DNA of 64,000 nucleotides from Taxawa tesnikishii (nom. ined.) (taxonomy: Eukaryota; Ascomycota; Dothideomycetes; Dothideales): positions 2,728,001 to 2,792,000 of the forward strand of contig JAPDRO010000001.1 of assembly GCA_030247885.1 (NCBI GenBank), in the 5' to 3' direction. The translations under genes and the position numbers were made by a program. The notes beneath the pieces are model-generated. The model saw only the letters and a program-made list of their open reading frames with translations, ran no database searches and was not told where the DNA came from. Each line of letters starts with the position of its first letter. Position 1 is the stretch's first letter. Positions 1 through 64,000 of the stretch are shown in pieces.

Positions 1-2
1 TG

Positions 3-131
3 CTGCCGCATTTGCTCAAGCTCCAGGAGAGGCATTCGACGAGCGTGTGGATCGGCGCCGAGAGGCTGTTCAACGAGAAGGTGGCCACACTGCCTGCGGA
101 AATGCAGAAGCGCGAGACGCAATCTGGATAG
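3..131 (+). CDS. 3' end of a partial gene, function unknown
   Basis: An open frame of 42 codons enters from the left edge and ends at a TAG at 129-131. Its residues look coding (for example ERLFNEKVATLPAEMQKRE), with a charged, probably helical C-terminus. The fragment is too short to assign to a family. It could be a chance open frame, but no stop interrupts it up to the window edge. Confidence 0.4.
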   Translation: MPHLLKLQERHSTSVWIGAERLFNEKVATLPAEMQKRETQSG

Positions 132-1182
132 GAACATGTTCTGTATGACAAAATAGACCATATGAAGATAACGCGTTTGTTTCTCGCCACCGGTGTTTCC
201 CCGCTTGGATCGGTCCTTCGTGGCATTGCCGACATGTGGATGAAGGTGTGTCTGTAGTGGTGATTCTGCGAGTGCTAAAGTTCGCGCGGATAGGAGTGGT
301 AGTGGATGTTAGTCTTCGCGTAGGATCTGTAAGCGGAGGCCTTTGCAATGTGGTTTCCAATGACACGGAACTAACCTATGCTTTTTACCCATCCTGAGGC
401 CTCATTCGAAGCGCGTCTAATCCGGAAACTTGCAAGAATCCCCAAATCCGCAGACTGCAGTGTTGCAGCGATCAGACATCCTGGAACATGACTTCACTTG
501 GACGGTTCCTGACTATCATCCAATATATCATGCCTTGCTGCACTATTTTTGCGCTCGTCATCTCCCTAGGCTTCCTCCTCGTCACCATAGCTATCAGGAT
601 ACTCGCCGGGCCATACGGGAACGAATACACTAGACATTTCAGTGACGAGAAACGGATTGGCCTCTCCACTAGCGAGAGTCCGGGTATACTAGAAAAATGC
701 AGGAACCCGAAATGAGGCGCAATCGCAGCAACCTTCAAATACATAGCCCCAGCGGGAAGAGTCGCCGCTATTCGTCGAGCAAAATGATCGCAAAGCAGCA
801 GCCCATCAACCCTAGGGACGTGATCTAGGACGTTGCCGTTCTGTGGCCCCGCTGATTCGGAACAGACAACAAGGTTGATGATGCGGAGGAGGTCGGCGCA
901 GACGGTCGTGGAAAGCAAAGTACGACATGCTAGCTCCACGTACTTTTTCAATCCCTCACCCCACCCTCTCTACACTAATCGTCATGAACCAAGTGGACAG
1001 CGATTCGGCTTGTATCGAGATGCAACAGTGTAGCCGATCTGGCTGGACGCATGGTAGAGTTCCCGTAAGAGTTTCATAAACCCAACATCGTTTGTTCCCG
1101 TACACCCAACGCTCCTTTCGCCATGCCGTAGGACTCCCTTGCCCCTATTTTTTCCTCTGATGCGCCTTCATTTGTCCATGTT
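132..1182. other. Intergenic region, no supported gene
   Basis: Overlapping open frames exist on both strands at about 472-951 (-) and 488-715 (+). The latter encodes one hydrophobic stretch. Neither resembles a known family or shows a convincing gene structure, so I call no gene. The right part would hold the 3' UTR of DPM3. Confidence 0.4.
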
Positions 1183-1596
1183 TCAATCAACAGAAACACC
1201 TTTTGTCCTGAGATCCGCCCGCGCCTGCTCGATCTGCCCCATCAACTCCTTGTGCGCCTCTGGTATATCGTTGAATGTGAAGACTCCGAGACCGAGTTTG
1301 AAAAGCAAGTATGCTCCGAAGGATACTATGGCCCAGAGGGGAGCTGAGGTGTGGTTTGTCAGTTGAGGTTCGAAAAGAATTGTATCGCGAGCTTGGTAAC
1401 GAGATCGAGCGAGGTGAAAAAGACGCACAACTGGTATTATCTCATCCTGGATAGTTGCTGGAAGCGGGACGAAGCCAAAGTAGCAGGCCTGGTAGAGCTG
1501 GTGGGATGGTTAGTATGCCATAATATAGGAGCGGGGTTTTCGACGAACGGCGGTGACAAGGAGCGCTATGGAAATGGTCTGCTGGGCGCGAGTCAT
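1183..1596 (-). CDS. DPM3: Dolichol-phosphate mannosyltransferase subunit 3
   Basis: DPM3 is the small ER-membrane subunit that anchors the Dpm1 catalytic subunit, which makes dolichol-phosphate-mannose for N-glycosylation, O-mannosylation and GPI anchors. I infer three exons: 1596-1549, 1497-1429 and 1343-1183. Intron 1 has a GTTCGT donor, a TACTAAC branch site and a CAG end. Intron 2 has a GTGCGT donor and a CTCAG end. The product starts MTRAQQTISIAL, has two hydrophobic segments, and carries the family C-terminus (VSFGAYLLFKLGLGVFTFND, then PEAHKEL, then EQARADLRTKGVSVD). About 93 residues, the usual size. Joining exons 2 and 3 in the conserved frame (IIPV then LPLWAIV) needs one more C in the C4 run (GGGG at 1338-1341 on the + strand), one of many such sites here. 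A weaker donor (GTCTTT at 1424) would avoid the shift. Confidence 0.88.
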
Positions 1597-2203
1597 CTTG
1601 GTGTATTTCTCGGGTTGGTACGTGTGTATAGAACCAAAAGAGTGAACAAGGAGCTGTCTTGAATGATATGGCCAGCTTTACTTCTCGTGCTGCATGAGGT
1701 GAGCTGGCTGGCAATCAGGGGTTGTGATGCCACCTGTGGCTTGTCGCGTGAGGCTGGATGTTTATATATAATGATGGTAGGCTACTCCTCGTAGAAAGTG
1801 AACAGTCGGAACTACTTCACATACACCTCACTTAAGATCCGTTTTACCTCATTCCAGCTTCACTCGGGCTTTTTCAATTTAAACGATTCCTGGAATGACA
1901 TCGTACAAGTCGAGAAATCCCTAAGCAGCGTCTGCTCATCCTGGATTTTCTACGTTGTTCTTGCCTTTTGAGAAACTATACGCAAAGAGGGCGGTATAGG
2001 AAGGTCCCTCTTCGACTTTGGGAGACAAGAATGTATATTGTAGCATCGTCGCTGCCATACGCTGGCGTTTTTCGCTGTGGAAACCACCTTCGACATAATT
2101 AATTGCCATCATTTTAGACGGTCCCGCTTTGTGGCGGTGCAACTTCAATGTTGTCGAGTGATATCGAATCCTGTATACGCCTCCAACCAGACTCAAACTC
2201 AGA
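1597..2203. other. Divergent intergenic region between DPM3 and the ARM-repeat gene
   Basis: This 607-bp stretch lies between two divergently transcribed genes and must hold both promoters. A TATA-like TATATATAAT lies near 1762. No coding sequence is supported. An open frame on the minus strand over 1936-2346 overlaps the next gene antisense and resembles nothing. Confidence 0.4.
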
Positions 2204-4293
2204 ATGTCGGTAGACAACGAGATTGTTAACAAAGCATTGGAAGTCCTCATATATACAGATTGGTCGACACACCACCGACAGGTCCTCGAAATACTATTTT
2301 CTTTAGTTGCATCCTTGAGCCGGGACCGGCAACATCGCGCTTCCATCCAGCTGATTCTTCCTCAAATACTCACACAGTTGAACAAAGATGGTTGGAGCAA
2401 GGAGACACGCATGTATATGCTTCGCTGTGTGGGCAACTTGGTCGCCGACGACGACGACAACAGAGAAACCATCATCACTCACAACATCATGGACGGTTTG
2501 GCGAACACAGTGAAGGGCTTGCAGAGTCCTGAGGAGGCCGACTTGAGCGTGAACGTGACATTTAACATCTGCAACGACTACGGTAGGCAGTCGTATCATC
2601 TTCTCACCTCCTCTTGTCGCACACGTACATCCCTCAATAATCACGATACCAATGCCGACCTCAATCAATCCATGTCCGCCTCCTCTACCAGCTCCTCCTG
2701 CATCAACCGGCTTTCGAGGCTCTGCCCGCCGACTTGCCGCATTGGGTCACAGCGCTGACGATGATGAAACGGTATATGTACTGACATTGAATATTCACAG
2801 CACCCGCGCAGAAACACGCATTGGAACATGGCCTAGACATTGCGCTTGTTGACTATATCTCCCGTAAATATAGTGACCTTGAAGGTGACGGAGACCCTCC
2901 CGAAGACCCCGACGACCCTTTCCTGACGGTGGCACTCAATCTTCTGGAACAAATCGTCCTGCACAAGCAGGAACTAAAGCAACAGATACCTTCCGAAACA
3001 GACTCTTCGTGGATTGAGAAAGTCCTTCGATTGACCCGATTTCCTCGAATCTATATGGACAAGGAGTCATTTTTTGCAGCTGCAGCCGCTGTAACAGCCT
3101 ACCTGGGGGACTGCGAGTTCCTGAAGCCTGACCGTTTCTTGAACGATCGCACGTTTCGCTTGCTTTTCGACCTTCTCTACTGGACATCACACGGACAGCA
3201 AGACGCAGATATAAACCCTGGGTATGACGCTGTCGCCAGCTTTGTGGCCTCCTTATCAAACACCATAACTACAATCTCTCTGTGGCCTGAATTCACTGCT
3301 CACCGCGATAAAGATGACCCTTTACTCCAGTTCCTCTGCTCCGAATGCAGCAAAACCTCTCGGGAGAGCTACCATTATCCATTTATGGTCCCGGCTCACG
3401 CCTGTCTCATGTTGGGCAACTATGCTATTACTGACGAGAATGCCATTGACATTGCAGACAATGTCAAGTGGCGGAAGCTCTTTGAGCAACTCGGCAAAAT
3501 TGAGAGCACTTTTGACAACGACTTCTATGTCCGGACCGTTGCCGACTTTCTGAGGAATCTTGCTAAGCCGCAGCGAAACAGAAAGCTGTTTGCGGATGAG
3601 TCAAGACCGATGGTGAATGTTCTTGATATATACAACGAACGGCTGAATCCAGACCTTCAGATCGCTGGTGTGAGGCTTGCCAGACAGCTCTTGATGGACG
3701 AGGACGAGCTTGTTGAAAGGTTCATCAAGCATTGGAATAGACTTCCTGATCTTGTTCACCTGTTCAACAAGTACCATAAGGAACCTGCCCAGCCGGAAGC
3801 AGCAAGACTCATGCAGGCCAACCCCGAAGCTGCAAAGCTCATTCAGGTCCAGGTAGAAATCGCTAGGCTACTCACGACCTTACTGCGCTCCTTGCGTCGA
3901 ATCGCAGCGAAGGAGAATTGGAACCCTGCAGTAAAAGTCTTCAGAGAGCAGACGGACATCTTGCTGCCACTGGCTTTCGCCGCCACGCTGCCAGACTTGC
4001 CGACGGTTCACTCAGAGGCCTGGCTGGCGCTGAACTTGGTGACCCTTTTGCCAGAAGCCACGCCAAGAGTCGCAGCCGTGTTCGCACAATACCCAAAGCT
4101 GCTCGATACCGCCGCTGGCAGGATCAAGGAAGGCAAACCGGTGGAAGAATCCAAGAGGATGGACTGGGACAATACTTTGGCTCTCTGCTGCACCTTGCTT
4201 GACGAGAAAGACTTACCTTCGGCTGCGCGCACGACGTTACAGACCGCGCTGCAGGAAGCCAACATTTCGTTTCAGATCCCCAGTGGGCGGTGA
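2204..4293 (+). CDS. Armadillo-repeat protein, SmgGDS-like
   Basis: Two exons, 2204-2582 and 2801-4293, give about 623 residues. The intron is unusually long for this window (218 nt, GTAGGC...TTCACAG) and interrupts a codon in phase 1. The protein is almost wholly alpha-helical, with leucine-rich helical repeats; MYMLRCVGNLVADDDDNRE and VNVTFNICNDYAPAQKHAL are typical armadillo units. The nearest family I recognise is the fungal relatives of Rap1 GTPase-GDP dissociation stimulator (SmgGDS), which act on prenylated small GTPases; that is inference from repeat style. It has no enzyme motif, signal peptide or membrane segment. The frame is intact from ATG to TGA. Confidence 0.6.
2583..2800 (+). 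repeat. Possible degenerate introner-like intron in the ARM-repeat gene
   Basis: This 218-nt intron is about four times the local norm. Near its 3' part (around 2732-2752) it carries CTTGCCGCATTGGGTCACAG, close to the GCTTGCCGCAATGC...GTCACAG block of the wall-protein intron at 57103-57375. It also sits in phase 1. The other blocks and stems of that family are not clear here, so this may be an eroded copy or a chance match. Confidence 0.3.
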
Positions 4294-5125
4294 ACGAGTG
4301 GGCAGACAAGCTAGGGAGGTGCGGGAGGTATGAGATGTTTTTGTTAGACAATCGTTTTAAGCGGCATCGTTCAGATGAATCCAGAAGCATAGCGGTGTGG
4401 GGTGGCAGGGCTGCTTTGGAGTTGTACTTTAGGCAAGCACAGACGTATTCAATACGGTGGTGGTATTGACAGCATTCCTCATTACCCTCAACTGTCGACC
4501 GATAATGACGGATCGACTCCCATGGCAAGGGGACGGTATAGCCATTGAGGCACGGAGGAGCCCGGTATGCTGGGAGCTGTTGTTCTTGTAACTGTCCCCA
4601 AGGGTTCGTAGCATGTACAGGTCATCGGGCCTCGGCCAGTACAATATGGCCAGATCAGCCGACATCAGATAGATGCTCGAATGCATCGGTCCGTTGCAAC
4701 ATGTATCCGTTTCGTTCCACCAATGTCCAGCGGAGATTACTGCTCCCACGGACCCTTATGCGAGTCATCAGCCTTGTCACGAGGTGATCATGAAAGGCCG
4801 TTGCAGTTCCATAATCACATTCCATTTGATTCGTCCATCGCCGGCGACGGTTGCAAAAATAGGGTTCCTGCATGATGCAGTATCGCGGGGTGAAGGCGAA
4901 GGAAAGGGTCCGAGGGGCTGTAGCCAATCAGAGGCATGGTAATCAAGCAGCCATCTATCTGATGAAGAGATATTGTGAAGTAGCTATATAGAAGCAGCTT
5001 TCCGGGTTCTTCGATCTTGTTCTTTACACATCACACATCTTCCTCAAACGACATCCTCAACAAGTCCGACAATCCAACCAACACGCTACTCCACCACCAA
5101 ATCGCCGCTTCAAACCCACAACATC
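4294..5125. other. Intergenic region upstream of the metallothionein-like gene
   Basis: This 832-bp stretch has only short overlapping open frames on both strands, none with a plausible gene structure. The last ~200 bp contain a CCAAT box, a TATA box and a C/A-rich leader, as expected of a strong fungal promoter. Confidence 0.45.
4924..4990 (+). promoter_or_regulatory. CCAAT box and TATA box of the metallothionein-like gene
   Basis: A CCAAT at 4924-4928 is followed about 60 bp later by TATATA at 4985-4990, which is about 140 bp before the ATG at 5126. The leader between them and the ATG is rich in C and A (ACATCACACATCTTCC), common in highly expressed fungal genes. Promoter identity is inferred from position and motif only. 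Confidence 0.4.
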
Positions 5126-5652
5126 ATGTCTGCTACTGCTGCTGTTCCGGCTACCTGCTGCGGTCGTGAGGGAGGCTGCATCTGCGCAAAGGTATGGAGT
5201 ACACGCCTACTTGCATCTTTCGCTCACACACAGCTCACTCTTCCTCTAGGAGGCTACCTGCTCCTGCGGCAAGCAACCCGCCATGCACTGCAACTGCGAG
5301 AAGTCTTCCACCGAGAACCAGACCACCGGTGCCCGTTGCTCATGCAGTATGTATCCCATAGGTACCTCCGTCCTGTCTGCTTGCTCTACTAACACGCCAT
5401 CTCAGACCAACGCGCCGCCGGCCAGTGCACTTGCAGCCGTGCTCGGACTGAGAACCAGCAGCCTTCCGGCTCTACCTGTGCTTGCGGAAAGCGTTCTGCC
5501 GGTATAGTTGTCCATGTGCATTAATTACTTTACCCAGCTCTTTCTAATTTGTATGCGCAGATTCCTGCTCCTGTGCTGGTACCGAGACCGGTGCTTCCTC
5601 CGGTCTTCTGCCCACGGAGACCGACTTCACCACCAAGGCTTCCGGTGCGTAG
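5126..5652 (+). CDS. Small cysteine-rich metallothionein-like protein
   Basis: Four exons (5126-5191, 5250-5346, 5406-5501, 5561-5652) separated by introns of 58-59 nt give 116 residues. I count 16 cysteines: one CC pair and seven C-x-C pairs (CIC, CSC, CNC, CSC, CTC, CAC, CSC) spaced about 8-14 residues apart, with repeated KSSTENQTTG / RARTENQQPSG linkers and a conserved acidic tail (LPTETDFTTKA). This matches a small family widespread in filamentous ascomycetes. Binding of Cu or Zn as thiolate clusters is inferred from the cysteine pattern. There is no signal peptide, so it should be cytosolic. The repeated units suggest growth by internal duplication, and introns lie between the repeat units. 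Confidence 0.8.
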
Positions 5653-6537
5653 GGTCTCATAGATCATTGCATAATAGGATGATGCTCTGGGATCGGATTC
5701 GACAGGCGTTGGTTGATGGGATGGGCGTTGCTGAGACGAATTGGAGCTGCTCGCACAAGAGCGCACAAGATTGGGCTGCATTGATGAGGCAGAAGACATA
5801 CCCTTGATAGCTTACCTCTGTACGAGACATGGTTACTTATAATCTCCGCTGCCATATCATCGTGCGACAAATGCGTTCCGGCGTGGAGGGAGTATTTGCG
5901 AAGATTAGCGGGCTTGTGATGATATCGCTTTTACAGATGGCCGTCTCGCGATGGCGCTGTTGGACCAGCAGCACGGAACGGAAGTGCGACGCGTGTTGCA
6001 AGCTGCGTTTGTACCAGTGTATCCAGAAGGCATCCACCGTCTCAGAGGTGCGAGAGGTTGCGTGACAGAAGAGGTGAGTTGAGATGGGTTGAACGCGACA
6101 ATGTACTCTAGGTAACTCGGGCAAAGGCGGGGAAGAGCGGGAGCCAACAGCTTCCGTATCTTGGCTCCGCCGCCATTCCCTTTCTGTCCATGATCTACAA
6201 ACCTCTCCTATCCCTGTCTTAGGACATTCGAAGCCATTTTCTTGGAGTGCGGCGCTGGCAGCGAGATCTGAACCAATCGCTGGAGCCCAAAGTGAGAGAA
6301 ACGTTTGAGGAGAACAACAGTGAAGAGGCGACCACCCCTGCCGGCTTTTCGACGAAGGACCCTGGATTATCCGGCTGAGCGAAACCGAAACACCACTGAG
6401 GAGAATTGAGGTCGCATCGCCATCTCCAAGCACCTGGCTGATATCACGAGAACGGAACCTGGACTGAGCGCGGGAGAAGACCTGACTTTGGTCGCTGGCT
6501 ACCCAGCAAGAGGAGAAACACTGGAGGTAACTTCAAG
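5653..6537. other. Intergenic region upstream of AP-2 alpha
   Basis: This 885-bp stretch holds the 3' end of the metallothionein-like gene and the promoter and leader of the adaptin gene. A minus-strand open frame at about 5837-6433 has biased composition and no family resemblance, so I treat it as chance. Confidence 0.4.
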
Positions 6538-9500
6538 ATGGCGTCCGGCGCGGGTGCCGGTGGCATCTTCAGCCGCGGAGGCTCCGGAAATCAGAATACT
6601 ATGAGAGGACTGGTGTCCTTCATTGCAGACCTACGAAATGCTCGAGCACGCGAATTGGAAGAGAAGCGCATCAACAAGGAGTTGGCGAACATACGGCAGA
6701 AGTTCAAGGGCGGAAGTCTGAGTGGCTATGATAAGAAGAAATACGTCTGCAAGCTGCTGTACATCTACATTCTGGGGTGGAACGTCGACTTTGGACACCT
6801 TGAAGCCGTCAATCTGGTCTCGGCGAACAAGTACTCGGAAAAGCAGATTGGATACCTGGCCGTCACCCTGTTCCTCCACGAGCAGCATGAACTCCTGCAT
6901 TTGGTGGTGAACAGTATCAGAAAGGACCTGATGGATCACAACGAGCTCAACAACTGTTTGGCGCTGCACGCCATTGCGAACGTGGGTGGTAAAGAGATGG
7001 GTGAAGCGCTTAGCGGAGACGTGCATAGACTGCTCATATCTCCGTGAGTTGATGTGCGCTGAGAGAATCGCCGATTAGACACTGATATCAGCGCAGGACA
7101 TCGAAACCTTTCGTGAAGAAGAAGGCTGCGCTAACACTGCTTCGCCTTTACCGGAAAGCGCCGAGCATTGTCCAAGCAGAATGGGCCGAGCGGATAATAT
7201 CTATCATGGACGATGACAACATGGGTGTGGCGCTCTCAGTGACTTCCCTCGTCATGGCTTTGGCTCAGGACGCTCCAGATCAGTACAAAGGTAGCTACGT
7301 GAAGGCAGCGCAACGATTGAGAAAGATTGTGGTTGATGGGGAATGCGCGTCGGATTATCTCTACTACAAGGTGCCATGTCCGTGGATGCAAGTCAAACTA
7401 TTGCGGCTGCTGCAGTATTTCTCGCCTTCTGAAGACACCCACACACGAGGTTTGATTAGGGATTCACTCCAGCGGATAATGGACAATGCCATGGAGATGC
7501 CGAAGAACGTACAACAGAACAATGCGCAGAACGCTGTGCTGTTCGAGGCCATCAACCTGATCATTCACTTGGACACGGAACAGGAACTCATGGTACAGAT
7601 GTCATCCAGGCTTGGCAAGTTCATCCAATCGCGAGAAACAAACGTACGGTACCTAGGACTAGAGGCCATGACACACCTTGCAGCTCGGGCAGAGACACTG
7701 GATCCCATCAAGAAGCACCAAACCATCATCATTGGTTCTCTGCGGGACCGGGATATCTCAGTGAGGCGGCAAGGATTGGACCTCTTGTACAGCATGTGCG
7801 ACGCCTCAAATTCTCGGCCAATCGTCGCGGAGCTATTGAAATACTTGCAGACTGCAGACTATGCGATCCGAGAGGAAATGGTCCTCAAGATTGCGATTTT
7901 GACGGAGAAATATGCCACAGACGTACAGTGGTATGTCGACATCTCTCTCCGGCTCATTGCCATGGCTGGTGATCATGTCAGCGACGAGGTCTGGCAGAGA
8001 GTCATCCAGATCGTGACCAACAACGAGGAGCTCCAGGTTTACGCAGCATCTAACATATTGGGATATATCCGCGCTGAGCAGTGTCACGAAACGCTGATCA
8101 AGATCGGAAGCTATCTTCTGGGTGAATTCGGACATCTGATTGCCGACAACCCTCACAGTAGTCCGATTGAGCAGTTTTTGGCTCTGCAGTCCAAGTTTAA
8201 CGGGTGCTCTCCGGGTACGAGGGCAATGATGCTCTCAGCCTTCATCAAGTTCGTCAATCTTTTCCCTGAGATCAAGCCGCAATTGTTGCAAGCTTTCCAA
8301 GCCTACAGCCACACCCTAGACTCGGAGCTGCAACAGAGAGCCTGTGAATACCTGACCCTGGCGACAATGCCCACCGATGATTTGCTGCGAACCGTGTGCG
8401 ACGAGATGCCACCATTCCCCGAGCGGGCGTCGGCTTTACTCTCACGACTGCACTCGAAGCAAGCGGGAACGGGCGACAAGCGGACGTGGGTCATCGGAGG
8501 CAAGGATGCCAACAAAGACCCCAAGGAGGTCGATCTTGCACGCAATGCTACCCTCAAGCGGACTTTTACAAATGGCGCACCGACCAATATTGCAGCGCCT
8601 AATGGTCCTCAAGCTGATGGCGCTTCTCACATAAATGGCACGAATGGCGTCAGTAACGGCGATGGGGTGAAGTCGCCCACAGGAGATCTTCTGGGTCTCG
8701 ATATGTCTGCGCCTAACCTTGCCAGTGCACAACACCTTTCGCCGGGTTGGGAACCCGGATACCAGCGTCTGCTCCTGCAACCCGAGGGCGTGCTCTACGA
8801 AGACGGACAGATCCAGGTTGGTCTGCGGTCCGAATACCGCGGCGAAATGGGCTGCGTGATCCTATACTTCACCAACAAAAACGCTTTCCCAATCCATTCC
8901 TTCACCACCACCCTGGACAACCGGTCCGCGGACACGCTCAAACCGGACATCAAATCCCTGCCCGAAACGACCGTGCAGCCGGGCGGCCAGACCCAGCAGA
9001 TGATCATGTTCGAAGCCCGCAACGTCTTCTCCAACCCCCGACCATCCGCATAAGTTACCTGGCGGGGGCGCTGCAGGCGCTGACGCTGCAGCTCCCCGTC
9101 GTGCTGCACAAGTACATGGAAGGCGCGCAGCTGTCGGCCGACGACTTCTTCAAGCGCTGGAAGCAGATTGGCGGCGCGCCGCGTGAGGCCCAGCGCATCT
9201 TCGCTAGCGGCGACGTCGGCGCCCAGCGCACCAGGAACATTCTCGAGGGCTTCAAGTGGGGTGTCTTGGACGGCGTAGACCCGAATGCCAGGAACTTCGT
9301 CGGCGCTACCGTACTGCATACTAGTGCCGGTGGCAAGTTTGGCTGTCTGTTGAGGTTGGAGCCGAATGAGGGGAACAAGGTATGTCGCTGTGTCCCATCC
9401 CCTGTAATGCTTCCTGTTGCGATACTGAATGTGCCGTCAGATGTACCGCGTCACGATCCGAGCCACCGACGAGAGCGTGTCTCCCGTGCTCATGAGTTAC

Positions 9501-9539
9501 ATGGAAGAGAGGCTGTCGCAGGCCGATGGCGTGTATTGA
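6538..9539 (+). CDS. APL3: AP-2 adaptor complex subunit alpha (alpha-adaptin)
   Basis: This is the large alpha subunit of the clathrin adaptor AP-2, acting in endocytosis at the plasma membrane. Exons are 6538-7043, 7097-9379 and 9441-9539. The N-terminal trunk begins MRGLVSFIADLRNARARELE and continues as adaptin HEAT repeats (KYVCKLLYIYILGWNVDFGH). A Gly/Asn/Asp-rich hinge follows (about residues 640-720), then the ear domain (GLRSEYRGEMGCVILYFTN). The length is about 962 residues, normal for the family. In the ear, the conserved NVFSNPPTIRISYLAGALQ is obtained only if the C5 run at 9035-9039 is read as C6. As written, the frame closes 14 nt later. About 160 conserved residues follow in the shifted frame, so this is very likely a base-call error. 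Confidence 0.93.
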
Positions 9540-10224
9540 GATATTCGGCGATTATATATACACACTCGCTTCCATAGCATCTGATCCCCCCTCCTTTTTT
9601 TTTTGGCATACTCCGGGCACAGCGATTGAATGAACAAGTATGGCGTTCTCTTTTCTTTGGCGGTGTATCCTGGGCATGTAGTGGTTGCATTCAAACGTCC
9701 CCGTATACCCAGCGTTTGATGAGGGTATGATCCCTACACAGCACAGGAGTTCTTGTGTCACCATCGTGTACATATGGCCCCATTTCGCAGACGTTCCTGG
9801 TCGAGTATATCACCGCCGAGTAAGTGTCCTCCCTTCCCTTTCTCCGGGCAAGCGGTCGTGCCGTTGACGGCAACTGGCCCAATCACACAGGCCAAGTATA
9901 GAGCTCAGTGGGAAGCTACTGAACAAGTGAGCCCAAGCATGTATAAGAGCATTTGACACGCAATATCAATACAATACTCTTGCCCGACGATGGAACCGAA
10001 ATGGTCACCATACGACACGGTAGAGAAGCGTCCACGAGGCAAACAACACATGGCAGAATGAGATGTAACGAGGAAGTCACTTAAATTTTCTTTTTCGCCA
10101 TCGTAAAATTCTTGGGCCAAGAGAGCCGTTCGAGCGTGACATTACTCAAAATCTACTCAGGCCTCGGTCATGTTCGCCATTGAGAGTTCTCATATCTTTT
10201 CCGATCCCAAGGGTTAGGGTCGCT
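9540..10224. other. Intergenic region between convergent AP-2 alpha and p23 genes
   Basis: This 685-bp stretch holds the 3' UTRs of two convergent genes. A T-rich run (T10) lies at about 9595-9604. Overlapping short open frames on both strands have no recognisable content. Confidence 0.4.
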
Positions 10225-11126
10225 TTACTCCACCTCCTCGATCTTGCTGGTCTTGGTCGCGCTCGCACCCGCAGCACCCGAGGCGCCGGGGATGGCATCG
10301 GCGTCCTTGCCCGTCTCCGTCTTCGGCACCGAGTGGTTCTCGTCCTCCAGCTCCGGCATGTCGTCGTCGTCCTCGTCGTCGTCGTCGGACTCGTCGCCAC
10401 CCATGCCTCCGGCGCCGCCCATGCCTTGCATCATCGCGTTCATGTCCATGCCGCCCATGTCGCCCATGCCGCCCATGCCGCCTGCGCCGCCGAGCTTGGA
10501 GAAGTCGATGCCGCCGAATCCGCCTTCGCCACCCGCGCCGGGCATGCCACCCATTCGGCTCATGTAGTCGTCGTCCTCTGGTGCGGCATCCTGCTCGTCT
10601 TCGTCGACCCACTGCGAAAGCCCGTTAGCGCCTGCACAATGCGGGGCGGGAAGAGGTATGCATTGGTCGTGCCACTCACCTTGTCAAAGTCGGTCTTGAG
10701 GAAGTGCACCTTTGCTTGTCCTTGAGCAGGCGGGGCCAGTACTCCTCATTGAGCTCCTTCTTCCTGAGCACGAGCTCGACGTCGCGCGCGCTGTGGTTGA
10801 TCTTGCTCTCCTTGGGCTCAATCTCTGCGTACAGGTCGAGTTTGACGTGGTATGTCGCCTTCTTCGTCTCCGAGTGGCCGGTGAATTCGAGAGATGTAGG
10901 TTGCAGGTCCAGCTTCAGGTTCTCGGGCTTCACGTCCGGCACGGAGATGGTCAGAAAGATGTGGTTCTTCTCGGCGTCGGTTGCGGAGGAGCGTTGGGCC
11001 CAGGTGACTGCGGAGTGGTGTTAGGACTGACAAGGGAAGGCAGCAAATGGGGGTGGTGGTGGTGGTACCTTCTGGGGTGATTTGCTTGAGCGACTTGGTG
11101 TCGGTGGTGTTCTTTGGCTGCTCCAT
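10225..11126 (-). CDS. SBA1: Hsp90 co-chaperone p23 (CS-domain protein)
   Basis: p23 binds the ATP-closed state of Hsp90 and stabilises client complexes in the cytosol. Exons are 11126-11069, 11007-10680 and 10611-10225. The CS domain spans TWAQRSSATDAEKNHIFLTI, then PDVKPENLKLDLQPTSLEF, then the WPRLLKDK motif typical of p23, followed by VHFLKTDFDKWVDEDEQD. The C-terminal tail is Gly/Met-rich (GGMGGMGDMGGMDMNAMMQG) and then acidic (ESDDDDEDDDDMPELEDE), as in fungal Sba1/Wos2. At KDKQKVHF one A is missing from the A3 run (TTT at 10711-10713 on the + strand). It shares a promoter region with VPS24. Confidence 0.92.
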
Positions 11127-11831
11127 CTTGGTTGCGAGATCCTGATACAGGCGATGCGTCGTGTTCTATATGTGTATGGTGGGTGAGAAGATGGTCTGTA
11201 TTCAGTGTTTCAGCAATTGTCTGGCTAGTGCGATCTGATATAAGGCTGAGCTGCCTGCAGCTGCTCGTTGTTTGTATAAATTGTGGGGGCCTGGAAGCTG
11301 CAGGAAAGCAATCGAACGAATCGGGCCAAAGCTGGAAAACCGCCGTAGGCTGTGGGGCTGTGTCTGGCTGTGGTGCAGCAAGAGCAAGAGGTAAACAACA
11401 GGATACAGGATACAGGATACAGGATACAGATGATTGCGAAGCTAGAGCGAAATATCTCACCCACCTTTTGTGCTGTCTCAGAGGCGAATCGGCTGTGACT
11501 GTGACTGTGGCCGTGAACCAGACGAGTCTGACTGCAGAGTAGTTGACCAGGCCAGGCCGGCTGGAGTTGCTGCTTCTCCATTCGACATGCCCCACGGCTA
11601 AATTCGGGCTACGTCACAAAGCGCACGGCTACACATTTGCGCCAAGCCCGACCTACCTGCTACCTGCTACACATTCACTTGACATGTGCGCCTACGCCTA
11701 CGCCTACTCTGCTCCACACCAAGACACGACGATACGATAACGCGTCCCACCAGGCCACAGCGAGGTCGAGGTTAGACAACAACCCACAATGCGCCACGCT
11801 CCATGAATTGTGCCCACAACACTTCTACGAC
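11127..11831. other. Divergent promoter region of p23 and VPS24 with short tandem repeats
   Basis: This 705-bp stretch separates two divergent genes. It contains a perfect 7-bp tandem repeat (GGATACA, four copies, 11401-11428), a (TGTGAC)n-like patch near 11497, and GCCTAC repeats near 11690-11706. No coding region is supported. Confidence 0.5.
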
Positions 11832-12558
11832 ATGCAGAACGTGAGGTCTTTCTTCTGGGGCCCGACCCCGGAAGAGCAAGTCAGTCGCCAACCATCTCCT
11901 ACACCACAGGCTCTGACAAGTGACGCAGAAGCGAAAATGCAACGCCCTCGTACGACAAAACGTCCGTAAACTGGAGCGCGACATCCAACAAAACAAAATG
12001 CTGGAGAACAAGACGAAGAACTTCATCCTCCAGGCGTCCAAGCGGGCCCAACGCAATCCATCCCAAGCGAAGCAAGCAGCCCAAGAGACGCGCATCTTTG
12101 CGCGAGAACTGATCAACGTGCGGAAGGTGGGCAAGAGGTTGACCACGAGCAAGGCGCAGCTGCAGAGCGTGGGCATGCAGGTCAACGAAGCCTTTTCCGT
12201 CCGCAAGATCGAGGGGAGCATCAAGGCCAGTACGGGGATTATGAAGGACGTCAATACCCTGGTTCGCATGCCGGAGCTGTCGGGTACCATGAGGGACTTG
12301 AGCCAGGAGCTCATGAAGGCGGGCATCATCGAGGAGATGGTGGGCGATATGCTGCCGCAGGACGAATTGCTAGAGGGAGAGGATGAGGAAACTGAGGCCG
12401 AGGTGGACAAGGTGTTGGGTGAGGTGCTGAAGGATAGGTTGCCGGCGGAAGCTTTGCCCGATACCGCACCTACACAACTGGAGGAGCCGGAAGAAGAGGA
12501 AGATCAGGAGGAGATGCTTGCTCAGATGAGGGGCAGGCTGGAGGCACTGAAGAGTTAG
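11832..12558 (+). CDS. VPS24: ESCRT-III subunit Vps24 (CHMP3)
   Basis: Vps24 is the ESCRT-III component that caps Snf7 filaments and recruits Vps2/Vps4 during multivesicular body formation on endosomes. Exon 1 (11832-11879) encodes MQNVRSFFWGPTPEEQ. A 49-nt intron (GTCAGT...ACGCAG) joins it to exon 2 (11929-12558), giving 225 residues, the usual size. The basic N-terminal helices (KRKCNALVRQNVRKLERDIQ) bind membranes and form the polymer core. The C-terminal half is acidic and ends with a MIT-interacting motif-like helix (EEMLAQMRGRLEALKS). The frame is intact. Confidence 0.93.
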
Positions 12559-13951
12559 CGCCGCGAGGTGCTTCGGTTCTCCCGGAGCTTGGTTCGGGGA
12601 TCGAGGATCCCCTTGAGATTGAAGCTCAAGCTTCGCGCGGTTGCTTCATGTCGAACGCGAATGGTTCGCAATAGCCAAGGGACGGGCAGGGGGTTTGGCG
12701 TGGATTGTGAGGTCTGCACGGCTTAGAAGGTTTCCGTGTAGGTTATGAGCTTACTGTTTTTCTACAACCGGTATATCACACTTCAGCGAGCTAAGCCAAA
12801 GGATGCAGAGAGGCCTTCTTTGTTTGGCAGCGTTCTTGGGCTCCTTATCAGGTATCTCAGGAGGTCGCGCAACAACTGCGTGCAGCCCTTGAAGATGCTC
12901 TTCTAGGCGGCCGGGTCGTTCCAAGTTCATGCCCACATCCCGCGATCAGGCACGGCGATTTGTAACACTCGGTCACGCTCGACACTCTCGAAGATGCGGC
13001 CCTCGATGAAGCGCTCAGTCATCAGAACTACAGCGCTCGCCAGGCTCATTGGCGTATTAGACGAGTAGAAACAGATCCAATCGGCGCCAGTCTCTGGGAT
13101 AACAAGAAGGACAGGGAGTGGCACATGCGATGCAAGGCTGCGCTAGGTGTTGTCGAATCCACCAGTTGGTCCTCAGGCTTCGAGAGGGAGGAAATTGCCT
13201 GCCTAAACTGCCACTTTCCTCTTTGGGAAAGCTCGTTGTTGCGCGCACGTGATACGGGGTAAAAGTGGGCCTCACTGCGCTCATAAGCCTCGTTTATAAT
13301 GATGATAGGTTACTGTCCCAGGTCAGAGTCGTATGTACGCTGGGTCTTACTCAGGTCGCTAGACCACTACGTTTCTTTGGCTTTCAGAGAGACTTACAGG
13401 AAGTCCAATCTCAAAAATGATGATATGTATATAGAGGCGGCATAGCATCGTTGTTGCCTTGTAAGAGCAGTTGTTCGGCCGCCCTCATCGCTCGAGAGCG
13501 CGGAAGTTACCATCACTTCAAGGGGGTCTGCGGCCAGCTTCAGCTTCTCCCTTCTGCCTTCTGTCATCAGCTCCCTCTCCTTCTCTCCCACATTTCTCCC
13601 AAAAATCATCACTGTCACACAACTGCCAACTCTCACCACTACGCGTACCTATCGCCATCAAGCCATCAACACCACAATTTGTCAACCCACCGCAACTCAT
13701 CCGAGCCCTCTTTACAAACCTCACATTTCGTCACTGCGACGCGTCATTTCCGTCAGTCACTTCACTCGGGAGTCGCGCAACTTCTCGCGTCCACCTCGTT
13801 GTCCTGAAGCGTCGCGCACTCTCACAACACCCAGTTAGCTGAGCTTACCCGGCTTAGCCAACCAACTGCCACTGCCATACACATCAGCGCTCGCGCTCGG
13901 AACAAACGCTCGCCAAACTTAACAATACATACCTCGCTTCACACAAACAAC
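12559..13951. other. Long intergenic region upstream of YRA1
   Basis: This 1.39-kb stretch contains only small unconvincing open frames. The last ~400 bp are strongly pyrimidine-rich (about 13540-13610, e.g. CTCCCTCTCCTTCTCTCCC), which suits a strongly expressed gene's leader. A second gene here is not excluded but I see no support for one. Confidence 0.45.
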
Positions 13952-16081
13952 ATGTCTAGCAAGCTCGACCAAAGCCTCGATGACATCGCCGGCGCCCGCC
14001 GTGCCAGTGCTCGTCGCAACACTCGCCGTGGAGGAAAGACAGCCGCTCCTGCTGGAGGAGTAACAAAGAACACTGCTACCAGGGCCTCCAAGGCACCAGC
14101 CAAGGCAGCAGCACCTGCTCCTGTCCAACAGACCCGTGGAGAGAGCAAGATCATCGTCAGCAACTTGGTGAGCAATCGTCGTCACTCATTGTCGCCAGAT
14201 CACAACTAACACCACATTAGCCTGATGATGTGAATGAGCAGCAGATTAAGGTACGTTGACCGGAGATGGGCCGAACGACATGACTTTCATCGACTGCATG
14301 CGATCGTACCTCTATCCCTACGAGTCTTCTCCCTTGGATTCTTTATGCGAGCTTTACACGAACCTCGTGATGGCCCTGTTGGGTACATTACCAGACCGGC
14401 GACTCCCTCTAGCCCATTGCTGGCTTGCAAAGCTCAATGCCCGGCTGAAATGAGGTTGAGAACGCACTTCAATGCATAAACCTACACTGGCATATGCGGC
14501 TGCCTGGCAAGCAGACCGTTCAGATAAGGTGCAGAGGATAACGGTCATATGGCGCGAAGCAATGCTTCTGCACAAATACCAACCTGCGTCGGTGAGGGGT
14601 ACGCCGTAAGCAGTGTTGAGGAAGAGCACCAGTGAGCAAAGCAGTGGAGACAGCATTGTCCCCGACAGTTTCTCTGGACACCGTTCGGCGACTTTGTACA
14701 CCTGAGATCCGGAGCACTGCGGAGAGGACCGCTCGGATGACCTGGGGACGTTCTTTTCCTCCACACCGTCACCTTCACCACCCATCAGCCGTACTGCAGT
14801 CCGGCTCTGACTTTGACAGTTGCAACCAACCCTGGGCATTTGGTTCCTCCTCATCCAGCTTGGCACGCTCCAGTTCAGATCCTCCACCTTCCATTATGTC
14901 GACATCGGCAAACAAGCATCTAACCCGGAATTGATAGGTGCTTCAACGACCGGCATGAATTCGGATCTGAACCTGGCCTTGGGATTTACTAACCTTCACT
15001 GCTTGCTCATTGGTGCTCGGATGATCTTGATCTGGGCCGGTGTCCGTTGGGGTACTCTCTTTGCTACTCGACGTATTGCCACAGCTCCGTGCTCCAACCG
15101 CCGTCTGGAGTCTTCCTTATCACTCGTGCGATTTTACCTTCCAGAAGTGGACTGACGCGATCTTTTACCCCCAATAGGAATACTTCGGTACAGCAGTCGG
15201 AGCCGTCAAGAAGGTTCTGCTCAACTACAACCGCAATGGACGCAGCACTGGCGTTGCCAACATCATCTTCGCTAAACCAGGAAGCGCTGCGGAAGCCGCC
15301 AAGACATACAATGGAGTCAAGGTGGATGGAAAGCCAATGAAGGTACTGCAGTTCAACCCATCCCCATGCGCGGTCAGTCTGCTGACCCACTCTAGATCGA
15401 GGTCATCGTTGGTGCCCAGGCCGTTGCTGCCCCACCAGCACCCAAGGGTCTCGGCGAGCGCATCTCGTAAGTGCTCCTTCCCCTCACCCCTCCCCTGTAT
15501 TATCCTTTATCCATATATTTATACCTATACAGCAAGCCCAAGGAGGCCGCAAAGCCTAAGCCCGCCCAAGCCGCCAAGCCAGCAACTGCTAACGGCGCCG
15601 CCTCTACTAGCACACGCGGCAAGGGAGGACGTCGCGGTCGCGGAGGCCGCCAGGGTCGCCCCAAGACCAAGACTGCTGAGGAACTCGACGCTGACATGGC
15701 AGACTACTTCGAACCCGGTAGGTGGTCGCAGACAAAATCTCACCACATGCCGTGTTCTCTACAGGCCGTCGGCTGAGCGATTTGACTGCTTGCCGCAGTG
15801 CTGCCTTCTAGCAGTGCCTTGGCCGTGTAGCAAACATTTGTGCTCATTGACGGATCCTCCACGGACCCCTTTTCTAGGGGTTCCCCATCTGTTTGACGGC
15901 CTGCTGAGAACACAAGCGCTTGTTTCTTCCCCTCGCAGAGCCCTGCATCATGATGGCGTACTGACTCATCCTAGGTACCGGCGCTGCTGCCGACGCTGCA
16001 GCTGCTGCCCCAACCAACGGTGCTGCTCCCGCCGCCGCCGCGCCTGCCAACGAGGCCGTCATGGAGGATGAGATCATGTAG
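13952..16081 (+). CDS. YRA1: mRNA export adaptor Yra1/ALYREF (REF family)
   Basis: Yra1 joins the TREX complex, binds nascent mRNA and hands it to the Mex67 exporter. Six exons (13952-14167, 14221-14250, 15178-15342, 15396-15466, 15533-15717, 15975-16081) give 257 residues. Order: an N-terminal UAP56-binding motif (MSSKLDQSLDDIAGARR), an Arg-rich tract, an RRM (ESKIIVSNLPDDVNEQQIK, then LLNYNRNGRSTGVANIIF), an RGG region (KGGRRGRGGRQGR) and an LDADMADYF C-terminal box. Exon 2 is only 30 nt. Intron 2 is 927 nt and intron 5 is 257 nt; the others are 53-66 nt. The long intron inside the RRM-coding part recalls S. cerevisiae YRA1, whose inefficiently spliced intron allows autoregulation. Confidence 0.93.
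14251..15177 (+). other. 927-nt intron 2 of YRA1
   Basis: The intron starts GTACGT and ends CCCCAATAG with an ACTGACG branch-like site about 25 nt upstream. It separates the micro-exon ending EQQIK from the exon starting EYFG, so removing it exactly restores the RRM. It is over ten times the local norm. Open frames inside it are short and resemble nothing. Weak resemblances to the introner blocks occur near 14395-14470 (CTTGC...CAATGCCC, then TTGAGAACGCAC), so it may be partly built of old intron-like insertions. Confidence 0.7.
15718..15974 (+). repeat. Introner-like element: intron 5 of YRA1
   Basis: A 257-nt phase-1 intron (GTAGGT...CATCCTAG). It shares ordered blocks with the wall-protein introns at 57103-57375, 57727-57978 and 58414-58669: CAGGCCGTCGG (from 15762), GACTGCTTGCCGCAGTGCTG (from 15784), TGTAGCAAACA, and GACGGCCTGCTGAGAAC (from 15895). 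CAGGCCGTC at 15762-15770 is the exact reverse complement of GACGGCCTG at 15895-15903, so the intron can close a long stem. Homology between introns of unrelated genes is the mark of introner-like elements. Confidence 0.75.
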
Positions 16082-16690
16082 GATGGTTCGGCTTCTTCCC
16101 ATTACCGTTCGCTGCAGCTTAGTATGGGATGAGGGATGAGTTTACTTCGAACGAGGGATTGCACCAGGAACGGGAACGGGAATGGATGGCCATATCGGAA
16201 CGGAGGGGCGTTTACTATTTCGTTTTTCTCCTCTGAAGGAGGTTTCACAGATTGTATCATCAATGCTTGCACAGGCGCCCTCCTCGCGCTTTTCTTTCTG
16301 ATGTAGTGGGACTGTACCGTGGCGATTTTTCTTCGTGCCAATCGAGATGCCCATTCAAACCAAAGCCTGATTATCAATCTTTCCCAACGCCTGTTTCATG
16401 CGTCGTCTTCGCGAAATCCTATCCATTCTGGAAGCACATCGTTCACTGCCGACGCAACCGCACCTTGTGTTCAACAGACCACGACCCAGGCGGCAGACGG
16501 TGCCTCGTCCAAAATCCAGGGCCAGGAGTCCATCCGACATTCATCTGTCCTTTTTCAGCCCTGCCAACGAAAGCGCAACCCTCCCAGCACAGTCAGAAGT
16601 CCAGCAGCCCGGCAGCCCAACGCCCAACCACAACGAACTTCCATGCTGTTCCTCACACCAATCCACCAGTCCCTCACACGACCCCCCAAC
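16082..16690. other. Intergenic region between convergent genes
   Basis: This stretch holds the 3' UTRs of YRA1 and of the minus-strand membrane protein gene. Overlapping open frames on both strands run on into the antisense of the next gene and look like composition artefacts. Confidence 0.4.
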
Positions 16691-18136
16691 TCAAGTACCC
16701 TCATAAAGCGCTGCCCCGGCGAACCGCAAGTCCTCACCGATCTCAGCCCCGGCTTTGCTCGTGACCGGATCCAGGTTCTCCTTCCCATCTCCCAGCGCGA
16801 TGCCCAATCCGACGACACCCTGCGCGCCGTTTCTCCCTCCTGCACGGCGCTGAGGGCCTCGGTCTTCGAACACCCTGATCCAGCCCTCGGACCTCTTCTC
16901 CTCCGCCGCAGCTCCGACGCGGCTCCCGCGAGCACCGCCGCTCGGCAGCTTCGTCCAGTTTACGCTGTCGGGGCGGGCGGGGAGCGGCCCGGACGGTACT
17001 GCAGCGGCAGCGGCGGGATCCGAGCTCGCGATAGCATCCAGATCGGGGTCCGACGGGCGCTGCTGCCCTTCGCCACGCGCGGCCGCGTCGCCCGCGCGGT
17101 CCAGCGAGCTCTGCGGCCCGGCGGCTCGTATCTCGACGCCCTTTGCGCGGCCCGCGGAGCGCAGGCTCAGCGTGCTGGCGGTCTTGATTTGGCTCCTTCT
17201 CTTGCCGCTGTCTCTGTGCCGGAGCAGAGGCGTAGCCAATGAGGAATACACGGACGCAGTCTGCGATTCCAGGTCCCGGCTGTTCTGCCGCTTGAGCGCG
17301 GTATGAGAGGCGCTTGGGCCGGAGAGGTAGTCGTCCAGCTCGGTGGCGTTGGCGCGGAGCTGCTGGCCGAGCGAGGGGATGGAGGAGACCACGGAGTTCG
17401 GATCCGGTTGGTCTTTAGGGACGTTTGCTGGCACTGACGAACGGGATGCGAACGGGTATGTTGCGCGGTTCGACCGGGCTGGGTTGCGAACGGTGTCGTG
17501 GGCGAAGCCGGTTTCGGTCTGCGGTTTTGGAAACGCGGCGGCGTTGACGATGCGCACAGGTGGGCCTTTGGGCTTGTATATCACGGACGTCACTGGCGAG
17601 ACGGACGGACGGGTGGCTTTGTCCCCATGCGCGCGACGGAACTGAAGAGGTAGTAAGGCGGGCTGGGCGCGAGGCGCAGGCTGACCAGGCCGTACCGCGA
17701 TCTCGCGATTCTGACCGAGCGGGCGCACCGCTGGGTGTGGAGGTAGCGGCGTCACGAACGGGTTCTCCAAGTCGATGTCCGTTTGGTGTGAGCGTTCTTC
17801 CGGTGGTGAGGGAGGTCGTCTGTCACTCATTTCGATGTCTTCGCCCGTCGTAGGAGCCGCTGTGGTCCTGCGGTTGCGCCAGGCGAGGAAGAGGTAGAGG
17901 CATGCAGCTACACAGCATCCGGCTGAAGCGACAAACCAGACCAAGTAGCCAAATCTGTCGTTGTGGTGGCGTGCTGCCAGGATGAGCAAGACTAGCGCCG
18001 CGATCGTGGATATGAAGGTAAGAAGACAAAGTGCACTCCATCTGTAGTAAGTCGATTGTTGAGATGGAGGAATGGCACCCATTGCTCTGTACCACATGGG
18101 CGCCCACTGCGCGAAATCGTTTGCGTTGTGGTTCAT
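16691..18136 (-). CDS. Hypothetical two-helix membrane protein with long disordered tail
   Basis: A single-exon frame of 481 residues. I chose the ATG at 18136 (MNHNANDFAQWAPMWYRAMG) because the 44 upstream in-frame residues look like leader sequence. Two hydrophobic helices follow (LLTFISTIAALVLLILAA, then YLVWFVASAGCCVAACLYLF), then about 370 residues rich in Pro, Ser, Arg and Ala with no fold apparent. Short motifs such as NPFVTPLPPHP and KENLDP may be phosphorylation sites. I recognise no family; the pattern suits a fungal plasma-membrane or cell-cortex protein. Confidence 0.65.
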   Translation of the reverse strand: MNHNANDFAQWAPMWYRAMGAIPPSQQSTYYRWSALCLLTFISTIAALVLLILAARHHNDRFGYLVWFVASAGCCVAACLYLFLAWRNRRTTAAPTTGEDIEMSDRRPPSPPEERSHQTDIDLENPFVTPLPPHPAVRPLGQNREIAVRPGQPAPRAQPALLPLQFRRAHGDKATRPSVSPVTSVIYKPKGPPVRIVNAAAFPKPQTETGFAHDTVRNPARSNRATYPFASRSSVPANVPKDQPDPNSVVSSIPSLGQQLRANATELDDYLSGPSASHTALKRQNSRDLESQTASVYSSLATPLLRHRDSGKRRSQIKTASTLSLRSAGRAKGVEIRAAGPQSSLDRAGDAAARGEGQQRPSDPDLDAIASSDPAAAAAVPSGPLPARPDSVNWTKLPSGGARGSRVGAAAEEKRSEGWIRVFEDRGPQRRAGGRNGAQGVVGLGIALGDGKENLDPVTSKAGAEIGEDLRFAGAALYEGT

Positions 18137-18576
18137 GGTTATGCGCTGTCCATGTCTTGAGAGATGGACGGCCAGGTGGACCGCATAAATAACACGACCC
18201 TGTAAGATCTGGTGGATCTTGAGACAAAGCGCGAGTGAAAGACGGAACAGATGAGGGGTTAGGTGCAAGCAGAAGCGTGGGCTTCAATAGAATTTTGACA
18301 GAAGAGTCATATTCTTCATCGACAACAAGGTGAATGGTGTTTGTTGTAGATGAAGTGAAGTGAACTTGCATCAGGATTGACGGTAACCCACACCAACAGA
18401 GCCACTGCTGCTAATGTGAAAGGAACCGAACTTGCAGGTTTTGCTTGGCTGGAATGGTGGAAAGCATGATCCATACAAGGCGACATGTATGCGACGTGAT
18501 TGAGCGAACCCCGGATATGGAAGAATGGCGATATGGAAAAATGGCGATAACGTATTACCTAGAAAGCCTGACGTAT
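18137..18576. other. Intergenic region between two minus-strand genes
   Basis: This 440-bp stretch contains the promoter of the two-helix membrane protein gene and the 3' end of the Nop8-like gene. Nothing else is supported. Confidence 0.4.
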
Positions 18577-20390
18577 CTAAACGATGCGTCTGCTCAGCCT
18601 CCTGTTCTCCCTCTGTCGGTTCTGTTTCAGCGCCTCTCTGCGCCGCTTCTTCCAAGCGCGGTTGTTGTCTCCACGGTTCTTAAAGAACCATTCAGCGAAT
18701 TCGCTCTCGGGCCTACTCTCCGCTGCGACTTCCTTCGCAACGGGCGCAGTCTCGCGAGACTCTGCAACGACCTGAGTGGCGTCCTCTTCTTCCTCTACCT
18801 CTTCCTCCTCATCGTCACCTCCGAAAGGAAAAGAGATTTTGCGTGAGAAGTGCGCGGTATCAGGCGTAGGTGCGGCGCTTCTCATCCCGCGTTGTCGTAT
18901 ATCCCGTTGGGTGAAGGGCGTTTGCGGGACCGCGAGGTCTGCTACCTCATCGTCTTCTGCATCCTCGTCTTGACCGAAGAAGCTGAAAGATGTGTTGATG
19001 GGCGCGAGTTTTGGAGGACCGTCTGAATCTGGATTCGGTCGCCTGAACAATGCTTCGAGCGGGTGGACCTCATTCTGTGACGTTGAGGCTTTCGAGTCCG
19101 CAGAAACAGTCTCTTGTGGCTTTCCCTGCTCTACGTCCGTGGTATCCTTCACATCTCCTTGCGCTGTGCTTACGCTCTCTTCGGAATCAGATTCGCCAGA
19201 TGAGCTTTCCTCAGAACTGGACTCAGAGTCAGAATTAGAGTCAGAAGCCGATTCGGCCGACTCCTCAACCGACGCCTCATCAGACGAAGAGCTCGCTTCA
19301 TCATCCATCGACACATCCTCCTTTGCGTCTTCCCGTCCGGCATGCAGTTTTGTATAGGCTTGTGCATGAGCACTCTCTGGTCCAGACTTTGATACCTTCG
19401 CAGACTTTGAAGGAGCGGTTTTGACGCCAGACAAGTATCCCAATTCCTGCTTGCTCATCCCGTCCACATCCTTGCTGACCGAGTCCTCCTTGGGTACGTT
19501 TTTCTTCCCCAATTTCTTACCAACGTCGTCTTCAGTGCCAACGGCCGCGTCCTGGTCCGCCTCGTCTTCAGTTTCGCTCGCTGATTCTTCCGACTGTGGC
19601 GAAATCTGCGATACAGCTGTGGCGGGTGCTTTAGGCATGGGCATCCTCCGTGGTTTAACAGCCTCCACCACGGTGCCATCCTCATCTACCCAACCAGTCC
19701 CTTCCACATATGTAGCAATACCTCCATTGCGGACCGATGCTTCCTCTCTCAAAAACGTTGGGTACTTCTTGGTTTGCTCAAACTCATGTATCACCACCGG
19801 ACCTTTTGCGACACCCTTCTTCTTGTTTTTCTTCTCCTTCCCCGTCTCAGGTTTCGCTGGCTCCTTTGCTGAAGCCTTGTGAGCGACTTTTGTCTTGAAC
19901 AGAAGCTCCTTCTCCTTGGTGTACTTGGAGGGCTCCCGCTTGTGCTTGTCCTTCTTGTCGTCCGATTTATGCTGTTTTTCGCGCCCTTTCTTCGTCGCAT
20001 TAGGCTCCGTCCACCCTCTCTTCACCTGTCTGTCCTTCGGTAGCTCAAAGCCCGGCAGAACTCCGTCTTTGCGCTTTTCCTTCTTGGCTCTTTTTCGCGG
20101 CTTGTCCGGCGCATCTTCAGTTGTGTCCGTTCCGGCCTTCCTCTTCTCCGGTCTGGCCTCATCTATGCGCATTTTCGTGCCCTTAAACACGGTGCCGTTC
20201 AGCTTCTTCCTGAGCTTGTCCGCCTCTGCCTTGGGAAGATCGACGAAGCCAAATCCACGGTCTGGAAAGGTCTGCACGGTATGATACGATATGCCGGACG
20301 CGACTGATTGCAAAGAGGGGGAATGATGGACTTGGAAAGGGCTGGAGTGAAGGGCGTAATGTGCAGTCTTACACGCCCTGCGTCCGACAT
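18577..20390 (-). CDS. RRM protein, probable nucleolar ribosome-biogenesis factor (Nop8-like)
   Basis: About 604 residues in one exon from the ATG at 20390. An N-terminal RRM begins RVRLHITPFTPAL and contains an RNP-like RGFGFVDLP. A Lys-rich tract, a conserved central box (VIHEFEQTKKYPTFLREE, then ATYVEGTGWVDEDG), a long acidic Ser/Glu tract, and a basic C-terminus (NNRAWKKRRREALKQNRQRE) follow. The layout is that of fungal Nop8/NOL8-type nucleolar proteins needed for 60S subunit assembly; the name is inferred from layout. The RRM is continuous only if the C5 run (GGGGG at 20317-20321, + strand) is read as C6, restoring IIPPSLQSVASGISYHT. Confidence 0.7.
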
Positions 20391-20614
20391 TTGAATCAAC
20401 AACCTAGGTTCACGGCGCAAGCAGTTGCACGTTACTGCAGGTCGTGCCTGCTTGGTTTAGATTGATTTTCCACTATCGAGATTATATTCGCTTCACTTAG
20501 ACGCGCTTTTTTAAGCGCCGGCTCGGTCCGACGTCTACCGCAGCCGCGCGCTCTCCGTTATATACATCTCAGGGCCAGACTGCGAGATCGAAACACTTGC
20601 GCAGGTACCGCACG

Positions 20615-21153
20615 ATGCAGAGACGATTCAGCACTCTGTTAATTCTCCTCGCTTTGATATCCATCGTCTTAGCCGCAAGTGCGTACGGATGTTTGTTTCA
20701 CATATGCTCTACTAACTGGCTAAGCACCGACATCCTTCTGTAAATGTACCTGCTTCTCCAATAGCACCATCATCCCGCTCAACGACGTCAAGAAAGATGG
20801 CAGTGGCCACTCGTCGTTGCTTTTGAACCGTGCACCGAAGAGAGCCGGAACGTGTAACGACTGCAACCGCCAGTTCTGCTTGGATTACAACTTGCCTATA
20901 TGTAAAGGCGCAAAGGAAGATGATGTCTTCACAACGTGCTTTCAGAGGGACTCAGCCAAGGACGAGGCGGTGGTCTTCATCTTCATCTTCGCTACCGTTG
21001 GCCTCCTGATCTGGGCTGCTGCGAGGCCTTGGTTGCAACCGTGGATTGAGGTAAGCACAACGACACGGAGGAGCCTAGCGGTGCTGACAGAGCTCACAGA
21101 GCGCCAGAGGGAGACATAATTACGCCCCAGTATCTGGTGAGGGCAACCGATGA
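20615..21153 (+). CDS. Small secretory-pathway membrane protein with Cys-rich lumenal domain
   Basis: Exons 20615-20678 and 20725-21050, then a short last exon starting at 21091 or 21100, give about 145 residues. The N-terminus is a clear signal peptide (MQRRFSTLLILLALISIVLA). A conserved lumenal segment follows with paired cysteines (FCKCTCFSNSTIIPLND, then TCNDCNRQFCLDYNLPICKG), then one membrane helix (VVFIFIFATVGLLIWAA) and a short basic tail. It matches an uncharacterised family common in filamentous fungi. Type I orientation is inferred. The two acceptor choices differ only by three in-frame codons. Confidence 0.75.
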
Positions 21154-21294
21154 TGAATGGCATACGGGATCAACTTGGCGTTTGTGGATTGTTTGGGCAG
21201 TGATACCCTGGATATATGTACAATATCTTACAAGAAGTCGCTCCATGACCGTAACGCCCTGCGCAAATGCTGTGTTTACGACCAACTTGCGAAA

Positions 21295-22249
21295 TCATGT
21301 CCCCCTCAGCCAACTCGTCCAGCTCTTTGTCTTTTGCGTAAGGGCATCCGTTACGCGCTGCGCTTCCCTATCAAGCGGGCCTCCAGCTGGGTGTATCGTC
21401 TCTTCAAGGACCTCTCCTGCTCTCCTCTGTTGCTTCACGGAGTCGACGCCAGCCTCGAAACCATACTTCAGGTTCTCTGTGCGGGCCCTGACATCTTCCT
21501 TCAAATTCTCTGTGCTTGCCTGAACGCCTTCCTTCAGATTCTCCGCACGATCTTCCACAGCCTTCAGGATACCCAAGCCCTCTCCCTGACCAGTGACCGA
21601 CTCTTGTACTTCCCTTACCGCAGTGCCGAGATTTCCGCCCTTGGTCTCCTCACTGGACAACGTGCCGTACAACGACTCTTTTGCTCTTGCAAAAACGCCC
21701 TTCTTGTTCTCCCTTACTGCGTTTGCCTCCTGCGCCGCTCGATCTTGGTTTATAAGAAGCATCTGGTCCTCATTCGCTGTGCCCGCCGCCTCTGCCCTCC
21801 TCGCCTCTGCCAGAGCGATAGCACTCTCCCTCTGCTTCTCGGCTAACCACTCCTTGCGCTTCTTGCGGTTGTGGATCATCATGTCTCCAATTGCGAACGA
21901 TGCGACAATACCAGAAGCCACTGATGGCGAGCGTCAGTTGCTACGGTTATGCAGGCAAGTGGATTGACTGACCCGTGAGTCCGATCAGCGACCACGCTGT
22001 CACACGGTGCGCCCGGTCTGCCCATACTCGGCCGACTCTAACCACCCTGTCAAAATTGCTCTCCTTTCCTTGTCTCGCAAGCGCAGCAGCCGCTCTTAGC
22101 CGTGCGATCTTCTGCTGAGGTGTCTCTCCAGGAGGCGCCGGTCTGCCGTGATTTAACGATGACGAAGAGGTAAAAGATGTAGATGGCTTCGCGCTGGCGT
22201 ACGGGCCAGTGGCCGTGAAACGAGTGGCATCTGACGCCGACCTCGGCAT
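21295..22249 (-). CDS. COX14-like mitochondrial protein with extended coiled-coil tail
   Basis: Exons 22249-21973 and 21920-21295 with a 52-nt intron (GTCAGT...CATCAG) encode 300 residues. The N-terminal part (TPQQKIARLRAAAALARQG, then RVGRVWADRAHRVTAWSLIGLT) and the following hydrophobic helix (VASGIVASFAIGDMMI) match the Cox14/cytochrome c oxidase assembly family, small inner-membrane proteins that couple Cox1 synthesis to assembly. The remaining ~180 residues are charged and helical with repeated ENLKEGVQAST / ENLKEDVRART units, an apolipoprotein-like pattern. The family call rests on the N-terminal third. Confidence 0.65.
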
Positions 22250-22536
22250 GACTGGAGCTGCTGTTCAAAGAACTCAAACGAGGGGAGAAGTCTATGACAA
22301 GGGTGATCTGAGGATATGTGTAACAAGGGACAGCAATGGCTTCCTTTCCGTTTGAGGGCGACGATGATGGCTTCGACTTCTTTTCAAGAAACGTCGGAAC
22401 TGCTCCTCCGATGCTTGGCACTCACGCCAGAAACAAGCGCCGCGCCTGTCGCGATTTGATAGAATCACATGCCACGAACCTTTTGCCTATGTATTATATT
22501 GCAACCAAAAGTCTTCTTTTGCCTCGAATCGTCAAT

Positions 22537-23489
22537 ATGGACAGCAACACAAACATCCCAGCAGGGCTGGCTGAGGTTCTTGCAAGGCTCAGGGAGAGCC
22601 AACTCCTGCGCCATCACCACCCTCCAACTCAAACCAGGGAGATCAAGCGCAAAACAATCAGTTCCCCTTGAACTATGCTTCTAGCAATGGCATCGATGCT
22701 GCTTCTCAGTATGGCTATACCGGATACAAAACCCTTCATGATGCATATAACGTAAACGGCAGCCTCCCGCCACAGAGTACCTACAATTACAACGACGTCT
22801 CTATTTCAGGGCATTATAGCGACCACCTCCATGCGCAGTACGCAGCACAAGAAAGAGCTGTCATCATCGACCCTGCCAGCATCACAGAATGGGCGTCAGG
22901 TCTTCGCTGCGTCTCGAAACTGGCCGCGCAGAACGCTGCTTTCGCGGAAGGGATCAAGCATGTTAGTTCACAGATACGCTCTGTTCGAAGCCAAGCTGAC
23001 GGCTGTAGATGATCCAGGAACAGATGAAACACGAGAAACAATGGTACCTTTGCATCTGAATAATTTCTCCGGCGCCAGCGGTGCTGATCCGACACCTCTG
23101 GCAGGTACTCTGAACGTCTGGCCGTCAAAATGCAGGCCGCAAGCCGCAAGAAGGCGGAATTCCATCCTTCGGTCGGTCCAACAGCTCACCTAGTGCTGGA
23201 ACCAAGGGAGCCAGAGGAAACCCTTAGCTCCGAAGATCAACTACAGTTCGAGCTCGCGGCCTTCGACCGCAAGGTCCTGGCCGCACAAACCGCCATGCAA
23301 CAGCACATGACCGGCAAGCTGAAGAGGATGGGCGTACCCTTTTTCGGTACCCAGCCAGATCTAGTTGTTCCGGAGGCCAGCGCAACTTCTGCGAACCGAC
23401 CCAAGTGGAGCCCGTTGATCACGGGTGCGCAATTGCGCGAGCTGCAGATGCGCATGATCCAGCATTTGGAGGACATGTACAAGGATTGA
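22537..23489 (+). CDS. DUF2458-family protein
   Basis: Exons 22537-22961, 23009-23043 and 23105-23489 with introns of 47 and 61 nt. The product starts MDSNTNIPAGLAEVLARLRE, has a low-complexity linker, then the domain core (IIDPASITEWASGLRCVSKL, MIQEQMKHEKQWYSERLAVK) and a C-terminal helical segment (KRMGVPFFGTQPDLV). This is the fungal DUF2458 layout; function unknown. Bridging the start to the domain (ESQ then TPAPSPPSNS) needs one extra A at AA 22601-22602. An in-frame upstream ATG at 22336 would add 67 residues but they look like leader sequence. Confidence 0.7.
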
Positions 23490-23701
23490 ACTTGCGACTT
23501 TCGAGCGCGTCACGGCATTGCAGGGCGTTTTTGTCAGGGTTGCATATATGATACCCTTCCTTGACGTACGAAGCTGGGTGTTTTGAACAAGTAGTGTCGG
23601 GATTTGTACACGCTCTTATTCAATTGTGGGGGTATGAGCATCATGTGCGTCGGAAATGCATTAACCCAACCATCCTAGGCTTTCAACTTCACTTCTGACC
23701 C

Positions 23702-25130
23702 TCATACTCGTTCCCCCATCCGCTGGATCGGCAGATCACCCGGCACAAGCCCGTTCAATCCCAACCCTCCCTCGTTCTGCGATTCGGGCAACCGGTCGTG
23801 CATCGGATCCGGTATCAATTCCGGAGTCACCGAGCGAGAAATCTCGGGCTTGGCAGGCAAAGGCAGGAAACTGTTCGATTTGGGGCTCCTGGGACTGTCG
23901 AGTTTCTCGATGACGGAGTCGCGTTTCTTGCCAGTCGATGCCAGGGATGGCAGGACTTGGTTGAAGCCGCAGTTTGCCGCGACTTGTTCGATGCTTTTGA
24001 AGTACTGAGTGCCAGGTTGGTTAGTGCGTGTCATAGTAGCGGGTGTTTTCGGCGGGTCAGAGGGAGGGAAAAAAGGGTACGGGGCAAAGGTGCAAAAGGG
24101 ACGCGAACGTACTTTTACGGTCTTGACTTTTAGCTCGAGCGTCGCGTCCTCGTCGACGACGATCATTGCGTGTGGGTGCATCTGCAGGCTCGAGAGCGTC
24201 CACATGTGGTTTACGCCCTCTTCGATGCACTTCTGCAACGCCATGCTCTTGTGTGCTCCCGTCACGATGATCACGACTTCTCTTGCCTGTAGTTTTTACT
24301 CGTCAGCACCCGAGCAACGCGCGGTTTGCACTTGCGGCTTCGACCATGGAAGGAAAGGGGATGCTCACGTCTAAGACAGTCTGCACGCCCACCGACAGCG
24401 CCATCTTCGGCACCTTGTTCACGTCGTTCCCAAAGAACCGCGAATTTGCGAGTATTGTATCGTACGCCAGAGTCTTCACGCGCGTGCGCGACGAAAGAGT
24501 CGACCCGGGCTCGTTGAACGCAATGTGTCCGTCCGGCCCGATGCCGCCTAGGAACAGCTCAATGCCACCTGCGCGTTTGATCTTTTCTTCGTACGCGATG
24601 CATTCGGACTCGAGGTCCTCTGCATTGCCGTCGAGGATGTTGATGTTGGCGGGATCGATATTGACGTGCGAGAAGAAGTGCTTATACATGAAAGTGTGGT
24701 AGGACTCGGAGTGGTCGCGTGGGATGCCGACGTACTCATCCTGCTCGTGTAGTCTTTTCAGCACGACTCACATCCCCTTGGCGATCCGGATTTGAGGCGG
24801 CACCATGACGCACCATGTTGAAGGTTACCACGTTGGCGAAAGAGATTTTGCCATTCTTGTGGCTCTGTACCATGTGTCGGTAGATGCCCTCTGGGCTGCT
24901 GCCCGTAGGCAGACCAAGCACGAAAGGTCTCTCGGGGATGGGCCGTAGGAATTTATGCGACCTGGGCTGTGTCAGTTGCGTTCCAGAGCTCTTTACGGTG
25001 TAAGCTAGATCACCGATGATGTAGTCCGCGATGAACGCAGAGGCTTTGTCCTCGTCATCCCGGATGATCAGCCTCCTGTCAAGCTGTCAGAGATCCAAGT
25101 CGTAGAAGAAACTCTTTGCTCGCTTTACAT
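23702..25130 (-). CDS. NAG1: Glucosamine-6-phosphate deaminase (isomerase)
   Basis: The enzyme converts glucosamine-6-phosphate to fructose-6-phosphate and ammonia, feeding amino sugars from chitin turnover into glycolysis. Visible motifs: [79 protein letters not shown] (active-site region) and [15 protein letters not shown]. Inferred exons: 25130-25129, 25075-25014, 24961-24814, 24740-24369, 24286-24113, 24004-23702. The start codon appears split AT|G by a 53-nt intron. The join at [14 protein letters not shown] needs one extra A (TTT at 24952-24954, + strand). A fungal C-terminal extension of about 80 residues carries SP/TP sites ([15 protein letters not shown]). Confidence 0.9.
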
Positions 25131-27265
25131 TTTGTAGATTGTAAGTGGTACGAAACCGGTGGGGAAAATACAGAACGATTATATGCAGGCCGTAGCTACC
25201 TGCACAAGGGATTGAGATTCTTGTCCGGAGAGAGCATTAAAGAAGAGGAGATGGATGTTCCTAACTTGATGATATGGGCGTATACAGATACTGCTACCTA
25301 AAACTTCCTACGTCACATTGTCAAGGTGACCGTAGCGATGGAGGAGCTCTTGGCGGCGTGCTCTGTAGCGACGTCCACCATTGGTTCCGTTATCAGGACA
25401 AGCTACCAGACATGTCACCCTTCATGCTCACCCGTCCGTATGCTATGCTACTGCTAACCCTGTAGGTGAGGGGTCTAAGCTAAAGCTGCCGCCGATGCTA
25501 CTCCAGCGGTCCGACTGAGATGCAACATGCTCGCGTTTCACGAGAGTCGCGATGGGGCAAGCAGTGTTACAGCTGCGAGTAGTCATCATTGGGTAGGGGA
25601 GGTCCAGTGAAGCATTGTCGTCAATAAGCACAAGGCAAGAGATGACGGGAAGGAAGGAAGGAAGGGGTGTGGAGGGGTGGTAATGCAAGATCAAGAGGTT
25701 ACATCAAGGCGTGTTGCGTTGCGTTCGGATCGTTCCGAAGTTCCCGAAGCCGGAAGGAGAGGAAATTCCGCTCACTGGGCGTAATACCTATCGATATCTT
25801 TCGTCGAATTCATACACAGACGGTCACGGTCGTAATGATTCTGCGCAGTAAAAGTACAACAGCTATGAGTTTTGTTTAGTCGATGATGTGGTCTTGACGA
25901 GTGCGAACAGTGCAGAATCACTCTGAGGCTTGCCCGATCCGTGAGTAAGGGTCTGGTACGCTGGTCATTCCAACCGAGCGAAATTCTGTTCGCTGTTTCA
26001 ACGGATGCAGTTTGCATTTGACAGATCTCTACTTCATGACTGTCTGTAAGAGAACTTCTGATATGCATGAAGTGCAGAGCATGTTACACACTCTTCGGTC
26101 CTCTCCATATGATCCGGGAACCCCGGCATCCCTTGATGCTAACAGATATTTATTCCATTGTCAGAGCCGCAGAGGGTGAGAGCAATTAATACGCCCGGCC
26201 TTCCTCCTGTCGCCTGAAGAGTTCCACAGATCTTCACCGTCAGGACACTGCGTCATCTCTCTGGCCCGAATCAACGGAGAGGTGTGCTGACTGGGAAGGG
26301 TTTCCGGGTCTTGGAAGGGGAAAAGAAAGACCTGGTTTCTGTCCACCGATCCACAAATATCGGCGCTGGACACTTGTGTGAAGACATCGGCAATGGCCCT
26401 GCAAGTGCTCGAAGTAGCACAAGAAATCCGACAGACTTCCCTCGGCTGGTGAAGTCGCTCCCTTATACGATCAGTTGATTCGGGATGGCAGAATACTTCG
26501 TGGGTCCGGCCTTCAGCATATCATCCTTGCAACACGCGCTTCGGCTGAAGGACGGCTTGGCCGGGACGTATTACGTGGGCAATGCGCGCTACGGTCAAGA
26601 TCAGGCCGCTGCGCAGTCGCTACGTTCAATCACGGCAAGTGCGAGCTGCTCTTAGGGCTGTAGGATGAAATTGATGTGGCGAACAAGTATGAAGTGGAGG
26701 TGATAGAGATATTGCTGCGTGAGCATGGGGTCGAAACCGAGGCTTCTGCTGGTACCACGGCGCATATGGAGGCCCTGCCGCGCCTGTACCGCTCCAACGA
26801 TGATAGTTTCCCGCGCATCGCCCTCGACGAAAAGCTGACGCTGCCATAGATGGCCGAGACGGCAGACACGTGGGCGTAGGCTGTGGAAAGAAAACCAAAA
26901 CACGGACGCACGAGGTCGACCCGGAAGAGTGCCATTGCTACCTAGACAATCGCCGTGTCGACGAGTTGGATGCTAGCAACGGGAGAGTCGAGACTGAGCC
27001 TTCCCTTTGTTGGGTCATGCAGCACGATGGTGTGTGCGATATTCTGTTTCTGCCGCGGTTGAAAAGAGCGGAGTGCACGCCATGATGTCCATTCTCATCT
27101 CAATTCCTCCTCCTTTCTGTGGTTAATTCAGGCTGCCTTAAGTCCCAATTGCCAAGTGATGATTGTCATTCTTCTCATCTCCTTTGATGGAAAGGATAGT
27201 GAAGTGAGCGATTCTTGGCGCCGCCGTCATTGAACGTGGGGTCTCAGCGTTGGACGGATCGTCCC
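25131..27265. other. Gene-poor region left of the transposon
   Basis: About 2.1 kb with no recognisable gene. It is moderately GC-poor in places but still contains normal CpA/TpG, so it has not been RIPped like the neighbouring element. The only coding-like patch lies at about 26486-26850 (separate entry). Confidence 0.45.
26486..26850 (+). pseudogene. Possible remnant or mis-read small gene, unknown family
   Basis: An ATG at 26486 opens a 56-codon frame (MAEYFVGPAFSISSLQHALR...) that closes near 26654. From 26664 a different frame runs 61 codons to a TAG with coding-like composition (DEIDVANKYEVEVIEILLRE, then RLYRSNDDSFPRIALDEKL). The two could be parts of one gene, but a joining intron would be only ~25 nt, too short to believe. 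I recognise no homologue. It may be a decayed gene, a gene with an error, or chance. Confidence 0.25.
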
Positions 27266-27267
27266 TA

Positions 27268-27378
27268 TTCTCGCGTTCAAAAGGTCCGGGTCTCGAGCGG
27301 GAGAATCCGCTATCCGCCCCGCCAAAAACGCGTTTTTGGCCCGGTTGATGCCTATTTTCATTGTTTTTCTAGATATAG
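27268..27378 (+). repeat. Left terminal inverted repeat
   Basis: 111 bp beginning TTCTCGCGTTCAAAAGGTCC and ending near TTTTTCTAGATATAG. It pairs with 31286-31396 in inverse orientation with about six mismatches. At least three (CTATCC/CTGTCC, GCCTATT/GCCCATT, and GGCC/AGCC) are transitions of the kind RIP makes. The preceding dinucleotide is TA. Confidence 0.92.
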
Positions 27379-29929
27379 TCAACGAATACTACTATTATAG
27401 CTATTATACGTATCTAGAGTGTTATTTTACTATAGATTCTACTTCTTTTAATACTCTAAAGGTTAGTAACTAACTAAAGAACATCTTTATAAGTACTTAG
27501 GAAATTAATAACTTTACTAACTAGATACGCGAAGGTACTATTAATATAGACTACTAAGCTACTACTTAGTTATAAAAGGAGTCGTATATAGTTAAAACTA
27601 ATAAAGAAGATAAGGTAAAGGTTATAAAAGAAGTAAAAGTAATTATAAAAGAAATAAAAAGTAATAAACTAGTTTAAAAAGTAACTTTAAAAGGTATAAA
27701 AGATAGTATTAAGGCTACTATATACTACTAGAAGGCTATTTTAGCTAGTAAAAGAAGCGAAAAAGTAGTTTCCTTTAATAATAAAGTAGAAGAGAATTTT
27801 AAAAGGATTATAAAGTACTTTATATATATTAATACTAGTAAGTACTTTATAAGGCTAGCTAAAGAAGTACTACTTATACGCCCTTAGAGAATTTAACTAA
27901 CTATAAATAAGCTTCTAAAGGGTACTTAGAAGAATATAAAGGCTAGGAAGAGAGTTACTAGGACTTAGTTAATAAAAAACTAGTAATAATAGACGCCTTA
28001 ACTAACTAGAAAGTAGTTTATACTTAGTAACTTATTTAATAACTCGTCTAATAAGCGGCCGCTTATAATACCTACGTAGTTAACTTCGAAGAGATAGTTA
28101 AGTTAATAGTTTAATTAAAAGTAGTTATTACTTATACCTTAATTATTAAATCGAACTACTTAGTAAAAGTAACGTACTAGTTAAAAGAAAAAGGAAAAAT
28201 TATAAAGGAAGAAGGAAGAGTTATAAAAGAAGAAGGACGAGTTACGTTAACTATTAACTAAAAAAGAAGCCTTAGAAACTACGCCTTTTACTTAAAAGGA
28301 TAGTAATATAAGTAAGACTCGAATAACTTTAGTATTACTTTAAAGAACTTCTCGGCCTTATTATAAGCTAGTTATACTTATAAAGATAAAGTTTAAGGCT
28401 TACTATAATTACCGACTTATCTTTTATATTAATAGCGTATTAAATACTACTTTTAAGGACTTCTAAATAAACTAATATAAGCGTACTAACGCTACTATTA
28501 TAAAGGATACTACTTTACTTAATAAAATAGAGTCTAAGTCCTTTTACTACTATAAACGTATAACTATTATTACCTTAATAATAGCTATACGTCCTCTAAG
28601 TACTATTATAGTAGGGTAGCTTCTACTTCTCTATTACTACCTAAATAGTTAAGTACTACTACGTAACTCTATATTACGTAACTTTACTCCTTATATTTAC
28701 CTTTCGAAGGATAATAGCGAGGGATTTATTATAAGAATAGAAACTAGAGATAGTTACTTATTACTACTACCTTTCCTTTCTATTATACTATAATAAATAC
28801 TATTAACACGCTAGATAACTAAGAAGAATAATAGAGTATTATTAACTATATATAATTTAACGAAGCTACTAAATATAAAGCTTACTTTATTATAGTAGTA
28901 AATATTTATTCTTTTAACTAGATAGATCGCCTTTAAAACTAGTATTAACTCTAGTATTAGTTTTATTACCTTAATTACCTTAGTTACCTTAATTACTTTA
29001 GCTATCCTTTAGTAACTTTACTACTTCTTTTAATACTCCTCTAGTATAACTAAATTAATAGCGTAAAGAGAAGTAAAAGAAAAGAAAGGAAGTTAGTAAG
29101 AAATTAAAGAAATAGTCGAAGTAGTATTATAGTAAGTAAGGCTCTTTTTAAGAGGAAATCTAAAAGTACTATAGCTATAATAATAGCTAGTATTACTACT
29201 AGTCTTATATTATAGCCTATTTTTACTATCTTAATTTATTTACTAGTTAAGATAAGTACTTTATTATCTTATTATAAATAAGTAGCTACTAGAGAAGGGT
29301 AATTAATAATAGTATAAGTAGTATAGTAAAGAAGCCTTTAAAGACTATTATTATAAATATCCTAAAGGACTATAAATAAATACTCGATAAGACTATAAAG
29401 AGTAAGTAAAAGCGTTAATAGTAATAGTTATAAAATAGTAGTTTATTAGTTATATATAATATTACTAGATAGAGTAGCTAGTAACTACCTTAATAAGTAC
29501 CTTAATTAAGTCCTTAACCCTCTTTTTAGTAGACCCTTTTAGCTAGCTAATAATACCTTTATATTACTTAGAGTTTCTAGTAAGTAGCTCTCTACTAGTT
29601 ACTACTATAAATCCTTTATAACTATAGCTTTTCTTTAACTAGTTAATATTATAAGTTACTTTAACTATATAGTAGAAGTTAAAGAACTATTATAACTTAC
29701 TAAAAGAAGGTTTTTAAACCTTAAAGCTAATAAGGAGAAACTAAGATAATAAGCTAAAGGAAATTATTAAGGAATATAGTATTCGTCGTATTATTCTTAA
29801 TTACTTACTAGTCTATATATAAAGTCTAAGCTACTATATTTCTATAAGTAATAATAATAGTACTAGTAGTAGCGAAAAGGCTTTAAATAGTACTAGTAAC
29901 TAGGATAGTAATAGTAGCGAAGAGGAAGA

Positions 29930-30090
29930 TAAGGACGAGGTAATAGTACGTAATATTTAAGGATAAAAATAAGGATAAAAATAAGATAAGTTAAAAGACG
30001 AGTTAAAGGACGAGTTAATAGTACGTAATATTTAAGGATAAAGACGAAATAAGTCGAAAGACGAGTTAGTAATACGTAATATCTTATAGT
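29930..30090 (+). repeat. Degenerate tandem repeat inside the RIPped element
   Basis: Three imperfect copies of a unit containing GACGAG...TAATAGTACGTAATAT with AAGGATAAA spacers lie between about 29933 and 30085. They survive RIP well enough to be recognised. They probably derive from a repeated charged stretch or a subterminal repeat array of the original element. Confidence 0.6.
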
Positions 30091-31285
30091 ATTTTAATAG
30101 TAATTTCGAACTTATATATAACTCTTTTTAAATAACTCTCTAAAGTCTACTTTCTCGTCCCTTTAAAAGTAATTATAAGTATCCTTAAGGAACCTTTTAA
30201 ACTACTCTTTATAATACTCTTTACTATAAATTAAATATAGCGCTTAATTACGCCGTAGTTACTACTTTAATAAATAGAAGGTTAACTTAATAGAGTTATA
30301 GTCTAATAAGTAAGGTAATAGAAACTTTACTTTAACGTTAAACTAACTATAAAGTACCTTTACCTTTATTAGCTAATAAGTTTTATAGTTATCTATTACT
30401 ATTTACTTTCTAAATCCTCGTAATTATAGTAATATACGTTACTCTAACTAGTAAAGGAATATCTCGGCTATAATAAAGCCTTTAATAACTAAGGTAATAC
30501 CCTCTAAGTAGCTATTAATAATAAGCGCTAATAAGATTAAATACTAAGTAATATACTTTAAGATTTTAGTATTAATATATAGTTAACTTCTTAGTAACTA
30601 GCTATTACGCTTATATAGCGTTTTTTCGCTACTATTACTTTCGTTTACGTATATTAACTAGTCTTTCTTTATACTTTATAGCTACTTATTAAAAATAGTA
30701 CGCTAGATCGAATTACGCTAAGTAGTTATACGTTACTATATCTTATTAATAAAGTCTAGTCTTACAAGCGTACGAGATACTATAGGCCTTAATATCTAGA
30801 CGTTAAAACGTATAGTTAACTCTTATATTAACTTATTTTAATAAGTATTTTACCTTATATTATCCTTCTTAAAAAGTAACTATATAATATAATCCTTTAT
30901 CTTCGGAGTAATAACTAGTAGTCTTCTACCCTTTAATAGTATAGCTAAAAGTCTTATAATACTTTTATATACGTTAAAGTTTTCCTTTTTATAATAAAAC
31001 GCTATCTTTAAGCCTTTACCTTTAAATAATACTATAATTTAACTTCTTTTAAACTAGTTATCTTCGAAATACTCTTATAGCCGTACCTTATCGTAAGGGG
31101 TAAAGGGAGCTATAGTAATTACTAGTAAATAGTTATCTTAACTAGTTATAACTTATAGTAGCTATAATAAATATTTATATATTATAAAAGGCTATAAAAC
31201 TCGTATAACTTAGTAGATTTACTCGCTAACGTTAAAAGAGCTTAGAGACACTATATTTGGAAGGTATTACTTTATGGTTGAAGGG

Positions 31286-31396
31286 CTATATCTTGAAAAA
31301 CAATGAAAATGGGCATCAACCGGGCTAAAAACGCGATTTTGGCGGGGCGGACAGCGGATTTTCCCGCTCGAGACCCGGACCTTTTGAACGCGAGAA
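31286..31396 (-). repeat. Right terminal inverted repeat
   Basis: The inverted partner of 27268-27378, ending CTTTTGAACGCGAGAA next to a TA. It retains CpA and TpG sites missing in the interior, so the RIP boundary lies just inside the TIR at about 31250-31285. Confidence 0.92.
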
Positions 31397-31574
31397 TACC
31401 TCGCATCCTCCACGTCTGTCAGAACCTTGTATAACCAATCATCACACAAGTATATTGCCGTGACGCCTATCTTGCATGCGACCATCAGCGATGGCGTGCT
31501 TGCTACATATCTTATGCGACAGCTTGGTACTCATTGAGATAATATAAAGGACCTCAGCCGCCTCTTAGTCAGTC

Positions 31575-33421
31575 ATGTCCATCGAGCTGCAATCCTTCGA
31601 GGAACAACGGCCACTCATGTCCGAGATGACAGACCACAAAAACGAGGCTACAGCGGAGTCCGGCGAGCCCACGATGGGGAAGGCATCGCTGCGGGCATCG
31701 ATTCAGCAGCAGCCATCCCCAAGGGCACCATCGATCCTGTCTATGAGGCCAAAGCGCGCGTCTTGAACCACGCCATCCAGGAGATTGGAATGGGCTGGTA
31801 AGACAGAAGCTCACTCCAATATCGGTGTTTACTAAAGAAACTAAGGTACCAATGGCAGCTCTTCATCGTCGTGGGCTTCGGCTGGGCAAACGACAACCTT
31901 TGGCCCATCGTCACGTCGCTCATCTTCACGCCCATCACGAACGAGTTCAGCCCCTCGCGCCCTCCACTGCTAAGTCTGGCGCAAAACATCGGGCTACTCG
32001 CGGGCGCCGTCTTCTGGGGCTTCGGGTGCGACGTCTTTGGCCGACGATGGGCGTTTAACCTGACCCTAGGCGTCACCGCAGTGTTCGGGTTGATCGCAGC
32101 AAGCGCGCCGAATTTCGTTGCCATCGGATGTTTTGCGGCCCTGTGGTCGTTTGGCGTGGGCGGAAATCTGCCAGTCGACTCGGCCGTATTCCTCGAGTTT
32201 CTGCCGGGAAGCCATCAGTATCTGTTGACTATCCTTTCGATCGATTGGGCGATTGCGCAGGTCATTGCGACGCTCGTTGCCTGGCCTTTGCTGTCGAATC
32301 TGACGTGTTCGGAAACGCAGACGACGTGTACGAGGAGTGAGAACATGGGGTGGCGGTACTTTGTTGTCGTTATGGGAGGCATCAGCATGATTGAGTATGA
32401 TCAGACGGGCATCCCGATCTGATTTACTTAGGTGGCGGACTAACCGTTCTCAGGTTCGTAATTCGCTTCGTCTTCTTCACGGTTTACGAGTCGCCCAAGT
32501 ATCACATGGGCAAAGGGCACGACGAGAAAGCCGTCGAGATAGTCCACGAAGTAGCGCGCCGGAACGGCAAGACGTCGAACCTGACGGTTGAAGATCTCAA
32601 AGCATGCGAGGGCATCGAGGGGGCAGCAAGTGTTCAGCACACAGACGCGGCAGCGGCCATCAAGCGCAAGCTCGAAAAGATGAACCTAACACATGTACGG
32701 GCCCTATTTGCGACGAAAAAACTCGCCTTCTCTACATCCATGATAATGCTAGTTTGGGCGTTTATTGGTCTAGGCTATCCTCTGTACAACGCCTTCTTGC
32801 CGTAAGTTTTCCCAACCCCCTTTCGCCACCTCATCATCACGTCTGACCAAACCGCAGATACATCCAAGCCACCCGTGGCGCCGATTTCGGTGATGGCAGC
32901 ACATATCTCACATACCGCAACACGCTCATCGTCGCCGTTCTCGGGGTTCCAGGTGCCCTGCTCGGCGGTGCCATGGTCGAGATCAAAGGATTCGGTCGGC
33001 GCGGTACGCTTTCACTTTCCACGATCCTGACGGGAGTATTCCTGTACTGTTCGACAACCGCTACGACGTCCGATGCCCTGCTGGGCTGGCAATGTGCATA
33101 CAATTTCTGCAGCAATATCATGTATGCCGTTCTCTACGCTTACACGCCCGAGATCTTCCCGACCAAGGACAGAGGGACCGGGAATGCATTGACGGCGACT
33201 GCGAATCGCATTTTTGGCATTATGGCGGTAGGTGTCGACTCATAGAAACTTCCATGTGTCGAATGTTTTCACCTACTGACGATCGAGTATAGCCGATCAT
33301 TGCCATGTTCGCAAACCTCGAAACGAGTGCTCCTGTTTATACTAGTGGAGCTTTGTTCATTGTGGCTGGCTTGACAGTAATCGCCTTGCCGTTCGAGAGC
33401 CAGGGCAAAGCGAGTCTGTAG
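31575..33421 (+). CDS. MFS transporter, SV2/SVOP-like
   Basis: A 12-helix major facilitator permease, probably at the plasma membrane; substrate unknown. Exons: 31575-31797, 31846-32394, 32454-32801, 32858-33227, 33293-33421, giving about 540 residues. Family marks: the loop 2-3 motif (GFGCDVFGRRWAF), a VYESPKYHM motif after helix 6 and EIFPTKDRGTGNALTATANR before the last helices, as in SV2/SVOP-type and sugar-porter relatives. The N-terminal cytosolic part needs one extra G in GGGG at 31676-31679 to pass from GEPTMG into EGIAAGIDSAA. The gene starts only about 180 bp from the RIPped transposon, and a TATA-like AATATAAAGG lies near 31540. Confidence 0.87.
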
Positions 33422-33719
33422 TCAGTACACTCAAGGTTTATAGCAATGATGCCGTAGGGCATATCGGTCGGCAGCGTGATGGCATGAAAAACAATTTGGA
33501 GTAATCCACGTTACATACAGTCGGCCAGCCAAGGCAATACTGTGTAGCTAAGCACACCTCGACCACAAGAGAGAGGGGTATCAACCATATCATTCCAGCA
33601 AAAATCGTTCAAGCAAGCCTTCCCTGGACCTTTTTGTTATCCCGTCTATCAACATCCCCATACTCTGGAAATCTTTCCCGCTCCTCAACACCAGCGACAG
33701 CCAGCCAACCACGAGGATA

Positions 33720-36700
33720 TTAGAAGGAAGAGCTAACAGCACTCCCGATCTCCCTTCCTACATCCCAAGTCTGGCTCCCCAGCACATCTCGTCGCAACTC
33801 CTCCACCGTCCCGTCTAGAACCGCGTCCATCACGTCCATCACATCCATCGCGTCTGTAACATGTATGTTCTGCCCCGTAAGGTTTGGGTAGGCGGCGGAG
33901 CTATCGTACCGCTGCGCGGCTTGATAGTTGGAGAGCTCGAGGTGCGAGAACCCTGACGAGGATGGTGGAACCGGCGTCTCAGAGTCACGGCGTCTGAGGC
34001 TGCGGGGTGTGGTCGAGGTAGCGGGATGGGTTGATGCGGGCCAGGAGAGGAGCGTGGGGTGATCGGGTGCACCGTTCGCGCTTGAAGGAGGGTTCAGAGG
34101 GTTAGGAGTCGCACGATCCTGGTGCGGGAGGACGCCTACGCGTAGCGTGGAGTTGCGGTGAGGCGAAGATTGACCGGCAGCCGTGACGGGTATGGTGGGT
34201 TTGTCTGCGGTTGGATCCTCGGCGGTTCCATCTAGGGCGGAGAACGACCACGCGGGCTCTTGTCGAAGAATATAGCTCTCCGGAGTGGAAGCAGGATTGG
34301 TAGACGACATCATTGCCGGCGGTTGCCTTTGGACGCCTTGGTCGCTTGTCTTGTGCGTGCTGTGAGAGAACGATTGTTCCATCTCCTGCTGAAGTTGCGA
34401 ACTGACAGCTTCTTGGTCGTTGTCTGATACATCTGCCACAGGTGTCCCTATGGGCACGTGAGAAACGTCGTTACGCTGCGGCGATGCAGGCCTTGTTGAA
34501 CCGCTCGATAACGGAATCTTCTCAACGGCGGTCTTTTCCACGATAGCTGCATGCTCATCAGCTTTAGCAAATGCTCCCTTCGGCGAGAACGAAGAGAAGA
34601 TGCCGCTGATGGGCTCAAGCCCGTGCTCGTCGCGGATTCCGGTGTCTTTGAGGGTGAGACCTGTCTTTCTACCAACCGCGCCGGGCTCATAGTCCGGTTG
34701 CATGGCCCCAGTATCCGAGTTGCTCCTGTGTGCCGCCAATGGTGATGGAGCGAAGCTTGCGCGCTTCTTGGGCTGTTGTTTCTTTGTAGTTGACACTATG
34801 GGTGTATACGCATCAAAGAGGGCTTGCGTGCTGACCATGGGTGCTGGGCTTGCTGTAGTAGGCTGAATTAAAAGCTGTGCATTGAATGCGGCAAAAGGCG
34901 TAACAGCGTCCCCAGGTGGCTCTGATATTCGAGCTGGAGTCTTATGAGCTGCCTTGACAGGGGGATCAAAGGCTTTCTCTGGCGAGACGAAATCATCCCA
35001 TAGTGCACGCTGCGCCTCCTGCATGGCTGCTTGCGTGCTCAATTCAGGGAAATTGCCGAGCACATTTGTGTCCTTACGGGCTGTCGCATATGTCTCGTCG
35101 GCACCACCATGCATCGGACCGTGTCCCTTCGATGTGACCACTAAAGTGTCGGCTACAGGACCACTGTTTGCCGGCGATCTCATGGGAGATCCCTCAGGTG
35201 AACCAGAATCTCCGGGCGTGCCCATGAACGAAGCACCAGATAGACGCATGACGCGCCTAATCTCGCTGGCTACCGATTTCCTGCGATTTTCGCCATGTGC
35301 AGAGGCTGGTATGATGCTGTTGGTGTACTTGTTAATGAGCTCGAAGTTCATTTCCAGAGAGCCGTCGTTGAAAGACATGTCAATTGCTGGTGCAGGTGTT
35401 GCAACCGTAGTTGGAACTTGCAGAAGTGTGAGTGCAGATGGAGTTACCAACGGAGCCTGCGGCGCTGATGGATCGAGCGTCTTTCGCTTCCTCTTAGACT
35501 CAGGTTTCACAAGTTTGCCTGATGGACTGTCCTTTTTGCGTTTCATAGGAGCGCTAGTCCTCCGGTACAGGAAGGGCGACAATGTGTTGACCGCAGCAGT
35601 CTGGTAGGATTTGCGCGGCTGTGGTGATAGAGGCCGAGTAGCTGAGCCTACGTCAGGTGCGGACGAAGCTGGAACGAAACTACTGGGCGGTGGTAGGTTC
35701 CGCGGTCTTCCTTTGTACTTCCGGGCTTCCACAGGCACTGGGACACTGGCATTCTTCGAGGGGTCATGAACGTCTGTTGCTGTTGCATGATTGACAGGTG
35801 CTTCCCCTCTAACATGACTTGGGTCTGATGATGATATCCGGTTGATTGGGGTAAAGCCTGTGGTCAATCGAAAGACGCGCTGCGGAGCGGTAGACCCAAA
35901 AGAAGTGCTTTCGGTATGCGTGTCTTGCTTTTCCTTGTCTCCAGGAGACGGATCTGCAGTTGGGGCGGGTTTTGTCGTGATGAAAATGCTCCGGGATGCA
36001 TCATGGGATGTACCATCAGGTAGCAATCCGGCCGCTGGCATGAGGGTGCGTACTACGCCGCTCACGCCGTTTGCACCTTGCGAGTCCCTGTCAAGATCTT
36101 TTTCTGCCCCGCCTCTGGCAGGTGTTTCCGTTGGGCTTGAAAGGCCAAATACATGAGTCGACCTCGGCGGAGATCGAGGCTTCTTCGCAGAAGACACTGC
36201 ATGATGGTCTTCCACGACCGTCTCATCGATCTGATGCGGTGAACCTGCTCTCCTACGACGCGTTGTTTTTGGAGTAGGTTCTGGGATAGGTGGCGGGCTG
36301 CTATTGATCTGCGGTTGCTCAGGTTCTCGTGAAGGTGAGGGCATGCCTTCTCCTGCTATGAATTGAACGTCTGCTTCACCATCTGAATATGCTTCCGGCG
36401 TCCGAGTGTCTCGTTTTTCACGGTCTGAGAAAAGTCAGATGAACCAGCTGCCAGTCCAGGTGGCTCATGGCCCAGACGACGTCTCTTTGACGCCTTGTTG
36501 ATTAATCGCTCAAATGCTGCGTCCGAGCTTCCGACATGTGTGGTAGCCTTAGGTGGTCGCGAGGACTCCCGAATTGACAGACCCTCATTGCGCGCCTCCG
36601 CAGTGTTCTCCCGTATTCTTCGTGACCGTTCCTGTATGCCTCTACTTCTGACTGTCACCCGGGGAAGGACAGATATTGCAGCTGCTTTGCTCCTCTGGGC

Positions 36701-37135
36701 CAACGGACTTGGCGAGGGTCCCTTTACATCCCCACATAGATCTTCCATGTCTTCGTGTACTGCCCACTGGTGAATGCTCCACGATGCGTACGCCTGGCTC
36801 TCAGTGCCATTGTTCCTAGACCTAGTCTCTCCGGACTTGCTGAAGGGACCCTTCAGCGCAGCAGAGGCAATGAAGAGCGGTTGGCCTTGCAGATAGCTTT
36901 GTCCGAGCTTCTCAATCTTCCGTCTTTTAGCTTTTTCTGTGCACCATCACGCTCCTCGTCTGACCCTTCAACCAGTATCTCAGAGCGCCTCACGATGAGA
37001 GGCGCATAGGTGAGCGTTCGGTAATTTTCGTGTTGAAGGAAGTCTGAACCGCTTGTTGGCCATAGCCAGCGCCTCGTATCAACCATGTCCTCTACCGGCT
37101 CGTACACACCTCAGGGTGCGCGAGGAACGAGGCAT
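33720..37135 (-). CDS. Large intrinsically disordered protein, function unknown
   Basis: About 1,115 residues when read through two apparent one-base losses: near the GG at 36879-36880 and at TTTTT 36414-36418 (+ strand). Parts: an N-terminal ordered-looking segment (FLQHENYRTLTYAPLIVRRS, then YASWSIHQWAVHEDMEDLCG), a basic region (FERLINKASKRRRLG), then a long Ser/Pro/Thr-rich stretch with many SP/TP sites. A conserved-looking helix (MNFELINKYTNSIIPASAH, then ASEIRRVMRLSG) and a C-terminal helix (VEELRRDVLGSQTWDVGREI) follow. I suggest a start at 37135 (MPRSSRTL) with a 58-nt intron (37109-37052); the next in-frame ATG is 37086. The phosphosite-rich, nuclear-looking composition hints at a cell-cycle or chromatin role, but I recognise no family. 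Confidence 0.6.
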
Positions 37136-37678
37136 GGAGGGGAAGATGCTTCCGTTCGGGAAAGAGCAGCTGAGGGCGGCAAGCGGAAGTGGATGTTTGC
37201 AGGTGCAGGATAGTATCGTGCGTTCCTCACCAGGTGCTCTTTTAGAGGTCCATAGGTCTTGCGCGCATTGTGCACAGTCGCAGTCGAAACACTTTCAGGC
37301 CATGATGGTGTAGTCTTCACATGCAATCCAAAAGCCGGAGTCGGGGAGAAGTCGCATATCTTGCATAACTCATGTACAGGGATTAACCCTCATCGGCCAA
37401 TCAAATGGTCGGTTGCTCCAGCAATGTCTGTGTCCTACTTGTTTCTTGATTGTGGAGGCGGATAACAATCGGGTGGTCAACTCCAAGCGGCCCGTTAGTG
37501 ACGAATTGATACATCCAAATATCAGCCTCAAACACTGGAAACATCTATTCATTTACCTCTTGACACTCTCCTCTGCTCTTCTCAGCAGCACCACTTGACG
37601 CATTTACTACGAGCAATTGCATTCATGTCTGCTTAGACAACACTTTACCACTATTTGATATCCACCGCGACAACAACA
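37136..37678. other. Divergent intergenic region
   Basis: This 543-bp stretch lies between the disordered-protein gene (-) and the LRR scaffold gene (+) and should hold both promoters. No coding region is supported. Confidence 0.4.
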
Positions 37679-40600
37679 ATGCCAGCAACAGTCGCACCTT
37701 GGCTCGCAGACCTCGACGAGGACTGGGTCCAGCCTGCCACGGTCCCTGCCAATCCCACATATACCGAATTGACCTCCGCCAGCCATGATGCTAACTCGCT
37801 CGGTGGAAGTGTCAACCGCAGCAGAATCCCCCGACGAAGCAGCAGCGGTCAAAGCCAGATAACACCTTCAGGAGCTTCAAGTCAAAAGCGGAGGATGCCA
37901 CTGTCGCAACTCAACAGCAGCGCCAACAACGCCATGAGGGAAGCGTCTTTAGGATCTCAGACAATTGGCGCAAGGTCTGTATCTGTGGCCTCCGCTGACT
38001 CGGTGGTCCACTATGATACCATGGCAAGGTCTAAGAGCGCATCCCCTCGCAAACAACCGACATTAGAATGGAAGAAGAGACTGGTCGGGGGAGAAGTGGG
38101 CTACGGAGATCAGACGGATCTATTTGGCCCCTCTGGCTTAGAGAACATCTTCCAATCGCCCGCGCGCCGATTTAGCTCTCGTCCTAGCTCCCAAGACAAG
38201 TCTATCTTGCCATCGTTCTCGCGCACGAAGCAGCAAGTAATCATGCCCTCAAGTCCTCCGCCCTGGCCTTCCAACGTCGATCTCACCCTTCAATCTACTT
38301 CCGATGGAGCAGATTTGGCAAACAGTCTCAACGCAGTGGAGGAGGAGCTTCTGGACGAGCTTTTGGAGGATGAAGAGGCGGTTCAAGGAAGTGTTCGACA
38401 CGTAAGAGCTGCTGAAGAATCACCTCACGCAGTGGAACAGAGTAGACTGGATGAACAAAGCGGGCTGCAAGACCCAGATGTGACGGATAACAACGACAGC
38501 GTCAGTAAACCCAGCTTTGGAGTCAAATCAATTCAGAGGAGTACCTGTCGTACTGTCAGCGGCGAAAGCGATCTGCAGCATGAGGAACTGAGCCCAGTTT
38601 TTGTTTCCAAGCATACCACAGTCAGCGGGACAATTGGGTACACACCGCTGGATTCGAACCTGGTAAAACAGATGGAAGCAATGGACCTTCGCTCACCCAG
38701 ACCACTGCTCAACAAGCAAAGTGGCTCTCGGAAGATTGAGGACTCGATTGGGTTTGAAGACACAGACCTTCCTACTGGCACACCACCCTTGACCAAGTTG
38801 GGTGAATTTGTGAACGTCAGAAGGGGAGGTCTGTCAAATCATGGGTCATTCAAGAACCGTCCCTTGAGCCCTTCGCCTTCGGAACACCCATCATTTTCTG
38901 CTGTGGAAGAACCAATGGCGCAGAGCACGATCGAGAACAGAGCACCTGCCGAATTGGCCATCGGCGAAAGACGCAAGAACACAGTGGATCAACCAAGCAG
39001 CCCACTTCTCACACCTACGACTCCGGTCATTGATTGTGAGCAGTCGAGACTCAGCCCACGTAAGACACGCGGCTCAGCCAGCCCACTGAAACTCTTCTCA
39101 AATCACGACACATTCACCAACAATCGACTGTTGCGTAGAATGAGTCAGCTGGAGGATGTCGACCCGGATGAACCACGCGGCAAGTTCGCGCAAGAGATCG
39201 TTGAGGAGTCTGCAATTGATGATGCTGGAGATGACACGGTAGCCTCTCGGTCACTGGCAGGAAGCCGTGTCAACTTGCGACCTGGGTCTTTGACAGAATC
39301 ACAGTCACGCAACGCATCCAAGTTGAGCAATTTCGGCGAAGGCGAGCTCGATGAGCGTGATTTCGAAGCGGACTTTTCCTTCTCAACCGGCGTTGAGTTG
39401 AGGCTGGAAGAGCCCAGCAGTGAGGGATCTCCGTTACCCGAGACAGTACCGCCCGGGAGCAGAACACCATTCCGTTTCTATGTAGATCAAGCCTCGCAGG
39501 AGTTCAAAGAGACACTTCAGCTGAAGCGAAAGTTCTCGAAGCGTAGCACCATCCGATCACAGCTCTCGGATGATCGCGAAGATAACGTTTTGAACGGATC
39601 AAGCGCAGGAGACGCTACAGCAACTCACGATCACGGCACTCAAACGCAGGAATTCATCGACTACACGGAAGGAAAACGACCCCAGAGTTCACCTATCAAG
39701 GCGCCAACACCAAAGAGGCGGCGGACACTCCACGCCCTAGAGCAGGATGACGATGATGACTTCGGATACGGATCAGTGGCCTACCGCAAGCGAGAAAGCG
39801 TTCACATCGAGGTTACCCGCAGGAGTGAAAAGCAGACCACGAAGAGCACCCATCACTTCTCTACCTTCGATACTGACAGCGTTCCGCAGAGGCAGGTCTC
39901 ACGACCACGGAATCCGACACCTAGCCAAGCCCGTCGTCAACAGGTGGAGGCTGAGATAGAGGAGGCCACAGCCGAATTTATGGCATCTTCGCCGCGTCTG
40001 GAAGCTATAAAGGAGCAAATTGAAGCAAGTGAACTGCCTGGGGACTTCAACCTTGCGGAACAGGCCAAAGCTGTAGCCAGCGAGGTCGCCGCGTTCACCC
40101 TCAACGTTTCTAAGGCGAACACTGAAGGCGAACGCAAGCGATCCATCACTACGCAGGACTTCTTGGACGAGGCCATGCACATAATGTCTATGATCCGTGC
40201 GAGGGGCAGGCCACAGAGCGGACTCGGCAGTCTGGAAGAATCCGACGCTGAAGAAGTTTATGGAAAACACCTTCATCCAGAAGACGTATCATTCCAGCGG
40301 TCACCGTCACCACTGCGGCTGTCAAGACCGCCATCTCGTGAAGGCCAGACAAGCGGTTGGCGGCCAAGAAGCGAAAACTCACAGGACCCCAGAGTAGTCA
40401 GCCAACTCCGCCGCTTCGCAGAGAAAGACGACATAGATCTTGTTGACACCTCGGTTCGATCACTACACTTCGATGAAGCACCTTCCCACAGGCCCGAGGA
40501 GGATGAGATTTTCGTGGAACCATCAATCAATATCCGGATCAGCGGTCCTCGTTCGGAGCGCTCTCGTGAGCGTGGAGAATCCAACGCATCTCAGCCAACT

Positions 40601-43491
40601 CAATCAGACTCTTTCAAGAGCCACGCATCCAACCCGTCGATCGACTCGTCGAGTGGCAGGACGGTAAATACTAGCTCCACTCGCCGATCCGAGAACGTAG
40701 CGACACTCGCGCCTGAGACTGTAGCGCATCTGATACCAGAGGAGGTGGCCGGCATGACCTTTGACAGGGACAAGCAAAAATGGATCCGAGCGAGGAGCAC
40801 CAAACGGTCGCAGCGAGCAACACCTACACCACACTCACCAACTCCGACGAGCAATGTTACCAGTGACGATGACCCCTTCGGCGACATTCCTGACCTCACG
40901 GTGGACGAGGTCAAAGAACTGCATCATATCCAGCACGCGTGCAACTCCCAGGCGCCAACTGCCCTCCAATCCAGTAAAATTTCCGCCCATGATCAAGCTC
41001 CGGATGTGCAAGAAGGCAGCACTGCAGTGGAAAACCGTACGACGTCCCAGGAGACGGTAGTCGCCCGTCCTGTCACGAGCGATAGCAAGGCCATTCCCCT
41101 TTCAATTCCAGTTCTGTGCCTTCCAAGAACTCAGCCTTTGAATCCAGTGAGCCACAGATTGAGACGAGGGCAACCTCATGGAGCAACGAGGAGCTTGCAT
41201 GTTTGCAGAGGAGGGGCCCGGTGCTGCCCCAGTTTGCGGAGGTATCTACAACGCAAATGACTTGCACCGCATCTGTTGAGTCTGCAGGACCTACTCCCGA
41301 GGAAGAACATAACGAGACCAAATACGGTGAGACCACTTTCTCAGCTATCCAAGATGACTCGCTTCCGCTTGATGATTCCGACACGGAAGAGCTTCCAGCT
41401 TTGCCTCAACACCGGGATCTGCCACCTCATCCTGTTTTTCCAAGCTCTGCTTCTGTATATAGAGGTGCTGCGCGCAATGTCACCCGCAACATGTCCCTGC
41501 GCAGGCAAACTCTGGACCGTGGCTTCTATGCCAACGTTCAGCACGACCAAAGCGAGCTGTCTCTTATCGCCGAACTGCCTGACAAGCGACTCATGAGCCT
41601 TTCTTTGAGCGTGTCTCGGCCATCCGGTCAGAGCCAGGAGCTTGCTCTACCTTCTTCTCCCTCGACGAGGGTCGACGCTACGTTATATCTCAGCGATCTG
41701 CCTGATTTCACCATGCATCAGATTGATGAGGCCAAGCCCTCCGAGCAAGCTCTCGCGAAGCGCGTTGCCCAGCATGAGATGCAGGCAGCCAGTGACCGTT
41801 ACTCTCTGTCAGTGCAGGGGCTTGTGAAAACCCTGACGGACGTCGAGCCTGATGAGCCCTACTGGGAAGACATCAAGGCCTTGAACCTGCACGACAGAAG
41901 TCTTGGTTCTTTGCACGGTCTTGAAGATTTCTGCACGCACGTGCAGGATCTGAATATTTCGAACAACGAGGTGTCGCAACTGAAAGGAGCTCCTGCTTCC
42001 ATCAGGCGCCTCAATGCGAGGTCGAATGCTCTCAGCAGCTTGACGGCCTGGGGTCATCTGATGAATCTTCAGTACTTGGATATCTCTTACAACAACCTGG
42101 ACAGCTTGGATGGTCTTTCTTGTCTCATTCATTTGAGAGAATTGAGAGCGGATGGCAACAAGATCACCTCGCTGAGAGGGATTATGGAGCTGGACGGGTT
42201 GTTGAAGCTCAGGTTACGGCAGAACAATGTCGTCTCTGTGGATTTTTCAGGGTGTCAACTGTAAGTTCTTCACGAAAAGTGGCCGTATGCTCGAACTGTG
42301 CTGACTTCTCGCAGTAAACGCTTGGAAGAGCTAGATCTTAACGGTAACGGGCTTACGGACGTTCGCAACACTTGTGCTCTGCCGATGCTGGAGCGAATGA
42401 TTCTAGGTACGTCAATCACTCAGCCGTCCAACGTGGACCTTGACTGACAACATACAGACGACAACAATTTGGAGTTGTTCTCCACAAGCGAGCACTCAAA
42501 GCAAGAGTGTCCTCGAATAAAGTCTGTATCCTTCCGAGCGAACAGACTTTCTTCGCTTGATGTTTCTGCATATCCAGGCCTACACTACCTCAACGTGGAT
42601 CAGAACCGACTTGCAACTGTTCACGGCCTCGAAGGCCTGCAGCATCTCAACACTCTTTCGATGCGCAAGCAGGGCACATCAAGCGCCACGCCATCAAACG
42701 CCGGTTCTATTTTCATGCAACAAATCCACGTACGCTCCCTCCATCTCTCCTCAAACCTCATTCCATCCATGGATCTCCCACACTCCTATCACAGCATCCA
42801 GCACCTTGAGCTCGCATCTTGCGGCCTCCGAGACCTGCCCTCAGATTTCGGTCTCCGCTTCCCAAACCTGCGATCCTTGAACCTCAACTTCAATTCCTTG
42901 CGCGACGCGCGTCCTCTGCTCAACATCGAGCATCTCTCCTCGCTTTACCTAGCCGGCAATCGCCTAGACAAGCTCCGTAAAACCATTGCCACGGTCTCCA
43001 AAATGTCGCATCTGCGCCTTCTAGATGCACGCGACAATCCCTTCTCGCAAGGCTTTTACCCTCCCACCTCCGCAGCGTCAAAGGATCGCCAACTCATCCC
43101 CTCGCGGACCTTCGCGCACGCCGTCGAAGCCGACTCGGACGATGAGAGGAAGGTGCAGCAGATCGCAGCACGCGCGTACTTGCTCCCTCGAACAGACGTG
43201 GCTGCAGATGCGGAACACCTCGCACGTCTGGACTCAGACCGTCGTCTGCGCCGCAAGGTTTACGAGCTCCTTCTCGCGAACAGTTGCAACAAGCTCGCGG
43301 AGCTGGATGGTCGGGCCTTCGACTGTAGTGCCGCGCTGGTCAAGGATGAGACGTGGGTGCAATTGATTAAGATTGGGGTGCTGAGGAAGTCGGGGTCGTT
43401 GCAGAGACCGGACAGCGCGGCGAGCCGAACTAGAGAAGAGGGAAATGACACGGTGGCGAATATCGTAGAGGGGTATGGAGATGAAGAGTAG
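37679..43491 (+). CDS. Spindle-pole-body SIN scaffold with leucine-rich repeats (Cdc11/SepM/Nud1-like)
   Basis: About 1,902 residues. Exons 37679-42260, 42315-42406 and 42458-43491 with 54- and 51-nt introns. The N-terminus carries the signature TLEWKKRLVGGEVGYGDQTD (about residue 128) followed by LFGPSGLENIF, known from Cdc11/SepM proteins. A long disordered phospho-rich region follows, then C-terminal leucine-rich repeats (ALNLHDRSLGSLHGLEDF, LQYLDISYNNLDSLDGLSCL, LEELDLNGNGLTDVRN, LRSLNLNFNSLRDARPLLN). These scaffolds anchor the septation initiation network at spindle poles and couple mitotic exit to septation. Continuity from SDSKAIP to PFNSSSVPSKNSAFE needs one extra C in CCCC at 41096-41099. 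As written the frame closes near 41260. Confidence 0.82.
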
Positions 43492-43953
43492 GACTCGACG
43501 CAGATGTGCTTGTATTTGTATTGCAGTAGGGAGGCGCAGTGGATTGTTTAGACAGAGTAGGCGGCGGACCGGACTACGAACTAATGACTGTAAATTCCTC
43601 ACCTTTCGTTGTTTCCATATGGCGAACAATGTCTATAATTTCATATGCTCGTCTCAAACTTTCGATCGGCAGTTTGATGCTTGTATATCTCACTTGACTA
43701 TATAAACTAGATGACTGACAAAGCGGTTGCACAAACATTAGCACTTCTCTTTTGGAATATACCAGGTAACAGTACCGTGTTGAATAATTCACGTTTGTGT
43801 ATGCGATAAAGAAACACTTACAGGAATAAGACATAGAAGCCCGCGTTTGAACATTTTCCTAATGAGCCAAAGAACAAACACTTCTGCTACTTTAGCTAAG
43901 AAGGAAAAGAAACCCCTCCAAGACCAAACCAGGAAGCCTTCTGCGCCGCAGTT
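43492..43953. other. Intergenic region upstream of the Myb-like gene
   Basis: This 462-bp stretch holds the 3' UTR of the LRR scaffold gene and the promoter of the Myb-like gene. Nothing else is supported. Confidence 0.4.
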
Positions 43954-44505
43954 ATGCCCGCCAGAATCGACGCAGACTCCAGTCTCCGTTTCCTCTACGC
44001 CTGCCTCAAACACTCCAACTGCACAGTGGTACGTTCCAACGTCCCCTTTGCACCCGAACCTTTGCCCCTTCAACTATTCCTCCCCTCACGTTCCATCCCT
44101 CCCGAACAGAGCAATGATGGAGCTGAACCGCTGTAGATTGACTACGCAAAGATAGCCGAACAATTCGGAATCAAAGCCCCCGCGGCACGCATGCGCCTGA
44201 TGCGACTGAAAGCGACGTTAGATCCGGACGCCCCGCTGCCGACCAGGGACGGCACGGGTGGGAAGAAGAACAACAACAAGCGTGGAAGGCTGGGCAAGCA
44301 CAAGAGCGGAAACAGGGATACCGCGACGAACGAGGAGAAAGCATGCTTCATGAATGGTCGAGGGATCGTTGAAGGTATGGAGGATGATGAGGAGGTGGTG
44401 GGCTCTGAGAAGAAGGGATTGAGGATGGTGGAAAGGGAGGCAACAGCGATGGGGAGCCCGGTTCCTTCGGATGCGGCATCGAGCGAAAAAGACGAGCCGC
44501 TTTGA
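43954..44505 (+). CDS. Myb-like DNA-binding domain protein (fungal Myb_DNA-bind_8 type)
   Basis: Exon 1 (43954-44028) encodes MPARIDADSSLRFLYACLKH and SNCTV. A 108-nt intron (GTACGT...CTGTAG) leads to exon 2 (44137-44505), giving 147 residues. The first ~50 residues (FLYACLKHSNCTV, then IDYAKIAEQFGIKAPAARMR) form the short helix-turn-helix seen in many small fungal proteins of this type. The rest is basic and then acidic (KKNNNKRGRLGKHKSG, MEDDEEVV). A TGA ends the frame at 44503-44505, yet the same frame stays open for another 70 codons with coding-like content, so the stop may be genuine or an error. DNA binding is inferred from the domain. Confidence 0.7.
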
Positions 44506-44832
44506 AAAAGGGTAAAGAAGTTGAGGGGATTGGAGGTAATGAAGAAGGAAGAGGAGGTGAATGAGAAACGGGCGTTCATCAGGCAGGCCGCGATGGGCGG
44601 AGTGGATCGGGAATATGACTTGAAACCGGACGTCTCGAAGCTCCATCTCACAGAGCCGGTAATAGCAAAGGCAGAACAGGACGAGGAAGAGAAGGTCAAG
44701 GTAGAACCCGAGATTTGAGTGGGACCACAACGACCCAGCATTTCCCTGAAGGTGGCTGTACGCGACGTGACAGGGAGCCGTCGACAGATGCCGCATGAAA
44801 AGACCGTTTCCATAAAGACATCCCTGACCCTT

Positions 44833-47823
44833 TCAGGGCCTGTACTCCGGATCCACCTTACTCTGCTTGAACAAACTCTTTCCCTTCAACCACTGCCCGT
44901 ATGCCTTATACCTCTTCTTCCCACCATCCTCTTCCCACACCATCAACGGGTCTTCCCTCACAGCAAGGAAGTCCTGAAAATCCAACACCTCCTCTTCCGT
45001 ATCCCAGAGCGTGCTCTCCGCGCCTTCACGATCGTCCCTGCCACTGTTCACATACAACACGAAATCCAGATTCGTATCGGACGGCAGCTCGGACGAGACG
45101 ACGAGGGGCAGGTTGAGCGGGTGCGAAACGTAGCGGTCGTACTCTTTCGCCTCGCTCGGCGTCACGGATGGATTGAGCGAGTTCTCATGGAATTGGTTCA
45201 GCGTCCATTGGGCCATCAGGGCCTTGTCGGCCGGCTTCCATTCTTTGCCCCTGGCAAAGTCCTTCTCTGCGGTCGGCTCGCGGAGAATGCTTTCTGGCAG
45301 TGCTGCTTGGCGGAAGTCCGGATTGGCCGGCGGCAGGGGCGCCCTCTCGTTTTCACTGCTCGGGTCAATGATCTTGACGCCCTTGCGCGGCGGCTTCTTC
45401 TCCGGTGAGTCGAGCGAATGCCTGTTCGGATCCACGCGCGGTACGAAAGGGCTGAAGTCGAACCTGCTGTCTCTACGTGGTCGTTCTGGCAAGTAGCGGC
45501 TCGTTGAATTGATACGGTAGGAATAGACCTTCAGGAAAGATGATACCGCCAGTGGGCGATAATACTCCAGCCAATAGTCGTCGAAGCTAGCCACTCCCTT
45601 CTTGGCAAATCGTTCTCGGTATCGCTCGGAGGGTGGCGGCAGTGTTCGCTTCTCAAGAAATTCTGGCGTATACCACTGTATGTAGTCTCTTCGGTTCCTG
45701 TCAAGCCACGCCTTCGGGTCGCTATGGTGTAGGTAATAGTCGGTTGCCAAATCCCACAGCATAGGTTGACCCTGAGCCCAGATGTAGTTCCCGAGGAACA
45801 GGTTGTAGGCTTCTTGACGCTGCGCGTCGAGGAAGGAATTGTGATAGTAGCGCTTGAAGCTCTCTACCATGTCCCTGGAATGGCTTTGCCAGTGGTTGAT
45901 TTTCCTGTAGGTAGCCATCGTATTGACCAGATGCGACCCACCATATTGAATGGCGATAGTGTCTCCGTGGTCGTGAAACATGTGGGTAAATATGTTCACC
46001 GCATCCGAGTCATACTCTAGATCGGCAGTGGCAGTGACACCGAGGGCCTTCAACTGATGCCCGAACGCTCGCTTGCCGATCACGAACTGCGCAGCATTCG
46101 TTCTGTCAAGGCAGTCGATGCAGTTCGTGCGCGCGACACCGTTCTGCACTTGAGGCAAGTTGTCTTCAAGATTTCCATTGTGGAAGAAGCCAGTCCGGTC
46201 CATGATCTCCTCGGCAATGGTCTCAAGGGTTCCGATAACGTCGCCGCCCCGCGTCTTCGATGCTCTGCTCATATCAAAAGCCTGGTATTGGATCTTCTTG
46301 TCCTCCGGAAGAAACTGATTCAGATATGCAATGCAGTTCTGAAATTCGTGAAGTAGCTTCGACTCACGTGGTGTCCTTTCCCGTGCCTTGATCAGATTCA
46401 GCACATATATAGGACACCCGTATCGCTCGAACAGGTTGTCAAAGTGAAGGGCGGCGGGCTGATAGAATGGATCGAGCAGGTTCAGGTCTATGTCCGGTTT
46501 CGGAGTGACTCCGCTATTGTCCTGAGTCCAGTAGAGCGGAATGCTGCCTCTATGGTGGACATAAGACGTATACGTTGGGTTGGAAAACAACCGCGGCCCT
46601 GGAGCGTGGAAGGACGTGGTGAGCATGTCCGATACGATCTGTTCCGTCTCGACGTCGTTGGCAACATATCCGAGGTCATTGGCGCCACGTTTCAGGAACC
46701 TTGCTCCTGCAAAGAATCTTGAGCGTCTGCCTATGATTGTGATGTATATGCTGCGCCCGAAGACGTCCATTAGGGCCTGATCAATGAAGCCGTAGATGAT
46801 AGGTAGGCACCAGTCAAATGCATTCTTCAACGCCTTGAGAGCGGGGCTGAGCAAGTGATGGTTCCAGACGAACATATCATTGTAGTCATGGCCAAGATCC
46901 TCATACCCTTCATTGACAGCAAGGCGGTGACGAACGATGTTGTGCTGCAACGTTCTCGTGATGTCGTAAGAATAACTAAAGTAAAAGGAGCGCGTCAGGT
47001 CAAGGTTGTTCAGGATGTTCAGGAATCTGCCCTCCTCCGGGTTGCGATCGCGGGCAAACCGAGTGCTGACGCCCGAGGTCAGTGGCACCAGCTCCGTACC
47101 GTCAATCTGATATACATAGTGACCACCAATCATGGCCACCTGCTGCCGTTTCGTGATGAGAAGCATGTAGTACGATTCCGTGAACCGGATGAAACCCAGC
47201 AGACCCCAGAAACTGCATCTCACCCGCAAGCCGCCAGTTGCTTTGTTGCCATCGTCTATAGTTGTTAGTAACTGAGTCACTTCTTTCTTCGTATAAACAA
47301 TGTCATCCTCGAACAGCGCAAGCTGGCCGGGTGGGGCAGTCCGATCTATCTTCAGCACTTTGAAGTGCTTGTCGGTGATATCCGCTCCGGTTATATAGTA
47401 GCGGACGTTGGTCTCGTAGAGTGTGAAGCGGTGCATCCGGCGAGAAACAGGCTGATCTTCGTCTTGGACCGGAATCGGCTTTTCATTCTCTCCTTTCACG
47501 CTGCCGAAATGTGCTCCAGGAACAAATGGCTCAGTGTCGTCTGCGAAAGACTCCTCGAGGTCGACGCCGTCAGGCACGAAGTCCGCGACCGTCTCTTCCC
47601 TCGAACCATCTTCTGTCACGATGGTGGCGGTTTCCGCTGGTTCCTCTTCTGTCGCGTATCGTTGGTCGGTGACAGATGACGTATTACCATCCAGATTCAT
47701 GTCGGCGGTATCGTTGTGTTCAGGCTGGTGTTGGAACGAAGCATCCCTGCCCGTCCCTCGTGGACCCGCCAGGACATCGGCAGCACCAAGATCGGGAGAC
47801 GCATCCGTCGAAGTTTCCGCCAT
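44833..47823 (-). CDS. FIG4: SAC-domain polyphosphoinositide phosphatase Fig4
   Basis: Fig4 dephosphorylates PI(3,5)P2 and also supports its synthesis within the Fab1-Vac14-Fig4 complex on vacuole and late-endosome membranes. One uninterrupted exon of 996 codons from the ATG at 47823; an upstream in-frame ATG at 47892 adds 23 residues. After a disordered N-terminus of ~120 residues, the SAC domain begins RMHRFTLYETNVRYYITGAD. It includes FAGARFLKRGANDLGYVAND and the catalytic CX5R(T) loop in RTNCIDCLDRTNAAQFVIG. The C-terminal region (WLEYYRPLAVSSFLKVYSYR, then RRDSRFDFSPFVPRVDP) is as in fungal Fig4. The long intact frame shows that not every gene here has a shift. Confidence 0.96.
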   Translation of the reverse strand: MAETSTDASPDLGAADVLAGPRGTGRDASFQHQPEHNDTADMNLDGNTSSVTDQRYATEEEPAETATIVTEDGSREETVADFVPDGVDLEESFADDTEPFVPGAHFGSVKGENEKPIPVQDEDQPVSRRMHRFTLYETNVRYYITGADITDKHFKVLKIDRTAPPGQLALFEDDIVYTKKEVTQLLTTIDDGNKATGGLRVRCSFWGLLGFIRFTESYYMLLITKRQQVAMIGGHYVYQIDGTELVPLTSGVSTRFARDRNPEEGRFLNILNNLDLTRSFYFSYSYDITRTLQHNIVRHRLAVNEGYEDLGHDYNDMFVWNHHLLSPALKALKNAFDWCLPIIYGFIDQALMDVFGRSIYITIIGRRSRFFAGARFLKRGANDLGYVANDVETEQIVSDMLTTSFHAPGPRLFSNPTYTSYVHHRGSIPLYWTQDNSGVTPKPDIDLNLLDPFYQPAALHFDNLFERYGCPIYVLNLIKARERTPRESKLLHEFQNCIAYLNQFLPEDKKIQYQAFDMSRASKTRGGDVIGTLETIAEEIMDRTGFFHNGNLEDNLPQVQNGVARTNCIDCLDRTNAAQFVIGKRAFGHQLKALGVTATADLEYDSDAVNIFTHMFHDHGDTIAIQYGGSHLVNTMATYRKINHWQSHSRDMVESFKRYYHNSFLDAQRQEAYNLFLGNYIWAQGQPMLWDLATDYYLHHSDPKAWLDRNRRDYIQWYTPEFLEKRTLPPPSERYRERFAKKGVASFDDYWLEYYRPLAVSSFLKVYSYRINSTSRYLPERPRRDSRFDFSPFVPRVDPNRHSLDSPEKKPPRKGVKIIDPSSENERAPLPPANPDFRQAALPESILREPTAEKDFARGKEWKPADKALMAQWTLNQFHENSLNPSVTPSEAKEYDRYVSHPLNLPLVVSSELPSDTNLDFVLYVNSGRDDREGAESTLWDTEEEVLDFQDFLAVREDPLMVWEEDGGKKRYKAYGQWLKGKSLFKQSKVDPEYRP

Positions 47824-48479
47824 TGCTGTCCTGGCGAAATCCCTTCTGTAAGCGAAGGTCGTACAAGAGGAAGATGCGCTTGGCTTGCCCACGCGGTGCC
47901 TGTCAAACGTTCGCCGCCCCTATACGAAAGAACAGTTTTCGACAGCGGAGCAAGTGCGGGTTGGCCTACTTCGGGGTCATTATGGGTGAATGTCCGCCAG
48001 GAGCGATACCACCATCCGAGTCGTTTCTCCTAGAATGCATGCTTGACTGCATCATGCTCGTGTTGCGCTTGAAGTTCATGGCCAGGAGTTGGAGGTCGCC
48101 GCTCGGCAAAACTTGCCCAACGTGACGCGATTGCACCGTGCTGGATCACACCCAACACGTTCCGTTGGTAAGCGGAAGCGAACAGTGCAGTAAAGCTCGA
48201 TGAGGCTTGACCGAAGCATGAGCGAAGCCGGAACGATGCTTCTTGAAGTCAAATCGAAGCTATAGTAAGGCTTTGTCGAAGCACAACTGAAGGACAACAG
48301 TTGCCGTGCCTCCGAGTATATCAGTGCAGCAATTGACGTACGTATAGAGATAAAATGAGAGGGTGTCGCTCATTTGCATAGGAGAACTGAGATATGGCAG
48401 TGTGCACAGCATCCTATTCATGGCCACCAACTCCCTACGGAGAGTCGTGCATTATCGTTTTCTACCTTTTTCATGATCC
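47824..48479. other. Intergenic region between FIG4 and CCT1
   Basis: About 650 bp holding the FIG4 promoter and the 3' UTR of CCT1. A short patch at about 48197-48285 repeats GAAGC/CGAAGC motifs (GAGCGAAGCCGG, AATCGAAGCTAT, GTCGAAGCACAA) at irregular spacing. No coding region is supported. Confidence 0.45.
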
Positions 48480-50345
48480 TTACATATGCCCATGTCCGTC
48501 ATCCTCCCCTCCACCCCTATTCTCAGGGTCCAGCTTGATCATGGTATCGATACGCATAATCGCGACACAGGCCTCAATCGCGCTCTTCAGCTGCTTGACC
48601 TTGCTCATGCTGGGCTCAAGCACGCCGGCCTTGATGCTGTCGCGCACCCGACCCGTGCTCAAGTCGAGTCCGTAGTTCTTGTAGTTCTTCTTCTTAGCAA
48701 GCGACTTTTCGTCCTCGGTGCTGGAGGCGTTATGCTCGTTGGAGAGGCGTTGGGACAGGGCGTGGCGGGAGCGCAGTTGCGCGACGAGCTCGGAACTGTC
48801 TTTCGCTGCGTTGACGGCGAGCGTAGTCGGAATTATGAGGAGGGAGGCCGCGAAGGCGCCGATGGCGAGTTGTTCGCGCGAGCCCTGGATTTGAGTCAGC
48901 AAGATCTCCGGGCGGACTGTTGGGGGCTGATGGGGCGGAGATGGAGAACAAATAGGGGAGTGTAGATACGCACCACAGAGGTAGCCCACTCTTCGAGATA
49001 GATGTGCAGCGCCGTCTCCACAGCTCCGCCACCAGGCACCACTCTCCCGCTCTCGAGCGCACGCTTGACGGCAGACAAAGAATCATGGACCGAGCGCTCC
49101 ATCTCATCGAGTGAGTATTCGTTTGCGCCGCGAAGGATGATGGACGCAGACGTGTGCGCCTTGGTGCCCTTGACCAGGATGCACTCGTCGTCCGATATCC
49201 GCTCCTGCACCACCTCCTCCGCATGACCCAGGTTGCTCGTCTCAAATTTCTCGTCGCCGTTCAAGTCTGACAGTGCGCTGACGAGCGTCGCGCCCGTCGC
49301 CTTGGCTATCCGTCGCAGATCTTCCTTCTTGCATCGCCGCACTGCCATTGCGCCCTTGTCGACGAAGTGCTTCAGGCACAGGTCGTCAATGCCCTTGGTC
49401 GTGAAGATGACGTTGGCGCCGGACTTAAGGATCATCTCTACCCGCTCGATAGCGATGCCGGCTTCCCTTTCCCGAATCTTCTCAAGCTGTGCAGGGTCGT
49501 CGATGGTGATGTGCACGCCCAACTTCATCCTCTCCTTCTGCAAGTTGATGTCCAAACACGCGATCTTCGCATCCTGTATCCTCGTCTGCATGGCCTGACT
49601 TGCAACCGTGCAGTTCAGCGCATACCCCTTGACCAGCACACTCTCCGTCGCACTCTTTCCATGTGCCTTAAGCACGTTGACCGCTTTGACCGGGTACTTG
49701 ACTTCGTTTCTGTTGTTAATGCTCTTAACAGATTGCATAGCGTCGACGACCATGTTAGCGAAGAAGTCAGAGTCCGCTCCGATGATCTTGGACGACATAG
49801 ACGTCTTGGCAATATTGATGAGCGATTCCCGTCCCAGTGTCTCCACCTTGGTGCTAATGTTCTCGTTCATGTACCGCACGGCTTCGCGCAGCGCCAGCCG
49901 GTAGCCTGTAATGATGGTCGTGGGGTGTATCCGCATCTTCATGAGCTCGTTGCCCCGCCGTAACAGCTCCGCTGCGATGAGTACCACGCTTGTTGTGCCA
50001 TCACCCACTTCTTTGTCCTGTTGCTGTGCGAGGTCTACCAGGATCTTGCCTGCGGGGTGTTCGATGTCCAGGAGTGAGAGGATAGTTGCGCCGTCGTTTG
50101 TCACTGTCACGTCTCCGATGTCATCCACCATCATCTTATCGAGCCCGGATGGACCAAAGGAAGTCCGGACGACATTAGCGATTGCTTGTGTTGCGAGGAC
50201 GTTCTGATCACGAATGTCGGCACCGCTGATCTTGGTTCCGCCGAGGACTGCAAAAGGTTTAGCATATTGTTCAAAGGCAGTTGTAGCGTTCTTGAAACAT
50301 ACAGAGGGTGCCCGCATTGCGAGGCTGTTCGAATATGCCGGCCAT
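48480..50345 (-). CDS. CCT1: Chaperonin TRiC/CCT subunit alpha
   Basis: One of eight paralogous subunits of the cytosolic chaperonin that folds actin and tubulin. Exons 50345-50303, 50247-48974 and 48884-48480 encode 573 residues. The N-terminus reads [20 protein letters not shown] across a 55-nt intron. Visible group II chaperonin motifs: [37 protein letters not shown], the ATPase motif [13 protein letters not shown], and [19 protein letters not shown] near the C-terminus. The [20 protein letters not shown] stretch is typical of the family, and the overall match is to the alpha (Tcp1) subunit. The frame is intact. Confidence 0.95.
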
Positions 50346-51611
50346 CGCGTGTTCTTGCTGGTATATAAAACACCCTGCGTCGTTCTGGAAATCTTTCAGA
50401 GAGCGACGCGTTTGGAGCAGACCCTGCCGAGATTCTACCGATGACGGCGTTTATATGTATAATGATAATGAGCTATCATCCCAATTCAAGCACAGTTCTG
50501 GACAGGGTTTATAGGTACTTGAGTTCTCGATGTTCTTCGACGTAAGAGGCCCTACTTCAAGGGAAGGGTAATCAACCAAACCTTCTTTCGAGACTTGTAG
50601 TAGGTATCAAGGTTCGGTCATAACTTTCTTGCCTTGTAATAGCGACTATTGTTTGAAAACCATCGCTTGAGAGTACGAATTACTATAGTTCTAGGCGAGC
50701 CTCCGTCAAAAGGAGAGTGGCATAAGGAAGTCTACTCTCAAAATTGACGACGCGTACGAAGGCATTTTCGTGTTGTTGTTGACTTGCAATACCAATCCCG
50801 CGTTTCTGGACTGTTCGCTTGAGAGCACAAGTTACCATCGTTGTGTACGGGCCTGCTTACTCTACAGAGGGCAATAGAAAACCTCCCTTATCTTCTGGAT
50901 CTCTGTCAGGTGCATAGAGTGTAGTAGAATCCATGCTGCCGTGTAACATCGGCTATTATGGAACAGGGAAGCGAGCAAATCGTTATTGCTCCCATCCTCA
51001 TCGGGCAAACCACACATCGAGCGTTACAAAAGCGATCAGAATAAACTGAGAAGAAGGAAAAAGCTTCGTATGGGTACGGAGGTTTTGAATAATAATTGAG
51101 GGCATGAAGACGATTACCCAAAGGTGAACTTGACAAGCCTCTACACGATACGGCTGGGTCACTATCATTCCAAATGGCCCAGCAAGCCTCACAATACCTC
51201 TTCTCCAGCCGCAGTATACGCTACGTGTCAACTACTGTATGATCTAGCATAGTGAGATTCTTCTAGCACGGTAGCTCACTGCCCTACCAGATTACCTTCT
51301 CTGGTTGATACATACATCCTTCTTCTACCACCTCTTCGCCTTGTATCATCCGGTATCCCCTGCGGCGTGTCTTGACTGGATACTCGTCGTAAAGCTCCAT
51401 CAGGTACACCAGTTGAAGACCTGATACATGAAGGAAGGCCAAGGTCCGAGTGATCGCACCAGCTCTCAGGCTGATCCTCGAAGGGACACGACCAGAGCTG
51501 CCATATGCGTAACTAGTATGGGTTGCACTAATTCGTGATGTTGAAATCCTCGTGTGAATGCGGCATGCCATTTATCAGCTCGCCTAAAGTTAAGCAATAC
51601 TTTCACCACAC
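50346..51611. other. Long intergenic region between CCT1 and TYW1
   Basis: This 1.27-kb stretch has no supported gene. It holds the CCT1 promoter (TATATAAAAC near 50362) and a diverged direct repeat: CGCTTGAGAGTACGAATTAC near 50665 and CGCTTGAGAGCACAAGTTAC near 50817. Short open frames on the minus strand at 50906-51571 resemble nothing. Confidence 0.45.
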
Positions 51612-54018
51612 TCAAATCTCAACCACGCGTCCCCCACCAACCTTGATCGTCCCCTCTTCCTTCTTCCTGCCCTTCCTATCCACCCTCTCGTCCTCCGGAT
51701 TGAACCCTCCTTGACCCCACTGACTCCACTCCGGGTTCCTCTCGCCCACATAATCCTCAGGTCCAAACTCCCTCCCACTCTCCAGACACCGGAAAAACTT
51801 TTGGTAATCAATGAGCGTGTGCCATCCATCCTCCTTGTAGAACCGTTTCCGATCAGCGATGAGTATGCAACAGCTATGCGCGTGCTCGGCCGCGATACCA
51901 TAATCCAACCCGCGACGGCCTAACGCCGCGACCAAGCTCTCGACAAACGCGCAAACCTCCTCGTAGAAGGGGACATTCTGCATTGTGAGTCCCGCGGATC
52001 CCGCGGTCGCAGTCCCGCAATACGTAACCCCCTTGACCTCGACGAAGCCTGGTAGCGCGCGCTCGACCAGGTCTGCATATCCTTCGGCCTCCTCATCAAT
52101 GTTGAAGCCCTTGACAAGCGTCAACCTAAAAACAGTCCTCTGCCTGAACCGTTTCTCGCGCAGGATGTCCAGACAGCGCTGAAAGCGCTCCCAGAAATCA
52201 CGATGGAGGGGCGATCGATTTTGCGCAAGGCCTCCTTGTTCGACGCGTCGATGCTGACGTAGAGCTGCGTGACGGGCTTGAGAGTCGCGAGTTGTTCCGG
52301 GTGTTGCGCGTTGCAGACCAGGAAACTCGAGATGTGTTCCGCATGCAGCATGGCCGTGAACTCATTGATATGTGGATAGAAGATGGGTTCCCCACCAGAC
52401 TCAGCGCGCAATGCCGGATTTGCATCGCTTCCGCGAATCGCTCGGCCCGGACTCCGGGGACGCCTTTCATCATCTTGATTTTCTTATAGTGGCCTTCTTT
52501 GACGCCCGCGAAGATCATCTCGGGCGGATCGACTTGCCAGCGCCAGGTGGTGCCGACGGGGTTCGTGCCGTGGCGCCAGCAGAAGACGCATTTGTTGCTG
52601 CAGGAGAGCGAAGGGGTGGTTTCCATGCAGAGGTGCGAACGGATACCGTAGAAGGAGAATTTGTAGCATGAACCTCGGCCACGCAGCGCAGATTTAGTCC
52701 AGCGGCAGATTTTGACGCCGGAGTGGGAGCCCACGATCGTGTAACCTTGCTTGGTAAGCGCGGTGTAAGTGGGTGAGGTCTTGGGGACCATCTCCTTCGG
52801 TGTGAAGACAGGTTGAGTGGATTTCTTGTAGGTGGTGAAATCGATGGCTAGAGGAGTGCCACCGGCCTTGGTCTTCCCGAGATCCTCCACATCATCCGTC
52901 TTGCCGCTTTTCTTTCCCGGTTTTCTTGTCTTTTGAACAGCGTCTCCTTCCTCCCCGCTGTCTTCTGCAAGGTCATCCTCGTCACTCTCAGCAGCATCTC
53001 CACTGCCCGGGACACCTTCTCCAAGTCCTTTACCCATTGTGAGATCTTTCAAGACATCCAGAACTCCGAGCCTCCATTCTTGTAATCTTTCCCTGGCGTC
53101 GCTCTTTACGTCGCCCATGCCCAGCGGAAATGCGCGCCTCTTTCCCGTCAACCTAGCCATCCACTTGTCCACCTCCTTCGCCTGTGAGCAGAAGCCTTCT
53201 TCTTCCGTAGGCCAACCTTCCTTGTCTCCGAATCCAAAAACAGAGTATCCCAGGAGCGGCGACAATGGCGCGGTATCGATGCGGAAGTCATTGTGCGTTT
53301 CGGACAGGTGGTCCAGGAAGTTGCTGAGCTCAGTATCTATGTTATATGATGGCAGGAGGATCATATAGAAGTAATCTGTTGGAACTCCGGATTCATGCTT
53401 CTTCGGCGGTGAGATGAAGTAGTCGTCGTAATCCAGATTTGCGAGATCGTGCAGTCGAGGCTTCAGGCATTTGTGCATGCCTGCTTTTCCCACATCTGCT
53501 TCCCACGCTCTAGTAAGTTCTCCTACTAGCTTCTGGGCCTGACATTCGGTGGTCCCGGCCAGGGAGTAGTAGAAGATCAACGGCTGGATCTGTGCTCCTT
53601 CATTGCGCAGCGTGAAGTTGGGTGACTGAGAGGAGCTCGTGCGCTTCGTCCCAGTAACGCGTTTCGGTCCTACCTTTGGTCGAGAGGCTGGCAATTCTTC
53701 GGATGCAATGTCAACGAGATGATCGGAATCCCGCAGTTCTATCTTATCCTCCTCGGGCGGTATTGATTCGGCCTGGAGCCTTTTCTCTTGCGGTTCCGCG
53801 GGTGGTGATGCAAGAGGTGTCAAGGCAACCTTCGCACGACTACTCCTCCACCGTACTGTCAACCGGACCAGGGCGATCACGACTGCGGCAGACAACAAGA
53901 CCCCGACACGGTGCTCGTGCCACAGGACCAGGAGCTCTGGAGGCTGTTAGCGTGGGGTTCAACATGTAGATCAGGGAGGCGCACCGTGAGGGAGGCGTAG
54001 AAGATATGCTGCCTCCAT
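51612..54018 (-). CDS. TYW1: tRNA wybutosine synthase TYW1 (flavodoxin + radical SAM)
   Basis: TYW1 makes the tricyclic base 4-demethylwyosine on N1-methylguanosine-37 of tRNA-Phe. Inferred exon 1 is 54018-53985; after a 48-nt intron with a GCTAACA branch site, exon 2 starts at 53936. The N-terminus has one hydrophobic helix (GVLLSAAVVIALVRLTV). A flavodoxin domain follows (PLIFYYSLAGTTECQAQKLV), then an acidic linker, then the radical SAM core with the CX3CX2C cluster motif (CSNKCVFCWRHGTNPVG). The C-terminal wyosine-base region follows (TYCGTATAGSAGLTMQNVPF, then EHAHSCCILIA). Two joins need one extra base each: LSLVG-EPIFYPH (CCCC at 52390-52393, + strand) and KIDRP-LHRDFWERF (GGGG at 52208-52211, + strand). 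Confidence 0.93.
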
Positions 54019-54564
54019 GACGGTGTCTGTATCGTCTGGTCAAAGTATGAGATGGATATAGTTGGAAGGTGCACACGGGTACCGATACATAGAGCGTTCC
54101 ACTCTCCCCCACTGCCCCTCTATCAAAATTCGCTCTCGCAAATCAGCGGACAGCGGACAGCCGACAGTGGTCGAGATTGCGGGGTTGGCGCCGGCAATGT
54201 CCGCTGCTCCGCCGCGCCTAAACCAGGTAAGGAGACGCGACTAGTTTACTAGTAGTGACTGACTTACATCAACAGCCATCACCTTCCGCGGTCCATGCGC
54301 GCTGTACACGGCACACGCTGCACGGCACACGCAACACAGTACACGCTACACATCACACGCTACACCGTACACCGCACACCGTACACCGTATACGGCAAGG
54401 CAAGGTAAGGGAAAGCAAGGCAAGCCAAGGCAAGGCAAAGCAAGCGCTGCCCGCACGACAAACGGCCATGTAGTCGACCCAAGACGACCTACAGCATCCC
54501 TTGTGCCTTGAACACCCAAACTCCTCCAAACGACTTCACTCCTTGAAACTCTCACCAACAAAAG
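54019..54564. other. Divergent intergenic region with low-complexity DNA
   Basis: This 546-bp stretch separates TYW1 and the PQ-loop gene. From about 54300 to 54390 it is a run of CACAC/GTACACC/GCACACG-type repeats, and from about 54394 to 54440 a run of GGCAA units (AAGGCAAGG). These are simple sequences in the promoter/leader of the PQ-loop gene. Confidence 0.6.
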
Positions 54565-55772
54565 ATGGACCCATATTGCGACCATCTCGCGTCGCCAAAC
54601 GGCTGGACGCTGGGCCTTTCCATGTACGCAGACCCTCAACCACGTATACCAACCACACCACGTCTGACAGAAGACGCGCAGATTTCTCGTCGCCGGCATT
54701 CTCTTCTCTTACCTACCGCAGCATTACAAAATCATCTCCAATGGCTCCTCCGCCGGCCTTTCCCCGTGGTGGGTTCTGCTGGGCACGCTTTCCAGCATCA
54801 CGGCCATCGCCAACATCGTCACTTTGCCCACGAGCCAGCATGACATGGCCTGCTGTCGCGACATCTCCGGCGCGGCTTGCGGCGCAGCGCTGCTGGGCGT
54901 GGTTCAAATCGGCGTGCAATGGAGCTGCTTCATGGCCATGTAAGATGCCGCGTGATAGAACACGGTCCATTCTATTCGAAGCCTTAGACGCTGACCGTTG
55001 GGGGAACAGAATGGTGCTCTTCCTCATCTACTTCCCACGTCAACGCGACGAATTACCGCTTCACGCTGCACCAGACTCCAACATCCCACGCAAATCCGAC
55101 GCCATCATCGTAGGCTGTGCCTCACTCGGCGCACTCCTCGCTGTCGGCATCGGATCGCTCGTTTTCCTGGTTCGCGCGCCCGCGCTTCTTCTCGCCTGGG
55201 CGAATTTCCTTGGCATCACGTCCAGCACGCTGGCTTGCATTCAATACATCCCGCAGATCTGGACCACCTATCGGACGCGCAAGGTTCTGAGTCTCAGCAT
55301 CGTGACTATGCTCATTCAAGTCCCCGGCTCCTTCGTTTTCGCCTTGTCGCTGTGGCTGCGTGTGGGATGGCAGGGATGGAGTTCGTGGACTGTCTATTGT
55401 GTGACCGGAGTCTTCCAGGGATGTTTGCTCTGTATGGCCATGTACTTCTCGCTGCAGGAGCAGAAAGCCGCAAAGGCGGCGGAAGAGGAGGAAGAACATG
55501 ATGAGGCCGAGCCGACGGAGACTGACAGATTATTGGGACCGCGAGTGGGAAGCCAGAGACGGAACATCAATGGTTCGACGAAGCGAAACGGATCACATAA
55601 TAGGCACGACCATTTGAGCATGCTCTACAACGCCACACCGCCAGACCGTAGTTCGTTCGCTAACGATTCGACGTCGAGTCTGGATGGTACGTTGGAAGAA
55701 ACGGAGCCGCTGCGGGCGGATGGGAACAGGGATCCCCGAGGCCGAACTTCCCAAAGAAGCAGAGGGTCTTAG
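54565..55772 (+). CDS. PQ-loop repeat membrane protein
   Basis: Exons 54565-54623, 54682-54939 and 55010-55772 encode 359 residues. The protein has about seven hydrophobic helices and two PQ-loop motifs (SYLPQHYKIISNGSSAGLSP and CIQYIPQIWTTYRTRKVLSL), the mark of the family that includes vacuolar/lysosomal amino-acid exporters (Ypq1-3, PQLC2) and cystinosin. The substrate cannot be read. A C-terminal cytosolic tail of ~110 residues is acidic and then Ser/Asn-rich, with a dileucine-type TETDRLLGP signal that could serve vacuolar sorting. The frame is intact. Confidence 0.88.
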
Positions 55773-56835
55773 GAAGCGGAACTGCATTCTTTGAGGGAAC
55801 CTAACTTGAGTATACAACACTCTCTTTCGAGATGTTCGTGGCGTCGCTTGCGGGAGATTTCTTCCATCTTCCCTATTAAAGAAGACCCCATAGAAGGCTG
55901 ATGGGCGATCTTGTACGCGGTAGGCTCCATTTGTGTTACGATCGAGAATGGAAGTCGTCCACTCATAGTCCTCGACTGGTACGAGCCGGTACCTTCCGCA
56001 AAGGCTCACAACGAGTGCAATGCATATCCCCCATGCAGCAAGCTACGACTGTCCTTTCTGTGAGATTGGCACCTGACACGGAAAGAAGGTGACTCTTACC
56101 CTCGACTACCGACGGACAGCGAAAACGCTTCACATTGTGATAGAACGCTTACCTGGTGTTGTCCCTAGAGCGAGCAGCACCAACGTGGCTTTCCCCGCGG
56201 GCCTCCGTGGGCTGCGGGTTGGGTGAGAGGCATCAGATTTCCCTTGAATACGCAACTATCGTTTGAGCACGAAAGAGTCCCATGTTGCGACAATTCACTA
56301 CGCGCGTATCCCACTTCCGATCGGGAGAAAAGATTGCGATCTAATAACGCCCGGCAGGCACTGCAGTGGTGGTGCCGCGCCCTGTTACTTGACCACGTGT
56401 CATCCCGTTGCTCGTCGTAGTTGGAATAAAGGCAAAGAGGCCGTATATGTCCATACCCAGCGAGCCCACGCCAACGAAAGCTGTGAAGCTCGCGTGACTC
56501 GACACATCGGCCACTCCTGCAACGACCCGTCGACAGCAAATCAGCAAATCGGCAAACAAAGAGCAAGAGGGACAAAATAAAGTGATTGAAGCCCAATCTT
56601 TTTTTCCATTAATCTAACTACCCTAACCCTCTCACCCAAGAATCGAATAGGCGTCAGTACATCATGTATAGAAAGGAGCGTGGTGTCATTCGTCTCAGTA
56701 TTCTTTCGCAAAATAGAACTCCAGATGTAACCTTGAACGTTTCTCTCCTTGGAATCGAATCAACCATCGCGGTCTTCATCCCTCTCTTCCAGCGCTTACG
56801 CGCAATCAGTCTGGCGTTTGGGAACCAAAAGGCAT
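55773..56835. other. Intergenic region between convergent genes
   Basis: This 1.06-kb stretch is between the PQ-loop gene and the 3' end of the wall-protein gene. Short overlapping frames exist on both strands but none shows family resemblance or exon structure. Confidence 0.4.
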
Positions 56836-59108
56836 CTACCATCCGCCGGAGCCGTAGCCGCCATCAGTGGTGGAGCAGCGCTTGCTCGACCCGGTAACAG
56901 TAGTGGTATATTTGGCTTTGGAGACGTAGCGGGTGACGCTGGCGGATGGGGAGCTAGCGACAGTCGTAACCGTCGCGCTACCGACCGAGGTCGAGTAGTC
57001 GGTGACGGTGACGGGGATCGTGGTGGTGCCGGAGAAAGTGCTCGTGCTGACGCCTGAGCTGACGCTGGTGCTGTAGCTGGTGCTGTAGCCAGTCGTGGTA
57101 CCTGAGAGGGGGAGGTCAACATAAGGTACTATTACAATGCAGGCGTCTGACAGTGGAGGAAGCATGCGCCAGCGTTTCAAGAAGCCGTCGAGCGGACAGA
57201 GAAACCCTCTGATGGGACGATCCGTAGAGGATTGGTCCGAGGATGCGAGTGTTTGCCACATGCCTGGACAAAACTGTGACACAGCATTGCGGCAAGCACT
57301 CGACGATCACTTCCGACGGCCTGCTGACAGCACCCGGCATGCGATGGTGGTTTATTGGATGACACAAAAACGTACCAGTAACCGTCTGCACGATCGTAGT
57401 GGTGTATACGTATGGGCTGGTGTAAGCGGAGCTGTAAGTTGAAGTGTACGTGTTCTTATCAAATTGTCAGCTTCCATCGTCGTCGCTGTCAATACAAAGT
57501 GACATACCGTGTAGGAAACGGGAGTCTCGTAAGAAGTGTAGCCGGTGAAAGTTGATACAGCGTTGTAAGGTACGGAAGTTGTTGTCGGGACGGTAGTCGT
57601 GTATGTAGTCGGCCGGTAGACTGTTCTTGTGCTATACACGGTCGTCAAACGGTGACCAATGGAGGTCTTGGTGAAGGGGATCCAGCTGCAGGTGCTACCA
57701 TGCGATGTAGTCGTGGAGCTGGTGCCTAGCAGGAGTCAGTATACTATCAGGATTCTTAACTCAGCTCACTGGGTCAGGATGCTTTCGTTCTCAACAAGCC
57801 GTCTACGGGTGAACCGCCGTCCGAAGTGGCCGTTCACAGAAGCGCAATGTGTCAGATAGACATCTGCTCGCTGCCCGTTGCAATTACGGTCAAGGGCATT
57901 GTGGCAAGTTACCAAATGATCCGACGGACGACATGTTGAGAACGTGATGCTTGGCATGTTTTTGTATGTAAAACTTACTCGGGGTAGACGAAGTTCCAGT
58001 AGTGGTCGTGTGGGTCGTGCTGCTGCTGGTGGTCACAGTGGTCGAAGAAGAGGAAGTCTTCGATGTTGTAGTTGACGTGCTGGTGGTGCTGGTGGTGCTG
58101 GTGGTGCTGGTGGTGCTGGTGGTGCTCGTAGTGCTCGTAGTGCTCGTAGTGCTCGTGGTGCTCGTGGTGCTCGTGGTGCTCGTGGTGCTCGTGGTGCTCG
58201 TGGTGCTGCGGGTGCTCGTGGTGCTAGGGGTAGACGACGTGGAAGTCGTGGAAGACGAGGAGCTGCAACCGTGACCACCATAACCACCAAGGCAAGTGGT
58301 CGAGCTGCTGCTGGTGGTAGGAGGGTGACCAGGGGTGGAATAAGTGGTCGAGCTGCTGGTGGTGGTGGGAGGGTGACTAGGGGTGGAAGAAGTCGTCGAC
58401 GAAGACGTGGTACCTGGCAGAGGTTAGAAGATTACGAAAATTCTCGGCATAGCTCAACGGATTCGTTAGATGCCAGTGTTCAACATATGCCGTCCAGCGG
58501 ATGGAAGCTCCGCTTGGAAGACGACCTATAAAAAGGCCAGTCCATCATACAGCCATCTGCTTGCCGCCTAGTACAAATTCTCGTAAGGAGGCATTGCGCG
58601 GCAAGCAGTCAACCGAACGGCCTGCCAGAAACACCGACATCTAACAACGCTCTGTCGGATGCAACATACTGGTACTGGGTGGGCCTGGAGGGGTGCTATA
58701 AGTTGTCGACGATGTTGTTACAGACGTGCTGGGCGTGCTGTAACTATGAGAGTACGACCAAGTCGTACTGCTCGTGCTTGGCGGGCCTGGAGGGGTGGAA
58801 TGAGTGGTCGACGAAGTCGTAACAGAAGTGCTGGAAGAGCTGCTGTGACTGTGGCTGTACGGGGTCGAGGTTGACGAAGTGCTGGGCGGGCTAGCAGGGG
58901 TGCTGGGAGTGTGAGTCGTAGATGGAGTCGACGAAGAGTGGGTGGACGACGAAGATCCACCGTAACCGCCTCCACCATAACCGGGGAGGGTGGAGGAGGA
59001 GGAGGAGCTGGAGCTGCCGTAGCCTCCGTTGCCATAGCCCCCTGGTGCGGCGTTGACCATGCCAGAGGCCAGGAGAGCCAGAACGGCGAAGTTGGTGGAG
59101 TACAACAT
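56836..59108 (-). CDS. Secreted Ser/Thr/Gly-rich cell-wall or adhesin-like protein
   Basis: Exons 59108-58670, 58413-57979, 57725-57508, 57454-57376 and 57101-56836 keep frame throughout and encode 478 residues. The N-terminus is a signal peptide (MLYSTNFAVLALLASGMVNA, then APGGYGNGGYG). The mature part is low complexity: Ser-rich runs, STPPGPPSTSS modules, a (TST/STT)n array encoded by a 9-bp DNA repeat, and Tyr/Thr/Val-rich C-terminal modules (YTTTVPTTTSVPYNAVST, YSTSYSTSVSSGVSTST). It should be heavily O-mannosylated. I see no clear C-terminal hydrophobic GPI signal (the end is GGYGSGGW). Three of its four introns (252-273 nt) are homologous to each other and to YRA1 intron 5; the fourth is a normal 53 nt. 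Role in adhesion or wall is inferred. Confidence 0.8.
57103..57375 (-). repeat. Introner-like element: intron 4 of the wall-protein gene
   Basis: A 273-nt phase-1 intron (GTACGT...CTCTCAG). In transcript orientation it carries CATGCCGGGTGC, CAGGCCGTCGGAAG, GAGTGCTTGCCGCAATGCTG, TGTGGCAAACA, CTCGACGGCTTCTTG and CTGCATTGTAATAG, in the same order as in YRA1 intron 5. GCATTGCGGCAAGCACTCG (57284-57302, + strand) and the GCGAGTGTTTGCCACATGC near 57246 form a near-perfect inverted pair. Confidence 0.8.
57727..57978 (-). repeat. Introner-like element: intron 2 of the wall-protein gene
   Basis: A 252-nt phase-1 intron (GTAAGT...CTGCTAG). Shared blocks in transcript orientation: CCGTCGGATC, AACTTGCCACAATGCC, GAGCAGATG and GTAGACGGCTTGTTGAGAAC. 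The last matches GACGGCCTGCTGAGAAC of YRA1 intron 5. It is more diverged than the others, with a shorter outer stem (CCGTC/GACGG). Confidence 0.75.
58001..58230 (-). repeat. 9-bp tandem array coding for TST/STT repeats
   Basis: About 16 imperfect copies of GTGCTCGTG/GTGCTGGTG (+ strand) run from about 58077 to 58221 within exon 2 of the wall-protein gene. Because the unit is a multiple of three, copy-number change would lengthen or shorten the Thr/Ser stalk without breaking the frame. Confidence 0.85.
58414..58669 (-). repeat. Introner-like element: intron 1 of the wall-protein gene
   Basis: A 256-nt phase-1 intron (GTATGT...CTGCCAG). Transcript-strand blocks: GGCAGGCCGTTCGG, GACTGCTTGCCGC, AAGCAGATGG and GGACGGCATATGTTGAAC. 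CTGCTTGCCGC (58557-58567, + strand) and GCGGCAAGCAG (58598-58608) are perfect 11-bp inverted repeats, giving an internal hairpin. Confidence 0.8.
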
Positions 59109-61262
59109 CTTGCTGGATAGGCAGATTGTCCTTGAAAAGATACGAACGGATGTGTGTATGAAAGATGGAACGAGTGATTGAAGCGAGGGCGGTCTACCGA
59201 TCAACTGTATCTATTGCGAGAGCGATGCTGCTGATGCTCTGCTCGAAGAATCAGAGGAAACGACAGAAGCTTTATACCTCCTCGTTGCTGTCCTGGCGAC
59301 GAAGCAGCTCATGCAGGAGGACTGCCCTTGACCATGGTGGTTTTCGTGCCGTTTCCTAGTGCCGACATCACCCGGCATCGAGCTGTTCTGTAAGTAGCAA
59401 CTCCGGACACTCGTTCATGCAGAGCAACGTAGTAAACAATAGTGGCTGACGACCTCGAGGTGGAGGAGATAGAATCCATGTACAGGCCATAGCGATAATG
59501 TTCCCCACAGCGGGACGGTATACCAGGACACTCCCGGGAGAAAGATAATGCAGTAAGCCATTGGTGGTGGCCAAGACCTGGTACCATGTGCTCGTGGTGA
59601 AAGCGATCGTCGGGACGTGATCAGTGTCTCGGGCAACCAAGCATCGTGGCACGTCAGCCAGGGTAAATTGATGTGCTCGTAGCGTCTATAGTGATGGCCA
59701 GCTGCTGCAAGGCGGAATCCTTTACGCGCAAGGACCAGCGTGCTTTGTTTTCACGGCCTCTATCAGTTTTAAGAGGTTCGCTTTAGCAAAAACGGCGACA
59801 ACGTAAAGGCTGTATCAGAACTTGCAACACGTAATTCGACCTTGAAATATTGTTTCCGCCTTGCGATAGCAATTGTTCAAGATCGCACCGGCTCGAGTGT
59901 GACTTAGCATCGTTGCAAACCGATCCGATGTGCACAAAATCGCATTATAGCGGGCTTGGAACTGAACCCCAGCGACATGCGGGCAGGGATACCGAAAGCG
60001 GGTTTGAAGGCATATGTGCCTGACTGTCGGACGCCAAACTACCCTTGTCATGGGACGCCTGGATCCAGGAACAGCATGTGAAGCAGGAGGTTGCTACGCC
60101 AAGCATGGTGGGAAGCCGTAGCACGATCTCCAATGGCGTGCCGCATCGGGAGCATGATCCCAAATTTGGACCTTGATGGGTGTCTAATGAGATATGCGCG
60201 ATCTACTGGAAGACGTCCAATCGTCAGGTTCCGCAAAGCTTATTGAAAAAGTTAAAACGCATTCCACGTTTGAGGTGAACGATGGACGAGGATGACTGGA
60301 TCGGCAATGTAACATCGTCAGTCGGTTGACATGTAACTACGCACTTACCACTGTTCCCACAGAATTCCTCGCACGACGCCCACTGCACGCTGAGCCGTGT
60401 GGAGTAAAAATAGGGTGAGACTTGATTGCATGAGCTGGACGCATGTGCCTGGGGTGCCTGCATGTACTGGTGGGGTACAGATGGCGCGAGGGGTAACGGG
60501 AGTCGATTGGGCGAACCCCGAGGGGAAAGCCATGTACCCCTGTAGTACTTGGTTACCAGCGACTCGTTTTTGCCGTCGTTCCGAAACATCCTGTTTCTCA
60601 GATTATCGAGAACCCGACGTGCTCAGTGCATGTAGAAATGGAGGTTTGCAGTGCAGCCTTTCGTTTTCCGCTATTGACACGCAAAAAGTCCCTCAACAGC
60701 TGTACGAATTGCGTGCTTGCACTGAACTGCTGCCGGTTGCACGTTCGACGCCCCGCCGTCTGCTCGATCTGCACAGTGACTGCATGGCGTATGCGCATAA
60801 GATGAAGAGTCTGAATCCTCCTGCAAGTGCAGCCGGACAACTGTTGAGCAAATAAAAGTCGAAAGGTTCAACTCGTCAGCGGCAGCTGCATCGTGATGAT
60901 GTATCGCATGAAGCTATCAACTCAACCCTATGCGACACTTCCCTGTACATTTGTCAACACGACTGCTCTCTCCACTTTCTGTGCTTACTGAGCACTGCGT
61001 CCTGTTCGTCGCCCAATTCAAATGGAAAAACGCCTCGGTATACCCACTTTTTGGTCGTGAATACGAAGAATGGCTTGGCACGTTAGCCAGGTACTGCCTT
61101 GAACGACCCGACATGTGGTCCTCGATTGGCGTGTTGTTTGTGTAAGCTTCCAAGCAGAGCACCCGTTCGCCGAGCAACGCTTGGTTGAATGTCTCGTAAC
61201 TTAGTGTGTCGCGGACGAGGCGCCTTTCCACCCGAAGCAGGGTATTGCGACTCTTCTCTTGT
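59109..61262. other. Long intergenic region
   Basis: This 2.15-kb stretch lies between the wall-protein promoter and the 3' end of the XAP5 gene. A 152-codon plus-strand frame at about 60397-60855 and several minus-strand frames have no recognisable motifs or intron structure. I see no gene I can support. Confidence 0.45.
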
Positions 61263-62476
61263 CTACCTCGAGAAGAAAAACGCGTTTCCCTGCACATCCT
61301 TTCTCCCGCCCTTCGTGTAGTCCTTGGTTGGATCGAAGTCCTCCCAGGTACTCGCAGGAAAGATGTGTTTGTTTTTCTCGTACCATCGCCTGTCGACAAC
61401 CTTGGTAATTGCAGGATCATCTCCAAACCCTTCCAGATCAGAATCAGGCACGAGTGGAGGCGGCGCCCGTGACTTGTCTGTCTTTGCCGACGGATTTGGC
61501 ACAGCAAGACCACCAGCCGGGGTGGAAGGCGTCGAAGGTGTTGCTGGAGTAGCCGGCGTTGGCTCCGCAGAGTGTGGAAACAGCGTCCCGTTGTAGCCAA
61601 TAGTCTTGTTGACCATGAAGTAGTAGAACTCATAGTGCTGGATCCTGTCAGCCTAGACTCTCAAAGATTTGTCCCTCGCGGCACTCACGTGTGGTATGAT
61701 GAGATCTCCTCTGACCAGCATCAGATCGTCTACACTGACTCGTGCCCATCCCTTCCGACTGTCTGCGTTGCTCACACCCAGCTCTGCGCCTACTTTGCGC
61801 GCACGGTCGAGGAAGACCCAAATAAAGTCGCCTTTCTTGACGCGGCATATACCCCCAGGAATATTAGTCCCGTCATAGAAGACAAACGGCACCACGAAGT
61901 CCGTCGCCTTGACCGCCTCCTGCATCACCAGAAACTCTTTCCGCAGCTGCTCGCGCTGTTGGGCATCGCGCAACAAGGCAGACTTGGTCATGGACTTCGC
62001 GGTGAATCCAACACTTGCATTTGCTCCAAGTTTTTCTTGACCACGGGTGCATCTCCCTCTTCAGCAGCGGGAGTCGACGCGCCTGGCTTTGCGCTTTCCA
62101 AGGGAGTATTGGCACGCGATGTTTGTGTACTGGTCACCGATACGGAATCGTCCCCTCCTCATCACCGAAGGAAAGACCACCTTTTTCACGGCTTTCTTTT
62201 TCTTCTTGAACTTTGGCGCTGAATCACTGCACTTTAGCCATTAGCATTGTTCGTGTCGCACGCGACACCGTAGACCTACCCCTCTCTCGGTGTGGACGCA
62301 CCGCTCACGGGAGTATCCAGAGCTTCTGCGCGACGCTTGCGAAAGTCATCTAGGGTCACTAGACCGACAGTTTGGTTCTTGAGCAGGTCCTCGGCGGTGG
62401 AATTTTGTGAGGTGAAGCGCGGATTGGGCGTGGACGAGCGCGACGGCGAGGCTGAAGAGGGCAGGGAGCGGTCCAT
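61263..62476 (-). CDS. XAP5/FAM50 family nuclear protein
   Basis: FAM50/XAP5 proteins are conserved nuclear factors linked to spliceosomal complexes and gene regulation. Exons 62476-62280, 62226-61689 and 61637-61263. The N-terminus is [20 protein letters not shown], then a conserved [18 protein letters not shown] and a Lys-rich tract. The XAP5 domain includes [60 protein letters not shown] and [10 protein letters not shown]. Three one-base losses interrupt the middle as written: TTTTT 62182-62186, CCCC 62152-62155 and TTTTT 62031-62035 (+ strand). Reading each with one more base gives a continuous [18 protein letters not shown] and [16 protein letters not shown]. About 370 residues in all. 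Confidence 0.88.
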
Positions 62477-62734
62477 CTCGGGGTATCTCCGCCGCGCGCG
62501 CGCAGTTGTGGTGTTTCTAGAGATCCTATACAGGAGATGGTGTTGGTAGAAGGTGGCAGGTGCAAGGTACATAGACCACGATCTCCAGGAACATCCCAAT
62601 TCCCACTCTCGGTAACGGGATTTCCTTGATTGGTAACGAAATCGGTTGATCAATTTGCTTGATTTGCATGTGATACGACGTCACCCTATGAGCCGCGACC
62701 CAACCTTTCAAGCGATACATATCTCACTACAAAC

Positions 62735-63714
62735 ATGGCGGTAGACAACGATTACCCGTCCGATGACGACCAGAGCTTCAGCTCTGCCCGGTCAAGGCAC
62801 GACGACGAACATGCAAAATTACAGCCCTTGCGGTTCCCGCCAGAAGAGGAAGCAGTATGCCACTCCCTCCAAACACACACACGTAACCCGACTAACACAC
62901 CTCAGGCCTTGCTAGACGAATCAAACACGCTCAAGACCTCCGCGAACTCGCAGTTCGCCCACGGTGCCTTCAGCGAAGCCATCCAGACCTACGACCGGGC
63001 CCTCTCATCATGCCCCAACTATCTGGACTACGAGATCGCAGTCTTACAATCGAATATCGCCGCGTGCCACCTCAAGCTTAGCGATTGGAAGGAGGCGATA
63101 GAAAGTGCGACGAAGGGTATCGATGCGCTGGAACGGATAGACCCGTTGCCGAAGCCGAAGCAAGGTCGGAACGATGCCAGTGGCACAGCTGGGCAGCAGG
63201 AAGCGCAGGGCTCGGTCGAAGAGATCGATGACGAGACGGCCGAAAAGATCGAAGCGTTGGAGAAGAGTGGACACACGCGTGATGAGGTGCAGAAGATCCG
63301 GGTGAAAGCGTTCATGCGGCGGGCGAAGGCAAGGATGGAGACTGGAGGATGGGCCGCTCTACAAGGCGCAGATGAGGGTGCGTATAATCTCCCCATCCCC
63401 TTCCTCCCTCAACCTACGACCCTCTCGATCCGGTTGAGCGGATTCATGTGTTGACATGCGTTGCAGACTACAGATATCTGGCCACGGTACCCGATCTAGC
63501 GCCACTGGACCGCAAAGCCGTGCAGAAAGCACTTCGAGAACTCCCACCACGACTGAACACGGCAAAGGACAAGGAGATGGCCGAGATGATGGGAAAACTC
63601 AAGGGCTTGGGAAACAGCATTCTCAAACCGTTTGGACTCAGCACCGAAAATTTCCAGTTCGTCAAGGATGAGAAGACGGGAGGTTACAGCATGAACTTTA
63701 ACCAGAACCGATGA
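62735..63714 (+). CDS. TTC1: Tetratricopeptide-repeat protein TTC1 homologue
   Basis: TTC1-type proteins are small TPR adaptors reported to bind Hsp70/Hsp90 and other partners. Exons 62735-62854, 62906-63377 and 63467-63714 encode 279 residues. TPR helices: SNTLKTSANSQFAHGAFSEA, IQTYDRALSSCPNYLDYEIA, VLQSNIAACHLKLSDWKEAI, then a linker and VKAFMRRAKARMETGGW. The C-terminal box (LKGLGNSILKPFGLSTENFQ, then GGYSMNFNQNR) is the TTC1 signature. Intron 1 (51 nt, GTATGC...CCTCAG) has no stop and a length divisible by three, so retaining it would add 17 residues. The frame is intact. Confidence 0.92.
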
Positions 63715-64000
63715 CATTCTGGTCCGTGGGGAGCTCGCCGAACCACTATCTGGAGTGGAGTACGCGTGATTTGATGGGTTTGTTGATAGGGGATCTGAAT
63801 TCACTTCCACCATGCAAAGCTCTGCTCGAGCCACCTCATGCGAGGGAGGGCCACTGTGGCCCACAAGCCAACTCCAGAAGGAAGAGATCATCCACTCATT
63901 CCCAATTGACGTGAAGGCTCCTCGGAGACACCGACTCGAAAAGAAGAATGGAAAAAGCTCGGAGAAGCCAACATCAACAATCAAGTATCTTAAGTCTATC
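63715..64000. other. Right edge, 3' flank of TTC1
   Basis: No gene can be called in the final 286 bp. A minus-strand open frame of 162 codons overlapping TTC1 looks like an antisense shadow. Confidence 0.4.

What the first reader, a model, noticed from the sequence alone, without database searches (positions are those of the whole stretch)
57103..58669. Three introns of one secreted-protein gene are copies of each other
The wall-protein gene has four introns. One is an ordinary 53 nt; the other three (58669-58414, 57978-57727, 57375-57103) are 252-273 nt and share ordered blocks: (AG)GCCGT(T)CGG, then GCTTGCC(G/A)C..AATGC, then GACGGC(T/A)T(G/A)TTGA. Random introns should not align. This is the hallmark of introner-like elements, introns that multiply as units, described in several dothideomycetes. 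Finding three in one gene suggests recent multiplication, or local duplication that started with one of them.
Basis: partly seen in the sequence, partly recalled or inferred. Interest (0 to 1): 0.87.

Follow-up and report, generated by a model that had tools for sequence, protein, structure and literature searches.

The report
Self-copying folded introns in fungus
Three long introns of one secreted-protein gene and a fourth in an unrelated mRNA-export gene are old, diverged copies of one folded intron, which looks like a fungal introner-like element (an intron that spreads to new genes).

Summary
Introns 1, 2 and 4 of the wall-protein gene (256, 253, 274 nt) are homologous end to end. A profile built from these three found a fourth full-length copy 41 kb away on the other strand (15718-15974, E 2e-25): the last intron of a Yra1/ALYREF-type mRNA-export gene. 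Leave-one-out scores are 44-85 bits; the best shuffle reached 9.4. All four are phase 1, sense, GT..AG, and four to five times longer than eight ordinary introns modelled here (51-66 nt). The first six downstream exon bases are shared (GYACCR, 4 of 4); upstream bases are not.
Best reading: a diverged introner-like family. "Recent multiplication" (48-62% identity) and local duplication (intron 4 is closest to the export-gene copy; exon flanks unrelated) are not supported. Genome-wide copy number, gain and splicing in RNA could not be tested. The kind is known; the one-sided exon motif and the conserved fold are the unusual parts.

The parts
56836..59108 (-). Secreted Ser/Thr-rich wall-type protein gene (478 aa after splicing), host of three copies
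   Evidence: in-frame splicing of four introns; no Pfam match; stop codon checked
58414..58669 (-). Family copy 1: intron 1, 256 nt, phase 1, branch-point-like CTAAC 10 nt before the 3' splice site
   Evidence: folding z -3.9
57726..57978 (-). Family copy 2: intron 2, 253 nt, phase 1, CTGAC 10 nt before the 3' splice site
   Evidence: folding z -2.9
57455..57507 (-). Ordinary 53-nt intron 3, not a member
   Evidence: no profile match there
57102..57375 (-). Family copy 3: intron 4, 274 nt, phase 1, TTGAC 14 nt before the 3' splice site
   Evidence: folding z -1.8
13952..16081 (+). Yra1/ALYREF-type mRNA export factor gene (257 aa), host of the fourth copy
   Evidence: spliced frame; RRM_1 E 1.1e-13 and FoP_duplication E 6.2e-6; best PDB matches are REF2, THO complex subunit 4 and ALY
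15718..15974 (+). Family copy 4: last intron of the Yra1-type gene, 257 nt, phase 1, CTGAC 10 nt before the 3' splice site
   Evidence: E 2.2e-25 with a model that did not contain it; leave-one-out 85.4 bits; folding z -3.0
58467..58642 (-). Folded core of copy 1 (outer stem plus arms)
57778..57952 (-). Folded core of copy 2
57163..57342 (-). Folded core of copy 3
15745..15922 (+). Folded core of copy 4
15975..15980 (+). Shared 3' exon hexamer GYACCR beside copy 4; counterparts at 58413-58408, 57725-57720 and 57101-57096 on the minus strand
   Evidence: 4 of 4; random phase-1 sites reach this number of pair matches in 0 of 20000 draws

Best explanation
The four introns are diverged members of one introner-like family: a spliceosomal intron that was copied, complete from donor to acceptor, into new exon positions of at least two unrelated genes. 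Each is an ordinary U2-type intron at its ends (GTANGT donor, CTRAC-like branch point 10-14 nt before YAG) around a roughly 180-nt core that folds into a closing stem (19 aligned pairs in two helices) with arms inside. Shown here: shared descent, two unrelated host genes, sense orientation, agreement of the homology with the splice sites, a shared fold with compensatory changes, and a shared downstream exon hexamer. Inferred: that they are spliced in vivo; that they were gained by insertion; and that copying went through the excised folded RNA (reverse splicing into transcribed DNA) rather than DNA cut-and-paste. I put the RNA route at about 0.5-0.6 given that the family is introner-like.
For: Fourth copy in an unrelated gene found by a blind profile. 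Leave-one-out 44-85 bits against a best shuffle of 9.4. All four are phase 1, restore the frame when removed and carry in-frame stops if retained. They are 253-274 nt against 51-66 nt for the eight ordinary introns I modelled in four genes; one further modelled intron is 927 nt and unrelated. Four copies in 64 kb, none outside introns and none antisense, with sequence and structure models on both strands (the better reverse-strand hits lie on the same elements). 90.4% of pair cells form standard pairs (35-42% when slid) and 13 cells have both sides changed against 6.7 in shuffles, 0 of 500 reaching it. Paired columns are 66% identical, unpaired core columns 44%. Fungal introner-like elements are described as stably folded and found only co-linear with transcription (PMC3443670 passages) and as long compared with regular introns of 50-55 bp (PMC4457414).
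Against: Only two host genes are known and no genome is held, so hundreds of copies cannot be shown. Identity is far below that of active families. The shared 3' exon hexamer is not predicted by seamless insertion. No relative was found in 138 loci fetched by pattern from viral and prokaryote collections, which are not fungal collections. Four sequences give little power to covariation: the count of further pair types is not unusual (102 of 500 shuffles reach it), and in the outer stem alone the number of pairs changed on both sides is not either (56 of 500). No RNA evidence.
Confidence: 0.8

Rival explanations
1. DNA-type introner: a non-autonomous inverted-repeat transposon that inserts with a short target duplication and is spliced out.
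For: Internal inverted repeat (outer stem) in all four. Copy 1 is flanked by a perfect 6-nt direct repeat, and by my codon alignment its exon module has two more codons than two of the three sibling modules without an intron (sequences). Six-base similarity across the four junctions is 15 of 24, P 0.03; seven-base P 0.012. One-sided exon motif.
Against: The repeat is not terminal: it starts at nt 31-38 and ends 53-64 nt before the 3' end. Six lengths were tried and the other four gave P 0.57-0.98, so the duplication signal does not survive correction; only 1.3% of phase-1 sites of that gene have a perfect 6-nt repeat, but Ser/Thr repeats raise 6-nt similarity generally. Ascomycete introners were reported without TSDs or TIRs (PMC9860276 passages).
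Confidence: 0.2
2. A conserved intronic structured RNA with a host function (splicing control or an embedded non-coding RNA), retained in place.
For: Structure kept with compensatory changes although loops have diverged. One host is Yra1-like; the yeast YRA1 pre-mRNA carries intronic elements that regulate it (PMC2864733, start of abstract in the listing). Conserved structures in fungal introns are known (PMC8216456 passages).
Against: No Rfam family. Three copies in a Ser/Thr-rich wall gene have no evident reason. Predicted donor-to-branch-point distance is no shorter than in shuffles (52, 33, 43 and 86 of 100 shuffles as short or shorter); splice-site accessibility is mixed.
Confidence: 0.12
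3. Local duplication of an exon-intron unit inside the wall-protein gene.
For: The gene does contain exon repeats, for example 91 bp at 76% just upstream of intron 1. A quartet cannot exclude a root on the export-gene copy.
Against: A copy exists in an unrelated gene. Flanking exons of the three introns are not related to each other beyond random pairs. Intron 4 is closer to the export-gene copy (62%) than to its neighbours (55%, 48%).
Confidence: 0.04
4. Chance or compositional similarity of long introns.
For: Single pairwise alignments are only modestly above shuffles.
Against: Leave-one-out and blind discovery of copy 4.
Confidence: 0.01

Closest known systems
Introner-like elements of Dothideomycetes (Fulvia fulva, Dothistroma septosporum, Zymoseptoria tritici)
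   Same: Spliceosomal introns repeated in unrelated genes, long, stable predicted fold, sense only; genes with two elements reported (PMC4457414, text parts 1-3 of 4; PMC3443670 passages)
   Different: Here identity is 48-62%, copy number is unknown, and a 3' exon hexamer is shared.
Sister stwintrons and cropped sister introns of Hypoxylaceae/Xylariaceae
   Same: Multiplying introns with inverted repeats and without target duplications (PMC8469720 passages; PMC12403724 passages)
   Different: No nested [D1,2] donor in any of the four. The repeat here is internal. Theirs lack exon pattern and phase bias; here phase is 1 in 4 of 4 and GYACCR is shared.
DNA-transposon introners (Micromonas and other lineages)
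   Same: Many homologous introns; in some families insertion adds or removes codons (PMC9860276 passages)
   Different: No terminal inverted repeats and no established target duplication here
Zipper-stem introns of yeast (RPS17B, RPL7B)
   Same: A stem between the 5' splice site and the branch point (PMC2536676 outline and abstract; PMC12311795, start of abstract in the listing)
   Different: Those are single introns, not a repeated family (recalled); shortening of the distance here is not beyond shuffles

Membership tests
Fungal introner-like elements | Homologous introns in unrelated genes | tested here: met
   Two unrelated host genes, four copies
[quoted passage not shown]
   No genome held. 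Near-identity is absent among the four (48-62%); families with much lower identity, thought to have stopped multiplying, are described (PMC4457414)
Fungal introner-like elements | Canonical spliceosomal intron that splices out | tested here: inconclusive
   GT..AG, branch-point-like motif, frame restored; no RNA data
Fungal introner-like elements | Longer than regular introns | tested here: met
   253-274 nt against 51-66 nt in eight ordinary introns
Fungal introner-like elements | Stable predicted RNA fold | tested here: met
   z -3.9, -2.9, -1.8, -3.0; shuffles as stable 0, 1, 10, 0 of 200
Fungal introner-like elements | Only co-linear with transcription | tested here: met
   4 of 4 sense; no other copy in 64 kb
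Fungal introner-like elements | Recent gain: absent in orthologues of relatives | not testable with these tools
   No fungal genomes in the collections
Fungal introner-like elements | Preference for AG/GY sites (van der Burgt et al. as cited in PMC8469720) | tested here: inconclusive
   GY after the intron 4 of 4; AG before it 0 of 4
[D1,2] stwintron | Internal intron splitting the donor (AG followed by TRNG[TA] inside) | tested here: not met
   No such site in 4 of 4
DNA-transposon introner / MITE | Terminal inverted repeats | tested here: not met
   Inverted repeat begins at nt 31-38 and ends 53-64 nt before the 3' end
DNA-transposon introner / MITE | Target site duplication | tested here: inconclusive
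   Copy 1 has a perfect 6-nt repeat, others 3 of 6; P 0.03 at 6 nt, best of six lengths 0.012

The most novel reading that the evidence does not exclude
A folded mobile intron whose insertion is not seamless: each copy arrives with, or duplicates, a six-base downstream exon tag (GYACCR, two codons' worth, always phase 1), and selection keeps the fold after insertion. This would be an ascomycete introner with a DNA-like or hybrid integration signature, against the published view that ascomycete introners integrate without one.
Probability: 0.2. Interest if true: 0.72.

Novelty: new member of a known kind. Interest (0 to 1): 0.52.

Why it matters
How new spliceosomal introns arise is open. In ascomycetes the copying route is inferred largely from what is missing (no target duplications, no terminal repeats; PMC9860276 passages). 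A family whose members are half diverged yet keep a covarying fold, and which share bases on one exon side only, offers two concrete tests: whether the fold is needed for copying or for splicing, and whether insertion adds exon bases. Both start from the whole genome and a few relatives.

Tried and rejected
Own-genome search: no genome is held for this window. All 138 fetched loci (1.26 Mb) were screened with the four-copy profile at default filters; the only match up to E 10 was E 0.23 (the first 7 also), so I take these as chance pattern matches. Rfam: none at gathering threshold over the window. At E up to 10, the stretch 57050-58720 gave one 14.8-bit miRNA-family match lying outside the three introns of the family, and 15690-16000 gave one 19.9-bit Giardia snoRNA match on the opposite strand of copy 4 (E 0.05), both far below their cut-offs. 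Ab initio gene finding and an intron census by script failed, I think because codon bias is weak; I kept six introns that they proposed (14168-14220, 15467-15532, 7044-7096, 41037-41089, 42261-42314, 42407-42457) only after splicing gave open frames. Full palindromy of the core: not above shuffles for copy 1, intron 4 and copy 4 (325, 67 and 103 of 500) and weak for copy 2 (18 of 500). The reverse-strand matches of the structure model (E 5e-9, 1.5e-7) lie on the elements themselves and I attribute them to the outer inverted repeat. Fold-as-shortener: not supported. Splice-site accessibility: donor unremarkable (26, 8, 39 and 34 of 60 shuffles as open), branch point more open than shuffles in intron 4 (0 of 60) and copy 4 (6 of 60) but not in copies 1 and 2 (15 and 48 of 60). 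[D1,2] stwintron: rejected. Intron letters searched in papers: three strings, 8 papers matched one of them, judged from the titles in the listing as chance, none on introners. Papers on covariation in introners: 2,008 papers hold two of the four terms; none of the 12 listed holds 'introner'; this does not prove absence.

Full report
What is there. The gene on the minus strand from 59108 encodes a 478-residue secreted Ser/Thr-rich protein once four introns are removed: 58669-58414, 57978-57726, 57507-57455 and 57375-57102. Pfam gives it no domain. Introns 1, 2 and 4 are 256, 253 and 274 nt; intron 3 is 53 nt.

Is it more than chance? Single pairwise local alignments are only moderately unusual: 51, 16 and 46 of 2000 dinucleotide shuffles score as high. 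A profile made from the three introns and run over the 64-kb window returned, besides its own sources, one further full-length match at 15731-15972 on the plus strand, E 2.2e-25; the next candidate had E 0.28 and lies on the reverse strand of that same match. Redefined by its splice sites, the fourth copy is 15718-15974. With each copy left out in turn, the other three recover it with 49.2, 44.3, 58.7 and 85.4 bits; the best score of any shuffle was 9.4.

The fourth copy. It is the last intron of a gene at 13952-16081 that splices to a 257-residue protein with an RRM and a C-terminal FoP_duplication match. Its best solved relatives are REF2, THO complex subunit 4 and ALY. It is therefore a Yra1/ALYREF-type mRNA export factor, unrelated to the wall protein, 41 kb away and on the other strand. 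This takes the finding beyond one gene.

Anatomy. All four introns are phase 1, have GTANGT donors, a CTRAC-like branch-point motif 10, 10, 14 and 10 nt before the 3' splice site, and stop codons in frame if retained. Eight ordinary introns in the same two genes and two further genes, checked by splicing to open frames, are 51-66 nt; one other intron, the second of the export gene, is 927 nt and does not match the family. This is a hand-made sample of 13 introns, not a census of the window; scripts for a census failed. Sequence and covariance models over both strands find no fifth copy.

Fold. The minimum free energies are below the mean of shuffles for all four, z -3.9, -2.9, -1.8 and -3.0, with 0, 1, 10 and 0 of 200 shuffles as stable. 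The same plan recurs: an outer stem closing a core of about 180 nt with arms inside. On the four-copy alignment 90.4% of the pair cells form standard pairs, against 35-42% when the strands are slid; ten of 42 pairs have a change on both sides in at least one copy (6.1 in shuffles, 6 of 500 reach ten); 13 such cells compare with 6.7 (0 of 500); the covariation score is reached by 1 of 500; the number of further pair types is not unusual (102 of 500). For the outer stem alone the figures are 93.3%, four of 19 pairs (56 of 500 shuffles reach it), 6 cells against 2.6 (7 of 500), and further pair types 170 of 500. Paired columns are 66% identical, unpaired core columns 44%, and the two intron ends outside the core 51% and 53%. 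The structure was derived from these same sequences, there are only four of them, and relatedness can inflate such counts, so this is good but not overwhelming evidence that the fold was kept by selection.

Age and route. Pairwise identities are 48-62%, so the copies are not recent. Intron 4 is closest to the export-gene copy in 92% of block bootstraps, and the quartet pairs them in 88%; a four-sequence tree cannot be rooted, so this is support, not proof, against a common local origin of the three. The exons beside introns 1, 2 and 4 are no more alike than random 90-base exon pairs of that gene, which speaks against duplication of exon-intron units.

The insertion sites. Downstream of the four introns the exon reads GTACCA, GCACCA, GTACCA, GTACCG. 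Random phase-1 sites from the same two coding sequences are as alike over six bases in 0 of 20000 draws by pair matches and in P 0.0002 by invariant columns; when the random sites must also start with G, P is 0.0018 and 0.007. The next twelve bases (P 0.26-0.49) and the six upstream bases (P 0.29-0.49) show nothing at phase-1 sites. GYACC occurs at 1.8% of positions of the wall-protein coding sequence and 0.5% of the export gene's. The motif was noticed before it was tested. Either insertion prefers R|GYACC, or the mobile unit brings or duplicates these six bases. For the second: copy 1 is flanked by GTACCA on both sides, and its exon module has two codons more than two of its three sibling modules without an intron; the third is longer and differently built (sequences, my codon alignment). 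Against: target-duplication similarity over all four is only P 0.03 at six bases and 0.012 at best among six lengths tried, and the region is repetitive.

How it most likely works. Fungal introner-like elements are spliceosomal introns, longer than regular ones, that occur in many copies in unrelated genes, only in the sense of transcription, and fold stably (PMC4457414, text parts 1-3 of 4; PMC3443670 and PMC8469720, passages). They are thought to copy through their RNA by reverse splicing; ascomycete families were reported without target duplications or terminal repeats (PMC9860276, passages). The present family agrees in most respects that could be tested; the exceptions are the high identity of active families, the AG half of the AG/GY site preference (0 of 4), and the shared exon bases. 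I take the chain to be: transcription, splicing, a folded excised intron that persists, insertion into exon DNA of a transcribed gene, then slow decay in which the stems outlast the loops. Every step of that chain is inference. The last point may reflect the needs of splicing or the history of active source copies. Predicted folding does not bring donor and branch point closer than shuffles do, so a simple zipper role is not shown.

What is known and what is new. The kind is known. No named family could be compared, because published consensus sequences sit in supplements that could not be read here. The points I did not meet in the papers seen are a fourth copy in a Yra1-type gene, compensatory changes in diverged copies, and a one-sided exon hexamer; one search for introners with covariation terms listed none, which is no proof of absence.

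Limits. No whole genome is held for this window, no fungal genomes are in the collections, and no RNA data are available. The organism was not identified; that it is a fungus rests on gene and intron structure (my judgement), and the class is unknown.

Noticed in passing
27266-31398: A 4.1-kb block, mostly about 25% GC where most of the window is about 50-60%, bounded by 113-bp inverted repeats 94.7% identical, with TA at both outer borders: looks like a Tc1/mariner-type transposon (type name recalled) degraded by repeat-induced point mutation (inferred).
   Followed up: partly
14251-15177: The second intron of the Yra1-type gene is 927 nt, in a gene whose other introns are 53, 53, 66 and 257 nt. 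The yeast YRA1 intron is regulatory (PMC2864733, start of abstract in the listing), so this may be a conserved autoregulatory intron.
   Followed up: no
58670-58861 and 58077-58225: Exon repeats in the wall-protein gene: a 91-bp duplication at 76% and about 16.6 copies of a 9-bp unit. Intron 1 sits at a module boundary; three sibling modules have no intron there.
   Followed up: partly
57777-57953 and 15746-15921: The structure model also matches the reverse strand of copies 2 and 4 (E 5e-9 and 1.5e-7), apparently because the outer inverted repeat is symmetrical.
   Followed up: partly
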